This document shows, in pieces, positions 1 to 64,000 of a stretch of 64,000 nucleotides of DNA; position 1 is the first letter of the stretch, and each line of letters starts with the position of its first letter. The stretch spans positions 186,001 through 250,000 of the forward strand of contig PBIO01000014.1 of NCBI GenBank assembly GCA_002720865.1, read 5' to 3'. Source of the DNA: Halobacteriovorax sp. GTDB taxonomy: Bacteria; Bdellovibrionota; Bacteriovoracia; Bacteriovoracales; Bacteriovoracaceae. Made by a program: the position numbers and the translations under genes. Under the pieces are notes generated by a model. It did no database searches. It saw only the letters and a list, made by a program, of their open reading frames with translations, and was not told where the DNA came from.

Positions 1-426
1 GGTCTCCTCTGGTTCTTCTTGCTTATATTTTTCCTCTAGCTCTTGATAATTAATTTTTGTTGAAGTTTTCTTTTCAAATTGAAATTCACTAAAACCGTCT
101 TCACTAGTAACGGGTCCGACATCATCAGGGAGATCGGTTACTTCAACCTTTACTTCTTCTTTAACTTTTTTAGGAATATTTATTCTTGCTATGGTACTGT
201 CACCGACCTCTTTCTTAACCGTGCCTGATTTTTTATTTGTAATTATTTCCTTAATGATTTTTTTTAAATCAGGAAAATCTTTTAGACCTAACCAATCCCC
301 TGCTGGATAATTTTGAATTGGTTCTTTTCCGGTAATATGCCCTTTGGAGAATAGTTCTCCAATTTGCTCTTTTTGGAATGGACCTACAATTCGACCATTC
401 TTCAATTTGACGCGGTACTTTGCCAT
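1..426 (-). CDS. GYF-like domain protein (3' part outside window)
   Basis: The reading frame is open from an ATG at 426 to the window edge (142 codons), so the C-terminus is missing. The first ~55 residues (MAKYRVKLKNGRIVGPF, then KEQIGELFSKGHI, then PAGDWLGLKDF) have the pattern of the GYF_2/DUF4339 fold: a 'GPF' turn followed by a helix and a 'W' that reads a peptide or protein partner. Residues ~65-142 are charged and Lys/Glu-rich with no fold I recognise, probably a linker. There is no signal peptide or membrane segment in the visible part. The gene follows the membrane-protein string with only 37 bp of gap, so it may be the last gene of that operon. The fold call is moderate; its partner is unknown. 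Confidence 0.6.
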   Translation of the reverse strand, partial: MAKYRVKLKNGRIVGPFQKEQIGELFSKGHITGKEPIQNYPAGDWLGLKDFPDLKKIIKEIITNKKSGTVKKEVGDSTIARINIPKKVKEEVKVEVTDLPDDVGPVTSEDGFSEFQFEKKTSTKINYQELEEKYKQEEPEET

Positions 427-463
427 CCTAACTATTCTATCGGATTTCAGTAATTTTAAAACG

Positions 464-1390
464 TTAGGAAGGTTTTGGCTTTCTTGAATAAACTTGTCGG
501 GAAAGAATAGGTACTAACATTAGACTCTGCCTAAAATTTAAACCAAGTAATATCAAAAAGACGCTCGCCATTGGAATGTCTTTTCCAACCAAATAGTAGG
601 CCATTAGGCCATATTTGAAGTTAAACCAAGGACTAAAAGGAATCGTTATAAAAAATGTAATTAAAGCTAATGAAGACAGAGCTAATGAAAAGGAGGGCTT
701 ATCTTGAATATTATTAACTGATATAAATGCTAAGATAAGTAGGTTATTGGCCCAAAATAGGGTCACAGGAGTAGAAAAATTAGCAAATAAATTAATTGAA
801 CTTAAGGCTAGATTAAAAACAATTAACATCCAAATCTTTCTTAGATTATCTGTTTCTTTTTCAACTTTAAAAGAACTAATAATCATAATAATCACTATTA
901 AACATAGAACTACTGAGAGTAGCTTAGTTTCTACATATTTATGTAAATTTATATCTATCGTTAGTTTAAATACGTACGAATTGTATATGCCGATCCATAC
1001 CCACACTGACGCTACTCTTTCTATCAAATCCATTTTACTAGCTGTGTCTTTTAAAAGAGAAATTAGCTTCAATAGAGGAATAAAAACTAAAAAAGATATT
1101 ATACTTATAATTAGCCCAGACTCTTTCAATAGTTTTTCTATTCCTGAATAATTTATCGAATTGTTCAGGGTCATTTGAAAAATCATTAAAACTAAAAGGA
1201 CCCCCACAAAAAACACTTCAAATACTGATGGAATTAACTCTTTTGACCCTGGATTCAGAGTTTTTAAAAGACCAACCAAAGCAAGAATATGTAGAGGGAA
1301 TAAATCTGTCATTAAAAACAGAAAAGATAGAATATTAAACATGTTTCTTCTAAAGAGACCCTTAATACTCACATCCTTGGTTGATAGCAT
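464..1390 (-). CDS. Polytopic membrane protein, unknown; frame open further upstream
   Basis: From the first ATG (1390) this is 308 residues with about eight hydrophobic segments and no family I can name. The same frame stays open upstream to an in-frame stop at 1610-1612. The extra ~70 codons encode typical membrane sequence (for example LNLLYPAFVFIGTSYF just before the ATG) but hold no ATG, GTG or TTG. The preceding gene stops at 1593, inside this open stretch. The true N-terminus is therefore either an unusual start or the product of a +1 shift from the preceding frame, which would give one ~690-residue protein. That is close to the size of NuoL/HyfB antiporter-like subunits. A weak AGGGA lies about 12 nt before the ATG at 1390. 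Confidence 0.55.
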   Translation of the reverse strand: MLSTKDVSIKGLFRRNMFNILSFLFLMTDLFPLHILALVGLLKTLNPGSKELIPSVFEVFFVGVLLVLMIFQMTLNNSINYSGIEKLLKESGLIISIISFLVFIPLLKLISLLKDTASKMDLIERVASVWVWIGIYNSYVFKLTIDINLHKYVETKLLSVVLCLIVIIMIISSFKVEKETDNLRKIWMLIVFNLALSSINLFANFSTPVTLFWANNLLILAFISVNNIQDKPSFSLALSSLALITFFITIPFSPWFNFKYGLMAYYLVGKDIPMASVFLILLGLNFRQSLMLVPILSRQVYSRKPKPS

Positions 1391-1592
1391 AAAATATGAG
1401 GTCCCTATAAAAACAAATGCAGGATAAAGAAGGTTAAGGTTTGAAATTTTTAAAATTTCTTCATGTCCAAAGAGATATAAAACTCCAAGGTTTAATAAAG
1501 CAATAAGTAATTTACTAAGATCTAAATTATTAATCTTATTCAGAACAAAAAATGCACCGAAATAGGACAGTAAAAAATGAGGTAGATAATCA

Positions 1593-2525
1593 CTATATTG
1601 AAGCAGAAACTACCCCCAATATACAAAGTCCGAATCTGGCCCATGAGGTTGATATAATACCTGAAAAAGTTTTTGATTTATCGGTTTCAACTTCTATATT
1701 TTTTACCCAAGAAATTACAAAAAAGGCTATTAGCCCTCCTTTTTCTAGCAGGCTAATACTTGGAATTAGTACGCTGACTAAATATATTATTGTGGAGAAT
1801 AATAAAAGAAGCTCTTCTTTGGCCATAAAATTATCGCTCTTGAATGCTCTAATCATAATTTGATTCAAAAAGTAAATTACGATGATTTCAAAATGATTTC
1901 CTAAAATTCCAAAAATAAAAAGCGAAAGAATTAAATCCATAAAGCTTTTGGAGTAGTTCTTTAATTTAAACTTCAAGAAGAAGAAATTAAGTAAAACTAT
2001 AGCCAAAAAGCTGACAAAAAGAATTAAATCTGACCATGGCCACCAAAAAGAGAAAATAACAGAAATGGCATAAATAGTAGGGCTGTGTAGTTTTTTCGTG
2101 TGAGAACTAATCAATTCGCTAAGCACCCGAAACCCTACAAGGAAAAAAACAATCGTTTCATTTTTAAAATTTAAAAGAGAATCAAAGCCTTTAGCGCCCA
2201 CAGATATTAATATCATAGATAACAAGAATATCGGTACTAAAGAAAATGACTGTTTCTTTATTCCACTTTTTCCAACCTCAAACAAAATGGCGAGTTCGAG
2301 AAATAAAATACTCAGAATCATATTAGTATTCATTAGCGTAAGAGATATCAATAGAAATAAATTTCTGGCCTTTATGAAGTTGTTTTCATTTTTATGAACG
2401 CTTAAAAAAACTGGAATAAAAAGAAATAAGGCTAAGAGGTAAGTCTTATCAGTTAGCTTTAACAAAAATAACGAAATTATAAGAGTAAAACAGGCTGCAA
2501 TATAAACTAAAATACTTTTTGTCAT
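1593..2525 (-). CDS. Polytopic membrane protein, possible degenerate antiporter-like subunit
   Basis: 310 residues with about nine hydrophobic segments. ATG at 2525 follows the stop of the preceding gene by one base, so the two are almost certainly co-translated. I see no catalytic motif. The weak antiporter-like (NuoL/M/N, HyfB/F) impression rests on hydrophobicity, size and operon position rather than conserved lysines, which are scarce. The C-terminus (ends CILGVVSASI) lies at a point where an adjacent frame opens without a start codon, so this ORF and the next may be one interrupted gene. Function is not established. Confidence 0.55.
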   Translation of the reverse strand: MTKSILVYIAACFTLIISLFLLKLTDKTYLLALFLFIPVFLSVHKNENNFIKARNLFLLISLTLMNTNMILSILFLELAILFEVGKSGIKKQSFSLVPIFLLSMILISVGAKGFDSLLNFKNETIVFFLVGFRVLSELISSHTKKLHSPTIYAISVIFSFWWPWSDLILFVSFLAIVLLNFFFLKFKLKNYSKSFMDLILSLFIFGILGNHFEIIVIYFLNQIMIRAFKSDNFMAKEELLLLFSTIIYLVSVLIPSISLLEKGGLIAFFVISWVKNIEVETDKSKTFSGIISTSWARFGLCILGVVSASI

Positions 2526-2526
2526 A

Positions 2527-3975
2527 TTAACTTACCCCCAATATAAGTAAGCTAAACATAAAAAGCAGTACAATGATGAAGCTACTATTTGTAAGTCTCT
2601 CAAGGGAAGGGTTCAGCACTTCAACAAGCTCTCTTAAGTCATTTTGCCCATATTTAATAGATTCTCTAGGTTTAGCTATTTTTGTTCTAGAAAAATTCAC
2701 ACTAATTTGAGAGATCCTAGCTATCTTTTCTTCTACTTCTCTAGATCCTATTTTAAATATAATGAGCAGGCATACTAAACCAAAAACAAACTCGAGCCAA
2801 AACAAATAGTATCCCAGCGACGGTAATTCTACCGGAGATAGTGGTAAGTTTACCCATTTAAAAAACAGTGATCCAATCCCTGTATTCCATTCTAGGGGTA
2901 TGAAAAGAATGGATACAAAGATATTGATTCCAATGGCCGTAAAACCTAGTTTTGAAAAAATATATTTCTTGTCTTTAATGTTTTGCCAATTAGGAAGAAC
3001 GTTTTTAATAAAACTTATCGATGAAAGTATTGTAATTAGAGCAATCATTACTAAGACTAAAGAAAAATCAAGTAATCCGGAAGAAAGCGCTTTTCTGTAT
3101 AAGTACGTTTTAAAAATATAACCTAGTCCAAATGGAGGAGAAAATAGAAAAAGAAATGCGAATAAATACCAACTCAAGTTTTTAGAGTCGCCTGATAAGC
3201 AAAGAAGTGTTTTGCAAACCAATATAAAACTTAACATTAAGTAAAAGATCTTCTCATCACCAAATATAGGAAGAAGGATTGTAAGCTTTAATATTAACTC
3301 CAGTATTTCCTCGAGGTTTATATTGGTCCGAGAAATAAGCTTTTTAAAATTGATCACTACCTCAACAAAGACCGCCCCAACCACTAAACTAACCAGGGGG
3401 GAGGGGAGTTTTAAAAACAAAAGCAAAGAGGAAAATAAAGTGATAAATACAAAGTTACTATAAAACCCTTTTCGCAAAAATTTGGAGTTAATATTTAATA
3501 TGTATATAAGGATTATACCAACACTTGATAGAACCAAAGTGAAATCCTTACCTATAAAGAGAAAAAGAAGTAGGGACAAAGGAAGGTGTCTTACTAAGCC
3601 TTTTGGAGATTCTGTACTATCATCAAAAGCTTCCAAAATATAAAAGACAAGAAAGCTCACTAATAAAAACTCTAGAGTTGGTGAAAACAGAAAAACCAAT
3701 GAGGCCAATAGTTTCCTACCATTTTGTAAGCCATCTCCAATTACAAGATGGGTACATAATAGGATTAAAGTTATAACTTTTAACCAGGATTCATTAGACA
3801 GACTCAGATTAAAGTAAGAGCCTATTTCAAAACCTGTAATTTTTGTAAACAAGATGACAAAGCCGATAACGAATATATACAAAATATTAAAAAATTTGTC
3901 TTCCAAGTCTATAAATCTTGTTAAAAGTTTAGAAAGGACAAAATTTATCAATATTGCGATAGGAATTAAGATCAT
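2527..3975 (-). CDS. Polytopic membrane protein resembling a degenerate NuoN/NuoM-type antiporter subunit
   Basis: I take the ATG at 3975, which forms an ATGA overlap with the upstream stop and gives 482 residues. A longer frame to 4020 exists but overlaps the neighbour by 49 bp. There are about 13-14 hydrophobic segments. A stretch reading FSPPFGLGYIFKTYLYRKAL followed by helical sequence resembles the 'GIPPLSGF-x-AKF' helix region of NuoL/M/N antiporter-like subunits, including the PP pair and a following Lys. The broken-helix lysines and the glutamate of TM5 expected in active proton channels are not evident. The C-terminal ~70 residues hold a soluble charged loop and one last membrane helix. 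It lies in the tight string downstream of nuoN. The homology is suggestive only. Confidence 0.55.
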   Translation of the reverse strand: MILIPIAILINFVLSKLLTRFIDLEDKFFNILYIFVIGFVILFTKITGFEIGSYFNLSLSNESWLKVITLILLCTHLVIGDGLQNGRKLLASLVFLFSPTLEFLLVSFLVFYILEAFDDSTESPKGLVRHLPLSLLLFLFIGKDFTLVLSSVGIILIYILNINSKFLRKGFYSNFVFITLFSSLLLFLKLPSPLVSLVVGAVFVEVVINFKKLISRTNINLEEILELILKLTILLPIFGDEKIFYLMLSFILVCKTLLCLSGDSKNLSWYLFAFLFLFSPPFGLGYIFKTYLYRKALSSGLLDFSLVLVMIALITILSSISFIKNVLPNWQNIKDKKYIFSKLGFTAIGINIFVSILFIPLEWNTGIGSLFFKWVNLPLSPVELPSLGYYLFWLEFVFGLVCLLIIFKIGSREVEEKIARISQISVNFSRTKIAKPRESIKYGQNDLRELVEVLNPSLERLTNSSFIIVLLFMFSLLILGVS

Positions 3976-4181
3976 GCTTTCTCTCTGGTAAAAGAAAGTA
4001 TGGTCATTTGAATTAAACAAACTAGTGCAATCATGACTACTCTATCATTCCCGGATAATTCTTTTATAAGATAAATAAAGATTGGAAAAAATATTATATA
4101 GACAAAAGATTTTTTAGATATGTTTTTTCTAAAAGCTGTTGATAAAAGAACCGCGAAGATAAAGAAATAGATCAGCTCCAT
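3972..4181 (-). CDS. Small two- to three-helix membrane protein, NuoK/MrpC-sized
   Basis: 69 residues: two clear hydrophobic segments (residues ~1-17 and ~26-42), then a polar GNDR and a third moderate segment, ending FTREKA. It overlaps the upstream gene by 10 bp and its stop forms an ATGA overlap with the downstream start, which supports a real, translationally coupled gene despite its small size. Small membrane subunits of this size occur in complex-I, Mrp and hydrogenase-4 type complexes (NuoK, MrpC, MrpF), but no diagnostic residue such as the NuoK glutamates is visible. The role is unknown. Confidence 0.5.
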   Translation of the reverse strand: MELIYFFIFAVLLSTAFRKNISKKSFVYIIFFPIFIYLIKELSGNDRVVMIALVCLIQMTILSFTREKA

Positions 4182-4612
4182 TTTTTACCTTCTTTCTTTA
4201 ATACAAGGTCAAACACTAGAGCGATTGTTAAACACACCACACCAATAGCGATAGATTTTATTTCTTCCGGTGTAACAAAGGTTCCTTTACCTAGTCCCTC
4301 GATGATCAGAATTGAATCTTGCAAATAGAGCATCAGGATAGATATTGAAAACAATAAAAAAATTGACACAAAAAACATGATAGGTTTCTCAATTTTACTC
4401 TCAATATCTCCAATAGCTCTTGGGTACAAGAATGTTGGCATTATTAAAAAACTACCAATAAGAATAGTTTCTACACTCACTTCTCTCATAGTAAAAATCA
4501 GAACCAAAAGACATACAATAGGTATAATTAACGAAGGAAGGTCTTCTGTGTTTCTATTTCTTGAATACAGTAAAACTATAAATAAAACTAATACATAAAA
4601 GAGGACGCTCAT
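4172..4612 (-). CDS. Membrane protein, ~4 helices, NuoJ/HyfE-like in size
   Basis: 146 residues with four to five hydrophobic segments, separated by a charged loop (RAIGDIESKIEKP, about residues 64-76) and a later loop (GKGTFVTPEEIKS). It overlaps the upstream gene by 4 bp (ATGA) and the downstream one by 10 bp. The second loop and final helix vaguely recall NuoJ or HyfE, where a loop of this kind precedes the last helix, but I cannot point to a conserved motif. It belongs to the same operon as the surrounding membrane ORFs. Unrecognised otherwise. Confidence 0.5.
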   Translation of the reverse strand: MSVLFYVLVLFIVLLYSRNRNTEDLPSLIIPIVCLLVLIFTMREVSVETILIGSFLIMPTFLYPRAIGDIESKIEKPIMFFVSIFLLFSISILMLYLQDSILIIEGLGKGTFVTPEEIKSIAIGVVCLTIALVFDLVLKKEGKKWS

Positions 4613-5283
4613 GCTAAGGCCCCCTCAAGGCAAAATGAAAAAAGAATCAAAACCCATGTATAATTTTGAGCAACCGATTTCTTCATTACTGGTATATAAT
4701 TTTTTATTCTTATAAATCCATAAAGAAATGGCGGAAAAACTAAAAGTGCCATAAGAACAGCTAATTCATCTGGTCTTGAGGACCATACAACACCAAAATA
4801 AAAAATAGAATAGGCATAATACAACACCGAACTAATTTTACTTTTATTAATAGAGTTCAAAACCAATATAAAATGTAAGCCAAAAATAACCCAAGGAATT
4901 GAATCATTAGTAAATATATATAGGCTTAATATAAAGTTATTAGCTACCATCGTCAGGTCCTCATATTTGCTTTTTCTTAAATGTTCTATACAAATAAAAA
5001 GTGAAATATAGGCCAATGACTGAATATTTAAATTTATAAAGAAAATTATCACCAAACTTAATATTGGTAAACCAATGGTAAATAGAGGGGTTATATAATC
5101 CTTTTGAATAATAGGTCGAATTAATTCTTTTTTAAAAAATCCTAGAAAATTAAACGATTTTTTTAATTTTATTCCACTAGAGTCAAAGCAAGTCCTAAGA
5201 ATTGATACCTCAAATGAAATCACGACTAGAAACAAACAATATATAAATGTGGTGAAAATTTCAGTCTTCAGAAATAACCCCAT
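4609..5283 (-). CDS. Membrane protein, possible truncated NuoH/HycD-like subunit
   Basis: 224 residues with six to seven hydrophobic segments. Around residues 48-65 the sequence FFKKELIRPIIQKDYITP has the character of the NuoH/HycD/EchB loop, where a 'QPYRD-x-KLL-KE' stretch follows the first membrane helix and precedes the second. Nuclear features of NuoH, such as the acidic 'PFDLPEAE' loop present in this window's true nuoH, are absent. It overlaps the upstream 84-aa ORF by 23 bp and the downstream one by 4 bp. I infer a degenerate relative of the complex-I membrane-anchor subunit; alternatively a lineage-specific membrane protein. Confidence 0.5.
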   Translation of the reverse strand: MGLFLKTEIFTTFIYCLFLVVISFEVSILRTCFDSSGIKLKKSFNFLGFFKKELIRPIIQKDYITPLFTIGLPILSLVIIFFINLNIQSLAYISLFICIEHLRKSKYEDLTMVANNFILSLYIFTNDSIPWVIFGLHFILVLNSINKSKISSVLYYAYSIFYFGVVWSSRPDELAVLMALLVFPPFLYGFIRIKNYIPVMKKSVAQNYTWVLILFSFCLEGALA

Positions 5284-5515
5284 AAATTACAAGAGTTAAG
5301 ATTGAGATAGAAAAAAGAATCATGAGTTTTTTTTCAACGCCTAGGCTTAAGCAAAATAAAGAAATGACCATAAAAAAGGTTAAAAGTGTAAACCTTAGGT
5401 TCCTTTTGATAAATTTGGGGGTTGAGCTAGGTGAAGTGAATTTAAACACTATATTGGAAAGCAATAGCAAGGCTACTGCTAATCCAACTACAATATATTC
5501 GTTCACCATTAACAT
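5261..5515 (-). CDS. Small three-helix membrane protein downstream of nuoN
   Basis: 84 residues with three hydrophobic segments and a basic loop (KFIKRNLR) between the first and second. ATG at 5515 lies four bases after the nuoN stop; a second ATG two codons on is equally possible. Its size and topology match NuoK/MrpF-class small subunits, but the conserved NuoK glutamates are not present. It is the first gene of the unrecognised membrane string and appears co-transcribed with nuoN. The functional link to complex I is inferred only from position. Confidence 0.5.
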   Translation of the reverse strand: MLMVNEYIVVGLAVALLLLSNIVFKFTSPSSTPKFIKRNLRFTLLTFFMVISLFCLSLGVEKKLMILFSISILTLVIYGVISED

Positions 5516-5519
5516 TCAT

Positions 5520-6986
5520 TTACTGAATTAGGATTTTGGCGGCACCAGCTAGTGATATCAACTTAGACCAAAATACACCCAGTAATAAAACTGGAACTGT
5601 AAGTCCTAATATTACTGCTTGATTTACAAAACCTAATCCCTCAATATTTTCATCACTTTCTACGTCTTTAAAAACCATTAATCTTACGATTTTCAAATAA
5701 TAATAGAGGGATATAACAGAATTCAGACCCCCAATTATAGCCAGTACATAATATTTTTTCTCAATTACCGCTGCTAGTATATTAAATTTTGCTACAAAAC
5801 CACTAAGTGGTGGAATTCCTGCGAGAGAAAACATTACTACAGACATTGCTATCGCCATTAACGGGTACCTATAGATAAATCCATTAAATCTTTCAAAATG
5901 ATCGTTTCCATATTTATCTTGTACAAATGAGGTAATTAAAAAAGCAACCAATGTCATAAAGAGATAAGTGGCACCATAAAATAAAATTGCTCTAGCCCCA
6001 AGTTCATTTATTACCACGACACCCATTAACATCATGCCAGCGTGGCCAATAGATGAGTAAGCCAGCATTCTTTTTATCGATCTTTGCCCAATGGCACCAA
6101 CATTACCTACGGTCATGGTTATTATAGCTACAACTTGAAGCAAGGCGATCCAAGAATGATGTAAAGCGTTTACATCTTGAAAGAATACCATCGTAACTCT
6201 AGTCAAAGCACCAATAGCGGCTAGTTTTGGAACGATTGCAAAAAAGGCAGTCACAGGAAGAGGGGATCCCTCATAAACATCTGGCGTCCACATATGAAAA
6301 GGAGCACAAGCTAATTTATATCCAAGACCGGCAAAAAACATAAAGAACGAAGGAGCTAAAATTGCTATTTGAGTACCTGAAAGTTCTGAGAGCCTCGCAC
6401 CCATTTCACTGAATTGAATAGTTCCAACGACTCCAAAGATATGACTCATCCCAAAGAGCATGATACCTGCAGAAACACCGCCGTATAGAGCATACTTTAA
6501 GCCTGCCTCACTTGATCTCTCATCTGCCTTTCTAAATGAAGCTAAGGCATAACTAAGAATCGATAAAGTTTCGATACCCAGATACAGGATTAGCATATTG
6601 TTGGCTGAAGCGAGAAGCATACCTCCCATCAGTACACCTGTTGCCAAAATGACAAACTCTGCCTTCATTTCTGAATAGATATCTTTAGATTGAGCTGCTA
6701 AATAAACAGCACCTAGAGTACCTAAGATCATGATAATTTTTAAGAAGCCACTAAAGGGATCGATCACAACAGAATTAGTAAATAATGGTTGTGCCTGATC
6801 TGTTAGACTTCCTACAGAAATACAAAATGCCACAAAGAGACCAATTACAGCTGCCGAATACAACATTCCTCGGCCTCTCTCATGTTTATCATAAGTGGCT
6901 TCCAGAATTAATAATCCTACCATCGTAAGACATACTATTAATTCCGGTAAATAATGGCCTAAGCTGGCTAGGTAAGACAGATGCAT
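5520..6986 (-). CDS. nuoN: NADH-quinone oxidoreductase subunit N
   Basis: 488 residues with about 14 membrane helices. This is the antiporter-like subunit N of respiratory complex I, one of three that translocate protons across the inner membrane. Family motifs are present: the ETLSILSYALAS helix, KYALYGGVSAGIML, the APFHMWTPDVYEGSP loop that ends the key broken helix, AYSSIGHAGMM, and FSLAGIPPLSGFVAKF. The length is normal for NuoN. It is the last recognisable nuo gene, nine bases after nuoM, and is followed within five bases by a string of unknown membrane proteins on the same strand. Confidence 0.95.
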   Translation of the reverse strand: MHLSYLASLGHYLPELIVCLTMVGLLILEATYDKHERGRGMLYSAAVIGLFVAFCISVGSLTDQAQPLFTNSVVIDPFSGFLKIIMILGTLGAVYLAAQSKDIYSEMKAEFVILATGVLMGGMLLASANNMLILYLGIETLSILSYALASFRKADERSSEAGLKYALYGGVSAGIMLFGMSHIFGVVGTIQFSEMGARLSELSGTQIAILAPSFFMFFAGLGYKLACAPFHMWTPDVYEGSPLPVTAFFAIVPKLAAIGALTRVTMVFFQDVNALHHSWIALLQVVAIITMTVGNVGAIGQRSIKRMLAYSSIGHAGMMLMGVVVINELGARAILFYGATYLFMTLVAFLITSFVQDKYGNDHFERFNGFIYRYPLMAIAMSVVMFSLAGIPPLSGFVAKFNILAAVIEKKYYVLAIIGGLNSVISLYYYLKIVRLMVFKDVESDENIEGLGFVNQAVILGLTVPVLLLGVFWSKLISLAGAAKILIQ

Positions 6987-6995
6987 TTTAAATTC

Positions 6996-8546
6996 CTATT
7001 GAAATTGAGCCAATAAACTTACTAGCTGACCAACACTTGATTTCATAATATCTAAAACCGGTGCTGGGTAAATACCAAATACAATTACAGCGATACAAAG
7101 AGGAGTCATATAAAAGATTTCTCTAGCATTCATATCAGTGTAAGACTTACATTCTTCAACAACTTCTCCAAAGAACATTCTTTTGAACATCCATAAAAGA
7201 TAAGCGGCACCAATAAGTAGGCCAAAGAGTCCTAGAACAGTAATCGTAGTGTATTTTTGATAGATTCCTAAAAAGATTAACGCTTCAGAGATAAAACCTG
7301 ATAGTCCCGGAAGACCCATAGACGCGAACATCGCAATAATAAATACGATTGAGTAACGTGGTAGCTGAGTATAAAGACCACCAAAACCTTTAGATCCATC
7401 AGGACGAACAATCCATCTGTGATGAGATCTTTCGTATAGAATTCCGATAAGCAAGAACATCATTGCAGTCGAAGTTCCATGGTTAAACATTTGAAGGACA
7501 GCCCCATTCATACCGTGAACAGTCATGGCTGCAAGACCGAGCATCACAAAACCCATATGCGAAACTGAAGAGTAAGCTACAAGTTTTTTCACATCGGTCT
7601 GGGCCATGGCACACAGTGCTCCGTAGATAACATTAATTAAACCTAAAATTGCAATCCAGTCGGCAAAGTGCACTGAGGCCTGTGGAAAAATTGGGTATGC
7701 AATTCTTAAGAATCCGTAAGTACCCATCTTTAGAAGAACACCGGCTAGTATCACTGATACGGCCGTTGGTGCCTGAACGTGGGCATGAGGTAGCCAAGTA
7801 TGAAATGGAAATACTGGAACTTTAATAGCAAAACCAATAAACATGGCTACAAAGAATAGTTTAGAGAAAGAGAAAGTTGTTCCAAACATACTAACCATAT
7901 TGTCAGTAAATTTACCGCCAGATAGCGCTAGAATATTGAAACTATCAATTCCTTTTCCTGAAGCGTAGTAAAGAGCAACAATACCTACTAACATCAAAAT
8001 TGATCCGAAGAACGTATAAAGGAAGAATTTAACAGCAGCATATTCTCTGTTCTCTCCACCCCAAATACCGATAAGAAAGAACATTGGTAGAAGCATAACT
8101 TCCCAGTAAACATAAAACAGGAAGAAATCTAGGGCCATAAAAACCCCATAAACTGTACTTTGAAGCATTAAAAATAATGCAAAATATCCTTTAACAGACT
8201 TAGTAATTGTCCAGGAACTTAAAATACATAAAAAGAACAATAAGGCCGTAAGCAGAATCATTGGTAAACTGATCCCATCAACACCTAAAGTATAAAAGAT
8301 ATTGAATTGCTTAATCCAAGCCATTTTGACCATGAACTGCTCTTGCATTCCAGGTACTGAATTGTCGAATTTCATATAAAGAACGACTGCTAAAATCATT
8401 GAAGCAATGGTGTTAACCAAACTCCACCAACGTACAACGTTGTCCTGCTTATCCTTTGAAAAGAATAGAGGAAAGATAATTACCCCTAATACTCCCAAGA
8501 ATGGTGTCCATAAAATCCAATTAAGTAATGTTGATGTACCGTGCAC
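6996..8546 (-). CDS. nuoM: NADH-quinone oxidoreductase subunit M
   Basis: 516 residues, proton-translocating antiporter-like subunit of complex I. Motifs include LGVDGISLPMILLTALL near residue 80, FYVYWEVMLLPMFFLIGIWGG carrying the conserved TM5 glutamate, KVPVFPFHTWLPHAHVQAP on the broken helix, AYSSVSHMGFV and ASMGLPGLSGF. The start is GTG at 8546, chosen because AGGAG lies seven bases upstream. It sits between nuoL (24 bp gap) and nuoN (9 bp gap) in one operon. Confidence 0.96.
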   Translation of the reverse strand: MHGTSTLLNWILWTPFLGVLGVIIFPLFFSKDKQDNVVRWWSLVNTIASMILAVVLYMKFDNSVPGMQEQFMVKMAWIKQFNIFYTLGVDGISLPMILLTALLFFLCILSSWTITKSVKGYFALFLMLQSTVYGVFMALDFFLFYVYWEVMLLPMFFLIGIWGGENREYAAVKFFLYTFFGSILMLVGIVALYYASGKGIDSFNILALSGGKFTDNMVSMFGTTFSFSKLFFVAMFIGFAIKVPVFPFHTWLPHAHVQAPTAVSVILAGVLLKMGTYGFLRIAYPIFPQASVHFADWIAILGLINVIYGALCAMAQTDVKKLVAYSSVSHMGFVMLGLAAMTVHGMNGAVLQMFNHGTSTAMMFLLIGILYERSHHRWIVRPDGSKGFGGLYTQLPRYSIVFIIAMFASMGLPGLSGFISEALIFLGIYQKYTTITVLGLFGLLIGAAYLLWMFKRMFFGEVVEECKSYTDMNAREIFYMTPLCIAVIVFGIYPAPVLDIMKSSVGQLVSLLAQFQ

Positions 8547-8569
8547 AGCACTTCTCCTTTATATAAAAC

Positions 8570-10738
8570 CTAAACTAATGACCAAATATAACCAGCTAAA
8601 ACCAGAACTATCATAATAAAATAGAACTGAATTTTACCGGACTGTAATGTTCTTAAAATAACGTTGAATGCTCTTACGCTTGCTCCTGTCCCATCAACAC
8701 CAATCGTGTCGACGAAGATATGGTCAAACCATTTTGAGATTGTAAAAGCACATCTATTAACTTTTTCCCAACCATCGATAGCGTACTTGTCATAAATACC
8801 CATATCTAACCAAGCTAAGAAATTATTTACTGGGAGTAAGCCTTTTTGAATGACACCCTTGATATATAAATCATCAAAATGATATTTATTCTGAAGAGCT
8901 CTATACCAACCAGAGAAAGTATTAACCCACCAACCTGGATTCCAGCTTTTTCTGATGTACATCATGAATGCAATAAAAACACCACCAAAGGCAATAAAGA
9001 TTGATGCCCAAGCTCCGATCACATGCACTTTATGAACATGGTGGTACTCTTCCTCACTCTTACCATGAGTTGAGTCATAAACTGATTTTGAAAAAGTTAA
9101 AGTACTCTTAATGTCTCTAGAACCCCATTCTTGACTCTGATAATCTTTAAAAACTTCTAGCTTTGGTTCAGCGATAAGAGTGTCAAACCACTCGATTTTT
9201 TCATGGGCCACTTTTACAAGCTTCTGACCTGTCAAAGATCCTGAGAACCAAACACCAAGAGTAAAAACTGATAGTATTAATAGAGGTAAGTTTCTATTCC
9301 ATGAAAATTTTTCTTCATGTACATGATCATAAAGATCTTTATCTCTTGGTTCTCCATGAAACGCTAGGAACATCATTCTACACATATAGAAAGCTGTTAA
9401 AAGAGCTCCACAAAAACCTAGGGCCGCTGGGAACCAGTAATATGGATTATATGTTGCCATAACTAAGGCATCACCTAAGATTCTATCTTTAGATACAAAC
9501 CCTGAGAAAAACGGAATACCTGCAATCGCAAGGGTGCAACACCACATAGCAAACCAAGTAAATTTCATCTTATGTCTAAGACCGCCCATTCTTGGCATTT
9601 CCTGTACATGAGCATGGGTATGATGATCATGAAGTGAATGAATAACAGATCCTGCACTTAGGAATAAACAGGCTTTAAAAACAGCGTGAGTAATCAAGTG
9701 CATAAAGGCTGCATTATATGAACCAACTCCAATACCTAATACCATATAGCCGAGTTGAGAAATTGTTGAATATGCTAGAACAGCTTTAAAATCTGTTTGC
9801 ACTAAAGCAATAGTTGCGGCTCCAAAAGCTGTGATACCGCCAATTGTTGCAATAAAAGGAAGAAGTCCACCTGCCTCCATTAAAGGATACATTCTTAGAG
9901 AAAGATAAACACCAGCTGCAACCATAGTTGCTGCGTGAATTAAGGCTGAACAAGGCGTAGGTCCCATCATGGCATCAGGTAACCAAACCTGAAGAGGAAA
10001 CTGAGCCGACTTTCCGATTGTTCCCATAAAGATTGCAATGCCAGCAAAGGTTGCTAATGGAATCCCAAGAACCATTACTCCTTCCATTCCACCGGTTGCC
10101 AGATATGCATAGATATCAACAAAGGTAAAAGAGCCCACTTGCCAATAAACCGCCAAAATCCCTAATAGGAAAAAGACGTCACCTACACGAGTGGTCATAA
10201 AGGCTTTTACGTTAGCATTACCTGCTTCTTCTTTTTCGTAATAAAAACCAATAAGGCTATAAGAACAAAATCCCATCAATTCCCAAAAAATAAATACAGA
10301 AAGTAGGTTGTCACTTAACCCAAGACCAAGCATCGCAGAAGTGAATAGAGACATATAAACAAAAAAGCGTCCGTATCTCTTATCATCCTTCATATAGTAA
10401 GTTGAAAAGATATGAATAAGTGAGGCAACACCTGTGACCATAAAAAGGAGTGTGGCACTCATATTATCAATATAAACACCCATATTCATGGTGAAATCTT
10501 GTCCGCCACCATTTAGGTTAAACCACTCAAATGTTTTATGAACATGATAGTTAGTTGAATACTTACCAAAAACGAAATCATAGAAGACTCTAGAAGCTAG
10601 AACAAATGATCCCAAGATTGCGGCACAACTAATTCCTACTGCCAAATTTGTGAACTTCTTTACGATAAAAGAATTAATCACAAATGCGAAAAACGGTAGA
10701 AGTACAATTAATCCAATATTTAATACGTTATATTCCAT
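8570..10738 (-). CDS. nuoL: NADH-quinone oxidoreductase subunit L
   Basis: 722 residues, longer than the ~613 of E. coli. This is the distal proton-pumping subunit of complex I, carrying the lateral amphipathic helix. Motifs include the WELMGFCSYSLIGFYYEKEEA segment around the TM5 glutamate, FPLQVWLPDAMMGPTPCSALIHAA, AYSTISQLGYM, and a His-rich loop (SLHDHHTHAHVQEMPRMGG) before the later helices. The extra length is in the C-terminal third, around a soluble Lys/Glu stretch near residues 520-570. It is preceded by nuoK (9 bp gap). Confidence 0.96.
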   Translation of the reverse strand: MEYNVLNIGLIVLLPFFAFVINSFIVKKFTNLAVGISCAAILGSFVLASRVFYDFVFGKYSTNYHVHKTFEWFNLNGGGQDFTMNMGVYIDNMSATLLFMVTGVASLIHIFSTYYMKDDKRYGRFFVYMSLFTSAMLGLGLSDNLLSVFIFWELMGFCSYSLIGFYYEKEEAGNANVKAFMTTRVGDVFFLLGILAVYWQVGSFTFVDIYAYLATGGMEGVMVLGIPLATFAGIAIFMGTIGKSAQFPLQVWLPDAMMGPTPCSALIHAATMVAAGVYLSLRMYPLMEAGGLLPFIATIGGITAFGAATIALVQTDFKAVLAYSTISQLGYMVLGIGVGSYNAAFMHLITHAVFKACLFLSAGSVIHSLHDHHTHAHVQEMPRMGGLRHKMKFTWFAMWCCTLAIAGIPFFSGFVSKDRILGDALVMATYNPYYWFPAALGFCGALLTAFYMCRMMFLAFHGEPRDKDLYDHVHEEKFSWNRNLPLLILSVFTLGVWFSGSLTGQKLVKVAHEKIEWFDTLIAEPKLEVFKDYQSQEWGSRDIKSTLTFSKSVYDSTHGKSEEEYHHVHKVHVIGAWASIFIAFGGVFIAFMMYIRKSWNPGWWVNTFSGWYRALQNKYHFDDLYIKGVIQKGLLPVNNFLAWLDMGIYDKYAIDGWEKVNRCAFTISKWFDHIFVDTIGVDGTGASVRAFNVILRTLQSGKIQFYFIMIVLVLAGYIWSLV

Positions 10739-10747
10739 AAAATCCTT

Positions 10748-11053
10748 CTATGCCTGCAATTGAGTTGCATCATCAACATGGATACTTTCTCTAACTTGAA
10801 AAAATCGAATTACAATAGCCAGTCCAACAGCTGCTTCCGCCGCTGCAATCACAATTATAAAAAGTGACATTATATGACCGTCTAAGTTTTGGTTTATAAA
10901 TCTTGTATAAGCTACAAAGTTTAATGCTGCTGCGTTTAGAATTAACTCAATACCTAAAAGCATAGCGATTACATTCTTTCTTGCGATCATTACCGCCATA
11001 CCGATAACGAACATAAAGAATGACAAAAATAAATAAGAGTATAAAGATGCCAT
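10748..11053 (-). CDS. nuoK: NADH-quinone oxidoreductase subunit K
   Basis: 101 residues, three membrane helices. The conserved glutamates lie in LLGIELILNAAALNFV (helix 2) and AAAEAAVGLAIVI (helix 3), which are part of the proton path linking subunit H to the antiporter-like subunits. Its ATG shares its A with the TAA of nuoJ (TAATG), indicating coupled translation. Length and topology are standard. Confidence 0.96.
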   Translation of the reverse strand: MASLYSYLFLSFFMFVIGMAVMIARKNVIAMLLGIELILNAAALNFVAYTRFINQNLDGHIMSLFIIVIAAAEAAVGLAIVIRFFQVRESIHVDDATQLQA

Positions 11054-11589
11054 TAATTAGTTCTCCTTGTCGGTCTAGCAATAATTGCAGCGCCAACGAG
11101 CGCCCCTAATAATAAAATTGATGATATTTCAAAAGCTAATACATGATCAGTAACTAGTAGAGTTCCAAGCTTTTCAACCGTTGATTCATAAGGCGGTAGT
11201 GGTACGGCCTTATAATCTTTCATTACATTGGCCATAATTCTGATAACAATTAGCGAGATCACAAGTACATTTACCCCAGCAACGATATAAGTTTTTACAC
11301 TTCCCATCCCAGGAACTTTCTCAATTCCAAATTTATTCTCATTTGAAGTTCCGCCGCCCGTTAACATAATCCCAAACAACATTAGAATTACAACGCCGCC
11401 AACATAAACAACTAACTGGGTTGCTGCTAAAAAGTCAGCACCTAGTGTTGCATAAAGTCCGGCCACTCCAAAAAGTGCAGTAAGAAGAGAAACACAGGCA
11501 TGCATTAGATTTTCTTTAATAAAAAGAACTCCTAATGATCCTACTAAGACCAAAACTGCTGAAGAAATAAACAATACTGAATCAAACAC
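11053..11589 (-). CDS. nuoJ: NADH-quinone oxidoreductase subunit J
   Basis: About 178 residues with five membrane helices. This is the complex-I subunit whose third helix carries the conserved glycine-rich VVYVGGVVILMLFGIML segment, seen here. I chose GTG at 11589 rather than TTG at 11595 because an AGGAG sits directly against the TTG but six bases before the GTG. It lies between nuoH and nuoK; nuoI, which usually separates nuoH and nuoJ, is missing from this position. Confidence 0.93.
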   Translation of the reverse strand: MFDSVLFISSAVLVLVGSLGVLFIKENLMHACVSLLTALFGVAGLYATLGADFLAATQLVVYVGGVVILMLFGIMLTGGGTSNENKFGIEKVPGMGSVKTYIVAGVNVLVISLIVIRIMANVMKDYKAVPLPPYESTVEKLGTLLVTDHVLAFEISSILLLGALVGAAIIARPTRRTN

Positions 11590-11603
11590 AAACAACTCCT
11601 GGA

Positions 11604-12791
11604 CTAATGTCCACCAGAACTACCAGAGCCCATTGAAGAAAAAAGCTCAAACATGCTCTGACCCTCAAATGCGTAAACCCATACGGCAACCATAAGTAAG
11701 TTAAATAAAGCTATTGGAGTTAAGTACTTCCAACAAAGTGTCATTAGTTGATCAACTCTTAATCTTGGTAGAGTCCATCTAATCCAAATGACTACATAAT
11801 AAAGAGCTAAGGTTTTCGTAAAGAAAGATCCTAGCTGTAAGAACTGACCAATATTTTTCCCTATAATAGGTGGAAGTGCTGAAAAAGCTTCTCCGTTTCC
11901 TAAATCAAATGGAACTTTATAACCACCAAGAAAAAGTGCTACCGCTACTCCACAAACTACGAATACTTCGATGTATTCAGCAAGTGCAAAAAACGCGAAT
12001 CTCATCCCTGTATATTCTGTATGGTAACCAGAAACCAGTTCAGACTCTGCTTCTGGTAAATCAAAAGGTGCCCTGTTGGTTTCAGCAAGTGCACCAATGA
12101 AGTACACAAAAAATCCTATAAAGGTGAATGGATTATGAAATAAATACCACTGGTGAGGAAAACCACCTTGGCCACTAATTAAAGTTCCAAAACTCATTCC
12201 ACCAGCGATTAAAACAATCATAATAATCGAGAGTGTTACTGGAATTTCATAACTAATAATTTGAGAAGCTCCTCTCATTCCACCAAGCATTGACCACTTA
12301 GAGTTTGACGAATAGCCCCCAATAAAAATTCCAACCCCTACTAAACTTGAAATACCAAGTAAGTAGAAAACACCTACATTTAAATCAGTAAGGATAAACC
12401 CGCTAGAAAATGGAACTACTGCTAAACTTCCAAAAACACCGACAATACAAAGAAGCGGTGCTATCACGAACATGAATTTGTCTGCATCCCTAGGAATAAT
12501 ATCTTCCTTAAGAATCATCTTTACGCCATCAGCAAGCATTTGAAGTAATCCAAAAGGACCTACTCGGTTAGGCCCTTGTCTTGCTTGTAAGTCAGCTGAA
12601 ATTTTTCTTTCAGCGTATGTTCCAAGGCCACCAATAGTAGCCATTACACCAACAACGGCCAGAACTGCTGCAAGATAAATCATAAATGAAATTGTAGAAG
12701 TTAGATCAGTACCTGCCATTTCACTGGCCATTTTTACAAATGCCTGATGACCTTCGAATTGTGACAGATAAGAAATTAAACTTTCGTTCAT
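11604..12791 (-). CDS. nuoH: NADH-quinone oxidoreductase subunit H
   Basis: 395 residues, the membrane anchor that forms the quinone-binding channel. Diagnostic motifs: RQGPNRVGPFGLLQMLADGVK, SLAVVPFSSG, and the acidic loop ETNRAPFDLPEAESELVSGY. It is longer than typical (~325-350) because of ~40 extra N-terminal residues ahead of the first helix and a Gly/Ser/His tail. The ATG overlaps the nuoA stop by one base. In most operons nuoI follows; here nuoJ does. Confidence 0.96.
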   Translation of the reverse strand: MNESLISYLSQFEGHQAFVKMASEMAGTDLTSTISFMIYLAAVLAVVGVMATIGGLGTYAERKISADLQARQGPNRVGPFGLLQMLADGVKMILKEDIIPRDADKFMFVIAPLLCIVGVFGSLAVVPFSSGFILTDLNVGVFYLLGISSLVGVGIFIGGYSSNSKWSMLGGMRGASQIISYEIPVTLSIIMIVLIAGGMSFGTLISGQGGFPHQWYLFHNPFTFIGFFVYFIGALAETNRAPFDLPEAESELVSGYHTEYTGMRFAFFALAEYIEVFVVCGVAVALFLGGYKVPFDLGNGEAFSALPPIIGKNIGQFLQLGSFFTKTLALYYVVIWIRWTLPRLRVDQLMTLCWKYLTPIALFNLLMVAVWVYAFEGQSMFELFSSMGSGSSGGH

Positions 12792-13228
12792 TACGCCTCC
12801 ACCTTTTTAGATTCTGAATCTTTATTCAAATCTAAGTGAAAACTCTTAACCCAATCAAGGTCTCCTTTCTTCCAGCAGTAAACAACTCCCGAAATTAGAA
12901 TGATCACAAAAAGTGAAAGGGTACATAAAAGTAAACCGCCTCTCCCAATTTCATTAAACTTTTTAAAGACGCTCGCAACAGGGAACATCAAAGCACCTTC
13001 TACATCGAAGATGATAAAGATTAATGAAACCACATAAAATCTTACGTTAAAGTTAGACCAGGCAACACCAACGGGGTCTTCCCCACATTCATATGCCTGT
13101 TCCTTTAATCGCGTAGGATTATGGGGACGAATAAGTTTACCAAAAATAATGGCGCCAAAGACCAACGCGACACCAACTCCCATTAAAATAAGAATCGGCA
13201 TATACACGTCGAGGTTATGAGATGACAT
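12791..13228 (-). CDS. nuoA: NADH-quinone oxidoreductase subunit A
   Basis: About 145 residues, three membrane helices, with the conserved loop YECGEDPVG (its Cys is the residue exposed in the deactive state of complex I) and the FDVEGALMFP motif in helix 2. I chose the ATG at 13228 because an AGGAGAG ribosome site lies about ten bases upstream; a frame extending to 13261 has no such site. It is the first gene of the minus-strand operon, and the upstream gap to mfd holds the divergent promoters. nuoB, C and D, which normally follow, are absent. Confidence 0.94.
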   Translation of the reverse strand: MSSHNLDVYMPILILMGVGVALVFGAIIFGKLIRPHNPTRLKEQAYECGEDPVGVAWSNFNVRFYVVSLIFIIFDVEGALMFPVASVFKKFNEIGRGGLLLCTLSLFVIILISGVVYCWKKGDLDWVKSFHLDLNKDSESKKVEA

Positions 13229-13376
13229 CTCAGTTCTCTCCTCTATAAAAGTCGTATACAATTTAGTGGTCCAAGATTACAAAAAAGACAACCACTTGAA
13301 AACATTTTGAATTAATCTTTTTAAGACTAATAAGGAAGGACAGAAATTAATCTCTCTGTGCGTTAATCCAAAAATT

Positions 13377-16300
13377 ATGACACACTTTGTACATATCAAC
13401 GAAAAAATTTCCAACTGGGCCTCAAGACCTGGGGAAGATATTCGTCTAAGCGGATTAAACGAAGAGCAGTTTTGCTATTTTTTAGATGATTTTATCTCTA
13501 AAAACAGCCTGACTAATAGCCCTTTAGTAATTTTTTGCCCCACGCAAGATACCTCGGAAGATCTTGCTGAAGCCTTTGAATCCGTAAGTTCACGCCTTTC
13601 TATCGAAGTTTTCCCAGAGGAAGAAGCCAGCCCCTATCAGCCTTATGTCTCTTCTGATTTTGTGCTGCGAAAAAAGTTTTCCGTCTTAAACCGATTGACT
13701 CAGGGAGATTTCCCCGACATACTTATCTGCTCAACACGCGCTGCGCTATCGAAACTTCCTCCTAAACATTTCTTTTTGGAAAATAAAATCGAGTTAGTTG
13801 TAGATGATATTATTTCTCCAGATGAGCTCGCCTCAAAACTTTATAAATTAGGGTACTCCGCATCAATCACAGTTGAAGAGCCTGGTACATTTTCTAAAAA
13901 GGGTGAAATTTTTGATATTTACCCTAGCTCTGGTGAGCCGTTTAGAATTAATTATTTTGATGAGTTAATTGAGAAGATAAATTCCATCGATCCTGATACT
14001 CAAAAAACTCTAAAGGACCAAGCTCTTCAGAGTGTAATAATTGGACCTGCTCCTGGTCTTTTAGCTCAAGCTAATTATCCAACTAACTTGAGAGAAAATA
14101 TTCCAATGCCTGGAACTCAATTCAAACTTAAGTTTGAAAATCGCAAAAAGATATTTCAGGAGCTCGGTGATGGGTTTTTATTTCAAAACTATTCGCTCGT
14201 TCTTCCTTTGTTTTTTAAGAACGAAGAAGTTTGTTCCTTGCTGGACTATTTGCCCGATGAGGTTCTCCCTATTCTTTTCAAAAGAAGTCATATCGACTTA
14301 GAAGAAACTGAACTATTTGAAACTCTGAGAACTGAGTTTGAAGAAAGCACAGATGACTTACAAAGTGAGTCAGTAAACCCGGGACCTGAAAATTTCTTTT
14401 ACTCATCTCTAGATGCACTTATTGGAAAAAAGGCTATGTACGTCGATGATGTTTTAGTTTCCAATGAATTTGATATAACAAATCTCATCGAATTTAACCT
14501 TGAATCAGCTCCAATATACTTAAAGAGCAGAGTTCAGTTATCAAATAGTAAAAAAGAGAATCTCAAATCTATTTTTAATTTCATCGGAGAGGAATTTAAA
14601 CATAGTGGAAATATTATTATTTCAACAAAGACTGCAAGTGCTAAAAAAGAAATAAAATATCTGCTGGAAACTTTTGACATTAAAAGGGAAGTACAAAATA
14701 GAATTACATTTTCTGAGTCTTATTTAAATCACGGCTTCTACTACTCTGCTGAAAAACTTTTAATATTAAGTGAAGGTGATCTTTTTTCAGTAAAAAAGAA
14801 AAAAGCTCAGAAAAAAGCAAATATAAATCCCGATTTATTTGCTGAACAGATCGCTACCTTAAAAAAAGATGATTACGTCATTCACTCCGATCACGGTCTA
14901 GGAAGATACTTAGGTTTAGAATCTATGGAAACCGGTAACGTAAAAAATGACTTCTTAGTCATTGAGTACGCAAGTAATGATAAAGTTTATGTACCAGTCT
15001 ATAAAATTAATCTCATTCAAAAACATGCTGATTCTGGGGCAAACTGTAGTCTTGGAAACCTTAGAACTAACAAATTTAACCAAGTCAAATCAAGAGCCAA
15101 AGAATCGGCCAAAAGATTAGCTTTTGACTTATTGAAACTTCAGGCCGAAAGGCAAACTCAGAAAGCTCATGCCTTCAGTCCACCGGACCATTACTATAAT
15201 GAATTTGAATTGGCTTTTCCCTTTGAGGAAACTCCAGACCAAAGAAGTGCAACAGACTCTGTTCTGGAATCAATGCAAAAGCCTGCACCGATGGATCATT
15301 TAGTTTGCGGTGATGTGGGTTTTGGTAAGACAGAAATTGCAATGAGATCAGCTTTTCTGGCAGCCCTTGATAAAAAACAGGTTGCTGTTTTAGTGCCAAC
15401 AACAATTTTAGCTCTTCAGCATTACAATAGTTTTGTAAAACGCTTTAAGGAATTTCCTTTAAGAATCGAATTTATTTCAAGATTTAAGACTCCTCGAGAA
15501 GTAAAAGAAATTAAAGAAGGTCTAGAGGCTGGCTCAATCGATATCATTATAGGTACTCATAAGCTTTTATCAGATTCAATAAAGTATAAAGATTTAGGGT
15601 TGGTTATTGTTGATGAAGAGCAAAGGTTCGGAGTCGGTCACAAGGAAAAATTAAAGACCCTAAAGGCTACGGTTGATTTTTTGACTTTAACAGCGACACC
15701 AATTCCTAGGACACTTCAGTTAGCATTTCTTGGTCTTAGAGATTTATCCTTAATTCAAACCGCTCCTCCAAAAAGGCAATCAATCAAAACTTATATTATT
15801 AAAGATGATGATCAAACTATTCAGTCTGCTATAAAAAAAGAGCTTTCTAGAGGCGGTCAGGTATTTATCGTTCACAATAAAGTTAGTGATATCGAGCAAT
15901 ACTCCGCCAAGATCCGGGACCTTGCTCCTGAGGCAAAGATTATATTTGCGCATGGTCAAATGAGTGAAAAGGAATTAGAAAGCAGGGTCACTGGCTTCTA
16001 TGAAGGGAAGTATCAAATCTTGATTTCAACAACCATCATAGAGTCAGGTCTTGATATTCCCAATGCAAACACAATGATTATCGATAGGGCCGACACATTC
16101 GGACTAAGCCAACTGCATCAGCTTCGAGGGAGAATCGGAAGGTCCGAGAAAAAAGCTTATGCATACTTCTTAGTTCCCCAAAATCGAAACTTAACTCCTA
16201 TTGCTGAAAAAAGGCTTAAGGCCATGCAGACCTATGCTGATATTGGTTCTGGCTTTCATATAGCATCTTGTGATTTAGAAATTAGAGGAGCAGGTGAAGT

Positions 16301-16865
16301 TTTAGGAGCAAATCAAAGTGGACATCTGGAAGCTGTCGGACTTGAACTTTATATGGAGCTATTAAAGGAGGCAATTGGAGAAATTAAAGGGGAACAACAA
16401 ACAGTAAGCTCCAAGGTTGAAATCTCTTCACCTTTTTCTAGCTATATCCCTAATTACTATATTGAAGATGGTCCTACGAGATTAAGGTACTATAAACTTC
16501 TTTCCAATTCAGAAAACCAAACAGACTTAGAGAATCTTATTGAAGAAATTGAGGAGCTATTTGGTCCCAAACCTTCAGAGCTTGAAAACTTAACCTGGTT
16601 ATTTAGATCTAGGATAATTTTAAAAGATTGCGGTGTTAAATCTCTTCACGTGGCCGGTAAAGACATAAACATTACATTTGAGAAGAGTTTTTTAGATAAA
16701 GAGAGTGAAACCAAGAATAAGATGATCGACTATTTCTTGAGTAGACCAAAAACCTATAAATTTAGTCCAGATTATAAAGTCTTTTACCAATCAAAAGAAT
16801 CCATTACTCTAGAGGGGCTTTACGATTTCGCCAAAAATATTGCGGAGCAAATTCTTCCATGTTAG
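13377..16865 (+). CDS. mfd: Transcription-repair coupling factor
   Basis: 1162 residues. Mfd removes RNA polymerase stalled at DNA lesions and recruits UvrA. In order: a UvrB-like N-terminal region (GEIFDIYPSSGEPFRINYFDE near 177-200), the RNA-polymerase-interacting domain with HSDHGLGRYLGLE near residue 503, Walker A GDVGFGKTE near 645, DEEQRFG near 745, TATPIPRTLQ near 771, and the C-terminal TRCF domain that masks the UvrA site. Length matches the family. No Shine-Dalgarno sequence lies within ~35 bases of the ATG. uvrA is encoded 2.8 kb downstream on the same strand. Confidence 0.97.
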   Translation: MTHFVHINEKISNWASRPGEDIRLSGLNEEQFCYFLDDFISKNSLTNSPLVIFCPTQDTSEDLAEAFESVSSRLSIEVFPEEEASPYQPYVSSDFVLRKKFSVLNRLTQGDFPDILICSTRAALSKLPPKHFFLENKIELVVDDIISPDELASKLYKLGYSASITVEEPGTFSKKGEIFDIYPSSGEPFRINYFDELIEKINSIDPDTQKTLKDQALQSVIIGPAPGLLAQANYPTNLRENIPMPGTQFKLKFENRKKIFQELGDGFLFQNYSLVLPLFFKNEEVCSLLDYLPDEVLPILFKRSHIDLEETELFETLRTEFEESTDDLQSESVNPGPENFFYSSLDALIGKKAMYVDDVLVSNEFDITNLIEFNLESAPIYLKSRVQLSNSKKENLKSIFNFIGEEFKHSGNIIISTKTASAKKEIKYLLETFDIKREVQNRITFSESYLNHGFYYSAEKLLILSEGDLFSVKKKKAQKKANINPDLFAEQIATLKKDDYVIHSDHGLGRYLGLESMETGNVKNDFLVIEYASNDKVYVPVYKINLIQKHADSGANCSLGNLRTNKFNQVKSRAKESAKRLAFDLLKLQAERQTQKAHAFSPPDHYYNEFELAFPFEETPDQRSATDSVLESMQKPAPMDHLVCGDVGFGKTEIAMRSAFLAALDKKQVAVLVPTTILALQHYNSFVKRFKEFPLRIEFISRFKTPREVKEIKEGLEAGSIDIIIGTHKLLSDSIKYKDLGLVIVDEEQRFGVGHKEKLKTLKATVDFLTLTATPIPRTLQLAFLGLRDLSLIQTAPPKRQSIKTYIIKDDDQTIQSAIKKELSRGGQVFIVHNKVSDIEQYSAKIRDLAPEAKIIFAHGQMSEKELESRVTGFYEGKYQILISTTIIESGLDIPNANTMIIDRADTFGLSQLHQLRGRIGRSEKKAYAYFLVPQNRNLTPIAEKRLKAMQTYADIGSGFHIASCDLEIRGAGEVLGANQSGHLEAVGLELYMELLKEAIGEIKGEQQTVSSKVEISSPFSSYIPNYYIEDGPTRLRYYKLLSNSENQTDLENLIEEIEELFGPKPSELENLTWLFRSRIILKDCGVKSLHVAGKDINITFEKSFLDKESETKNKMIDYFLSRPKTYKFSPDYKVFYQSKESITLEGLYDFAKNIAEQILPC

Positions 16866-16933
16866 CGTTTTTACGTAGCCTCCACAGCTTAATGTGGTAA
16901 AATTTTAGAAAGGAACAAATTGAGGAACTCTCT

Positions 16934-17770
16934 ATGAATTCAAAAAACTACATCGTTTTATTTACTATACTATTTTCTCTATCAGCTAATGCAGCTAAAG
17001 ACCCGGTACTGGCAACAGTAAATGGAACTAAAATTTTGCGAAGTTTGTTTGATCAGGAATACAGACAAAATCTTTTATTCGTTAGTGATAAACCTGTTAC
17101 TAAAGAAAAAGTATTAAACGATATAATCAACAGAGAGCTGGGAATTAAAAAAGCGAAAAAAAATAAGCTTCACCTAGACCCAGTTGTTAAAAATAAAATG
17201 GAAGACATCCTCTACCATGCTCAGATTTCAATGGATCTAGAAGGGGAGTTAGCTAAGATACAAGTTTCAGACTCAGAAGTAGAAAGATATTATAAAAGTC
17301 ATCCTGAATACAGAACAGCTCATATTCTCTTTAGAGTAAAAGCTTCACCAGAAAAGGATGAGGTTCTTGCTGCTCAAAAAACAGCATTAAAGGTTTATAA
17401 TGAGTTAAAAAAGAACCCAGAAAGATTTTCAGAACTTGCTAATAAGTACTCACAAAGCAGCACTGCTCCAAATGGAGGAGATATGGGCTTTCAACCGGCC
17501 ATACGTCTCGCGCCAGAGTATTTCCAAGCTATTAAAGGTAAGAAGCCAGATACAATAACTTCTCCCGTAAGGACTCAATTTGGTTATCATATTGTTAAAA
17601 TTCTTGCTGTTAAGGATATAAAGTCAATTAATACAGCACTTTACAAAAAAGTTGTATACGATCAAAAGAGAGACAAACTCCTCGAAGATTATTTCAGTGG
17701 TATGCGTAAAAATGCCAAGATTAGCGTTAACAAGAAGCTTCTCGAAGATTACGACATACTTAAGAAATAA
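16934..17770 (+). CDS. Periplasmic parvulin-type peptidyl-prolyl isomerase
   Basis: 278 residues with a Sec signal peptide cleaved near residue 20 (SANA|AKD). A SurA/PrsA-like N-terminal chaperone region is followed by a rotamase domain at about 125-230: HILFRVKAS, FSELANKYSQS, GGDMGFQ and FGYHIVKI are the parvulin landmarks. It probably assists folding of outer-membrane and periplasmic proteins. GAGGAACT precedes the ATG. It is followed by a second SurA-like gene, so the two may act as a pair; PpiC, PpiD-like and PrsA are alternative names. Confidence 0.85.
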   Translation: MNSKNYIVLFTILFSLSANAAKDPVLATVNGTKILRSLFDQEYRQNLLFVSDKPVTKEKVLNDIINRELGIKKAKKNKLHLDPVVKNKMEDILYHAQISMDLEGELAKIQVSDSEVERYYKSHPEYRTAHILFRVKASPEKDEVLAAQKTALKVYNELKKNPERFSELANKYSQSSTAPNGGDMGFQPAIRLAPEYFQAIKGKKPDTITSPVRTQFGYHIVKILAVKDIKSINTALYKKVVYDQKRDKLLEDYFSGMRKNAKISVNKKLLEDYDILKK

Positions 17771-17805
17771 CCTTGTAAATCTTTAAAAATTGTAGAAAAG
17801 TTTAA

Positions 17806-17824
17806 CCAGGGCAAGCCGCCCTGG
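17806..17824 (+). promoter_or_regulatory. Stem-loop overlapping the ribosome site of the SurA-like gene
   Basis: CCAGGGC and GCCCTGG form a perfect 7-bp stem with loop AAGCC. The last two G of the stem are the first bases of the GGAGG ribosome site (17823-17827) of the next gene. This could modulate translation, or be a weak attenuator, since TTCTTTTG follows. Confidence 0.5.
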
Positions 17825-17832
17825 AGGTTCTT

Positions 17833-18747
17833 TTGTTGAAACTAATTTTAATTACACTTCTCACATTTACATCGCTAAGCGCACATTCAAAATTATTGGA
17901 TAAAATCATCGCCGTCGTTGATAACAAAATAATAACCCTATCTCAGGTTAAGAGAGTTCAATCAAGCATTGGCCCAAGAAGAAATATTTCACCTCTTATT
18001 TTTTATAAAGCAAAGTTTAACACCAAAGAAGTTGTTCAATTACTTATTGAAAGACAAATCATAAGAGATCGTTTGTCAGAAATGGGATACGTGGTCTCAG
18101 ATGAGCAAGTTGAGGCGCAAATTAAAGAAACTGAGTCAAGACTCGGTCTCAATAGAGATAGGTTATTAGAATTTTTAAACTCTAATAATGTAACTTTTGA
18201 TGAGTACTTTGAACTTGTTAGAGAGACTTATGAATATAATATTTTTAATCAAAGAGTTATTAGACCTTTAATTTCTGTAACAGAACAGGAAATTAAAAAT
18301 ACTTTTTATAAAGAAAATCAAAATAATAAGACCTTATCCTTTAAATACACATTGGTAGATTTTGCACTTTCAAAGAAGGCCTTTAAAAAAGGCATGCTCA
18401 AAAAATTTAGAAGTGTTCTAAAAAAGTTTCAATCTGATGGTTCTCTTCCTAGCGAGTTTTCAAAAGTTTCTACGGAACTATTCGCCGATATTGATCAAGA
18501 TGGTCTTACTAAAAAACTTCAAGCTCTTTTAAAGAAGACAAATGAGGGGGCATTCACAAGTCCTATATTAATTGGGTCAGATTACCATGTCTTTTTTGTT
18601 AAAAAGAAAGATGTTGTTGAGTCTGAGGTTTTTCAAAGAGCTAAGCCAAGAATCAAAGAAAAGCTTTATTCAAAAGTTGCGGGAAGTATTCGTGAGCTAT
18701 GGTTTAAAAGAGAAATAAATAAGCACTTTGTTAAATACTTTTACTAA
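17833..18747 (+). CDS. SurA-like periplasmic chaperone (N-terminal domain family)
   Basis: About 304 residues starting with TTG at 17833 (a second TTG at 17836 is better spaced from GGAGG). A signal peptide ends near residue 19 (SAHS|KLLDK). The following DKIIAVVDNKIITLSQVKR is the signature opening of SurA N-terminal domains, and a SurA_N helical domain runs to ~150. The C-terminal half has only a vestigial parvulin fold (no GGDLG motif), so isomerase activity is doubtful. It is expected to escort outer-membrane proteins. The next gene is pdxA, as in the well-known surA-pdxA neighbourhood of proteobacteria. Confidence 0.8.
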   Translation: MLKLILITLLTFTSLSAHSKLLDKIIAVVDNKIITLSQVKRVQSSIGPRRNISPLIFYKAKFNTKEVVQLLIERQIIRDRLSEMGYVVSDEQVEAQIKETESRLGLNRDRLLEFLNSNNVTFDEYFELVRETYEYNIFNQRVIRPLISVTEQEIKNTFYKENQNNKTLSFKYTLVDFALSKKAFKKGMLKKFRSVLKKFQSDGSLPSEFSKVSTELFADIDQDGLTKKLQALLKKTNEGAFTSPILIGSDYHVFFVKKKDVVESEVFQRAKPRIKEKLYSKVAGSIRELWFKREINKHFVKYFY

Positions 18748-19676
18748 TGAATAAAATCCAGGTTAGCCAAGGGCATGAACGTTCCATAAGCCTAGAGGTC
18801 TTTCTTAAAAGTTTTTTAACATTAAATAAGACTCAACAATCAAAATTTTGCTTACATGTTTTTGAGGAAGATTTAACTCGGGCACTAGCATCAATGCAAA
18901 TAAGCTTTGATATTAAAAAAGACTGCGTGTTTATTGTTGGCTCAGCTCTCAAATGTAACTTTCTTAAATCAATTCACAGCTCAAAATCATTTACCTCCCT
19001 TGAAAGTGCTCTTGAAAATATTTCAGATGGTGATATACTTTTAACTTTGCCAACGAGTAAAGATCAACTATTCGATTCTAACAATCATTATACCGGGCAT
19101 ACTGATTATTTTAGGAAGAGATTTAATAAAGAAGATATCGTTATGCTTTTTGTATCGGAGCATATCAATCTTGCTCTTTTAACTGAACATATCTCCCTAT
19201 CGGAAGTTGAAGACAAAATTAAAAGGGAATTAATTTTATCCAAAATTTCAAATCTAGTTTCATCGAGTTTTGATTTTAAAAGATTCATATTTACAGGTAT
19301 AAATCCCCATTGTGGTGAATCAGGCCTAATTGGTAGTAAAGACGAGCTTTTAAAAAATACTATTAAGGTGCTTGGAGAAGCTCATAAAGAATTAGTTTTT
19401 GAAGGTCCAATCAGTGGTGACACATTTTTATCAAATACCGTGACCACAAAGAAATCTGATTGTTTTATTTCACCATTTCACGATCAAGGTCTTGCTCCCT
19501 TTAAGGCCATATCTGGATATAGAGCATCAAATATAACTATAGGATTACCATTTCTTAGACTTAGCCCTGACCATGGGACGGCCTTTGAATTATATGATAA
19601 AGATAAAGCTAATTATTTTGGGACTTTATTCACAATGAAACTGGCCCTTGAAAAATTGGGACATAATGGCAATTGA
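18747..19676 (+). CDS. pdxA: 4-hydroxythreonine-4-phosphate dehydrogenase (divergent)
   Basis: 309 residues; PdxA oxidises 4-phosphohydroxy-L-threonine in vitamin B6 synthesis. Recognisable motifs: TGHTDYF (metal/substrate His), INPHCGESGLIG, EGPISGDTFL, SPFHDQGLAPFKA and a C-terminal SPDHGTAFE, all in family order. The N-terminal ~70 residues are shorter and more divergent than usual, lacking the classic 'GDP-GIGPE' start, so activity could be altered. Its ATG overlaps the stop of the SurA-like gene (TAATG) and its end overlaps uvrA by 11 bp. Confidence 0.82.
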   Translation: MNKIQVSQGHERSISLEVFLKSFLTLNKTQQSKFCLHVFEEDLTRALASMQISFDIKKDCVFIVGSALKCNFLKSIHSSKSFTSLESALENISDGDILLTLPTSKDQLFDSNNHYTGHTDYFRKRFNKEDIVMLFVSEHINLALLTEHISLSEVEDKIKRELILSKISNLVSSSFDFKRFIFTGINPHCGESGLIGSKDELLKNTIKVLGEAHKELVFEGPISGDTFLSNTVTTKKSDCFISPFHDQGLAPFKAISGYRASNITIGLPFLRLSPDHGTAFELYDKDKANYFGTLFTMKLALEKLGHNGN

Positions 19677-22476
19677 TAAGATCAGCGTCGTTAACGCTAA
19701 CGTTCATAATTTAACTTCGGTAAGCTGTGAATTACCTAAGGATTCTCTTATCGTAATTACTGGTCCCTCTGGAAGTGGAAAATCCAGTCTCGCGTTTGAT
19801 ACGTTATATGTAGAAAGCCAAAGAAGATATATTGAATCCCTTTCTTCTTATGCACGCCAATTCCTAGGTCAACAGCAGCCCCCAGATGTCGAATCAATTA
19901 CAGGTCTTTCTCCGAGTATAGCGATTGATCAGAAGACTAGCTCAAGGAACCCGAGGTCTACAGTTGGAACTATCACTGAAATATATGATTACCTAAGGGT
20001 TTTGTTTGCAAGGGTAGGTACATTAAAAGATCCTGAAACAGGGGAAGAAGTTAGGTCTTATACTCCCAATCAAATAGTGACAGAATTATTTAAGGAAAAA
20101 TCTGGGACAAAGGTCCAAATTCTCTTCAAACTCCCTGATGAAATGAGTAAGTCTTTATTTAAAGCTGAACAATCCAAATTGCTATCAATGGGGTTTTCTA
20201 GAATTTATACTGGAGATGAAGTCTTTTCCCTGGAAGATTTTGAATATGGATCACTAGGGGATGAAAACTATATCGTCGTCGATAGAGTTGTCCTAAAGTC
20301 AGAATCAAAGAAGAGAATTAGTGATTCCGTAGAACTAGTCTTAAAACTTGGATCAGGAACTGCATGGTTTCTAATTGGAAATAAGAAAATCAAATCATAC
20401 TCCGAGAAGAATATATCAAGTTCGGGGGAACACTACCCTGACCTAGAGCCTAGATTGTTTTCTTTTAATAGCCCAATGGGTGCCTGTAGTGAGTGTAATG
20501 GCCTCGGCGAATCAAAAAATTTCGATATAGATAAAATAATTTTTGATGAAAACCTACCTGTTTTAGGTGGTGCAATTGGACCTTTAACGAAAAGAAATAA
20601 GTTTTTATTTAAAATGGTTGAAAGCATTCTCGAGCACGAAGGAATTTCAAGTAAAACAACATTTAAAGAACTAAATAAAAAAATTAAAAAATTACTACTT
20701 GATGGTGGTTCGAAAGTTTATAAATATTCCTTTAAAAGTGAAAATTCTCACTTCGAATTTAGTAAGCCTTTTCCTGGTCTATCTGAGTGGCTCTATAAAA
20801 AGTATCGGGAAACAACTTCTGAAAAAGTTCGATCTAGCTTAGAAGAATTTATGTCTATTGATATTTGTCCTGAATGTGATGGTAAAAGGCTTAATAAATA
20901 TGCTCTTAATACCTTTATTTCTGGTGTGAATATTATTGAAATAGCTGAGTTATCACTCGGAGAAGCTGGGGATTTTATTAAAAATATTAAATTAGATAAA
21001 ACCAAGGCCGTAATTGCTGAGAAGCTACTTAAAGAAATAAACAATCGCGTTCGCTTTTTAAATGATGTAGGTCTCAGTTATTTAAATTTAAATAGAAGTG
21101 CGGGAACATTATCCGGCGGTGAGAGTCAAAGAATCAGGTTAGCAACACAAATAGGCTCTTCACTTTCAGGTGTTCTTTATATTTTAGACGAACCTAGTAT
21201 TGGCCTTCACCAAAGAGATAACCAAAAGTTAATTAAAACCTTAAAAGAACTCAAGGATTTAGGAAATACGGTCATTGTAGTTGAACATGATGAAGAAACG
21301 ATGATGTCGTGTGATTACTTATTAGATATGGGCCCCGGGGCAGGTATTCACGGTGGAAAAATAGTTGCATCAGGCCCCCTAAAGTCTGTTCTTAAATCTA
21401 AAGAGTCATTAACTGCAAAATATTTAAGTAAGAAATTAACAATTGAAGTGCCTAAAATAAGAAGAGAGTCTAGAGAAACCATATTACTTAGAAAGGCAAA
21501 ATCCAATAATCTAAAAGAGATCGATGTAGAATTTCCATTAAACACACTAACCTGTATTACCGGCGTTTCTGGTAGTGGTAAATCTACATTAGTTCACTCC
21601 GTTTTAGTTCCCGCAGTAAAAAACTCACTTACAAAAGGGTCTGCCACTAGTTTTAAGAAACAAAACTATCATTCCATAAAGGGACTCTCGGACATAAAGT
21701 CAGTTATTCAATTAGATCAAAGTCCTATCGGAAGAACTCCTCACTCCAACCCAGCCACTTATACAAGTTTATTTGATAGTATAAGAACTTTATTCTCTAA
21801 AACTCAGGAATCTCAAGTTAGGGGTTATAAACCAGGTCGTTTTTCATTTAATGTAAAAGGTGGACGCTGCGAAGAGTGTGAAGGGAATGGTGTAAAGAAA
21901 ATTGAAATGCATTTCTTACCAGATGTTTATATTACCTGTAGTGATTGTAACGGAAGCCGATATAACCCTGAAACACTGTCAGTTTTATATAAGGGCAAGA
22001 ATATTTCTGACATTTTAAGCCTTTCTATAGAAGAAGCTGCAGAGTTTTTTAAAAACCATACTTCAATAAAGAGAACATTAGATGTTCTTAATGATGTGGG
22101 ACTAGGCTATATAAAGTTAGGACAGCCAGCGACAACTCTGTCTGGCGGAGAGGCTCAAAGACTTAAATTGTCCAGAGAGCTATCTAAAAGACCAAGAGGG
22201 AAGTGTCTTTATGTATTGGATGAGCCGACAACAGGACTGCATTTTCAAGATATAAAGATCCTACTGAAGGCAATTAATAAGTTAGTGGACGCTGGTCATA
22301 CCGTTATTGTTATTGAACATAATCTCGATGTTGTTAAATCGGCAGATTTTGTAATAGACCTCGGGCCTGAAGGTGGAGACGCTGGCGGAAATTTAGTCGC
22401 CGCAGGAACACCCGAAGAAGTTGCTAAAAGCAAGAAGAGTATAACTGGAAAGTTTTTAAAAGAATGTCTGAAATAA
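19666..22476 (+). CDS. uvrA: Excinuclease ABC subunit A
   Basis: 936 residues. UvrA is the dimeric ABC ATPase that scans DNA for bulky damage and loads UvrB. Two ABC cassettes: Walker A GPSGSGKSS near residue 33 and GVSGSGKST near 632; signatures LSGGESQRIRL near 482 and LSGGEAQRLKL near 825. Two zinc modules: CSEC near 273 with CPEC near 400, and CEEC near 735 with CSDC near 758. I chose the ATG at 19666 (MAIDKISVVNANVHNL) because it matches the family N-terminus; a frame six codons longer lies inside pdxA. Confidence 0.97.
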   Translation: MAIDKISVVNANVHNLTSVSCELPKDSLIVITGPSGSGKSSLAFDTLYVESQRRYIESLSSYARQFLGQQQPPDVESITGLSPSIAIDQKTSSRNPRSTVGTITEIYDYLRVLFARVGTLKDPETGEEVRSYTPNQIVTELFKEKSGTKVQILFKLPDEMSKSLFKAEQSKLLSMGFSRIYTGDEVFSLEDFEYGSLGDENYIVVDRVVLKSESKKRISDSVELVLKLGSGTAWFLIGNKKIKSYSEKNISSSGEHYPDLEPRLFSFNSPMGACSECNGLGESKNFDIDKIIFDENLPVLGGAIGPLTKRNKFLFKMVESILEHEGISSKTTFKELNKKIKKLLLDGGSKVYKYSFKSENSHFEFSKPFPGLSEWLYKKYRETTSEKVRSSLEEFMSIDICPECDGKRLNKYALNTFISGVNIIEIAELSLGEAGDFIKNIKLDKTKAVIAEKLLKEINNRVRFLNDVGLSYLNLNRSAGTLSGGESQRIRLATQIGSSLSGVLYILDEPSIGLHQRDNQKLIKTLKELKDLGNTVIVVEHDEETMMSCDYLLDMGPGAGIHGGKIVASGPLKSVLKSKESLTAKYLSKKLTIEVPKIRRESRETILLRKAKSNNLKEIDVEFPLNTLTCITGVSGSGKSTLVHSVLVPAVKNSLTKGSATSFKKQNYHSIKGLSDIKSVIQLDQSPIGRTPHSNPATYTSLFDSIRTLFSKTQESQVRGYKPGRFSFNVKGGRCEECEGNGVKKIEMHFLPDVYITCSDCNGSRYNPETLSVLYKGKNISDILSLSIEEAAEFFKNHTSIKRTLDVLNDVGLGYIKLGQPATTLSGGEAQRLKLSRELSKRPRGKCLYVLDEPTTGLHFQDIKILLKAINKLVDAGHTVIVIEHNLDVVKSADFVIDLGPEGGDAGGNLVAAGTPEEVAKSKKSITGKFLKECLK

Positions 22477-23228
22477 TCACTGATCATAATGACCCGAGAA
22501 TAAAACAGTTCTTAGGTCTCAAAGGAATCACCAAAGATGATTACATCATAGGTGAGGGCTTTAGAATCGTAGATAAGATGAATCAGAAACTTGGGTTAAA
22601 CAAGGTTCTTACTTCACCGAAGGTTTTAGATCAAAATTCAGATTTTTTTAAAAAGTTTGATTGTGAAATTCTTTTTGCAGATGATGATTTTATCTCTGAG
22701 CATGTTGGATATAAATTTCACCAAGGTGTATTTGCAATAGCAGATCATCCTGGATTTCAATCTCTAAATAATATTGACCATGAAGTTTTAATATTAAATA
22801 ACTTGGATAATGCAGAGAATGTAGGTGCTTTAATCAGAAGTGCCATGGGGCTAGGCTTCAAAAATATATTAGTAGATAATCAGTCTTGCTCCCCTTACTT
22901 AAAAAGAGCTATTAGAGTTTCCATGGGGAATGTTTTTTTTTCAAACACCTTCAAAGTAAGCAATCTTGTAGAAGGAATCTCTCAATTAAGAGACCAGGGA
23001 TATTCTGTCTATTCTGCAGCAAACCAATCTGATGCGATTAACTACAAAGATTTAGAAATTAAAAATAGAAAAATCGGCATTGTTATTGGAAATGAAGGAA
23101 ATGGAATAGCTGAAGAAGTAAAAGCCTCTTCCACCGGAATAATAAAGATTCCAGTAATGGAAGAGGTTGAACATATTAATGCTGCAGCGGCTGGCGCAGT
23201 TTTAATGAGCTATTTTAGTCCAATTTAA
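22464..23228 (+). CDS. SpoU/TrmH-family RNA 2'-O-methyltransferase
   Basis: 254 residues. Three SpoU motifs are visible: [19 protein letters not shown] (motif 1), [12 protein letters not shown] (motif 2) and [20 protein letters not shown] (motif 3), which together make the trefoil-knot SAM site that methylates a ribose in rRNA or tRNA. The N-terminal ~100 residues resemble the substrate-binding domain of RlmB/TrmH relatives. The exact RNA target cannot be told from sequence. It overlaps uvrA by 13 bp and its last codons overlap the convergent ribH stop by 4 bp. Confidence 0.88.
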
Positions 23229-23689
23229 ACTTCAATTTTACCCATTAAGTTCGCCATCTCGATTGCAGATAAGGCCGTTTCCCAACCTTTATTCCCCGCC
23301 TTAGTTCCGGCCCTTTCTATGGCCTGCTCAATCGTATTAGTTGTTAATACTCCGAAAATAACAGGAAGATTTTCATCTAAACTTACTTTTGAGATACCTT
23401 TAGCTGCTTCATTACAAACATAATCAAAGTGAGGAGTACTTCCTCTTATTACAGCCCCTAAGGCCAAAATAGCGTCATACTTTTTAGTTTTTGCCATTCT
23501 AGAAGCGACTAACGGAAGTTCAAAAGCACCTGGTGCCCATACAACATCGACATCGTCGGCTTCATGTCTTTTAAAACAATCTAGTGAACCTTCAAGAAGT
23601 TTTGAAGTAATAAAGTCATTAAAACGACTAACAACTATAGCGAATTTTTTGTTCGAACCATTTAAGCTAGCTTCTATATAATTTGGCAT
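23225..23689 (-). CDS. ribH: 6,7-dimethyl-8-ribityllumazine synthase
   Basis: 154 residues, the penultimate enzyme of riboflavin synthesis; it forms the icosahedral or pentameric lumazine synthase. Motifs: IVVSRFND at the N-terminus, [12 protein letters not shown] (substrate binding), [30 protein letters not shown] and the C-terminal [18 protein letters not shown]. Standard length. Last gene of the ribD-ribE-ribBA-ribH operon, eight bases after ribBA. Confidence 0.96.
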
Positions 23690-23697
23690 ATCTTCTC

Positions 23698-24882
23698 CTA
23701 AATACTGTTTAGTATATGGCCCATCTTTTCTTTTTTGATGAACATATAATCTTTATTATGTTTATTTGAATTAAACTCTATTGGTACTCTTCTATTAATA
23801 TGAATCCCGCACTCTTCAATCCCAGATAGCTTTAAAGGATTATTTGTCATTAAATCGACAGAGAACACACCCAGACTTGATAAGATTTCAGCTGCTATCT
23901 TATAATTTCTAAGATCTGGTTTAAATCCAAGTTCTTCATTGGCAGAAACTGTATCAAATCCTTCTTCTTGTAATTTATAAGCCTTTATTTTGTTGGATAG
24001 ACCAATCCCTCGACCTTCCTGCTTTAAATAAACAAGAACACCTGATCCGTTTTCACTAATTTCTCTAAGTGAAGCATCTAGCTGTTCACCACAATCACAT
24101 CTTTTAGAGCCAAAAACATCACCTGTTAAACACTCACTATGGATTCTAACAAGAGAATGATTTTCCTTCTCGGGATTACCCATTGTTAAAGCAATATGAT
24201 CATTTTCATATAAGGACAAATCGAAGTCTCCATATTTATTAGGAAACTTTACTCTTTCTAAGATTTTGGTCTTCGATTCTTCAACACGAAACTCTATCAA
24301 ATCCTTAATAGTAATAATCTTAAGATCGTAATGTTTAGCTATTTCAAAAAGCTCATCTGCTCTGGCCATAGAACCATCCTCAGACATAATTTCACAAATT
24401 ATTCCCATTGGCTTTCTGCCGGCAAGTCTTGCTAGATCAACTGCTGCTTCAGTATGCCCAGGTCTTTCTAAAACACCATTAGGTTTAGCTATTAGTGGAA
24501 AGATATGTCCTGGTCTCAAAAATGTTTCTGGTCCAAAAGATGGATCAACCATTTCTTCGATCGTTTTAGATCTATCAAAAGCTGAAATTCCAGTTCCACT
24601 ATTTTTACTATCGATACTCACAGTAAAAGCCGTTTCATGACAGGAATTATTTTGATTAACCATTAATGGGAGCTCTAATCTATTCGCATCTTCGACTGTT
24701 AGAGGTGTACAGATTAAACCTCTACCAACACGGGCCATAAAATTGATCATTTCAGGTGTAACTAAATCAGCTGCAGCTATAAAGTCACCTTCGTTTTCTC
24801 TATCTTCATCATCAAGTACGATGACGACTTTTCCCTCGGAGATATCTTTAATGGCATCTTCAATTTTATCAAATGTATTCAT
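23698..24882 (-). CDS. ribBA: Bifunctional DHBP synthase / GTP cyclohydrolase II
   Basis: 394 residues. The N-terminal half makes 3,4-dihydroxy-2-butanone 4-phosphate: the [10 protein letters not shown] metal site, RPGHIFPL and [12 protein letters not shown] are present. The C-terminal half opens the GTP ring: [18 protein letters not shown] gives the zinc cysteines, and [11 protein letters not shown] contributes catalytic residues. Both halves look complete, so this one protein supplies both riboflavin precursors. The start at 24882 is one base after the ribE stop. Confidence 0.96.
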
Positions 24883-24883
24883 A

Positions 24884-25522
24884 TTAAAATCCTGCCTCTT
24901 TTAAAGACTCTAAACTAATTGATTTACTTCTATGTTTGAGCAAATTCTCAATATATTTTGCGAGTATATCCACTTCCAAATTCACCTTGCTTCCAACTTT
25001 TTTAGAATGAAAGACCGTATTCTCCCAAGTATGTGGGATTAGCGATACGGCAAATCTTGTATAATCAGAATTCACTTCTGCTATAGTTAAGCTAACGCCA
25101 TCAACTGAAATCGAGCCCTCTTGAACCAGGTAAGGCTTCATTTCTTCTGGAAGATTTATCCAAGTATAATAGTTGTCACCATTACTAATAACTTCTGAAA
25201 TTTCACTAACACCATTTACGTGGCCCATCACAAAATGACCACCTAGCTGATCAGAAGCTGTTAGAGATGTTTCTAAATTTACCTTGTCACCAATCTGAAA
25301 TTCACCAAAATTAGTTTTTTCTAAAGTTACACCAACTGCTTGAAACTTAACCTCTGATCCGTTTTTTTCAATAACTGTTTGGCAAACACCGTTAACACAA
25401 ACCGAATCGTCTATATTTGCTTTTGGCGCCAATGATTTTAGATCAATAGTTATCAACTTACCTTCTTCATTAGGTTGTATATTAGTGATTCTACCAATTT
25501 CTTTAACTATTCCTGTAAACAT
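24884..25522 (-). CDS. ribE: Riboflavin synthase alpha chain
   Basis: 212 residues. Dismutates two lumazine molecules to riboflavin. It shows the family's internal duplication: MFTGIVKEIG with VCVNGVCQTV in the first lumazine-binding repeat, then GGHFVMGHVNGV and ISVDGVSLTI in the second. The ORF overlaps the end of ribD by 16 bp, consistent with coupled translation. Confidence 0.96.
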   Translation of the reverse strand: MFTGIVKEIGRITNIQPNEEGKLITIDLKSLAPKANIDDSVCVNGVCQTVIEKNGSEVKFQAVGVTLEKTNFGEFQIGDKVNLETSLTASDQLGGHFVMGHVNGVSEISEVISNGDNYYTWINLPEEMKPYLVQEGSISVDGVSLTIAEVNSDYTRFAVSLIPHTWENTVFHSKKVGSKVNLEVDILAKYIENLLKHRSKSISLESLKEAGF

Positions 25523-26601
25523 TGCTTCCTCAACTCGATCATTAAATTTCCTTCTATAACTTCAGTGTTGGTAATCTTTAAGTTTAACGAATCAGAAATT
25601 AAATTGTTTGTGCTTTTAAATATCCCTTCACCATTTCCAAGTAATTTTGGAGCTTGAAAGATTGTTAGTTTATTAAATAGTCCTTCTTTCAAAAAAGAAC
25701 TCAGAACTTTACTTCCACCTTCAATTAATACTGATTGAATTCCGAGTTTTTTAAGTTCTATTAAAGATTTTATTAAGTTGTGATTTTCTATCACCTGTCC
25801 TTTTTCAATAATTTTTCTCTTTAAACTATCTAGGGAATCTATTTTATTAGTCGTTATAAAAATATTCTTTTCAATATCTTCTCTAAATAGGTAGCTATCC
25901 CAATTAAATTTTTCTGGATCGCCCAATATAACCCTAAATGGTATTTTTCCGTTTGCGTCGACACCCATTCTAATATTTAAAGACGGGTTATCATTATTTA
26001 AAGTTTCTCTTCCAATCAAGATGGCATCATAGGTAAGCCTTAACCCATGAGAACGTTTTCTACATGACTCATTACTAATCCACTTACTATCACCCGTAAA
26101 AGATTGAATTTTTCCATCTAAAGTTTGAGCTGCTTTTAAATGAATAAATGGAGTATCGCTTAGAATACTATGAAAAAAGACTTCATTTAATTTTTCGCCT
26201 TCAGGCTCTAAAACACCCACCTCAACTTCTATTCCTGAATCTCGAAGCGCTTTAATACCTTTACCTGAGACCTCAGGATTGGGATCGACATTACAAATAA
26301 CAACTCTTTTAAATCCGGCCTTAATAACCTCTGGCACGCAAGGAGGTGTCTGCTTATTGGAGTGACAGCAAGGCTCTAAGTTACAGTAAAGTGTTGCTCC
26401 ACTTGTATCTTCCGAGCAGTCTTTAAGTGCTTCTATTTCAGCATGAGGCATTCCGCTTTTTGAATGAAAACCTCTGCCGATTACTCTTTCATCTTTAACA
26501 ATAACCGCCCCAACCATAGGGTTAGGACTAACAAATCCTTTTGCTTTTTCAGCTTCTTTAAAAGCGAGGTTCATGAATTTAATATCTATTTCGCTATGCA
26601 T
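25507..26601 (-). CDS. ribD: Bifunctional riboflavin deaminase-reductase
   Basis: 364 residues. The N-terminal deaminase domain has the zinc motif HAEIEAL and the CNLEPCCHSNKQTPPC loop; the C-terminal reductase domain begins at about residue 150 (PFIHLKAAQTLDGKI) and has SVLIEGGSKVLSSF. It converts the GTP cyclohydrolase product to the ribitylamino-pyrimidine. First gene of the riboflavin operon. I looked for an FMN riboswitch upstream and did not find the conserved elements. Confidence 0.95.
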   Translation of the reverse strand: MHSEIDIKFMNLAFKEAEKAKGFVSPNPMVGAVIVKDERVIGRGFHSKSGMPHAEIEALKDCSEDTSGATLYCNLEPCCHSNKQTPPCVPEVIKAGFKRVVICNVDPNPEVSGKGIKALRDSGIEVEVGVLEPEGEKLNEVFFHSILSDTPFIHLKAAQTLDGKIQSFTGDSKWISNESCRKRSHGLRLTYDAILIGRETLNNDNPSLNIRMGVDANGKIPFRVILGDPEKFNWDSYLFREDIEKNIFITTNKIDSLDSLKRKIIEKGQVIENHNLIKSLIELKKLGIQSVLIEGGSKVLSSFLKEGLFNKLTIFQAPKLLGNGEGIFKSTNNLISDSLNLKITNTEVIEGNLMIELRKQCLQE

Positions 26602-26824
26602 AATAAAATATTCCTAACTTTATCAAATATCTTTTAAATCCTTTAAATTCAAGAAAATTGGGCCCTGTGCTAAAAATGGCCAGTTCGTCACCAGTGTCAG
26701 AATAAAAAATTGTAAATATTTCTAAGTTGTTATTTTTTCACGTTTGCTGAAATGCCGTGTCATGGTTGATAACTTGCAGGGAATACTCTGTTAATTTTAT
26801 AAAACATATAAAGAGGGGAAAACC
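26602..26824. promoter_or_regulatory. Divergent intergenic region between ribD and the Cys-repeat gene
   Basis: This 223-bp gap must hold both promoters. On the plus strand TTGCAG (26774-26779), an 18-bp spacer and TATAAA (26798-26803) make a plausible sigma-70 promoter for the Cys-repeat gene, with an AGAGGGG ribosome site before its ATG. No clear promoter for ribD and no riboswitch was seen. Confidence 0.35.
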
Positions 26825-28039
26825 ATGGTCAAAATGATTCCATTATTAATGCTTCTAACCTGCTTTTCAGTTAATGCAGAAAGTAGCAAAACAGTCCTTT
26901 ACGAGGGACAGCAATTTGAGTCCTTAGAGCTTAAGAACAAAAAAGTTGAAACAAGATACAGGGAAGAAGAAGTAGATGATACCTGTACGCGTCAAATCCC
27001 ATACACAGTTAATGAATGTGGATATGAAACTAGATATAGGACTGAATGTAGAACAGTTCCAGGTTATCAGGACTGTCGTACTGTTCAAGATCGTACCTGT
27101 AGAAACGTAACAAGATATAGAAGAGAATGTAGGAACGTTGGCGGTGGACAGACTTGTCGTACAGTCCCAGGAAGAAGACAGTGTAGAACTCTTCCAAATG
27201 GAACACAAAGATGCCGTCAGCTACCATCTCATAGAGTTTGTACAGATAAACCGCCTAGAAGAGAGTGTCGAGATGTTCCATATACAGACAGAGTCTGTAC
27301 CACGACACCTAGAAGACAGTGTGATTGGATTCCAAGCAGAAGAGTTTGTGAGGATGTTCCATATCAAGAGCATGTTTGTAGAGATGTAACGAGATACAGA
27401 ACTGAAGAATATGCCTGTAGAAGAACGATCCAAGTTCCTTATCAAGTTGTTGCAAAACTTTTTGATGGAAAAATCGATGTTCAATTCAAAGAATCAAATC
27501 TTGGAGTTTCTAAGGCCAATCTAAACTTTGAGTTGGATTCTGAGGGTAAGGTTTCTTTAAAAGTGGAAGATCTTTCGGAAAATGCAGCTCTTATTCTTGG
27601 AAAGAAAAAGGTAGAAGCCGAAGATCAGGGTGATACTTTAGCAATTAATGCACTTTATAAGATCAATTTTCTTGATATGAACAAAATTCTTGCTCCAATT
27701 AAAAAGCAAATTGGCGAATTTTATCTCAACGAAACATATCTTTCTTTTGTGATGGGTAAAGTTTTAAAGCCAGAAGGGATTAAAGTTTCTGTAAATATCA
27801 CTAGAAAAGATAAAACGATTCTTTCAAAAACTCTTGAAGCAAATGAGTATAAATTAAGAGATCACGAAGGAAACACGAAGCTAAGTTTAGATCTTAAGCA
27901 ATTTGATATTGACCTTAGAAGAAGGGAGCATTCTGTGACTGTTGACGTTGAGATGAAGTTTAATGACTTAATTCTTAACAGCCCAAGTCCGCTTCTAAAA
28001 AATACTAGAACTGTAAAAATCAAAGCCGTTAAAGATTAG
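26825..28039 (+). CDS. Secreted Cys/Arg-rich repeat protein, unknown function
   Basis: 404 residues. A signal peptide ends near residue 18 (SVNA|ESS). Residues ~54-198 form a striking repeat of nine to ten residues centred on '-C-R-x-V-P-': cysteines lie at 54, 65, 75, 84, 92, 102, 111, 120, 130, 139, 148, 158, 166, 175, 185 and 198, with many Arg and Tyr. Residues ~205-404 are a cysteine-free beta-rich domain with no motif I recognise. The 16 even cysteines suggest a disulfide ladder in the periplasm, outer membrane or exterior. The gene stands alone, with its own promoter region and a terminator. I cannot name a family. Confidence 0.75.
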   Translation: MVKMIPLLMLLTCFSVNAESSKTVLYEGQQFESLELKNKKVETRYREEEVDDTCTRQIPYTVNECGYETRYRTECRTVPGYQDCRTVQDRTCRNVTRYRRECRNVGGGQTCRTVPGRRQCRTLPNGTQRCRQLPSHRVCTDKPPRRECRDVPYTDRVCTTTPRRQCDWIPSRRVCEDVPYQEHVCRDVTRYRTEEYACRRTIQVPYQVVAKLFDGKIDVQFKESNLGVSKANLNFELDSEGKVSLKVEDLSENAALILGKKKVEAEDQGDTLAINALYKINFLDMNKILAPIKKQIGEFYLNETYLSFVMGKVLKPEGIKVSVNITRKDKTILSKTLEANEYKLRDHEGNTKLSLDLKQFDIDLRRREHSVTVDVEMKFNDLILNSPSPLLKNTRTVKIKAVKD

Positions 28040-28041
28040 GC

Positions 28042-28092
28042 AAAAAAAAAGCTTCAGTCAGTGCAGAAAAAACCTTTCTGCACGTCTGAAGC
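28042..28092 (-). terminator. Rho-independent terminator of the gyrA-atpE operon
   Basis: Stem arms GCTTCAG (28051-28057) with CTGAAGC (28086-28092), and inner arms GTGCAGAAA (28061-28069) with TTTCTGCAC (28075-28083), make a long, nearly perfect hairpin. Read on the minus strand it is followed by nine T (28050-28042). It sits between the convergent atpE and Cys-repeat genes and could stop both, although the plus-side tail (CTTCCTTAA) is poor. Confidence 0.88.
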
Positions 28093-28126
28093 CTTCCTTA
28101 ATATATCTTCTGATCTGAAGAAAAAA

Positions 28127-28420
28127 TTAGATTAGGTAAACAGAAATCAATGTGAAAATCACAAGTGATTCCATAAGAGCTAAACCAAGAATCATTGGTA
28201 CGAATAGCTTATCAGCAGCTGATGGGTTACGAGCCATACCTTCAAGAGCTACAGAAGCAGCGTTTGATTGAGCACGTGTTCCACCGAAAGCAGCAATAGC
28301 AACAGCTAGGAAATAGAATGCAGCTTTTGTAAATTCGTTAAAAAGTGGAGCTCCACCGTCTTGAGCCATAGCAGCTGAAGAGAAAAGAGCAACAGTAAGT
28401 ACAAGTAGTAATTTTTTCAT
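28127..28420 (-). CDS. atpE: ATP synthase F0 subunit c
   Basis: 97 residues; the ring subunit that carries the coupling ion. It has an N-terminal signal-like extension (cleavage likely after AMA|QDG, near residue 20), then two helices joined by the polar loop ARNPSA. The ion-site carboxylate is Glu84 (ALMES). Gln51 and Ser85 align, with a constant offset of 19, to Gln32 and Ser66 of the Propionigenium Na+ ring, while Tyr70 of that ring is Phe89 here. Coupling to Na+ is possible but not established. Last gene before the terminator. Confidence 0.95.
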   Translation of the reverse strand: MKKLLLVLTVALFSSAAMAQDGGAPLFNEFTKAAFYFLAVAIAAFGGTRAQSNAASVALEGMARNPSAADKLFVPMILGLALMESLVIFTLISVYLI

Positions 28421-28438
28421 TTGAACTCCTTAAAGTTG

Positions 28439-29203
28439 TTAATGTGCGTGCTCTTCATCATGATCGTGATGAGTTGCAAGCGAGATATAAACCATTGATA
28501 AAACTGTAAATACATAAGCTTGGATAAAACTAACTAGTATTCCAAGAATCATAAAAATGATTGGAACAACTAGAGGAGCTAATCCTGAAAAGATTGAGAG
28601 AACTAAGTGATCTCCCATCATATTTGATCTCAAACGAAGGGCCAAAGACAGAGGCCTAATAAAGTTTGAAATAATTTCAATTGGAAAAATTAAGATCGCT
28701 AGGTACCAAAGAGGACCAGCAAAGTGCTTGAGGTAATTAATAACTCCCTGCTCTTTCATTCCTTTAACGTTGTAATAAAGAAAAGAAAAAACACCAAGAG
28801 CAAGAGTTGTAGATAAATGCTCAGTCGGTGGCAAGAACCCTGGAATCAAACCAATTAAATTACAAATTAAAATAACTAAAAAGGTTGTTGCGATAAAGCT
28901 AAAATACTTATGAGCTTCTTCTTCGCCTAAGATAGCTTTACACTGACCATATATGAAGTTTCCGTACAGCTCTGAAATATTTCTAAAAGTAATTCCTTTA
29001 TCTGGAATGACTACATTTGAAACCTTTGCAATTTTTGAGCGATAAATAAATCCACCCAAAATCAAAAGAAAAGAAACAAAGATCATCGTTGCTACGTGCT
29101 CTGCCATCGGAAGATGTAGTGAGCTAATCCAAGTGAACGCTCCACTTGCGGCCTGAGCAGATGATGAAGATAAAAGAAGCGATAGTGCTAATAATTTTTT
29201 CAT
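28439..29203 (-). CDS. atpB: ATP synthase F0 subunit a
   Basis: 254 residues; forms the stator half-channels beside the c-ring. A signal-like N-terminus (SSAQA|ASG) precedes about six helices. The essential arginine lies in FIRPLSLALRLRSNMMGDH near residue 185-203. A His/Asp/Glu-rich tail (HHDHDEEHAH) ends the protein. It is 18 bp upstream of atpE and far from the F1 genes, which lie across the origin. Confidence 0.94.
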   Translation of the reverse strand: MKKLLALSLLLSSSSAQAASGAFTWISSLHLPMAEHVATMIFVSFLLILGGFIYRSKIAKVSNVVIPDKGITFRNISELYGNFIYGQCKAILGEEEAHKYFSFIATTFLVILICNLIGLIPGFLPPTEHLSTTLALGVFSFLYYNVKGMKEQGVINYLKHFAGPLWYLAILIFPIEIISNFIRPLSLALRLRSNMMGDHLVLSIFSGLAPLVVPIIFMILGILVSFIQAYVFTVLSMVYISLATHHDHDEEHAH

Positions 29204-29217
29204 TTTAAACCCGTTTT

Positions 29218-29586
29218 TTAGTTCGAACGCTTCAACGAGACGCCGAGCACAAAAATCTGAATTACGTAGTTAAGTAACGGAATTATTATCCTTTTTCCTG
29301 TAAAATGTACACCAATAGTTAAAGCCAGAAAGATGACGGCCATCTTCGCCACAAAAATTAAAGCGAGTTTTATTTTTGAATAGTCTACTGGTTCCGTGGC
29401 AGTACCTATCTCAACAATCTTCTGAATAACGCTCATCAGTAAAAATAGATTTAATAGAGTAGCCACATAAACACCTAAAATAACGAGGGTCTCTGCGGTG
29501 GATTGTGAGAAAAAAACTAGGCCAGTAGTTGTAACTAAACTTAGTGGCACAAATATTTTTAAATTAATTCTTTTTCTTAATGGCAT
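29218..29586 (-). CDS. AtpI-like membrane protein
   Basis: 122 residues with four hydrophobic segments and a basic N-terminus (MPLRKR). Position directly upstream of atpB and topology fit the UncI/AtpI family, which helps c-ring assembly, though I see no strong motif beyond that. It overlaps the upstream 69-aa ORF by 23 bp. Confidence 0.6.
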   Translation of the reverse strand: MPLRKRINLKIFVPLSLVTTTGLVFFSQSTAETLVILGVYVATLLNLFLLMSVIQKIVEIGTATEPVDYSKIKLALIFVAKMAVIFLALTIGVHFTGKRIIIPLLNYVIQIFVLGVSLKRSN

Positions 29587-29773
29587 AACGAACCATTAAA
29601 TAGAACGTATTAAAAATTACGGCAAGGAAAAGAATTAACCCTACAGGTTTTGACACATAGCCCTTAGAAACTGAGTGATGCATTAGCCACCCAAGGAAAA
29701 ATATCAAACTAGGTAAGCTAAGGGCGAGACCCATTATCTTTAACCATGATTTATTTCCAGTAGGTATTTTCAT
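29564..29773 (-). CDS. AtpZ-like two-helix membrane protein
   Basis: 69 residues with two hydrophobic segments separated by a short polar loop, ending in the basic YAIKKKN. Size, topology and location before atpI and atpB match the 'F0F1-ATPase gene 1' (AtpZ) family, proposed to act in ion transport or assembly of the synthase. Its ATG follows the TPR gene stop with no gap. Confidence 0.6.
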   Translation of the reverse strand: MKIPTGNKSWLKIMGLALSLPSLIFFLGWLMHHSVSKGYVSKPVGLILFLAVIFNTFYLMVRYAIKKKN

Positions 29774-30568
29774 TTATCTCTTTCTGGCAATTCTTCGAGA
29801 GTAGATACTTTTTAATCTGTTTTGAACAACTTGAGTATTGGGATATTTTCCAAGGATTGAATAATATAAGTCATAAGCTGTTTTAAGTTCTTCTTTAGAT
29901 TCATAAATATTGGCCATAAGAAATTTTGCTTGTACAACTAAGTCTTTTTTGGATTCTCTTTTTATAAACTCTTTTAAATACACTAGAGACCTATTCCATT
30001 GCTTCCTATGAAAATTTATTAAACCCAAATAATAAAACGAATCGAGAAAAAATTTGTGGTTAGTGTTACTTTGAATGGTTTCAAAGGTTTTGATGGACTC
30101 CTCAATATTTCCTTTCTTAAAAGAAGAAACGGCCATTCTAAACTGGTAAAAATCAAAATTTCCTAGTTTAGGTGTAAACTCGGATAAGTTTTTGTAGGAA
30201 AGAAAAGATTGGGTAAAGTTTTTAGAAAAACTAAAGGCGATTTCTCCAATTCTTTCTTCGGACTTCACTAAGAAAAGTGGATCTTCAGTAAGCTCTTTCA
30301 CTTTCGTAAAGTAATCAATAGCTTCATCATTCTTACCTAAATTAGTACTGTAAATCTCACCGAGCTGATAATAAATTTTTACTTTGAGTTCATTTCCAGG
30401 ATTCTTTTTTAGAATTTCTTTATATTTAGCAATAGATCTCTCATAGTCCTGTACGAGTAGAAACTCTTGCGCTTCAACAATTTCTTTATTGATTGTAGGT
30501 GTAAAATCTAGGGACCCTAACGATAGAACCCCTAGTCCTAAAACGAAACTAATCAGCAGGAGTTTCAT
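29774..30568 (-). CDS. TPR-repeat protein with N-terminal membrane anchor or signal
   Basis: 264 residues. A hydrophobic N-terminus (~residues 1-20) is followed by tetratricopeptide-like helices: [19 protein letters not shown] with [68 protein letters not shown]. It is probably a periplasmic scaffold; no enzyme motif. Its start overlaps the end of gyrA by 20 bp, which ties it to the gyr operon and links gyr to the atp genes downstream. Confidence 0.75.
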
Positions 30569-33020
30569 CTACCTCATCCGGGTCGATAATCTTTTCCACT
30601 GCTACAACTTTCTCACCGGCTTTAAGCTTGATGATACGAACGCCTTGAGTAGCGCGACCCATGAGAGAAATTCCAGAAATCTTAGTACGAATAACTTGCC
30701 CTTTATCTGTGATAATCATTAAATCATCTTTATCAGAAACTGGTTTAATATCAGTAATCTCTCCATTCTTATCGGTAAGTCTCATAGCAAGAATACCTTT
30801 CCCGCCTCTCGTTTGCTTACGATACTGAGATGAACTTGTACGTTTTCCGTATCCATTTTCTGTTATTGAAAGGATTTCAACATTATCATCGATAATTTCC
30901 ATTCCGATGACTCTTTCACCTTCACCAATATTGATGCCTTTTACACCTTGAGAAACTCTTCCCATTGAGCGGCAGTCAGTTTCAGCAAAACGTATTATCT
31001 TTCCACCGTTAGTGCAAAGAAGGACATCTTTTTCACCATTGGTAACCTTAACGCCTAGTAAAGAATCACCATCGACAATTTTAATCGCTTTTAATCCACT
31101 CTGTTTAATTTTCTTATAATCAGTTAGGTTAGATTTTTTAACGATACCGCCTTCTGTAGCGAACATTAAAAACTTACCTTCGAGTTCATCATCGGAAGGA
31201 ATCATTACGATTTCCTTAATTTTTTCACCCGATGGGATTTGAATGAGGTTGGCTACATTTCTTCCTTTAGAAGTTCTAGTCCCTTCAGGGATATCATAAA
31301 CTTTCTTAGAGAAAACTGTACCTCTACTTGTAAAAAAGAGCAGAGTAGCATGAGTGTTTGCGGTAAAGATCGAAGTAAAAAAGTCTTCATCATTTCCACC
31401 AGCACCCTTAACACCTGTCCCACCACGTTTTTGAGTTTTATAAGTGTCTATGGCCATTCGCTTAATATAACCTTTATGGGTTACAGTAACGATTACTTCT
31501 TCTTTCTTTACAAGATCTTCAATTTGAATTTCATCAGCTGCAGCGACAATCTGTGTTTTTCTTTCATCACCGTAAGCTTCAAGAATCTCGTTAAATTCTT
31601 CCTTAATTATCCCTTTTATCAGATCTTCTGAATCTAGGATTTCTTGCAAGCGAGCAATTTCCTTCATGATATCTTCGTAGTCTTTTACGATTTTATCTCT
31701 TTCTAGACCAGTCAATCTCTGAAGACGCATATCCAAGATAGCTTGTGCTTGAATCTGGGATAGCTTGTATTTGCTCATTAAAGAAGTTCTAGCTTGCTGA
31801 GGACCTTCCGACTTTTTGATTAGCTCAACAATGGCATCAATATTTTCTACTGCGGTTTTTAAACCTTCTAAAATATGAGCTTTCTCTTTTGCTTTTCTTA
31901 GTTCGTAAACGGTTCTTCTAATAACAACTTCACGTCTATGATCAATAAACGCTTCGAGCTGCTCTTTTAGATTCATAACCTTTGGTGAACTATTTCTAAT
32001 TGATAAGAATATAATACCAAAAGATGTTTGAAGTTGAGTTTGCTTATAAAGTCTATTTAGAATTACTGTCGCGATTTCACCTTTTTTAAGGTCAATAACA
32101 ACCCTAATACCTAGATGGTTTGATTCATCTCTAATATCAGAAATTCCAGTAAGTGCTTTCGAGTTTACAAGGTCAGCTACTTTTTCAATTAATTTCGCTT
32201 TATTAACCTGGTAGGGCAACTCAGAGATAACAATTCTTTCTCTGTCCCTTCCAAATTCTTCTACTTCAGTTTTAGCGCGAATCTGTATTACGCCTTTACC
32301 TTTTTTGTATGCAGACTTTATTCCCTCTGTTCCATGAATAAATCCAGCTGTTGGAAAATCAGGACCAGTAATAATCTTCATCAAGTCTTCAATCGGAACT
32401 TCTCTATTATCAATTAAAACCAATAAAGCATTCATCACCTCTGTTAAGTTATGAGGTGGAATATTCGTGGCCATACCAACAGCAATACCTGCCGAACCAT
32501 TTATTAATAAATTTGGAACACGGGTAGGTAGTACTTTTGGCTCTTTTAATGATTCATCAAAGTTTGGCTGCCAATCAACAGTTTCCTTATCGAGATCTTT
32601 CATCATTTCTTCAGAAAGCTTTCTCATCCTAATTTCTGTATACCTCATAGCGGCAGCGCTATCTCCGTCAATCGAACCAAAGTTTCCTTGTCCATCCACA
32701 AGGGGATATCTCATAGAGAAATCTTGGGCCAACCTAACAATAGTGCCATATACAGCGGAGTCACCATGTGGGTGATACTTACCAATTACTTCACCAACAA
32801 TTCTTGCTGATTTTAAATATGGTTTATTATGGTAGTTTCCATTGGCGTGCATGGCATAGAGAGCTCTTCTATGCACAGGCTTCATTCCATCTCTAACGTC
32901 TGGAAGGGCACGTCCAATAATTACAGACATTGCGTAATCTAAATAACAATTACGCATTTCATCTTGAATGGTTACAGGTTCAATATTTCCGTGATCGATT
33001 GGAGTATTATCGTCAGCCAT
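30549..33020 (-). CDS. gyrA: DNA gyrase subunit A
   Basis: 823 residues. Catalytic Tyr127 lies in AAAMRYTE (E. coli Tyr122). The quinolone-region helix reads [17 protein letters not shown], so the E. coli Ser83 position is Ser88 but the Asp87 position is Gly92. The C-terminal beta-pinwheel repeats are present, with a [10 protein letters not shown] motif that serves as the GyrA box for DNA wrapping. It introduces negative supercoils near the origin and genome-wide. Ten bases downstream of gyrB. Confidence 0.97.
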
Positions 33021-33030
33021 CTATTCTTCC

Positions 33031-35526
<2,496 letters not shown>

Positions 35527-36621
35527 TTATGAAATCCTACCTGATTCCACATAAATCTTCTTTGCATTTTGAATTTGTTCCAATTCTTCCTTGAACTTTT
35601 CGTTGGCCGTAGTGATGAGAACTTGGAATTCGCTCTGCTCCAAAAACTCCACTAACTTCTTCCAACGGAACTTATCCAGCTCCCCTGAAACGTCATCAAT
35701 TAACACTATAGGGAAGGAACTAAATTTATACCTAAAGAGCTCTATATAGGCAAATAAGAGGCTTAAATAAGACATCTTTTGCTGACCTAAAGAACAGTAA
35801 TCGAATGAATTCAACCCATCAAAAAGAAGCACATAGTCATCTTTATGAACTCCATAGGAAGTAACGCATCTCATCTCATCTTTTTCTAAATTAGATTGTA
35901 GTAAATCAAAAACCTGTTGCTCGTCCAAACCTTGAATTTTAGTGCTTAACTCAATTCCAAGTTCATGCTCTTCTGCAAAGATTTTTTTAAAGATTGATTC
36001 GCAAAAAGGAACCATCTCAGAAATAAACTTTAGTCTAGCACTAGTTAAATAAACAGAATTTGAAGCAAGTTCTCTATCATAAGCTTTTATTTGGTCACGA
36101 TATTGTGGTGGTTTCTTAGCCAGTAAGAAATTACGAGATCTAAGGCCAGAGGTGTATTTATTTAAAGTTTTCTTATAAACAGGATCAATTAATGAGATGT
36201 GGTGATCAAACCAAGTTCTTCTAGAAGAGGGTACATTGTGAAATCCGTAGGAATCAAAGGGATTAATGAAGATCATTTTGATTTCTGGCTTTTTCTTAAT
36301 AGCTTTTCCTTCTAAGAAAAATTGCGCTTTCTTTTCTTCTAATTTAGCAGAATAACTAACTAAATCATCTTCTCCAGTTTCAAAGACACTAGATAATATT
36401 ATTTCGGGTTTTCCACCATCTATACCTAAGTACTGTGGAAAACTCGTGTTTTTACGGAAGGACTTTTTATTGGTCAAAACGTAGATGGCTTCTAAAATAT
36501 TAGTTTTACCATTTCCATTTTCACCTAGAATACAATTTATCTTGGGACCAAACTCAATTATATCAGGAAACAAATTTCTAAAGTTCGTCGCTTGAAATTT
36601 TTGAAGCTTATAAGAAAGCAT
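35527..36621 (-). CDS. recF: DNA replication and repair protein RecF
   Basis: 364 residues; SMC-like ATPase that loads RecA at gaps. Walker A GENGNGKTNILEAIYVL near residue 33, a signature-like CSLGQQKMSYLSLLFA near 287, and Walker B VLIDDVSGELDKFR near 315. Start directly after dnaN (5 bp), the standard dnaN-recF-gyrB order. Confidence 0.95.
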   Translation of the reverse strand: MLSYKLQKFQATNFRNLFPDIIEFGPKINCILGENGNGKTNILEAIYVLTNKKSFRKNTSFPQYLGIDGGKPEIILSSVFETGEDDLVSYSAKLEEKKAQFFLEGKAIKKKPEIKMIFINPFDSYGFHNVPSSRRTWFDHHISLIDPVYKKTLNKYTSGLRSRNFLLAKKPPQYRDQIKAYDRELASNSVYLTSARLKFISEMVPFCESIFKKIFAEEHELGIELSTKIQGLDEQQVFDLLQSNLEKDEMRCVTSYGVHKDDYVLLFDGLNSFDYCSLGQQKMSYLSLLFAYIELFRYKFSSFPIVLIDDVSGELDKFRWKKLVEFLEQSEFQVLITTANEKFKEELEQIQNAKKIYVESGRIS

Positions 36622-36626
36622 TTAAC

Positions 36627-37742
36627 CTAAAGTTTTAAAGGCATAATAATGCCCATATGATTAGGAGCTGCTGATGATCTAATAATAACTGGACTCAGTT
36701 CATTATTTAATTCCATAAGAACTTCACCGTTATTGAAAATAGATAAGGTATCAATTAGGTACTTAGCATTGAACCCAATCTCCATATCTTTACCATCATA
36801 ATCTACAGGAAGTTTTTCAGACGCATCACCAAGACTTGGGTGATTAGCCGTAATTGTCATTTCTTTATCTTTTAAATGAACTCTAACTCCATTTGATTTC
36901 TCATTAGACATAATTTTAATTCTTCTAATGGCATCAAATAGAAGATCTTTATCTGCTGTTAAAAGAAAAGAAGTCTTTGAAGGTATCACTGCCTGGTACT
37001 TGGGATATTCTCTGGCTATTAGCCTTACAGAAAGAAAGTAAGTGTCCTGAGAGTTAGCGTATAAAAATGAATCATCTAGAGATAATTTGATATCAGCTGA
37101 AGGATCAGACTCTGCAAGTTTTTTCAACTCGTAGACTCCTTTCTTAGGAATAATAATTCCGTTTGTTAAGGAATCAATTCCATTTACATCAACTTCAGTA
37201 TCTACCATTGATAAACGATGACCATCAGTTGCAACAGCTCTTAATTTAGAATCTCTTTCCTGAAGATAAATACCATTTAGGTACAATCTTGTTTCATCTG
37301 TAGAAATCGCATGGCTAGTCTTACTTATGACATCCAATAAACCTTGAGACGTCATATTAATTTCGTTGTTCTCATTATTAAAAACTAACTGTGGAAAATC
37401 TTCGTTTTTATATACGAGTAGAGTGTAGTGAATATCTTTGAAAGATAATTTTAAAGTGTTTTCACCTTCATTAATTTCAAACTGCACTTCACCATCAGGT
37501 AGCTCTCTTAGGATATCAAATATATTCTTAGCATTTACACAAAATGTACCCACTTCATCCACATTTGCATCGATACAAACCTTTGCAGAAACTTCTAGAT
37601 CTGTAGCAGATATTTCAATTCTGTTATCAACTGCTTTAATCAAAGCATATGTGAGAATTGGTCTTGAGTTTCTTTTATCAACAACAGTTAAAACTTTATT
37701 GATTGCAGATCTAAAAATGTCGGTATCTAAACTAACCTTCAT
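36627..37742 (-). CDS. dnaN: DNA polymerase III beta subunit (sliding clamp)
   Basis: 371 residues, three-fold repeated clamp domains. It ends in IIMPLKL, resembling the conserved MPMRL-type tail, and contains ATDGHRLSMVDTEV in the middle domain. It confers processivity on the replicase and is a hub for repair enzymes. An AAGGAA ribosome site precedes the ATG; its promoter must lie in the adjoining oriC gap. Confidence 0.96.
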   Translation of the reverse strand: MKVSLDTDIFRSAINKVLTVVDKRNSRPILTYALIKAVDNRIEISATDLEVSAKVCIDANVDEVGTFCVNAKNIFDILRELPDGEVQFEINEGENTLKLSFKDIHYTLLVYKNEDFPQLVFNNENNEINMTSQGLLDVISKTSHAISTDETRLYLNGIYLQERDSKLRAVATDGHRLSMVDTEVDVNGIDSLTNGIIIPKKGVYELKKLAESDPSADIKLSLDDSFLYANSQDTYFLSVRLIAREYPKYQAVIPSKTSFLLTADKDLLFDAIRRIKIMSNEKSNGVRVHLKDKEMTITANHPSLGDASEKLPVDYDGKDMEIGFNAKYLIDTLSIFNNGEVLMELNNELSPVIIRSSAAPNHMGIIMPLKL

Positions 37743-38323
37743 TGCTTTCCTTATAAGAGCTATAGGAATTTTTATAATTTAAGAGCAGCCTTTGCAAGGG
37801 CGTAGCCTTAGATTCTTTAATCTCTATATTTATTTAATATATATTATATCCTGTGGATAAGTGAGAAACTCAGAAAACCCTTTATTATTGGGCATTTATA
37901 AAGAAGGCTATTGTGTGAGGCCGGGGATAAGTAGCCAAAAAAAATAGAATACTTTCGGATATTCAAAAGTTTTTAACATTAATGCCTAGTTTTTAAGGTC
38001 TTAATCCACATGTTTTTAACAGAGAATTTAAGACTTTTCGCGTTGGTCAATTTTCTCCTAGTTTTTGCCATATTTATCCACATTTTTATTCACATGTTAA
38101 TAAAACTTATTCATTTTAAGGTTTATAACGGACAAAATTAATTAACATATGTTTCTAATTATGAATTACTTCATAAGCTTCTAATTTAACTATGGTTTTA
38201 AGAGGGGAGGTTTGTGGAAAAACTTCCTCTTGGTATGAAAACAAATGTGAACAAAACTACATAAAATAGTTATTCACATTTTGAGGGGGATAATCCCCCT
38301 CAGGTTAATTTAATTTTAAGATT
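37743..38323. other. oriC: Putative chromosomal replication origin (oriC)
   Basis: A 581-bp non-coding gap between dnaA and dnaN. DnaA boxes: perfect TTATCCACA at 37852-37860 (minus) and 38074-38082 (plus); TTATTCACA at 38086-38094 and 38270-38278 (plus); one-mismatch boxes TAATCCACA at 38002-38010, TTTTCCACA at 38213-38221 (minus) and TTGTTCACA at 38246-38254 (minus). A nearly pure A/T stretch at ~37815-37850 abuts the first box and is the best candidate for the unwinding element. Co-location with dnaA, dnaN, gyrAB, parAB and divergent gene polarity supports the call; activity is untested. Confidence 0.85.
38282..38302 (-). terminator. Perfect hairpin after dnaA
   Basis: TGAGGGGGAT and ATCCCCCTCA form a perfect 10-bp inverted repeat around one base, 22 bp past the dnaA stop. 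There is no T-run on the minus-strand exit, so it may act as a processing or roadblock hairpin rather than a classic terminator, or be an origin element. Confidence 0.45.
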
Positions 38324-39922
38324 TTAAAGATTATTTTCGATAGCAAACAAGTCACGAGACAAAACTAAGTCGGTGCGTAGTTGTCCTGTCACTTTATTGA
38401 CTGCATGGATTACTGACGTATGGTCTCTTCCGCCATAAAAAATCCCAATTTCTTTTTGGGTAGCGTTGAGAATTTTTCTAGATAAATACATACCCACATG
38501 TCTTGCGGTCGTAATATGTTGTCCTCTAGCCTTAGATTTAATGTCAGCTAGGGGAATTTTGAAATGTTGAGAGACAGCTCTTGCCACAGTATCTAAGGTA
38601 ATAATTTTCGCTTCTTCTCTTGATTCTATACCAAGTAAATCTTTTACCTGAACCATTTCTAAATCAACATTCATTAGATCAGCATAAGCTTGAAGTTTTA
38701 TAAGTGAGCCTTCAAGTTCTCTAATATTTGCTGTGATATTACTTGCAATCAAAGTGTAAACTTCATCCTGTAAGAATAGATCAAGCTCAAAGGCTTTTCT
38801 TTTAAGGATAGCGATCCTGGTTTCAAGGTTTGGGCTTCCGATATCAACCACAAGTCCCCAGGATAAACGACTGCGAACTCTTTCTTCAATTCCATCAATG
38901 TCTTTTGGTGGTTTATCAGAGGTAAAAATAAGCTGCTTACCTTTATTGTGTAGTTCATTAAAAATATGAAAGAACTCATTTTGAGTACCTTCTTTATTTT
39001 TAAGCTCGTGAATATCGTCGATCATAAGTACATCAACTTTTTCTAAATATTTCTTTTGAAATTCGTCGATATTTCTTTCTCTAATTGAATTGATCATTTC
39101 TTTTAGAAATTCACGGGCCGTAATAAGACAAATTACCAAGTGTGGATGATTACTTTTTATCTCGTTAGCAACAGCATGGAGTAGGTGAGTTTTTCCCAGC
39201 CCAGGTGAACTATGAATATACAGAGAAGGATATTTCCCACTCTTTCCTGGATTTTTTGCAACACTTAGTGCTGTAGCGTTTGCCATATTGTTTTCTGGCC
39301 CAACAATAAAATTATCGAAGGTTTTTGTAGCATCAACCTGTATTCCATTTTTTTTCGGTTGAATATGATCAATATATTTAGATTCTGCTGACTTTGCTTT
39401 TTCTTCGGGTGCTTGGTTGAGATCTAAACTAAATTTGGCTTCTTTAGCTGATTTAGCAACATCGGCAACCTGCATTGGATTAGCTTTTAATGAGTTTAGG
39501 ATGCTGTTTTTATTAGAACTCATACTTTCTTTTGAAGAAACAACAGTGATTTCTACTTGATAGTTTCTGCCAAGAGTGTTGGCAATAGCTTCCTTAATAT
39601 AAGATAAGTAGCTGTTATTAATGACATTTTTTATAAATTGAGTTGTAACAGAGAAGATGACTTTCTCACTTCCAAGCTCAACTAAATAAAATGTATTTTC
39701 GAAATATGTGCTGTATTTCTGGGTAGTTATAGACCCTTTTAGGTAATTTAAGATCTCTGTTCCGATAACGGTTAGCTCGTCATTTGAAAACTTTTCTGAC
39801 TGATCTAGTACGATATTGGTCTTATTTTTTTCTTCTAAGTTATTGTTTTTGCTGGGAATATTGAGCGGGTTCATGCTCGTTTCGTTGGATAAAAAGTGCT
39901 CAAACGGAAATTGTTCACTCAT
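38324..39922 (-). CDS. dnaA: Chromosomal replication initiator DnaA
   Basis: 532 residues, longer than the usual ~450-470. Residues 1-45 are an extra polar N-terminal segment. Domain I follows (about 46-130), then a long linker; the AAA+ domain has FDNFIVGPENNMA at 202, Walker A PGLGKTHLLHA at 240-250 and Walker B VLMIDDIHEL. The C-terminal DNA-binding helix has GGRDHTSVIHAVNKV. It binds the boxes in the adjoining gap to open oriC. Confidence 0.97.
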   Translation of the reverse strand: MSEQFPFEHFLSNETSMNPLNIPSKNNNLEEKNKTNIVLDQSEKFSNDELTVIGTEILNYLKGSITTQKYSTYFENTFYLVELGSEKVIFSVTTQFIKNVINNSYLSYIKEAIANTLGRNYQVEITVVSSKESMSSNKNSILNSLKANPMQVADVAKSAKEAKFSLDLNQAPEEKAKSAESKYIDHIQPKKNGIQVDATKTFDNFIVGPENNMANATALSVAKNPGKSGKYPSLYIHSSPGLGKTHLLHAVANEIKSNHPHLVICLITAREFLKEMINSIRERNIDEFQKKYLEKVDVLMIDDIHELKNKEGTQNEFFHIFNELHNKGKQLIFTSDKPPKDIDGIEERVRSRLSWGLVVDIGSPNLETRIAILKRKAFELDLFLQDEVYTLIASNITANIRELEGSLIKLQAYADLMNVDLEMVQVKDLLGIESREEAKIITLDTVARAVSQHFKIPLADIKSKARGQHITTARHVGMYLSRKILNATQKEIGIFYGGRDHTSVIHAVNKVTGQLRTDLVLSRDLFAIENNL

Positions 39923-40164
39923 TCCTGGCCTCTCCCTACTAGAATTTCTAGTTGTTGTGTGTGTGAAATTGGGAGGCAGAAATTAACACGGCCTAAACAT
40001 TTTATGCAATGGGGTTTTTGAGCAGGGCCCAAAAGTTTTCCACATTTTGTTTAAAAAGAAGCATTTAGGATCATGTATTGTGGCATCAGTAGCTTGACCT
40101 TTCTTTGACCAGTGTGTAAATCATAGCCTTTAACGAAATCTGGCAAATAGTAGAGGTTATAGCG
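39923..40164. promoter_or_regulatory. dnaA-rpmH divergent regulatory region
   Basis: A 242-bp gap with promoters for both directions. A perfect inverted repeat ACTAGAA-T-TTCTAGT (39938-39952) lies 16 bp before the dnaA ATG, in its leader or operator. A one-mismatch DnaA box TTTTCCACA is at 40036-40044. TTGACC (40094-40099), 17 bp, then TAAATC (40117-40122) is a plausible promoter for rpmH. Confidence 0.45.
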
Positions 40165-40317
40165 ATGAGCAAAAGAACGTGGCAGCCAAAAAGAAAAAGA
40201 AGATTAAGAGTTCACGGGTTTCTAAAGAGAATGTCTACCCCTGGTGGTAAGAAAGTGATCAATGCACGTAGAAGAAAAGGTCGTAAGAACCTTTCAGTTT
40301 CTACTGGTCAAAAGTAG
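40165..40317 (+). CDS. rpmH: 50S ribosomal protein L34
   Basis: A 50-residue [23 protein letters not shown], then [20 protein letters not shown] and a short tail [10 protein letters not shown]. This is the canonical L34, which binds 23S rRNA, with about a five-residue C-terminal extension. TAGAGG precedes the ATG by ten bases. The rnpA ATG follows the stop by five bases. Confidence 0.97.
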
Positions 40318-40322
40318 AGACA

Positions 40323-40685
40323 ATGTCTTCCGAAAAATATCTTAAGTCTAGTCGCCTTTTAACAAAGGGCGACTTCGCACATTTAAAATCGAATTCTTCG
40401 GTTTCAAAATCGAAATGGTTAATGGCTTTCTATAAAGAAGGTTTAAACAGCTCCAGAGATACAAGAGTAGGCATTAGTGCTTCTAAGAAAGTAGGCAACG
40501 CTGTTAAGAGAAATAGGGTTAAAAGGCAAGTTAGAGAATTCTTCCGAAAGTCAGAATTTAAAAGCCTAGGAAAAGATATCTTAGTTGTCGTCCATCCTAA
40601 ATTTTATAAAGACGATTCGGTCTCTGTATCTGAAAAAATCAATAACTCAATGAATCAGATTTTTAGTAGAATTCCTAATGGCTAA
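40323..40685 (+). CDS. rnpA: Ribonuclease P protein component
   Basis: 120 residues. The hallmark RNR box reads KKVGNAVKRNRVKRQVREFFR; the N-terminus LLTKGDFAHL is also typical. It assists RNase P RNA in cutting tRNA 5' leaders. It is encoded between rpmH and yidD and overlaps yidD by 8 bp. Confidence 0.95.
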   Translation: MSSEKYLKSSRLLTKGDFAHLKSNSSVSKSKWLMAFYKEGLNSSRDTRVGISASKKVGNAVKRNRVKRQVREFFRKSEFKSLGKDILVVVHPKFYKDDSVSVSEKINNSMNQIFSRIPNG

Positions 40686-40908
40686 AGTCGCTAATTTTTT
40701 AATTCTCATTTATCAAAAACTAATCTCTCCACTTCTTGGACCAAGGTGTCGTTATTATCCAAGTTGTTCAGAATATTCAAAGCAATGCTTTGATAAGTTT
40801 CCTTTTTGCGTCGCCTTATGGTATTCCATTTTGCGAATTCTAAGATGTCATCCGTTTAAAGACGGCGGGTTTGATCCCGTCCCTGAAAAAGGATGCCGCC
40901 TACATTAA
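40678..40908 (+). CDS. yidD: Membrane protein insertion efficiency factor YidD
   Basis: 76 residues. The family signature YQKLISPLLGPRCRYYPSCSEYS with later LRILRCHPFKDGGFDPVP is complete. It is a small basic protein at the inner face of the membrane that aids YidC-dependent insertion. Placed directly before yidC. Confidence 0.95.
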   Translation: MAKVANFLILIYQKLISPLLGPRCRYYPSCSEYSKQCFDKFPFCVALWYSILRILRCHPFKDGGFDPVPEKGCRLH

Positions 40909-40920
40909 TTGGTGTAATTT

Positions 40921-42405
40921 ATGAATAATGATCAAAGACGAATGTTTCTTGCTGTAGCACTTTCCGCTGCTGTTCTTTTTATATGGCAGGCTTATTTTGC
41001 TCCAAAGGATCAATTTGGAACAAAGAAATCTAGTGTAACTACTGCTGTAAAAAATACTGTAGAACCCACTAAAAATAATCCAACAACAGACAATTCAAAT
41101 ACGACAACTTCAAATCCTGTTAGCAATACAACAGCCCCTTCTGAAGAATTAAAAACATATACTCTTGAGAATGAGAAGGGACATATAACTCTTAATAATA
41201 GTTTAGGGATTGTTGATTTTTCGAATGCTGATGCAAAATATGATTTTAAAAAGGTTGTTGGAGAAAATGATTCTCCTTTTAAAATCTTCGTAAAGGTTAA
41301 TGGTAAGTATACAAGAGTTTATATAGACCTCATTCAAGAAGGGAATACCTTAAGAGGTAGAAACGATGCTTTAGGATTAAACTTCCTCGGAACTCTTGAT
41401 CAAGACGAAAGATTTAGGTTTAACTTAACCTCAGGAACTCCTTTAGCTTATAGAATTGAATTTCAATCAGAAGAAAAAATGCTTGATAACCGCCAAGTTA
41501 GATATTTTACTTTCTTAGGTAATAAAGACGTAGAAAGGTTTGAAGTTGGTGATGAGGATAGTTTTGACGGCCAAATGAAATGGGTAGGTCTAGATTTTAA
41601 TTTTCATCTTTTCGCTACTGTATTTGACAATAAAAAGGTCGTAAGGACAGTAAATAAGAACGGTCTTTTAACTGTTGATATTGTTGAGCCGACCCAGTCA
41701 CTTGATACTTATTTTATTTTCGTTAAGAAGAATTACGACCTACTGGCGAAGCTAGGGGATAACCTTCAGTTAAGTGTCGATTTTGGTATATTTGGTATTT
41801 TGGCCGTTCCAATTTTAAGAGGAATTCAATTTGTTTATAAGTATATTCCTAATTATGGCGTTGGAATTATTCTACTAACAATACTTCTTAGAATTATAAC
41901 TTTTCCTCTTTATTACAAATCTATTGTAAGCATGAAGAAGATGCAGAAAGTGCAGCCAGAATTAACTAAGCTAAAGGAAAAATTTAAAGATGATCCACAG
42001 AGAATGCAAAAAGAAACTATGGAGCTTTTTAAAAGGGCTGGTGCAAATCCATTAGGTGGTTGCTTTCCAATGCTATTACAAATGCCAATTTTCTTTGCTT
42101 TTTACCAGGTACTTTATAATGCCGTTGAGTTAGTGAATGCACCTTTTATGGGTTGGATTTCTGACTTAAGCACAAAAGATCCTCTTTATATTTTACCAGT
42201 GGCCATGGCCATTGCTATGTTTGCTCAACAAAAACTAACTCCTACAACATCAGTAGATCCAACACAGCAAAAAATTATGATGGCAATGCCGCTAATTTTT
42301 GGATTTATTATGAAGGATCTTCCATCTGGACTTGTGCTTTATATTTTTGTTTCGACTTTATTTGGCATAATTCAGCAGCTGATCGTTTACAAAGCTACAG
42401 ACTGA
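40921..42405 (+). CDS. yidC: Membrane protein insertase YidC
   Basis: 494 residues. One N-terminal membrane helix, an Asn/Thr/Ser-rich linker (~35-75), a periplasmic beta domain (~80-285), then the insertase core with five helices. The cytoplasmic coiled hairpin SMKKMQKVQPELTKLKEKF and GGCFPMLLQMPIFFAFYQVL are diagnostic. It inserts membrane proteins alone or with SecYEG, including subunit c of ATP synthase. Confidence 0.96.
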   Translation: MNNDQRRMFLAVALSAAVLFIWQAYFAPKDQFGTKKSSVTTAVKNTVEPTKNNPTTDNSNTTTSNPVSNTTAPSEELKTYTLENEKGHITLNNSLGIVDFSNADAKYDFKKVVGENDSPFKIFVKVNGKYTRVYIDLIQEGNTLRGRNDALGLNFLGTLDQDERFRFNLTSGTPLAYRIEFQSEEKMLDNRQVRYFTFLGNKDVERFEVGDEDSFDGQMKWVGLDFNFHLFATVFDNKKVVRTVNKNGLLTVDIVEPTQSLDTYFIFVKKNYDLLAKLGDNLQLSVDFGIFGILAVPILRGIQFVYKYIPNYGVGIILLTILLRIITFPLYYKSIVSMKKMQKVQPELTKLKEKFKDDPQRMQKETMELFKRAGANPLGGCFPMLLQMPIFFAFYQVLYNAVELVNAPFMGWISDLSTKDPLYILPVAMAIAMFAQQKLTPTTSVDPTQQKIMMAMPLIFGFIMKDLPSGLVLYIFVSTLFGIIQQLIVYKATD

Positions 42406-42406
42406 G

Positions 42407-43831
42407 ATGGAGTGGCTGGTATCAAAAGACCCGATAATTGCCTGTAGTAGTGGAGCTACTGAAAATACGGCAATCTCGGTTATTAGAATATCAGGCATAG
42501 AGAAATTAGTAGATCTGCAAGAGTTCTTCACAAAAGATCTTAATAAAGTAGAACCAAATAGAGCCTATCTTAGTAAAATTGTTTCAAACGATCGTTACTT
42601 AGACGAAATATTATTTACTTATTTCAAGGCACCAAATTCTTTTAATGGTGAAAGCATTCTTGAGCTAAGTGTTCACGGTAATCCTCTAAATATTAAGAAT
42701 ATAATAGGTCTTTTTAATTCCGTAGGAATTCGAAACGCTAATCCAGGTGAAATATCCTATAGAGCGCTTAGAAATAATAAGTTAACAATGTCTCAAGTTG
42801 AGGGATTAGATACACTTTTAAATGCAAATTCCACTGATATTATAGAGCAAGGATTAAAAAATTTAGGGGGAGCTCTTCAGAGGGAATTTATAAAACTGCG
42901 GGAGTTGTATTTACACCTAAGGGGATCAGTAGAAATTCTAATAGATTTTTCTGATGATGTTGGAGAAGAAGACTCGCTTAAAAATCTAAGAAGAAGCTTT
43001 GAAGATTTTTTTAACTTCATAAGTAAGTTAGAGCAAAGGACTAAGACACCAAGGAATCATTTACTTAAGCCAAAGGTAGTTCTGATTGGAAAAACAAACG
43101 CTGGGAAAAGCACTCTTTTTAATAAGCTATTAAATAATGAAAGGGCGATAGTTTCTGAAATTCATGGAACAACCAGGGATTATGTAACAGAATACTTTGA
43201 TGCCTCTGGGGTTGAATTCCAGCTTGTTGATACGGCAGGTTTGCGTGAAAGTGAAGATCAGATAGAAGTTCAAGGGATCCGCCTTTCAAAAGAACTCTAT
43301 AATGATGCCTTTTTTAAAATTTTGGTTGTAAACCCAGTAGATTCAAGCGAGTTTTTGCCCCAAGATTTACCACCCGATGCCGTTATATTTACTCATTCTG
43401 ATAACCCCGATTTTGATTCTAAATTAAGTGATTATAAAGACTTATGTAAGGATATTGCTTGTTTTCATTCTGGTTCTATAGGACCAGATGTAGTTTTTGG
43501 TCCTATAGGACCGGGGTTTAAAATTGGTCCTATAGGACCAAAACAAGGTGGTCCTATAGAACCACTTAAGCCAATTAAAGATCATATTTTCAATAAATAC
43601 AGAGGCTTAACAAAAACGAACCCTATACTTCCTGAAAGACAACGTAATAATATTAAAGACTTATACAAAAAGGTGGAGTACTTATCTCAAGTACTTTTAA
43701 CGCAAGGTGATATGGGTATAATATCTAGTGAAATCAACAACTTAGATGAGTCTGTAAATGCTCTATTAGGTATTACAACACCTGATGATGTTTTAAATAA
43801 TATATTCAGTAATTTTTGCATCGGAAAATAG
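42407..43831 (+). CDS. mnmE: tRNA modification GTPase MnmE with repeat insertion
   Basis: 474 residues. MnmE and MnmG modify wobble U34 of tRNA. The N-terminal folate-binding domain (SVHGNPL, LDTLLNANS) is followed by the G domain: G1 GKTNAGKST near 228-236, G2 GTTRD, G3 DTAGLR. The usual NKxD (G4) is THSD, and the SAKTG (G5) zone is occupied by residues 356-386, where four GPIGP-type units are encoded by DNA palindromes. The C-terminal FCIGK with its modifying Cys is intact. An orthodox ATG start follows yidC by one base. Probably active, though the altered G4/G5 may change GTP handling. Confidence 0.92.
   Translation: MEWLVSKDPIIACSSGATENTAISVIRISGIEKLVDLQEFFTKDLNKVEPNRAYLSKIVSNDRYLDEILFTYFKAPNSFNGESILELSVHGNPLNIKNIIGLFNSVGIRNANPGEISYRALRNNKLTMSQVEGLDTLLNANSTDIIEQGLKNLGGALQREFIKLRELYLHLRGSVEILIDFSDDVGEEDSLKNLRRSFEDFFNFISKLEQRTKTPRNHLLKPKVVLIGKTNAGKSTLFNKLLNNERAIVSEIHGTTRDYVTEYFDASGVEFQLVDTAGLRESEDQIEVQGIRLSKELYNDAFFKILVVNPVDSSEFLPQDLPPDAVIFTHSDNPDFDSKLSDYKDLCKDIACFHSGSIGPDVVFGPIGPGFKIGPIGPKQGGPIEPLKPIKDHIFNKYRGLTKTNPILPERQRNNIKDLYKKVEYLSQVLLTQGDMGIISSEINNLDESVNALLGITTPDDVLNNIFSNFCIGK
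43472..43563 (+). repeat. Array of four palindromes (GGTCCTATAGGACC type) inside mnmE
   Basis: Units start at 43472 (GGTTCTATAGGACC), 43499 and 43526 (both perfect GGTCCTATAGGACC) and 43550 (GGTCCTATAGAACC). Spacings are 27, 27 and 24 bp, so all are read in the same frame as Gly-Pro/Ser-Ile-Gly/Glu-Pro. The third is an 18-bp perfect palindrome, TTGGTCCTATAGGACCAA. The bases between units are not repeated. This has the form of a cluster of protein-binding sites rather than a coding repeat. Confidence 0.9.
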
Positions 43832-43848
43832 CTTAAATAGACTTTATA

Positions 43849-43864
43849 AGTTCCACGTGGAACA
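43849..43864. promoter_or_regulatory. parS: parS-type centromere site
   Basis: AGTTCCACGTGGAACA contains the 14-bp palindrome GTTCCACGTGGAAC and matches 15 of 16 bases of the second site found here. It resembles the chromosomal ParB site TGTTTCACGTGAAACA, and especially its CC/GG variant. It lies between mnmE and mnmG, 2.6 kb from parA. Confidence 0.85.
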
Positions 43865-43886
43865 TTGAGCTTTGAGGCTCATATAT

Positions 43887-45740
43887 ATGAACAATTATAA
43901 TTTCGATATTTTAATCGTTGGTGGTGGTCACGCTGGCTGCGAGGCTGCCTTTGCCGCTTCGGAGTTCGATCTTTCTGTAGGTTTAGTTTCTATGCCTGGA
44001 GTCCCGCTTGCCTCGGCTCCTTGTAATCCAGCCGTTGGTGGAGTTGGTAAAGGTCAAGTTGTTCGCGAGTTGGATGCTCTTGGCGGCCTAATGCCAAGGC
44101 TTACTGACTTCTCGGGTATACAGTTTAGAATTTTAAATGAATCTAAAGGACCAGCTGTTAGATCTACTAGAGTGCAGATTGATAAAGACAAGTATGCCGA
44201 AAAGGCCTATGAGATTTTATCTAAGAGAGATGGCTTAACTCTTGTGGGTGCCACTGTTCTTAAGATTACTAAGTCGGCTAATGGCTATACTGTAAATTCT
44301 AAAGAAGGGAAGGTTATAACTTCGAAAGTTTTAATTCTCACGGCTGGTACATTTCTAAATGGAAAACTTCATACGGGCTCTCTCCAGGTTGAGGGAGGAA
44401 GGGTAGATTGTGAAAAATCAGTTGGGCTTAGTGAATTAATATCAGCTAAAGGAAAAATTAAGAGATTTAAGACTGGAACACCACCAAGGCTTCTAGGGAA
44501 AACTATAGATTTTTCGAAAATGGAAGCCCAACCAAGTGATGCTAGGGCCATTTGCTTTCATTTTGGCAATAAACCAGATTTTAGACAGCAAAAACAGTTA
44601 GATTGCTATTTAACAAGGACTAACTCTCAAACTTTGTCGTCTATTAGAGATAACAAAGAAAGATCTCCAATATTTAATGGTCAAATTAAAGGAGTGGGTC
44701 CGAGGTACTGTCCTTCAATAGAAGACAAGGCTTTTAGATACCCAGATAAAGATAGCCATCATGTATTTGTTGAGCCCGAGGGATTAGATATTGATACATT
44801 TTATCCAAATGGTATCTCCACCAGTCTACCAGTAGAAGTTCAGGAAGAGTTTTTAAGAACAATTCCAGGTTTAGAAGGGGCTGAGATTGCTATTCCTGGA
44901 TACGCTGTTGAATATGACGTAGTTAACACCGTCGATTTAAAGATTAGTCTTGAACACAAGGAAATTGAGGGCCTTTTTACGGCCGGTCAGCTTAATGGGA
45001 CATCTGGGTACGAAGAAGCAGCTGGGCAAGGGTTTATTGCAGGCATAAATGCGGTTTATCTCTTAAAAGGTCTTGGTACATTTAAGTTAAATAGAAACCA
45101 TAGTTATATTGGCGTAATGATCGAAGACTTAGTAACAAGCGAAAGGGATGAGCCCTACAGGCTTTTTACCGCCAGATCAGAAAGTAGATTATATAATAGA
45201 GAGGATAATACCTACTATAGGTTAGCTCCTTACAGAAAATCTTTAAATCTAAACAATGAAATAGATAATTTTCTTGATAATTACCTAGTTCAAAGAGAAA
45301 TCTTGGTAGATCTCGTTAAAAATAGTGGGTTTAGAGCTACTTCCACATGGAAAGAATACTTCCAGGAAAAAGGCTACGGTAAAATTCAGGAGAACATCAG
45401 CCTAGAAGAACTTATTAAAAGATCTCATTTGGATCCAGAGAAAACTCTATTTGAAGAATTAACCAGAATGGGGATTGCTTTTATCCCACAGGTGGTAAGT
45501 GATGTAGCAAATTCTGTAAAATATGAGGGCTATCTAGAGAGAGCACAAAATCAGCAAGAAAAGCTCTCAAAATTGACCGAGAAAAAGATTAACTGGAAAA
45601 TTCTATGCGAAAATTCAAATATTAGTTACGAATGCCGCCAAAGGATTTTAAAAGTTCAGCCTGAGGATTTTAGCCAGCTCTCAAGGATCAATGGAATTAG
45701 GCCTGCAACTTTAGCTTATGTAGCTTCAAATAGTTTATGA
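43887..45740 (+). CDS. mnmG: tRNA uridine-5-carboxymethylaminomethyl modification enzyme MnmG
   Basis: 617 residues from ATG at 43887; TGAGG lies about nine bases upstream, and the TTG five codons earlier is less likely. FAD site VGGGHAGCEAA near residue 12, NPAVGGVGKGQVVRELDALGG, GTFLNGKLHTG, YCPSIEDK and AGQLNGTSGYEEAAGQG are diagnostic. It works with MnmE on tRNA U34. Confidence 0.96.
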   Translation: MNNYNFDILIVGGGHAGCEAAFAASEFDLSVGLVSMPGVPLASAPCNPAVGGVGKGQVVRELDALGGLMPRLTDFSGIQFRILNESKGPAVRSTRVQIDKDKYAEKAYEILSKRDGLTLVGATVLKITKSANGYTVNSKEGKVITSKVLILTAGTFLNGKLHTGSLQVEGGRVDCEKSVGLSELISAKGKIKRFKTGTPPRLLGKTIDFSKMEAQPSDARAICFHFGNKPDFRQQKQLDCYLTRTNSQTLSSIRDNKERSPIFNGQIKGVGPRYCPSIEDKAFRYPDKDSHHVFVEPEGLDIDTFYPNGISTSLPVEVQEEFLRTIPGLEGAEIAIPGYAVEYDVVNTVDLKISLEHKEIEGLFTAGQLNGTSGYEEAAGQGFIAGINAVYLLKGLGTFKLNRNHSYIGVMIEDLVTSERDEPYRLFTARSESRLYNREDNTYYRLAPYRKSLNLNNEIDNFLDNYLVQREILVDLVKNSGFRATSTWKEYFQEKGYGKIQENISLEELIKRSHLDPEKTLFEELTRMGIAFIPQVVSDVANSVKYEGYLERAQNQQEKLSKLTEKKINWKILCENSNISYECRQRILKVQPEDFSQLSRINGIRPATLAYVASNSL

Positions 45741-46408
45741 TGAAAGAATTCGCGCAAAAGTACCTCGATGTTCTTGAGGGCCCACTAAAAGGTATAAACC
45801 TAACTAGAATTTTAGATTTTGATGATTTTTATAATAAGCAAATAATTGATTCAATACTGCCCTATGAGAACTCAAAAATTTTTCAAGAGTCGATATCTCT
45901 TTCTGATTTAATAATTGATGTCGGCTTTGGTGGTGGTTTTCCACTGGTTCCTTTGGCGGAGTTAAGCCCGAGTAAAAACTTTGTTGGAATTGAATCTAAG
46001 AATAAAAAAGCAGAAGCCGTAAAAGTAATTTGCAATGAGCTTGGTATAGAAAATGTTAGGCCTATGCACGGGAGAATTGAGACATTCGAAATTGATCTAA
46101 CGGCAACGATAATTTTTAAAGCAGTTGGTAAAATACCCGATTGTTTAAAACTTCTTAACGTAACTAAAAAATCCAATGTGTTTTTTTACAAAGGGCCTGG
46201 ACTTTATGAACAGGAAGACTTGTCGAACTTAGGCTCACATATTAAAAAAATTGAAGAACAAACTTTTGAATTGCCCGATGGGTCACAAAGAATTTTAATA
46301 GGTTACAGTATTTCACCTGTTCCACGTGGAACACAAAAAAAGAAATCATCTCAAAAAAACCTTGTCAGAATCTCAGCTCTTAAGACAAAATTGTTTCCAC
46401 ACATATAA
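45737..46408 (+). CDS. rsmG: 16S rRNA (guanine527-N7)-methyltransferase
   Basis: 223 residues. SAM-binding VGFGGGFPLVPLAEL near residue 56, IESKNKKAEAV after it, and an RsmG-like layout; the start overlaps mnmG by 4 bp (ATGA). The C-terminal PVPRGTQ is encoded by a parS palindrome, so this tail is probably shaped by DNA rather than protein selection. Standard gene neighbourhood. Confidence 0.9.
   Translation: MMKEFAQKYLDVLEGPLKGINLTRILDFDDFYNKQIIDSILPYENSKIFQESISLSDLIIDVGFGGGFPLVPLAELSPSKNFVGIESKNKKAEAVKVICNELGIENVRPMHGRIETFEIDLTATIIFKAVGKIPDCLKLLNVTKKSNVFFYKGPGLYEQEDLSNLGSHIKKIEEQTFELPDGSQRILIGYSISPVPRGTQKKKSSQKNLVRISALKTKLFPHI
46318..46333. promoter_or_regulatory. parS: parS-type centromere site within rsmG
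   Basis: TGTTCCACGTGGAACA is a perfect 16-bp palindrome near the 3' end of rsmG, 93 bp before the parA ATG. It shares 15 of 16 bases with the site at 43849. It is the best candidate for ParB loading. Confidence 0.9.
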
Positions 46409-46425
46409 TTCTCCTGGAGAGATAA

Positions 46426-47310
46426 ATGGCTATAATTATTGCATTAGCAAACCAAAAAGGCGGGGTTGGTAAAACGACTTCCACTATTAATATTGCATCG
46501 TGTCTAGCAATAGCTGAGAAAAAGACTCTGTTAATTGACTTAGATCCTCAAGGGAATGCCTCTGTAGGCCTTGGAATACCTAAAGAGTTACATGAAGAAA
46601 AAAATATTTATCATGTAATTATCGGTCAAACTGAACTTAAAGATGCAATCTACGATACAGAATTACCTTTTTTAAAAATTTGCCCATCCGATGGAAACTT
46701 GATTGGTGCAGAGATTGAGCTTGTAAGTGAAATGGCCAGAGAGCAAAAATTAAAAAATGCTTTTGCTACAGTTGCCGACGATTACGATTATATTTTAATC
46801 GATTGCCCACCTTCACTAGGTCTTCTAACTCTAAATGCTTTAAACGCCGCAAATAAATACATAGTTCCTCTTCAGACTGAGTACTATGCAATGGAAGGTT
46901 TTGCTCAACTTCAAAATACTATTAGATTAGTTCGTTCTTCATTAAATCCAGACTTAGAAATGGAAGGTGTTCTTCTTACTATGTTTGATGCAAGAACATC
47001 ACTACATAAACAAGTTAGCGAAGAAATGAGAAATGCTTTTGGTGATAAAGTTTTTAAAACTGTTATCCCTAGAAACGTAAAGCTTTCAGAGTGTCCTTCA
47101 TTTGGAAAACCAATCATCCTTTATGATATTGAGTCTAAAGGATCTGAAGCCTACCTAAATGTTGCTAAAGAAATAATAATGAGAGGCCGTGTTCAAGCTC
47201 CTAGCGAAATAAAAGAGTATGGCTTCGAAGAAATCCCTGAAATTCCGGAAGAGTTATTGGTTGTGGCCAAAGAAAACCAGGAATTAGATCAATCACAAAC
47301 TTTAAATTAA
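46426..47310 (+). CDS. parA: Chromosome partitioning ATPase ParA
   Basis: 294 residues. Deviant Walker A KGGVGKTTSTINIA with the signature Lys near residue 10-17, DLDPQGNASVGLG, and DYILIDCPPSLGLL. Soj-type without an N-terminal regulatory domain, as in chromosomal systems. It forms a gradient that pulls ParB-parS. GGAGAG precedes the ATG; 12 bp before parB. Confidence 0.96.
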   Translation: MAIIIALANQKGGVGKTTSTINIASCLAIAEKKTLLIDLDPQGNASVGLGIPKELHEEKNIYHVIIGQTELKDAIYDTELPFLKICPSDGNLIGAEIELVSEMAREQKLKNAFATVADDYDYILIDCPPSLGLLTLNALNAANKYIVPLQTEYYAMEGFAQLQNTIRLVRSSLNPDLEMEGVLLTMFDARTSLHKQVSEEMRNAFGDKVFKTVIPRNVKLSECPSFGKPIILYDIESKGSEAYLNVAKEIIMRGRVQAPSEIKEYGFEEIPEIPEELLVVAKENQELDQSQTLN

Positions 47311-47322
47311 GAAGAGGAATTT

Positions 47323-48225
47323 ATGGCTAAAAAAATTGCACTAGGAAAAGGAATCGCTTCCCTAATTCAAGAAACTCCCAATGAAATTCTTTCTCAGAGT
47401 TTAAAGGATTTAGATAAAGCTGATGGAAAAAAAGAATCGGAAATGGAAAATAATCCATGTCTAGTTGATATTAATTCTATTGTTGCCAACCCGGGACAGC
47501 CTAGAAAAATCTTTAAAGAAAAAGATCTTGATGAGTTAGCGGAATCCATTAAAGAAAATGGAATCATTCAACCTCTTTTGATTAGTAAGGCAGAAAAGGG
47601 TTTCGAGTTAATAGCAGGTGAACGAAGGTTGAGGGCTGCTAAAAAAGCAGGGCTTGAAAAAGTTCCGGCAATAATAAAAAGAGGAACAGATAAAGACAAA
47701 ATGGTTATGTCTATTATCGAAAATGTTCAGCGTTCTGATCTCAACTGCGTAGAGGAAGCTCTTGCTTATTACAATTTGATGGATGATTTCAAGCTTAGCC
47801 AAGAAGAAGTGGCAAAAAAAGTTGGTAAAGAAAGATCAACAATTGCTAACTTTTTAAGAATACTTAAGCTTCCAAGGGCCGTACTTGAAATGGTCCAAAA
47901 AGATTTTTTAACTTTTGGACATGCTAAAGTTTTAGCTGGTGTTCAAGAAAGAGAAAAAGCAATTAGACTTGGAGAGATGGCAGTTGCTGAGCAATGGTCT
48001 GTAAGAGAACTTGAAAAGAAAGTAAAATCCAATCCAATGCCAAAGTCGGAGCCAAAAAGAAATGTAGAGCTAGAGCAAAAACTAGACGGTCTTAAAGGTA
48101 AGTTAGAGCAGAGAACAGGATTTCATTTTCAAATTAAAGGTAAGAAAGCTGGATCTGGTGAGATTGTCCTTAAATATACTAATGAAGCCGAGTTTAACGA
48201 TATCTTTGAATACTTAATGAAGTAA
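47323..48225 (+). CDS. parB: Chromosome partitioning protein ParB
   Basis: 300 residues. N-terminal ParA-interaction motif KGIASLIQ near residue 9; ParB/Srx CTPase domain with NPGQPRKIF, GIIQPLLI and GERRLRAAKKAGL, then ENVQRSDLN; helix-turn-helix LSQEEVAKKVGKERSTIANFLRIL; C-terminal dimer domain. It binds parS and spreads as a CTP-dependent clamp. Confidence 0.96.
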   Translation: MAKKIALGKGIASLIQETPNEILSQSLKDLDKADGKKESEMENNPCLVDINSIVANPGQPRKIFKEKDLDELAESIKENGIIQPLLISKAEKGFELIAGERRLRAAKKAGLEKVPAIIKRGTDKDKMVMSIIENVQRSDLNCVEEALAYYNLMDDFKLSQEEVAKKVGKERSTIANFLRILKLPRAVLEMVQKDFLTFGHAKVLAGVQEREKAIRLGEMAVAEQWSVRELEKKVKSNPMPKSEPKRNVELEQKLDGLKGKLEQRTGFHFQIKGKKAGSGEIVLKYTNEAEFNDIFEYLMK

Positions 48226-48245
48226 GTGGTCCTATAGAACCACTT
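48224..48245. repeat. Fifth copy of the CTATAG-centred palindrome, after parB
   Basis: A 22-bp near-palindrome starting within the parB stop. Its central 18 bases, GTGGTCCTATAGAACCAC, are identical to the fourth unit of the mnmE array. Outside coding sequence it can have no protein role, which supports a DNA function for all copies. Confidence 0.9.
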
Positions 48246-48259
48246 TAGGTGATGTGATA

Positions 48260-48601
48260 ATGCAAGGTGTTAAAGGTGAGATTTCAGCCATTATTGAAGA
48301 GGGCTGTAAATTTGAAGGTAATTTAAGCTTTAATGGTGTCGCCAGAATTGCTGGCATAGTGAATGGCTCGGTCTTTTCAAATGATACGGTTATTGTCTCT
48401 GAGGGCGCCATAGTGAATGCCGATATCAACGCTAATATTATTCTTATTTCTGGTACCGTAAAAGGCAATGTAAAAGCGACATCTCGCGTCGAGATTATTA
48501 AGCCCGCAAGATTTGAAGGAACCATAACAACTCCTAGTCTTATCGTGGAAGAGGGCGTTATTTTTCACGGTACAACAAAGATGGCCGATAATAAGCAATA
48601 G
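48260..48601 (+). CDS. Bactofilin family cytoskeletal protein
   Basis: 113 residues from ATG 48260 (AGGTG upstream; a GTG two codons earlier is possible). The whole length is the beta-helical bactofilin fold: repeated hydrophobic strands such as CKFEGNLSFNGVARIAGIVNG, ADINANIILISGTVKGNV and ARFEGTITTPSLIVEEG. Bactofilins polymerise without nucleotide and can scaffold ParAB or cell-wall enzymes. Its position directly after parAB fits such a role; the name bacA is not asserted. Confidence 0.9.
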   Translation: MQGVKGEISAIIEEGCKFEGNLSFNGVARIAGIVNGSVFSNDTVIVSEGAIVNADINANIILISGTVKGNVKATSRVEIIKPARFEGTITTPSLIVEEGVIFHGTTKMADNKQ

Positions 48602-48658
48602 TTATTATGGCGCGTAAACTTTTTCCTACGAAACGTATTTAGTCCGGCTAAATCGTCC

Positions 48659-48687
48659 TTGACGATACTCTAGCTAGGCTTTATTAC
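48659..48687 (+). promoter_or_regulatory. Candidate sigma-70 promoter of the atpF'-atpC operon
   Basis: TTGACG (48659-48664), a 17-bp spacer and TATTAC (48682-48687), about 50 bp before the first gene. Two small inverted repeats lie just before it: ATTTAG/CTAAAT (48637-48653) and CGTC/GACG. Confidence 0.5.
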
Positions 48688-48739
48688 TTAACTTCAATTT
48701 CAAGAACTTACTTAGTTATCTGGTCGACCGAGGATGTTT

Positions 48740-49201
48740 ATGGACCAAATTAATGCTTTTTTTGAGAGTGTAGATGTTTTTAAAAAACTAGGCATCGACT
48801 CCACAATTATTTTTCAATTCATTATTTTCTTAGCAACTTTTTTCATCTTAAAAGTTTTGTTTTTCTCTAAGTTACTTTTTGTTTTAGAGCAAAGAGAAGG
48901 AAAGACGACTAAGCTTGAAGGTACTGCAAATGAAAAATTTGCAGAAGCTGAAAAAATGTCGAGTAAGTATAATGAAGAAGTTCAAGAAGCTAATGTTAAG
49001 GCTCAAGAATTATTTTCAGAAAAGAAAAATCAAATCATAGATAAAGAGCGAGCGAGATTTAAATCGGAAGAATCAAAAGTTAATGCTGATCTTGATCAAA
49101 AAAGAAAAGAAATTGAAGCTGAGTTCCTAGTGCAAAAAGAAGCATTGTTAAAAAATGCTGATTCATTAGCAGGGGACTTATCTAATAGACTGACAACGTA
49201 A
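48740..49201 (+). CDS. atpF': ATP synthase F0 subunit b'
   Basis: About 153 residues from ATG 48740, which is six bases after GAGG (an ATG at 48734 abuts the ribosome site). One N-terminal helix at ~20-45 then a charged coiled coil, the peripheral-stalk layout. First of two tandem b-type genes, typical of bacteria with b/b' heterodimers. Confidence 0.88.
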   Translation: MDQINAFFESVDVFKKLGIDSTIIFQFIIFLATFFILKVLFFSKLLFVLEQREGKTTKLEGTANEKFAEAEKMSSKYNEEVQEANVKAQELFSEKKNQIIDKERARFKSEESKVNADLDQKRKEIEAEFLVQKEALLKNADSLAGDLSNRLTT

Positions 49202-49212
49202 TAGAGGAATAA

Positions 49213-49746
49213 ATGAATAAATTGTTTCTAGTATTATTATCATTATTTTTAACAACAGAGTTACTAGCAGCTGGTGGTGGAACGGGTACGATAATGGACC
49301 TTCGCTTCCCTGCTATTAATTTCATTCTTCTTTTTGGAACCTTAGGTTTTATTCTTAGGAAACCACTTAAAGAGATGTTTGATAAAAACGCAGAAGATGT
49401 GACTTCACTTTTTGGTCTAGCCGAAGAGAAAGATAAGGAAGCGCAATTAAAGTTAGATGAATATAAAAGAAAATTGGACAACCTAGAATCTGAAAAAAAT
49501 AAGATCATCGCTGAAGCTGAGCAAAACGCTGATGCGTTTTCTAAAGCCCATGCTACTGAGACTGATGAGTTAATCACACGTCTCCATTCCGATGCCAAAG
49601 GTAGAGTAGAGGGTGAGTCTGCTCAAATGAACAGAAATTTAAGTGCGACCTTACTGGATGAGGTTATTAATAAAGTTAAAGAGAAAGTTAATGGCGATAA
49701 GGGCCTTCAAGAAAAGGCAACTAAGAAGTTAGTTTCTCAAATTTAA
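49213..49746 (+). CDS. atpF: ATP synthase F0 subunit b
   Basis: 177 residues. A signal-like N-terminus (TELLA|AGGG) precedes the membrane helix FPAINFILLFGTLGFILRKPL at ~32-52 and a long coiled coil. Together with the preceding b' it forms the stator stalk. Eleven bases after b'. Confidence 0.88.
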   Translation: MNKLFLVLLSLFLTTELLAAGGGTGTIMDLRFPAINFILLFGTLGFILRKPLKEMFDKNAEDVTSLFGLAEEKDKEAQLKLDEYKRKLDNLESEKNKIIAEAEQNADAFSKAHATETDELITRLHSDAKGRVEGESAQMNRNLSATLLDEVINKVKEKVNGDKGLQEKATKKLVSQI

Positions 49747-49758
49747 TTGGTGACATAA

Positions 49759-50298
49759 ATGAAAGAAGTTCAAGTTAGTAAGGCATACGCAAGAGCATTT
49801 ATAGAGCTTTCAGAGGCTAAAGGTGTTAATGCGGCAAAAGAATTAACAACTTTAACAGAAGTTATAAATGGAAGTAACGACCTAGAAAGCCTTCTGTTTT
49901 TAGATGTATTCACGGCAGAGGAAAAACTTGGTGTCCTAAATGAAGTTGTTAAAAAGTTAAACCTTTCTCCAATTACGACACAGTTTCTAACTTTTTTAGT
50001 TGAAGAAAAAAGAATTGGCATTCTTCCACTTATCTTTAAAGAGTTAGTTGTAATAGACGATCACAAAAGCGGTTTCTTAAGAGGGACGATTGAGGGTTCC
50101 GATGCCGGTGTTGATGAGGCTTTTACTAATAAAATGAAAACTTATTTAAAAGAAAAGCTGGGTCTTACAGCTGAGCTTACTTATAAGCAAAATAACAAGA
50201 TCACTGCAGGTTACAGAGTGTCTGTAGATGATCTTCAATTAGATGCATCACTTGATAATCAACTTAATAGATTTAAAGAATCTGTTCTTAATTCATAA
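49759..50298 (+). CDS. atpH: ATP synthase F1 subunit delta
   Basis: 179 residues. N-terminal helical bundle (KAYARAFIELSEAKGV) and the family's VVKKLNLSPITTQFLTFLVEEKR; C-terminal domain with KITAGYRVSVDD resembling the 'GG-x-x-I' region. Couples the b stalk to the alpha subunits. Confidence 0.93.
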   Translation: MKEVQVSKAYARAFIELSEAKGVNAAKELTTLTEVINGSNDLESLLFLDVFTAEEKLGVLNEVVKKLNLSPITTQFLTFLVEEKRIGILPLIFKELVVIDDHKSGFLRGTIEGSDAGVDEAFTNKMKTYLKEKLGLTAELTYKQNNKITAGYRVSVDDLQLDASLDNQLNRFKESVLNS

Positions 50299-50315
50299 AA
50301 ATATAGAGGTTAAAA

Positions 50316-51824
50316 ATGTCTATGAATCCTGAAGAAATTACCAGCATCATTAAAGACAGAATTTCAAGTTTCGAAACTCGTCTTCAAGTAGATGAAGTAG
50401 GTACTGTACTAACTATTGGTGACGGTGTTGCCCGAGTATTTGGTCTTAAAAATGTTATGGCCGGTGAGCTAGTAGAATTTGAAACTGGTACTAAAGGTAT
50501 GGTTCTTAACCTTGAATCAAACAACGTTGGTGTTGCGGTTCTTGGTGACGATGTTCAAATTAGAGAAGGTTCTACTGTTAAAAGAACTGAAAAAATTGTT
50601 GAGGTTCCAGTTGGTGACGCTCTTTTAGGAAGAGTTGTTAATGCCATTGGTGAGCCCGTTGACGGTCAGGGTGAGATTAAATCTGATAAATTTTCAAGAG
50701 TTGAAGTAAAGGCTCCCGGTATTCTAGGTAGAAAATCAGTTCATGAGCCTCTTCAAACAGGTATTAAGGCTATCGATTCAATGATTCCAATTGGACGTGG
50801 TCAACGTGAACTTATTATCGGCGACCGTAAGACTGGTAAAACTGCCGTTGCTATTGACACAATTATTAATCAAAAAGGTAAAGACGTTGTTTGTATTTAT
50901 GTTGCCGTTGGACAGAAAAACTCTACGGTTCGTCAGGTACATCAGAAGCTTAAAGAGTCAGGTGCGATGGATTATACAATTATCGTTTCTGCGACTGCTT
51001 CAAACCCAGCGCCTCTACAATTCCTTGCTCCTTATACTGGTTGTACAATGGGTGAGTATTATAGAGATCAAGGTAAGCATGCACTTATCGTGTATGATGA
51101 TCTAACAAAACAAGCACAAGCTTATCGTCAGATGTCACTTCTTCTTCGTCGTCCACCGGGACGTGAAGCTTTCCCTGGAGATGTTTTCTATCTTCACTCA
51201 AGACTTCTAGAAAGAGCTTGTAAAGTTTCTGATGATTTAGGAGCTGGGTCTATGACTGCACTTCCAATTATTGAAACTCAGGAAGGTGACGTTTCTGCTT
51301 ATATTCCTACAAACGTGATTTCAATTACTGATGGTCAAATTTATCTTGAGGCCGATCTTTTTAACTCTGGTATTCGTCCAGCTGTTAACGTTGGTCTATC
51401 AGTATCAAGGGTTGGTGGTGCCGCTCAGATTAAAGCAATGAAAAAAGTTGCTGGTACACTTCGACTAGATCTTGCTCAGTTCCGTGAACTTGCGGCTTTC
51501 GCAGCTTTTGGTTCTGATCTTGATGAAGCCACTCAATCTCAGCTTTCAAGAGGTGAAAGGCTAGTTGAACTTCTTAAGCAAGCTCAGTACTCACCGCTAG
51601 AAGTTATTGATCAGGTTATGGGAATCTATGCCGCTACTAAGGGTCTATTTGACGCTGTTCCAGTAGAAAAAATTGGAGAAGTAGAGGGTGAGTTACTTGA
51701 TCATATTAAGAATAAGCATTCTTCACTAGTAGATGCCATTACAAATGATGGAGCTATTTCTGATGACAGTGCTACTAAGCTTACAAGTGTTGTTAATGAC
51801 TTTGTAGCTTCTAAAGGATTCTAA
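50316..51824 (+). CDS. atpA: ATP synthase F1 subunit alpha
   Basis: 502 residues. Walker [11 protein letters not shown] near residue 169, ATP-synthase alpha/beta signature and [14 protein letters not shown] near 363. Non-catalytic nucleotide-binding subunit. Usual length and spacing (18 bp after atpH). Confidence 0.97.
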
Positions 51825-51837
51825 GTAAGGACTAGAA

Positions 51838-54127
<2,290 letters not shown>

Positions 54128-54136
54128 GGATAAATA

Positions 54137-54565
54137 ATGTCTAATCACTATACTGTTGACGTACTTACACCAAGCAGAGTTCTCGTTAAGGATCTACCTG
54201 CGGAATCTTTATTGGTACCTACTGAATCAGGTCAAATAAATGTTTTAGAAAATCATACTCATATTGTGACTAAGTTAACGACAGGTCAGCTGAGTGTTTT
54301 TGGAAGTGCTGATGATCCTGATAGATTCTTCACGATTACTTCAGGTGTTTGTAAGGTATTAAATGATAAAGTTGTAATCCTTACTCAAGTATCTGAAGAA
54401 AATCATGAAATTGACTTAGACAGAGCGAAGCTTTCTCTTGAAAACGCAGAAAGAATGTTGAGTAGTGAGTCCATGACTGATGAAGAAGTTCAGAAATACC
54501 AACGTAAAGTTGATAGATCTAAGCTTAGAATTCAAATGGCTGGACTGGCTAAGTCTAAAAAATAA
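54137..54565 (+). CDS. atpC: ATP synthase F1 subunit epsilon
   Basis: 142 residues. N-terminal beta-sandwich (YTVDVLTPSRVL, LVPTESGQINVLENHTHIVTKL) and a C-terminal helical hairpin. Intrinsic regulator of hydrolysis. Last gene before the terminator. Confidence 0.95.
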   Translation: MSNHYTVDVLTPSRVLVKDLPAESLLVPTESGQINVLENHTHIVTKLTTGQLSVFGSADDPDRFFTITSGVCKVLNDKVVILTQVSEENHEIDLDRAKLSLENAERMLSSESMTDEEVQKYQRKVDRSKLRIQMAGLAKSKK

Positions 54566-54590
54566 ATTTATTGAAAATTATTATCTAATT

Positions 54591-54618
54591 AAGGGGACCT
54601 TTTTGGTCCCCTTTTTTT
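54591..54618 (+). terminator. Rho-independent terminator of the atpF'-atpC operon
   Basis: AAGGGGACC (54591-54599), loop TTTTT, GGTCCCCTT (54605-54613), then a run of T to 54618. Nine perfect base pairs and a T-tract, 25 bp past atpC. Confidence 0.93.
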
Positions 54619-54657
54619 ATCTATTGAAAATCTGCCAACCTCAGGCACAATAGAACC

Positions 54658-56652
54658 ATGCATAAGTGTTTGAAAAAATTAATCATTCCAATAATTTGTG
54701 GCCTATCTTTGGTCTATGTTGGAAATGGCTTTTTTAATTATTTATCTATTGATTGGAAGGTTGATTTAGATACAAAAAAAGTAGAAACAGTCTTTTCCAG
54801 ATTTAAACATATTAAATACCCCCTCCTTTTTTCTGATATTAGAAATAGGAATCAGATGTCTCCAAGTGCAGAGGCGCTTAAAAATTCAATAGGTAAACAA
54901 ACTGAAAGAATCCTAAAAATATATTCTAATGCTAGCTCCCTTTTTTACCTAGATTATCTTCCAATTAAGCCGATTGAAAAAGAGTTTGCACCGATTGATC
55001 CAATAGATCTGGCCATAAAACTTGATGTTAAAGATCCGACCTATTCATTTATTAGTTCAGATAGAAAAGAGTCACTTTCATTAGAAATGAATTTCGATTT
55101 AAATCCAATTTTTACTGATACTAAAATTGCAGACACAAACTGGGAAAACTTTTATCAGGAGATAGGACTAGAAGAAGAAATACTTTCTTATGCAGATTTC
55201 TTTGGAAAAGAAAAGACAGTACCTGGCTCGCACGATAAACAAGAAGATTTAATAAAATTAGTTCAGTCTTCTACAAAAAGATCAACAAATGCTAAGGCTG
55301 GGTCTGATACCGATGATTTAGTATTTTTTAGCTATAAGGAAGAAAAAGAAGAAAATAAAATTAGTAATGCCGTACTTCAAGCGATTGAAAGAGAGTTAAA
55401 AGCAAAGAAAAAGAAAAGTGTGGCCTCATCGAAATCAAGAACGGTCGGTGGATATAATATAACTACACCAGAGATTGAAAGAAAGAGTGCCCAAACAAAG
55501 TATAAAGCAAAGTCTGAGATGCTAGAAGTTGAAGTGATCACACTTGGGGTCATGATCGATAAAGGATTTATGGAACAAGTTAGTGGGATCGAGTTCATAC
55601 CCCATTACGATAAGAATGAGAGATTTTATGATGAGTCAGAAGGTGTACTAAGGCTTTCAAGCAATCTAGAGCAATCAAATTATATTTATGGAACCTTGCT
55701 CGGGAAAGGTTTTGTGAATATGAGAACTACCATACCTCTATTTTTGGGTGGAGGGTTGTTTGAGGTTCCTCTTCTTGAAAGAGAGGCACTTAATAAATTG
55801 CTAGATAAAGAAGGGTTGAAAGGGCTAGGGTCTCATTTGCTGATAGATTTGGGTGACACCGCTATTGATGTGGATATTGATCGTCCGTTTGAAGCGCGAA
55901 CATATTTAAATGAAGAATTTAAACTAACGACTCAAGAGAAAAACTATAAGTACATTCTTTATGTTGGTGTTGAGCCTGGAAATGCTGTTCTGAGATATCT
56001 GGACTCAAAAGGGGCAACACTTGAAAAACTTACTTTTCTGGCAGAGTCAGAGCTAACATATGAATATTTTAGCGCGAAAAAGCCTTACCCTTTAAAATTT
56101 GAAACTTTCGAACTAAATCCATTATCTCAAAAAGCAAAAGAATTACCCATATCAGCCAGTAGAATTACACCTTTTGGGAAAGAAATTAGTCCAAAACAAG
56201 TTGGAATTAATTCATTTCTTTTTGATGGTTTTTCAAGATTGTCTAGTTCGAACTCTTATTTGGAGTTTAATCATTTGGGTGATGTCGTATTCGCGGGAAT
56301 GCGTTTTTCAAATTACGTAATATTACCAAGCTCTGCTTTTATTGACTCGATCTTGAATGCTGAGGGTCTATCGAATTTAGAGAATCATTGTATGATACAG
56401 TTAAATCTAAGTGAGCCAGTTAAAAATATTCTATTTGATGGCGAAGATAGAGTTGGGCCAATGGATGTTAAGCTACACTATCTAGACGAAGACGGTGTAT
56501 TGTCAGAAGAGCCTTCCTTGCTAACCAAACATGCCTTTCTACTTGGTACCGGTCAGGGGGTTGTCAATATGCAGATAGAATTTCTAAATGGTAAGAAGTT
56601 AGTAGCGCAAAGTTTTTGCTCTGATGGTACTTATTTGGTGGAACAGCTCTGA
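54658..56652 (+). CDS. Large unknown protein with N-terminal membrane anchor
   Basis: 664 residues. Residues ~8-30 form one hydrophobic helix (uncleaved anchor or signal), leaving a large periplasmic part. Residues ~220-285 are a charged, Lys/Glu/Ser-rich low-complexity linker. Residues ~290-660 are a soluble beta-rich region (many YxY and hydrophobic alternations), with two Cys near the end. I recognise no family. TTGAAA (54624-54629), 16 bp, CACAAT (54646-54651) puts a start site at or beside the ATG, and no ribosome site is visible. It ends in a 22-bp overlap with the convergent transglycosylase gene. Confidence 0.7.
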   Translation: MHKCLKKLIIPIICGLSLVYVGNGFFNYLSIDWKVDLDTKKVETVFSRFKHIKYPLLFSDIRNRNQMSPSAEALKNSIGKQTERILKIYSNASSLFYLDYLPIKPIEKEFAPIDPIDLAIKLDVKDPTYSFISSDRKESLSLEMNFDLNPIFTDTKIADTNWENFYQEIGLEEEILSYADFFGKEKTVPGSHDKQEDLIKLVQSSTKRSTNAKAGSDTDDLVFFSYKEEKEENKISNAVLQAIERELKAKKKKSVASSKSRTVGGYNITTPEIERKSAQTKYKAKSEMLEVEVITLGVMIDKGFMEQVSGIEFIPHYDKNERFYDESEGVLRLSSNLEQSNYIYGTLLGKGFVNMRTTIPLFLGGGLFEVPLLEREALNKLLDKEGLKGLGSHLLIDLGDTAIDVDIDRPFEARTYLNEEFKLTTQEKNYKYILYVGVEPGNAVLRYLDSKGATLEKLTFLAESELTYEYFSAKKPYPLKFETFELNPLSQKAKELPISASRITPFGKEISPKQVGINSFLFDGFSRLSSSNSYLEFNHLGDVVFAGMRFSNYVILPSSAFIDSILNAEGLSNLENHCMIQLNLSEPVKNILFDGEDRVGPMDVKLHYLDEDGVLSEEPSLLTKHAFLLGTGQGVVNMQIEFLNGKKLVAQSFCSDGTYLVEQL

Positions 56653-58013
56653 CCTTTTACGTATTGTTTATAATTTTTAGGATATTTTCTTCTAAGCTGC
56701 TTCGGCGTCAATTTTAAGTATCTTTTTTTTGTTAAGTTAGTAGTACTAAACACTATTGTTCCTTTCTTGTACTTCCTTTTCTTATATTTTAAGTGTGAGT
56801 TATACTCATAAATATAAGGCTCTTTCCTTTTTAATTGTTTAGTAAACCAGCTTTTAGTAATAGAACACTTTGTAACAAAAACATTTATTTCTTTATATTT
56901 CTTTTTAAATTTTTTTAAATCGTAAAAATGTTCACGATAGGCCTGTGCATGAGAAAGTGCCACAAATTCGCTGTAAAATGCATTACTAGCAAAACCTAAG
57001 TGGGGATGATCATAGCTTGAGAGGACTTGCTCTAGTTTAGGAGCTTTAAGTTTTAGTTTACGTCTTGCTTTGATTATATGTTTAGTGCCAGAGTTATAAG
57101 CAGGAATCGCTAAGTCCCACCTTTTTAGAATTTTCTTATTCTGATGAAGAAGGTGAAAGGCGGCTAATGTACTCATTGCGGGATTTAGGCGTCCATCTTT
57201 ATATTTAGAATATGGCATAAAGTACTTGCCGATTCTTTTCATAAACTGCCAAGTGCCAGTAGCTCCAACTTTCGATCTCGCTTTCGTGTTAAAGCTTGAT
57301 TCAATAAAACTAATCCACATTAGTTCTTTTGGAAGATTGAAGTCCATGAGCCATTTTTCAAAAGTCTTTGAATAGGGGGCATATCGATCGATTCCATTTT
57401 GAATTTTATCCTTCTGTCCTGTTTGCGATCTTAAATTATTCGCCAAGTTTTTGAAAAGTTGGCGTCTTTTCTTTGAAGGTTTCGGAATCTTAAAGCCAAC
57501 TTTTTTGAGTGCGTTAACAATTTTTTTCTGAGTAACTGATTTAGCTCTGTTTTTTTGTAAGTAGACAAAATCTTTCTTAACTAACTTAATTCTTTCTTTG
57601 GTTAGCCGCCTTTGAAGTGCATATTTAGTATAGTTATTTAGCTTACTGCTTTTTAACTCGTCAAATTCAATTACATCATACACAAGCCCGAGGTTCTCTT
57701 TGTCATGCAGTACGATATGGTGACTTGAAAAGACAGTATAGATATGAAACCAAAAAGTAATATCTTTTTTAAAATAAGGTGTAACCTCAAAAAGGTCATT
57801 AACTCGATTTTCAGGGTCTTTTAAAAATTCAGTAATTCTCTTGGATCCAAAATTAACAGCCTTTTTATTTTCACTCAACCTGATCTTATTGCCTAGAAGT
57901 TCAATCATCTCCAGATCATTTTGAAAGATATTCTCAGGGGTAAGTGCAAACGAGCAATTGGTTAAGAATAGAAAATAAATAAATACCAAAAGAAAAGTTT
58001 TCAACTTTCCCAT
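56631..58013 (-). CDS. Lytic murein transglycosylase, MltD-like
   Basis: 460 residues. Signal sequence with Cys near residue 20 (FLTNC, not a good lipobox) or cleavage after SFA. The SLT domain at about 205-360 has the catalytic Glu in FIESSFNTKARSKVGATGTWQF-like order, GRLNPAMSTLAA and the AIPAYNSG motif. The C-terminal ~90 residues are very Lys/Tyr-rich and may bind wall or carry a degenerate LysM-like module. It would cleave peptidoglycan glycan strands. Its ATG overlaps the patatin gene by 13 bp. Confidence 0.88.
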   Translation of the reverse strand: MGKLKTFLLVFIYFLFLTNCSFALTPENIFQNDLEMIELLGNKIRLSENKKAVNFGSKRITEFLKDPENRVNDLFEVTPYFKKDITFWFHIYTVFSSHHIVLHDKENLGLVYDVIEFDELKSSKLNNYTKYALQRRLTKERIKLVKKDFVYLQKNRAKSVTQKKIVNALKKVGFKIPKPSKKRRQLFKNLANNLRSQTGQKDKIQNGIDRYAPYSKTFEKWLMDFNLPKELMWISFIESSFNTKARSKVGATGTWQFMKRIGKYFMPYSKYKDGRLNPAMSTLAAFHLLHQNKKILKRWDLAIPAYNSGTKHIIKARRKLKLKAPKLEQVLSSYDHPHLGFASNAFYSEFVALSHAQAYREHFYDLKKFKKKYKEINVFVTKCSITKSWFTKQLKRKEPYIYEYNSHLKYKKRKYKKGTIVFSTTNLTKKRYLKLTPKQLRRKYPKNYKQYVKGQSCSTK

Positions 58014-59176
58014 TCCCCTCTTTTAAAAACTTCCAGGGTTCTCTTGTACCCTCCAGTGACTAAAAGACTCATTTTTTCGGGGTTCAACGAAAAAGAATTC
58101 TGAAAAAAAGTTTTATAATTACTATGTTTTGGACATATATCAATGAACTTTGTGTTCGGGCTATAATTTAACTTTCGCTCTAGGATACTCACTAGTTTTT
58201 TTCTATGGATCGATTCAAACTTCTCTCGAATAAGATAATCGTTTACCGTATCAATTATATCCTTTGAAGAATTATTCCTAGCACGTGCAGAAACAATTTT
58301 CTTTTGAATCATGAGGTAAATTGACTGAGTGCAAATGGCAGGTAAACCATAGTTGATAAGTGATCCAACTTCGTCAAAATAATGATAGGGGGTATGGGTC
58401 CAGCTACTAATCACATATTCGCACTTATTATCGACGGCAACGTGAGTAGAAAGGGTCTCCCTAATTTCTCCATCAATATAATAATCTGTTTTTTCAGTAT
58501 GAGGATTGAAGACCGGATAGGGGCTGTAAAACGGTGGAACACTCATGCTGGCCGCTACGCTTTCTACTACAGGTATTCCAGTATAATAAATCGCAGTATT
58601 GTCATGTCTCGGGTTGGGATAGTTATATTTATTAAATATAACCTTTCTAGAATGATCCAATTGAGTGGCAACAACAAAAAGATCACTTTTATAGTCTTCG
58701 AAATCATTAGAAATTATTATATTTTCTTCAATATATTTTTTAAGACCGCTAGTAGAGAAAAGTCCGGATAAACTTAAAAGAGGTGATAAAACCCCTTTCA
58801 TCATAGTTGGAAACCCCTCAAATGGATCGTAAGTTTTACTACGGGGGGGATTCTTCATTGGTCTTTTAAGGCTAAGCATATCTCTATAATTGATGGGCCT
58901 GACTTTTGCATTTTTACCATCTAGATGAGCCTCTATCAGGTCCATAGGGCTTAATCCACTTGCAAAAAACAAACTGACCAACGCGCCAGCGGAGGAACCA
59001 ACATAGGTTCCTATCTCGTACTCACTTTCTTCGGAATCATTGCTTTTTAAACTAAATCCAAGCTCTGTTAAGGCTAATGCTACTCCTAAATGCCAAGCTG
59101 CGGCCTTTACAACACCACCTGATAGAACGAGAGCGACTTTCTTATTTTGAAACGACTGTATTGAAGAACTAGGCAT
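58001..59176 (-). CDS. Patatin-like phospholipase
   Basis: 391 residues. Oxyanion-hole loop SGGVVKAAAWHLG near residues 19-31, nucleophile elbow GSSAG with Ser62, and the catalytic Asp in DYYIDGE near 236 (usually DGG or DGA). The family hydrolyses acyl chains of phospholipids. No signal peptide, so it acts in the cytosol or is exported by another route. A perfect TATAAT (59183-59188, minus) is seven bases before the ATG, implying a leaderless transcript. In an operon with the transglycosylase. Confidence 0.88.
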   Translation of the reverse strand: MPSSSIQSFQNKKVALVLSGGVVKAAAWHLGVALALTELGFSLKSNDSEESEYEIGTYVGSSAGALVSLFFASGLSPMDLIEAHLDGKNAKVRPINYRDMLSLKRPMKNPPRSKTYDPFEGFPTMMKGVLSPLLSLSGLFSTSGLKKYIEENIIISNDFEDYKSDLFVVATQLDHSRKVIFNKYNYPNPRHDNTAIYYTGIPVVESVAASMSVPPFYSPYPVFNPHTEKTDYYIDGEIRETLSTHVAVDNKCEYVISSWTHTPYHYFDEVGSLINYGLPAICTQSIYLMIQKKIVSARARNNSSKDIIDTVNDYLIREKFESIHRKKLVSILERKLNYSPNTKFIDICPKHSNYKTFFQNSFSLNPEKMSLLVTGGYKRTLEVFKRGEWES

Positions 59177-59298
59177 TAGAATATTATAGGCAATACTAGG
59201 GAAAGTAGAATTGCGCGGAATGTTAAAATAACCTGTTTTTCAGTCGATGATTGCCGTAATATCATATGTATATACCCATTTAATGAGATGATACCGTT

Positions 59299-60768
59299 AT
59301 GATAAAATCAAAAATTCTTTTATGCCTATCACTCCTTTTTTTCTCTTTAGAAAGTTTTGCAGGACAAAGCATGAGGCGCTGTATGCTGCTTCCAATAAAA
59401 GATACCGTCGGCGGTGCTGTTGCCTATAAAGTTTTTGAAGAACTAGAAAAATATCTAAAAGATGGGGACTGGTGCTATTACCAAAGTAATTCTCAAATAT
59501 TAGATATTTTAGGAAATTTTAAAAAAAATCTAGATACTTATTTAGAAAATCCAAAAGTTTTAAAAATACTATCGGAAAAAACGAGAGCAGGAAGCTTAAT
59601 TAAAATAAAAATTGATACAAAAGCAAGAGGTACAGAATTACAAATTAAAGTAATTGGTGAAAATGGAGAAGATATATATTTTAGTGAAAAAACTGTTCTT
59701 AAAACCGATGATAATACGGTCATTGTACAGACACTAAAGAATTGGCTAGAGCTTTTCGAGAAAACAATTCCTTACGACGCAAGAATTATCGGAGTCCTTG
59801 GTAATCAGTTTACTATTGATCTGGGTAAACTTTCAGGAATTAGATCTGGAGATGAACTCTTTGTGGAGAGACCGGTTAGGAAGAAAAGACATCCTTTGCT
59901 AAAAGAAATAGTTGATTGGGAAAAAGAAAAAATAGCAGAGGGAAAGATATTTCACACGGCCGAAAATCAGGCCCAAGGTAAAGTAACGATTTATGAAGGA
60001 AATAAACGTTTAAAATTAGAGGACTGGGTTAACTTCCAACGAAAAGATAAAGTTCAAGTAGTTAAGCAGGAAAAATTTGATGACTCTTCAGAATATGAAT
60101 TTGGAAAAATGGGAAGACTAGGCCTATTTTTTCACTTAGGAACTGGTTCAGCTGCAGCTATAGATACGAGTCAAAATAAAATTAAAGGGTTTATTTTAGG
60201 AATCGACATAACAGGTGAAATCTGGGCAACTAGAAACTATTGGGCCAGTCTCGAGATAAGTCGAAAACTTGGCTCATTAAAAAAAGATGAAGGAAGCCTA
60301 GTAAATAATAGTAACTCAGAAACTATTTCTAAATACAAAATAAAAATGGGTTATAAATATCTCCCTATGGGTTATTTTTACGGCCCTCAAGTTGATGGCT
60401 TTTTAGGTTATGGTAGTTACACCTACGGTCTTGATACGCAAGTTGCTGATGGTTTTACCGAATTTGGCTTCAAAGGACTATTATTAGGGGCCAAAGGAAG
60501 TATGCCACTACAAAAACAATTTAGAGTCCATATGGAGCTCTCGTTTTTATTTAATCCTGGATTTGAGGAAGACGTCTCAATCTACGGGGCTACCGATACC
60601 GCTTCTAGTTATAGTCTAGAAGTTGGAGGAAGCTATTTTTACAGTCCTAATATTTCAATTCTCGGCGCCTATGGGGTGACATCTAATAAGGCAAAGTTTA
60701 AAACAACTGGACAGTCTTTAAAGTTAAAAGAAAACACTTTTAAGGTTGGAGCAACTTTTACTTTTTAG
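59299..60768 (+). CDS. Secreted two-domain protein with C-terminal outer-membrane barrel-like region
   Basis: 489 residues. A signal peptide ends near residue 22 (ESFA|GQ). Residues ~25-150 have an alternating periplasmic fold, then a segment rich in Lys (~190-230), and the last ~220 residues alternate aromatic/Gly strands (YFYGPQVDGFLGYGSYTYG) and end in Phe, as outer-membrane beta-barrels do. Function unknown; porin or surface anchor are guesses. It is divergent from the patatin gene across a 122-bp gap and 11 bp before ligA. Confidence 0.7.
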   Translation: MIKSKILLCLSLLFFSLESFAGQSMRRCMLLPIKDTVGGAVAYKVFEELEKYLKDGDWCYYQSNSQILDILGNFKKNLDTYLENPKVLKILSEKTRAGSLIKIKIDTKARGTELQIKVIGENGEDIYFSEKTVLKTDDNTVIVQTLKNWLELFEKTIPYDARIIGVLGNQFTIDLGKLSGIRSGDELFVERPVRKKRHPLLKEIVDWEKEKIAEGKIFHTAENQAQGKVTIYEGNKRLKLEDWVNFQRKDKVQVVKQEKFDDSSEYEFGKMGRLGLFFHLGTGSAAAIDTSQNKIKGFILGIDITGEIWATRNYWASLEISRKLGSLKKDEGSLVNNSNSETISKYKIKMGYKYLPMGYFYGPQVDGFLGYGSYTYGLDTQVADGFTEFGFKGLLLGAKGSMPLQKQFRVHMELSFLFNPGFEEDVSIYGATDTASSYSLEVGGSYFYSPNISILGAYGVTSNKAKFKTTGQSLKLKENTFKVGATFTF

Positions 60769-60779
60769 TTGAGGATGTC

Positions 60780-62663
60780 ATGAGTCAGATTAATAAACTA
60801 GAGGAACTAATAAAGTACCATAAAGCTCTATATTACCAGGGTCGTCCAGAAATTAACGATCTTGAATATGATAAATTAGAAGAAGAGCTTAGAAAATTAG
60901 ACCCTAAAAATAAAACACTACAAATCGTCGGGACCACTACAACTGGGACTAAGGTCAAACACAACACGAAAATGTTGTCTTTGAATAAAACTTATAAAAT
61001 AGAAGAACTAGAAAAATGGGCCGAAAATAAGGAAGTTGTAAGTACATTAAAAATAGATGGTGTAAGTTGTTCAATAATCTTCGAAGATGGCATTCTCAAC
61101 CTTGGAAAAACTCGTGGTGATGGGAGCTTTGGAGAGGATATTACTGATAAGTTATTATGGATTAAATCTATTCCTAAAAAATTAGTAAACTCGAATCAAT
61201 CAGTTGAAATAAGAGGAGAATTATTTTGTACTGAATCTGATTTCTTTTCTCTTACAAAAGAAATGGTGAAAATTGGTCTCGAAAAGCCAACTTCCCAAAG
61301 AAATATTGTTGCAGGACTTATTTCTAGGAAGGAAAACATAGAACTTTGTCGATATATACAATTTCGCGCGTTTGATATTATTGCAGAAGATATCAAAATT
61401 AAGTCTGAAAAAGAAAAAGAGACTATTCTAAAAAAAATGGGTTTCATTCCAGAAGAATTTACTCTTCATGAGAATATTAAAACAATAAAAGAGGAAGTTG
61501 AAAGAGCAAGGCTATTTATGTCAGAGGGTGATTACCAAATAGATGGACTAGTTTTCACTTATAACGAATATAGTTTACATAAAGAATTAGGTGCAACGGC
61601 CCATCATCCTAGGTATAAAATTGCATTCAAATACCAGGGAGACACAAAAGAAACTGTAATCGAGGATATAACTTGGCAAGTTTCAAGGAATGGGATTTTG
61701 ACTCCAGTAGCAGAGGTAACCCCGATTGATTTAAGCGGAGCTAAAATATCTAGAGTTACTCTTCATAATTATGGAATGGTTAACCAGTACGAATTAAAAA
61801 AAGGTGACACGATAGAAATTGTTCGCTCCGGAGAGGTTATTCCTAAATTTCTTAGTGTGATTAAGAGATCTAAAGGAAAAGTCGTATATCCAAAAACTTG
61901 CCCTTCTTGTAATGAAGGGGTGAGCGTTGTTGATATCAGAATTCTTTGTACTAATCCGACCTGTCCGGCACAGGTAAAAGAAGGAATTTTAAACTTCGTA
62001 CAAAAGATAGGAATAGACGATTTAAGCTCTAAAAGACTCGAAGAAATGATTTCTAAGGGAATCGTCTCTAAGATAGAGGATTTATATAAAATAAAAAAGA
62101 ATGATCTTCTTGTCCTTGATAAGTTTAAAGAAAAGCTAGAAGGAAAATTACTAACGAATATTTCAAATTCGAAAAATACGGACTTAGCAACTTTTTTAAG
62201 TGCTTTGGGAATAAGTGGTGGGGCAATAAATAAATGTGAGAAAGTTGTTCATTCTGGAATCAATACTATAGAAAAAATATTGGATCTAAAATTGAATGAG
62301 CTTGTTGCTGTAGAAGGATTTGCTGAAAAATCAGCTACAGACTTCTTAGAATCACTACAAACAAAACATGAAACAATTAAAAATCTAGTTAAATTGGGAT
62401 TTTCTTTCAAAAGTGAAAATAAAAAAACAGACGGTGCATTGACTGGTTTAAAAATTGCTATCACGGGAACCTTATCTGAAAAGAGGACCGTTATAGAAAG
62501 TAAAATTAAAGAATCCGGTGGAGTCCTTGTAAGCAGCGTTTCGAAAAAAACAGACATATTGCTTACGAATCAACAGACATCATCATCTAGCAAGTATAAG
62601 AAAGCTACTGAACTCGGAATAAAAATATTATCCGAGGAAGAGTTATTAAAATTACTTAGCTAG
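60780..62663 (+). CDS. ligA: NAD-dependent DNA ligase
   Basis: 627 residues, slightly shorter than the usual ~670. Adenylation: Lys91 in LKIDG, RGDGSFGEDIT, and the VEIRGELF motif. OB fold (QVSRNGILTPVAEV), zinc finger cysteines CPSC and CTNPTC near 375-400, helix-hairpin-helix, and a C-terminal BRCT (KIAITGTLSEKRTVIE). It seals Okazaki fragments. It may be a divergent copy, since ends and linkers are shortened, so a second ligase elsewhere cannot be excluded. Confidence 0.93.
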   Translation: MSQINKLEELIKYHKALYYQGRPEINDLEYDKLEEELRKLDPKNKTLQIVGTTTTGTKVKHNTKMLSLNKTYKIEELEKWAENKEVVSTLKIDGVSCSIIFEDGILNLGKTRGDGSFGEDITDKLLWIKSIPKKLVNSNQSVEIRGELFCTESDFFSLTKEMVKIGLEKPTSQRNIVAGLISRKENIELCRYIQFRAFDIIAEDIKIKSEKEKETILKKMGFIPEEFTLHENIKTIKEEVERARLFMSEGDYQIDGLVFTYNEYSLHKELGATAHHPRYKIAFKYQGDTKETVIEDITWQVSRNGILTPVAEVTPIDLSGAKISRVTLHNYGMVNQYELKKGDTIEIVRSGEVIPKFLSVIKRSKGKVVYPKTCPSCNEGVSVVDIRILCTNPTCPAQVKEGILNFVQKIGIDDLSSKRLEEMISKGIVSKIEDLYKIKKNDLLVLDKFKEKLEGKLLTNISNSKNTDLATFLSALGISGGAINKCEKVVHSGINTIEKILDLKLNELVAVEGFAEKSATDFLESLQTKHETIKNLVKLGFSFKSENKKTDGALTGLKIAITGTLSEKRTVIESKIKESGGVLVSSVSKKTDILLTNQQTSSSSKYKKATELGIKILSEEELLKLLS

Positions 62664-62673
62664 GAGTGGCCTT

Positions 62674-64000
62674 ATAAAATCTAAATCTAACTTTGTCTGC
62701 AATAATTGCGGGCACGCGACTATCAAATGGAGCGGAAAGTGTAATGAATGTAATTCATGGAACGCATACGTAGAAAAAAACCTTAACAAAAATAGTTCAA
62801 GAAGTTCGGGAGCAATTACTGTATCAGCAAAAGAGCTAATCGATATAAACTTCGATAAAAATGAATATCACACTACTGGATTCAAAGAATTTGATAGAGT
62901 ATTGGGAGGAGGGATGATCGAAGGAGGCCTATACCTTATTGGGGGTGAGCCAGGTGTAGGAAAATCTACCCTTATAACGTTGGTTTTAAATAACCTTAAC
63001 GTCTTACATAAAAAGAGAGGTCTTTACATTAGTGGTGAAGAAAGCTTATCGCAAATTGGAAGAAGAGCATTGCGTTTGGGAGTTGAGAAAAAAAACTTCT
63101 TGATGCTCAATGAGACATCATTACAGACCATAATTGAACAAATTAATTTGATCAAACCGAGCTTTATAGTTCTCGACTCAATTCAAACAACCATTTCAGA
63201 CGAAATAGCTTCTCCTGCTGGATCTATCTCGCAGGTAAGAGAAGTTACCCATGAGCTAATGAATAAAGTAAAAGAGAAAAATATTTCATGTTTTATAGTA
63301 GGACATATTACAAAGGAAGGAAGTATAGCAGGCCCTAAGATTTTAGAGCATATGGTTGACACAGTTATTTATTTTGAAGGAGATCAAAGTAACCAATATC
63401 GTTTACTAAGATCTGTAAAAAACAGATTTGGGTCAACTAATGAAATAGGTATTTTTAAGATGAGCGAAAAGGGACTAAGAGAAGTAGTTAATCCATTAAG
63501 TATTTTTATAAATAAGACCAAGAAAAATAGCTATGGAAATTCTCTCTCATGTGTTTTGCAGGGACTTAGGCCTTTGGTCATTGAGGTTCAGGCTTTGATT
63601 GTTGATAATCAATATGGAAACGGAAAAAGAGTGAGTCAGGGGATTGATAATAATAGAGTCGTAATGATTCTCGCAATTATAAAAAAATATCTAAATATAG
63701 ATCTTATCACTTCAGATATCTATATAAACACTGGGGGGGGATTAAAAATTGTAAGTAGCGAAATGGATTTATCTTTACTCATTTCAATATTGTCTTCTTA
63801 TAAATGCAAATCCCTATACAGGGATTATATTATTTTAGGAGAGATTAGTTTAACAGGTGAGGTTAAACCAATACCTAATCTTGAGACAAGGCTTAGAGAA
63901 CTAAAACATTTAGGATTTAAAAATATTTTAACCAGCAAAGTTTCTCTTGAAGAGATTACTAACTTGTCACTAGATCTAAATATTAAAACAATTGACCATA
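62674..64000 (+). CDS. radA: DNA repair protein RadA (3' end outside window)
   Basis: About 442 visible residues. Zinc finger CNNCG with CNEC at the N-terminus, Walker A GGEPGVGKST near residue 90, the KNRFGSTNEIG motif, and the Lon-like C-terminal domain running off the window. RadA is a RecA-like branch-migration helicase. No ATG, GTG or TTG exists in frame; the codon that fits the family start (followed by KSKSNFVC) is ATA at 62674, seven bases after AGGAG, which itself overlaps the ligA stop. An unusual start, an RNA edit or a sequence error are options. Confidence 0.9.
   Translation, partial: MKSKSNFVCNNCGHATIKWSGKCNECNSWNAYVEKNLNKNSSRSSGAITVSAKELIDINFDKNEYHTTGFKEFDRVLGGGMIEGGLYLIGGEPGVGKSTLITLVLNNLNVLHKKRGLYISGEESLSQIGRRALRLGVEKKNFLMLNETSLQTIIEQINLIKPSFIVLDSIQTTISDEIASPAGSISQVREVTHELMNKVKEKNISCFIVGHITKEGSIAGPKILEHMVDTVIYFEGDQSNQYRLLRSVKNRFGSTNEIGIFKMSEKGLREVVNPLSIFINKTKKNSYGNSLSCVLQGLRPLVIEVQALIVDNQYGNGKRVSQGIDNNRVVMILAIIKKYLNIDLITSDIYINTGGGLKIVSSEMDLSLLISILSSYKCKSLYRDYIILGEISLTGEVKPIPNLETRLRELKHLGFKNILTSKVSLEEITNLSLDLNIKTIDH

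Follow-up and report, generated by a model that had tools for sequence, protein, structure and literature searches.

A single open reading frame of 404 residues was found on the forward strand at positions 26825 to 28039 of the window, which is the whole 64,000-nucleotide stretch of Halobacteriovorax sp. DNA that was analyzed (contig PBIO01000014.1). The sequence encodes a Sec-type signal peptide with predicted cleavage after residue 18 (VNA|ES), a Cys/Arg-rich array and a C-terminal beta region. The features of the gene were assigned as follows.

26825..28039 (+), whole gene, 404 aa, a single ORF with its own start and stop
26825..26878 (+), signal peptide MVKMIPLLMLLTCFSVNA (residues 1-18), Sec/SPI type
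26879..26983 (+), N-terminal base strands (residues 19-53, containing ETRYR), predicted to pair with VPYQVV after the last Cys
26984..27184 (+), N-arm of the proposed ladder, Cys54 to Cys120 (8 Cys; spacings 11,10,9,8,10,9,9)
27182..27214 (+), tip unit CRTLPNGTQRC (residues 120-130) with a PNG hairpin turn at the mirror axis
27212..27418 (+), C-arm of the proposed ladder, Cys130 to Cys198 (8 Cys; spacings 9,9,10,8,9,10,13); predicted bonds 54-198, 65-185, 75-175, 84-166, 92-158, 102-148, 111-139 and 120-130
27419..27688 (+), residues 199-288, return base strand plus predicted beta strands, probably the first beta-sandwich, from which the ladder would protrude
27689..28036 (+), residues 289-404, Ig/FN3-like beta-sandwich, predicted at a marginal score

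The mature protein has 16 cysteines, at residues 54, 65, 75, 84, 92, 102, 111, 120, 130, 139, 148, 158, 166, 175, 185 and 198, with spacings of 8 to 13 that are mostly 9 or 10. A seventeenth, Cys13, lies in the leader, but it is not in a canonical lipobox since the sequence reads LLTC-FSVNA|ES with T at position -1, and the 74%-identical relative L007 (L numbers denote the collected loci) has no leader Cys, so that the protein does not qualify as a bacterial lipoprotein. Relatives begin with a comparable hydrophobic leader. The array is rich in R (32 of 165 residues), T, V and P and has a net charge of +11 over residues 46-210. The observation in the earlier note, of 16 regularly spaced cysteines with a period of about 9 to 10 residues, was therefore confirmed. 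However, the note did not recognize the main point, which is that the spacings are mirror symmetric. Read in order they are 11,10,9,8,10,9,9,[10],9,9,10,8,9,10,13 and, apart from the outermost pair (11 versus 13), the list is the same in both directions (permutation P = 0.00165 for this protein alone).

To determine whether the protein belongs to a described family, sequence searches were performed. No Pfam family matched the window protein, the best NCBIfam score was 13.8 bits against a cut-off of 91, and no PDB chain was matched above cut-off, the SAS-6 hits at an E value of 0.2 being at chance level. Of 30 family members searched, only one gave a weak hit, to DUF4459 (E value of 0.008). The clear match to an ordinary characterized family that had been set beforehand as the refuting outcome was thus not obtained. 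Searches of phage, plasmid and viral-contig sequences also returned no relative.

Relatives were found within the phylum. The same genome has three more members, on contigs C17 (24 Cys, 727 aa, at 147124-148374, L003/L167, with an apparently repeated C-terminal beta domain), C31 (10 Cys) and C11 (12 Cys). A profile search found members in 93 of 129 genomes of the same family and in 126 of 369 genomes of the phylum, in six families altogether. The named relatives are from metagenome-assembled genomes of Bacteriovoracaceae (Bdellovibrionota). Arrays hold 2 to 100 cysteines, the largest being in L066 (genome G102, contig C72, 85500-90500), a relative of about 1333 aa with 100 array cysteines. Two tandem 18-Cys members, L184 and L093, lie side by side (genome G120, contig C9, 39500-44800), apparently through a recent duplication. 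L035 and L036 carry a different extra C-terminal alpha/beta domain, residues 435-522 of L035 matching 2nyi at a Z score of 7.6. Members from the genomes of one of the six families (L134, L137-L139, L141 and L143) have extra Cys-free repeats of the DVPYQ..ETYYE and TVTKYR types flanking the ladder and a conserved CC pair after it, and the Cys-free repeats may continue the two-stranded rod without rungs.

For statistical analysis, 121 members, from Bacteriovoracaceae and five other families of the phylum, were clustered at 60% identity into 88 groups. Mirrored inner spacings were equal in 427 of 446 cases (96%), compared to 135 and 140 of 446 when the mirror was shifted by one unit and 177 of 446 with a half-array shift. 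When pairs in which both spacings equal the protein's commonest spacing were left out, 177 of 196 were equal, compared to 11 of 322 and 14 of 320 with the mirror shifted by one unit, 26 of 642 for adjacent units and 23 of 292 for the half-array shift (3 to 8%). Single-protein permutation tests were in agreement, with 43 of 48 inner mirrored spacings equal in L066, 17 of 17 in L013 and 14 of 14 in L087, each at a P value of about 5e-5, the floor of the test. Quite different spacing alphabets were all mirror symmetric, for example 12,8,8,8,8,6,8,5,8,6,8,8,8,8,13; 8,6,8,6,8,6,9,6,10,6,9,6,8,6,8,6,8; and 10,6,7,6,10,6,7,6,10. Since members share ancestry, P values that treat clusters as independent overstate the significance, but the many distinct patterns (58) and the mirrored changes described below are separate evolutionary events. 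L116 (12,11,9,32,13) and a few other short, divergent members fitted poorly. The two outermost values differed by +2 or +1 in 72 of 85 clusters, as expected if the base of the hairpin carries a bulge.

The number of cysteines in the array was even in 86 of 88 clusters. Both exceptions were explained, L010 having one extra Cys 20 residues past a 16-Cys array and L136 being an N-terminally incomplete frame whose first Cys was dropped by the filter. The unit at the mirror axis carries a hairpin turn, with NG or DG in 42 of 85 central units but in only 7 of 1062 other units (Fisher P = 2e-45), as in CRIVNGRRVC, CEQVNGRRVC, CRTLPNGTQRC (the window protein) and CRTRPDGRQVC. In a 2-residue hairpin of the form CxxxNGxxxC, the two cysteines face each other at a non-hydrogen-bonded pair, the usual site for cross-strand disulfides. 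The center is also the one place where length varies freely, the central spacing ranging from 5 to 62 while the flanking spacings are constrained. In short-ladder members (L023, L109, L107, L148 and L149), long low-complexity tips rich in Gly/Tyr, His/Pro/Arg or Pro/Gly, resembling adhesive or metal-binding sequences, lie exactly at the mirror axis.

Next, we considered whether the two arms match unit by unit. RYR-type units faced PY-type units 87 times, whereas RYR-RYR and PY-PY pairs were never face to face, and with the mirror shifted by one unit this was reversed, RYR-PY falling to 1 or 2. In L066 the N-arm carries the 9-9-10 triplet NVPGREV/KNVPGKRT/RPERTTERV while the C-arm carries triplets of the same lengths but of another sequence, EAGPSKRE/STGSSRRV/KNVTKTTEK, in register, and L013 does the same with HAGPSRQE against RTVPGEQI. 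Facing charges were more complementary than those of shuffled partners (126 versus 52.6 +/- 16.5, P = 0.0005), although a diagonal offset of +2 also scored high, and this is therefore only supporting. Close relatives differed in pairs: L083 and L084 (79% identical) differ by one unit in each arm (30 versus 28 Cys), as do L087 and L088 (32 versus 30 Cys, 58% identical), whereas L017/L086, L092/L017 and L044/L001 differ within the array only by 1 to 5 residues at the exact center. Direct DNA repeats spaced 81 nt apart (three units) occur within the C-arm and within the N-arm of the window gene, consistent with each arm growing by its own tandem duplications.

The structure was predicted by AF2 using four sequences (mean pLDDT of 71). 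Strands were placed at residues 31-72/178-221, 88-105/145-162, 109-114/136-141 and 118-122/128-132. The last three pairs sum to 250, and the first nearly does, exactly as seven of the eight cysteine pairs do (54 + 198 = 252), such that the strands are symmetric about residue 125. Breaks fall at the V-P-G segment of the central units. Confidence in the array was only moderate (block means of about 39 to 85, lowest at residues 72-91 and 160-177). For L035 (20 Cys), only the center and base showed weak symmetry and most of the array had a pLDDT below 50, too low to use otherwise. Further strands were predicted at residues 230-237, 243-249, 255-267 and 271-284. Foldseek's top hits for the whole window model were pore-forming toxin chains with TM scores of 0.08 to 0.17 and rmsd over 30 Å, which we read as spurious long-hairpin matches rather than relatives. 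No ladder-like fold turned up in the PDB lists, but this part of the model is of low confidence and was barely tested by the search.

The genomic context was also examined. The gene is conserved between the riboflavin (rib) and ATP-synthase (atp) operons in several genera and stands on the opposite strand to both neighbors, suggesting that it is probably vertically inherited and transcribed alone, and it has no partner that would indicate a function. A promoter and terminator scan was uninformative. By eye, a long inverted repeat (AGCTTCAG..GTGCAGAAA / TTTCTGCAC..CTGAAGC), not reported by the scan, was found at 28045-28105 between the convergent ends of this gene and the ATP-synthase subunit c gene, and is probably a shared bidirectional terminator. 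DsbA and DsbB homologs were found in the same genome, DsbB and a DsbA-like frame lying close together on contig C14.

Together, these data strongly support an architecture in which the Cys-rich half folds as a single very long two-stranded antiparallel hairpin, and we hold this with high confidence. In this model the protein is exported by Sec and oxidized outside the cytoplasm, the chain runs out along the N-arm, turns at the central NG/PNG unit and returns along the C-arm, and each cysteine bonds its mirror image (Cys i with Cys N+1-i), giving nested disulfides, a ladder of 8 rungs here (up to 50 in relatives) about every 9 residues. The mirror symmetry, the even parity, the central turn, the facing unit types and the paired or central insertions and deletions are shown from sequence, whereas it is inferred that the disulfides form, that the rod is straight and that it works as a spacer or stalk presenting its tip at the envelope or cell surface. 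If fully extended, the ladder would span up to about 22 nm in the window protein and up to about 146 nm in the 100-Cys relative, but a 9-residue repeat with a central Pro is not a plain beta strand, so its straightness and rise per rung are not established. The suggested role as a stiff, protease-resistant, positively charged stalk growing out of a C-terminal beta-sandwich, its length set by the number of rungs, is a guess that is about as likely to be wrong as right.

The interpretation in the earlier note was thus supported in part. Its proposal of a secreted, basic protein joined to a separate beta domain (predicted here) and without a known family was supported, as was that of a disulfide-linked rod, both of these properties being inferred. 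The protein is, however, not a simple chain of repeats of about 9 to 10 residues but a predicted hairpin of mirror-paired repeats. The note's guess of a predator-surface or wall-binding role received no support from the gene neighborhood, and no expression or localization data were found in the literature.

Of the ALTERNATIVES considered, the one that survives best concerns the role and does not exclude the architecture, namely, a predation- or adhesion-specific surface fiber rather than a general envelope stalk. Several short forms carry Gly/Tyr-, His/Pro- or Arg/Gly-rich tip loops that look sticky, and the named relatives are Bacteriovoracaceae, a family that includes predators, but the ortholog sits alone between the rib and atp operons with no adhesion or secretion partner, and this role is considered unlikely. 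An antiparallel disulfide-linked homodimer, in which Cys i of one chain bonds Cys N+1-i of the other, would also require mirror-symmetric spacing. It would, however, allow odd cysteine numbers, which are essentially absent, and a central turn and central loops of 5 to 62 residues are needed only if the chain turns back on itself, making the dimer very unlikely. It remains possible, though not favored and slightly less likely still, that facing cysteines bind metal or another cofactor or stay reduced, since the bonds are inferred from sequence; the Sec signal and DsbA/DsbB point to an oxidizing compartment, there are no CXXC motifs in the window array, and one Cys per arm per rung matches a cystine rung. 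Local disulfides between neighboring repeats (1-2, 3-4), forming a chain of small beads or a beta-meander, would fit the even parity and the repeat of about 9 residues but are the least likely, since adjacent spacings agreed in only 26 of 642 informative cases and neither the mirrored insertions nor the single central turn would be explained.

We therefore consider it likely that these proteins represent a new class of repeat protein, in which repeats are paired across a mirror axis instead of stacking head to tail and the two arms of a hairpin of 1 to 50 nested disulfide rungs lengthen together by compensatory insertion of units, much as RNA stems do, giving rigid nanorods whose length is set by the gene. 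If the bonds form as predicted, one polypeptide must bring together up to 50 cysteine pairs, some of them hundreds of residues apart, in register, a demanding and testable oxidative-folding problem. The arms coevolve unit for unit with different sequences, as in L066 and L013, so that protein sequence alone shows compensatory insertions, a signal usually seen in RNA helices. The architecture also offers a template for stiff protein rods of chosen length and gives a structural reading to a family found in 126 of 369 searched genomes of a phylum that includes bacterial predators.

No description of this family, of mirror-paired repeats or of a nested disulfide ladder of this size was found in the open-access literature, the AlphaFold DB not being covered, and on this basis we regard the architecture as new in kind, although its elementary motif, a disulfide-stapled hairpin, is known. 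Residues 289-404 align to Ig/FN3-like beta-sandwich domains with a best Z score of 8.8 (rmsd of 2.8 over 91 residues), a marginal score given that the best background is typically 7 to 8, with no sequence family match, and the ladder has no counterpart in these matches. The CREMP eggshell membrane proteins and slime mold spore coat Cys repeats are likewise long arrays of Cys repeats in a secreted structural protein (PMC3068167), but these are head-to-tail modules of C-X4-C-X5-C-X8-C-X6, a reported pattern that is not mirror symmetric and that the window protein, with mirrored spacings of 8 to 13, does not share. The nearest idea is the cystine-ladder beta-hairpin of theta-defensins, protegrin, tachyplesin and gomesin, cationic peptides in which two antiparallel strands are joined by parallel, nested disulfides, as in the cyclic cystine ladder of three disulfides in theta-defensins (PMC10096437; class reviewed in PMC13001179). 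Those are short peptides (examples of 14 to 22 residues, mostly with 2 to 4 disulfides), mainly from animals. The bacterial protein described here, of 404 aa, is predicted to work like a ladder hairpin but is not assigned to these families of short secreted antimicrobial peptides, since its family would have 1 to 50 rungs with about 9 residues between them, arms broken by a Pro-Gly at mid-unit, and a beta-sandwich base.
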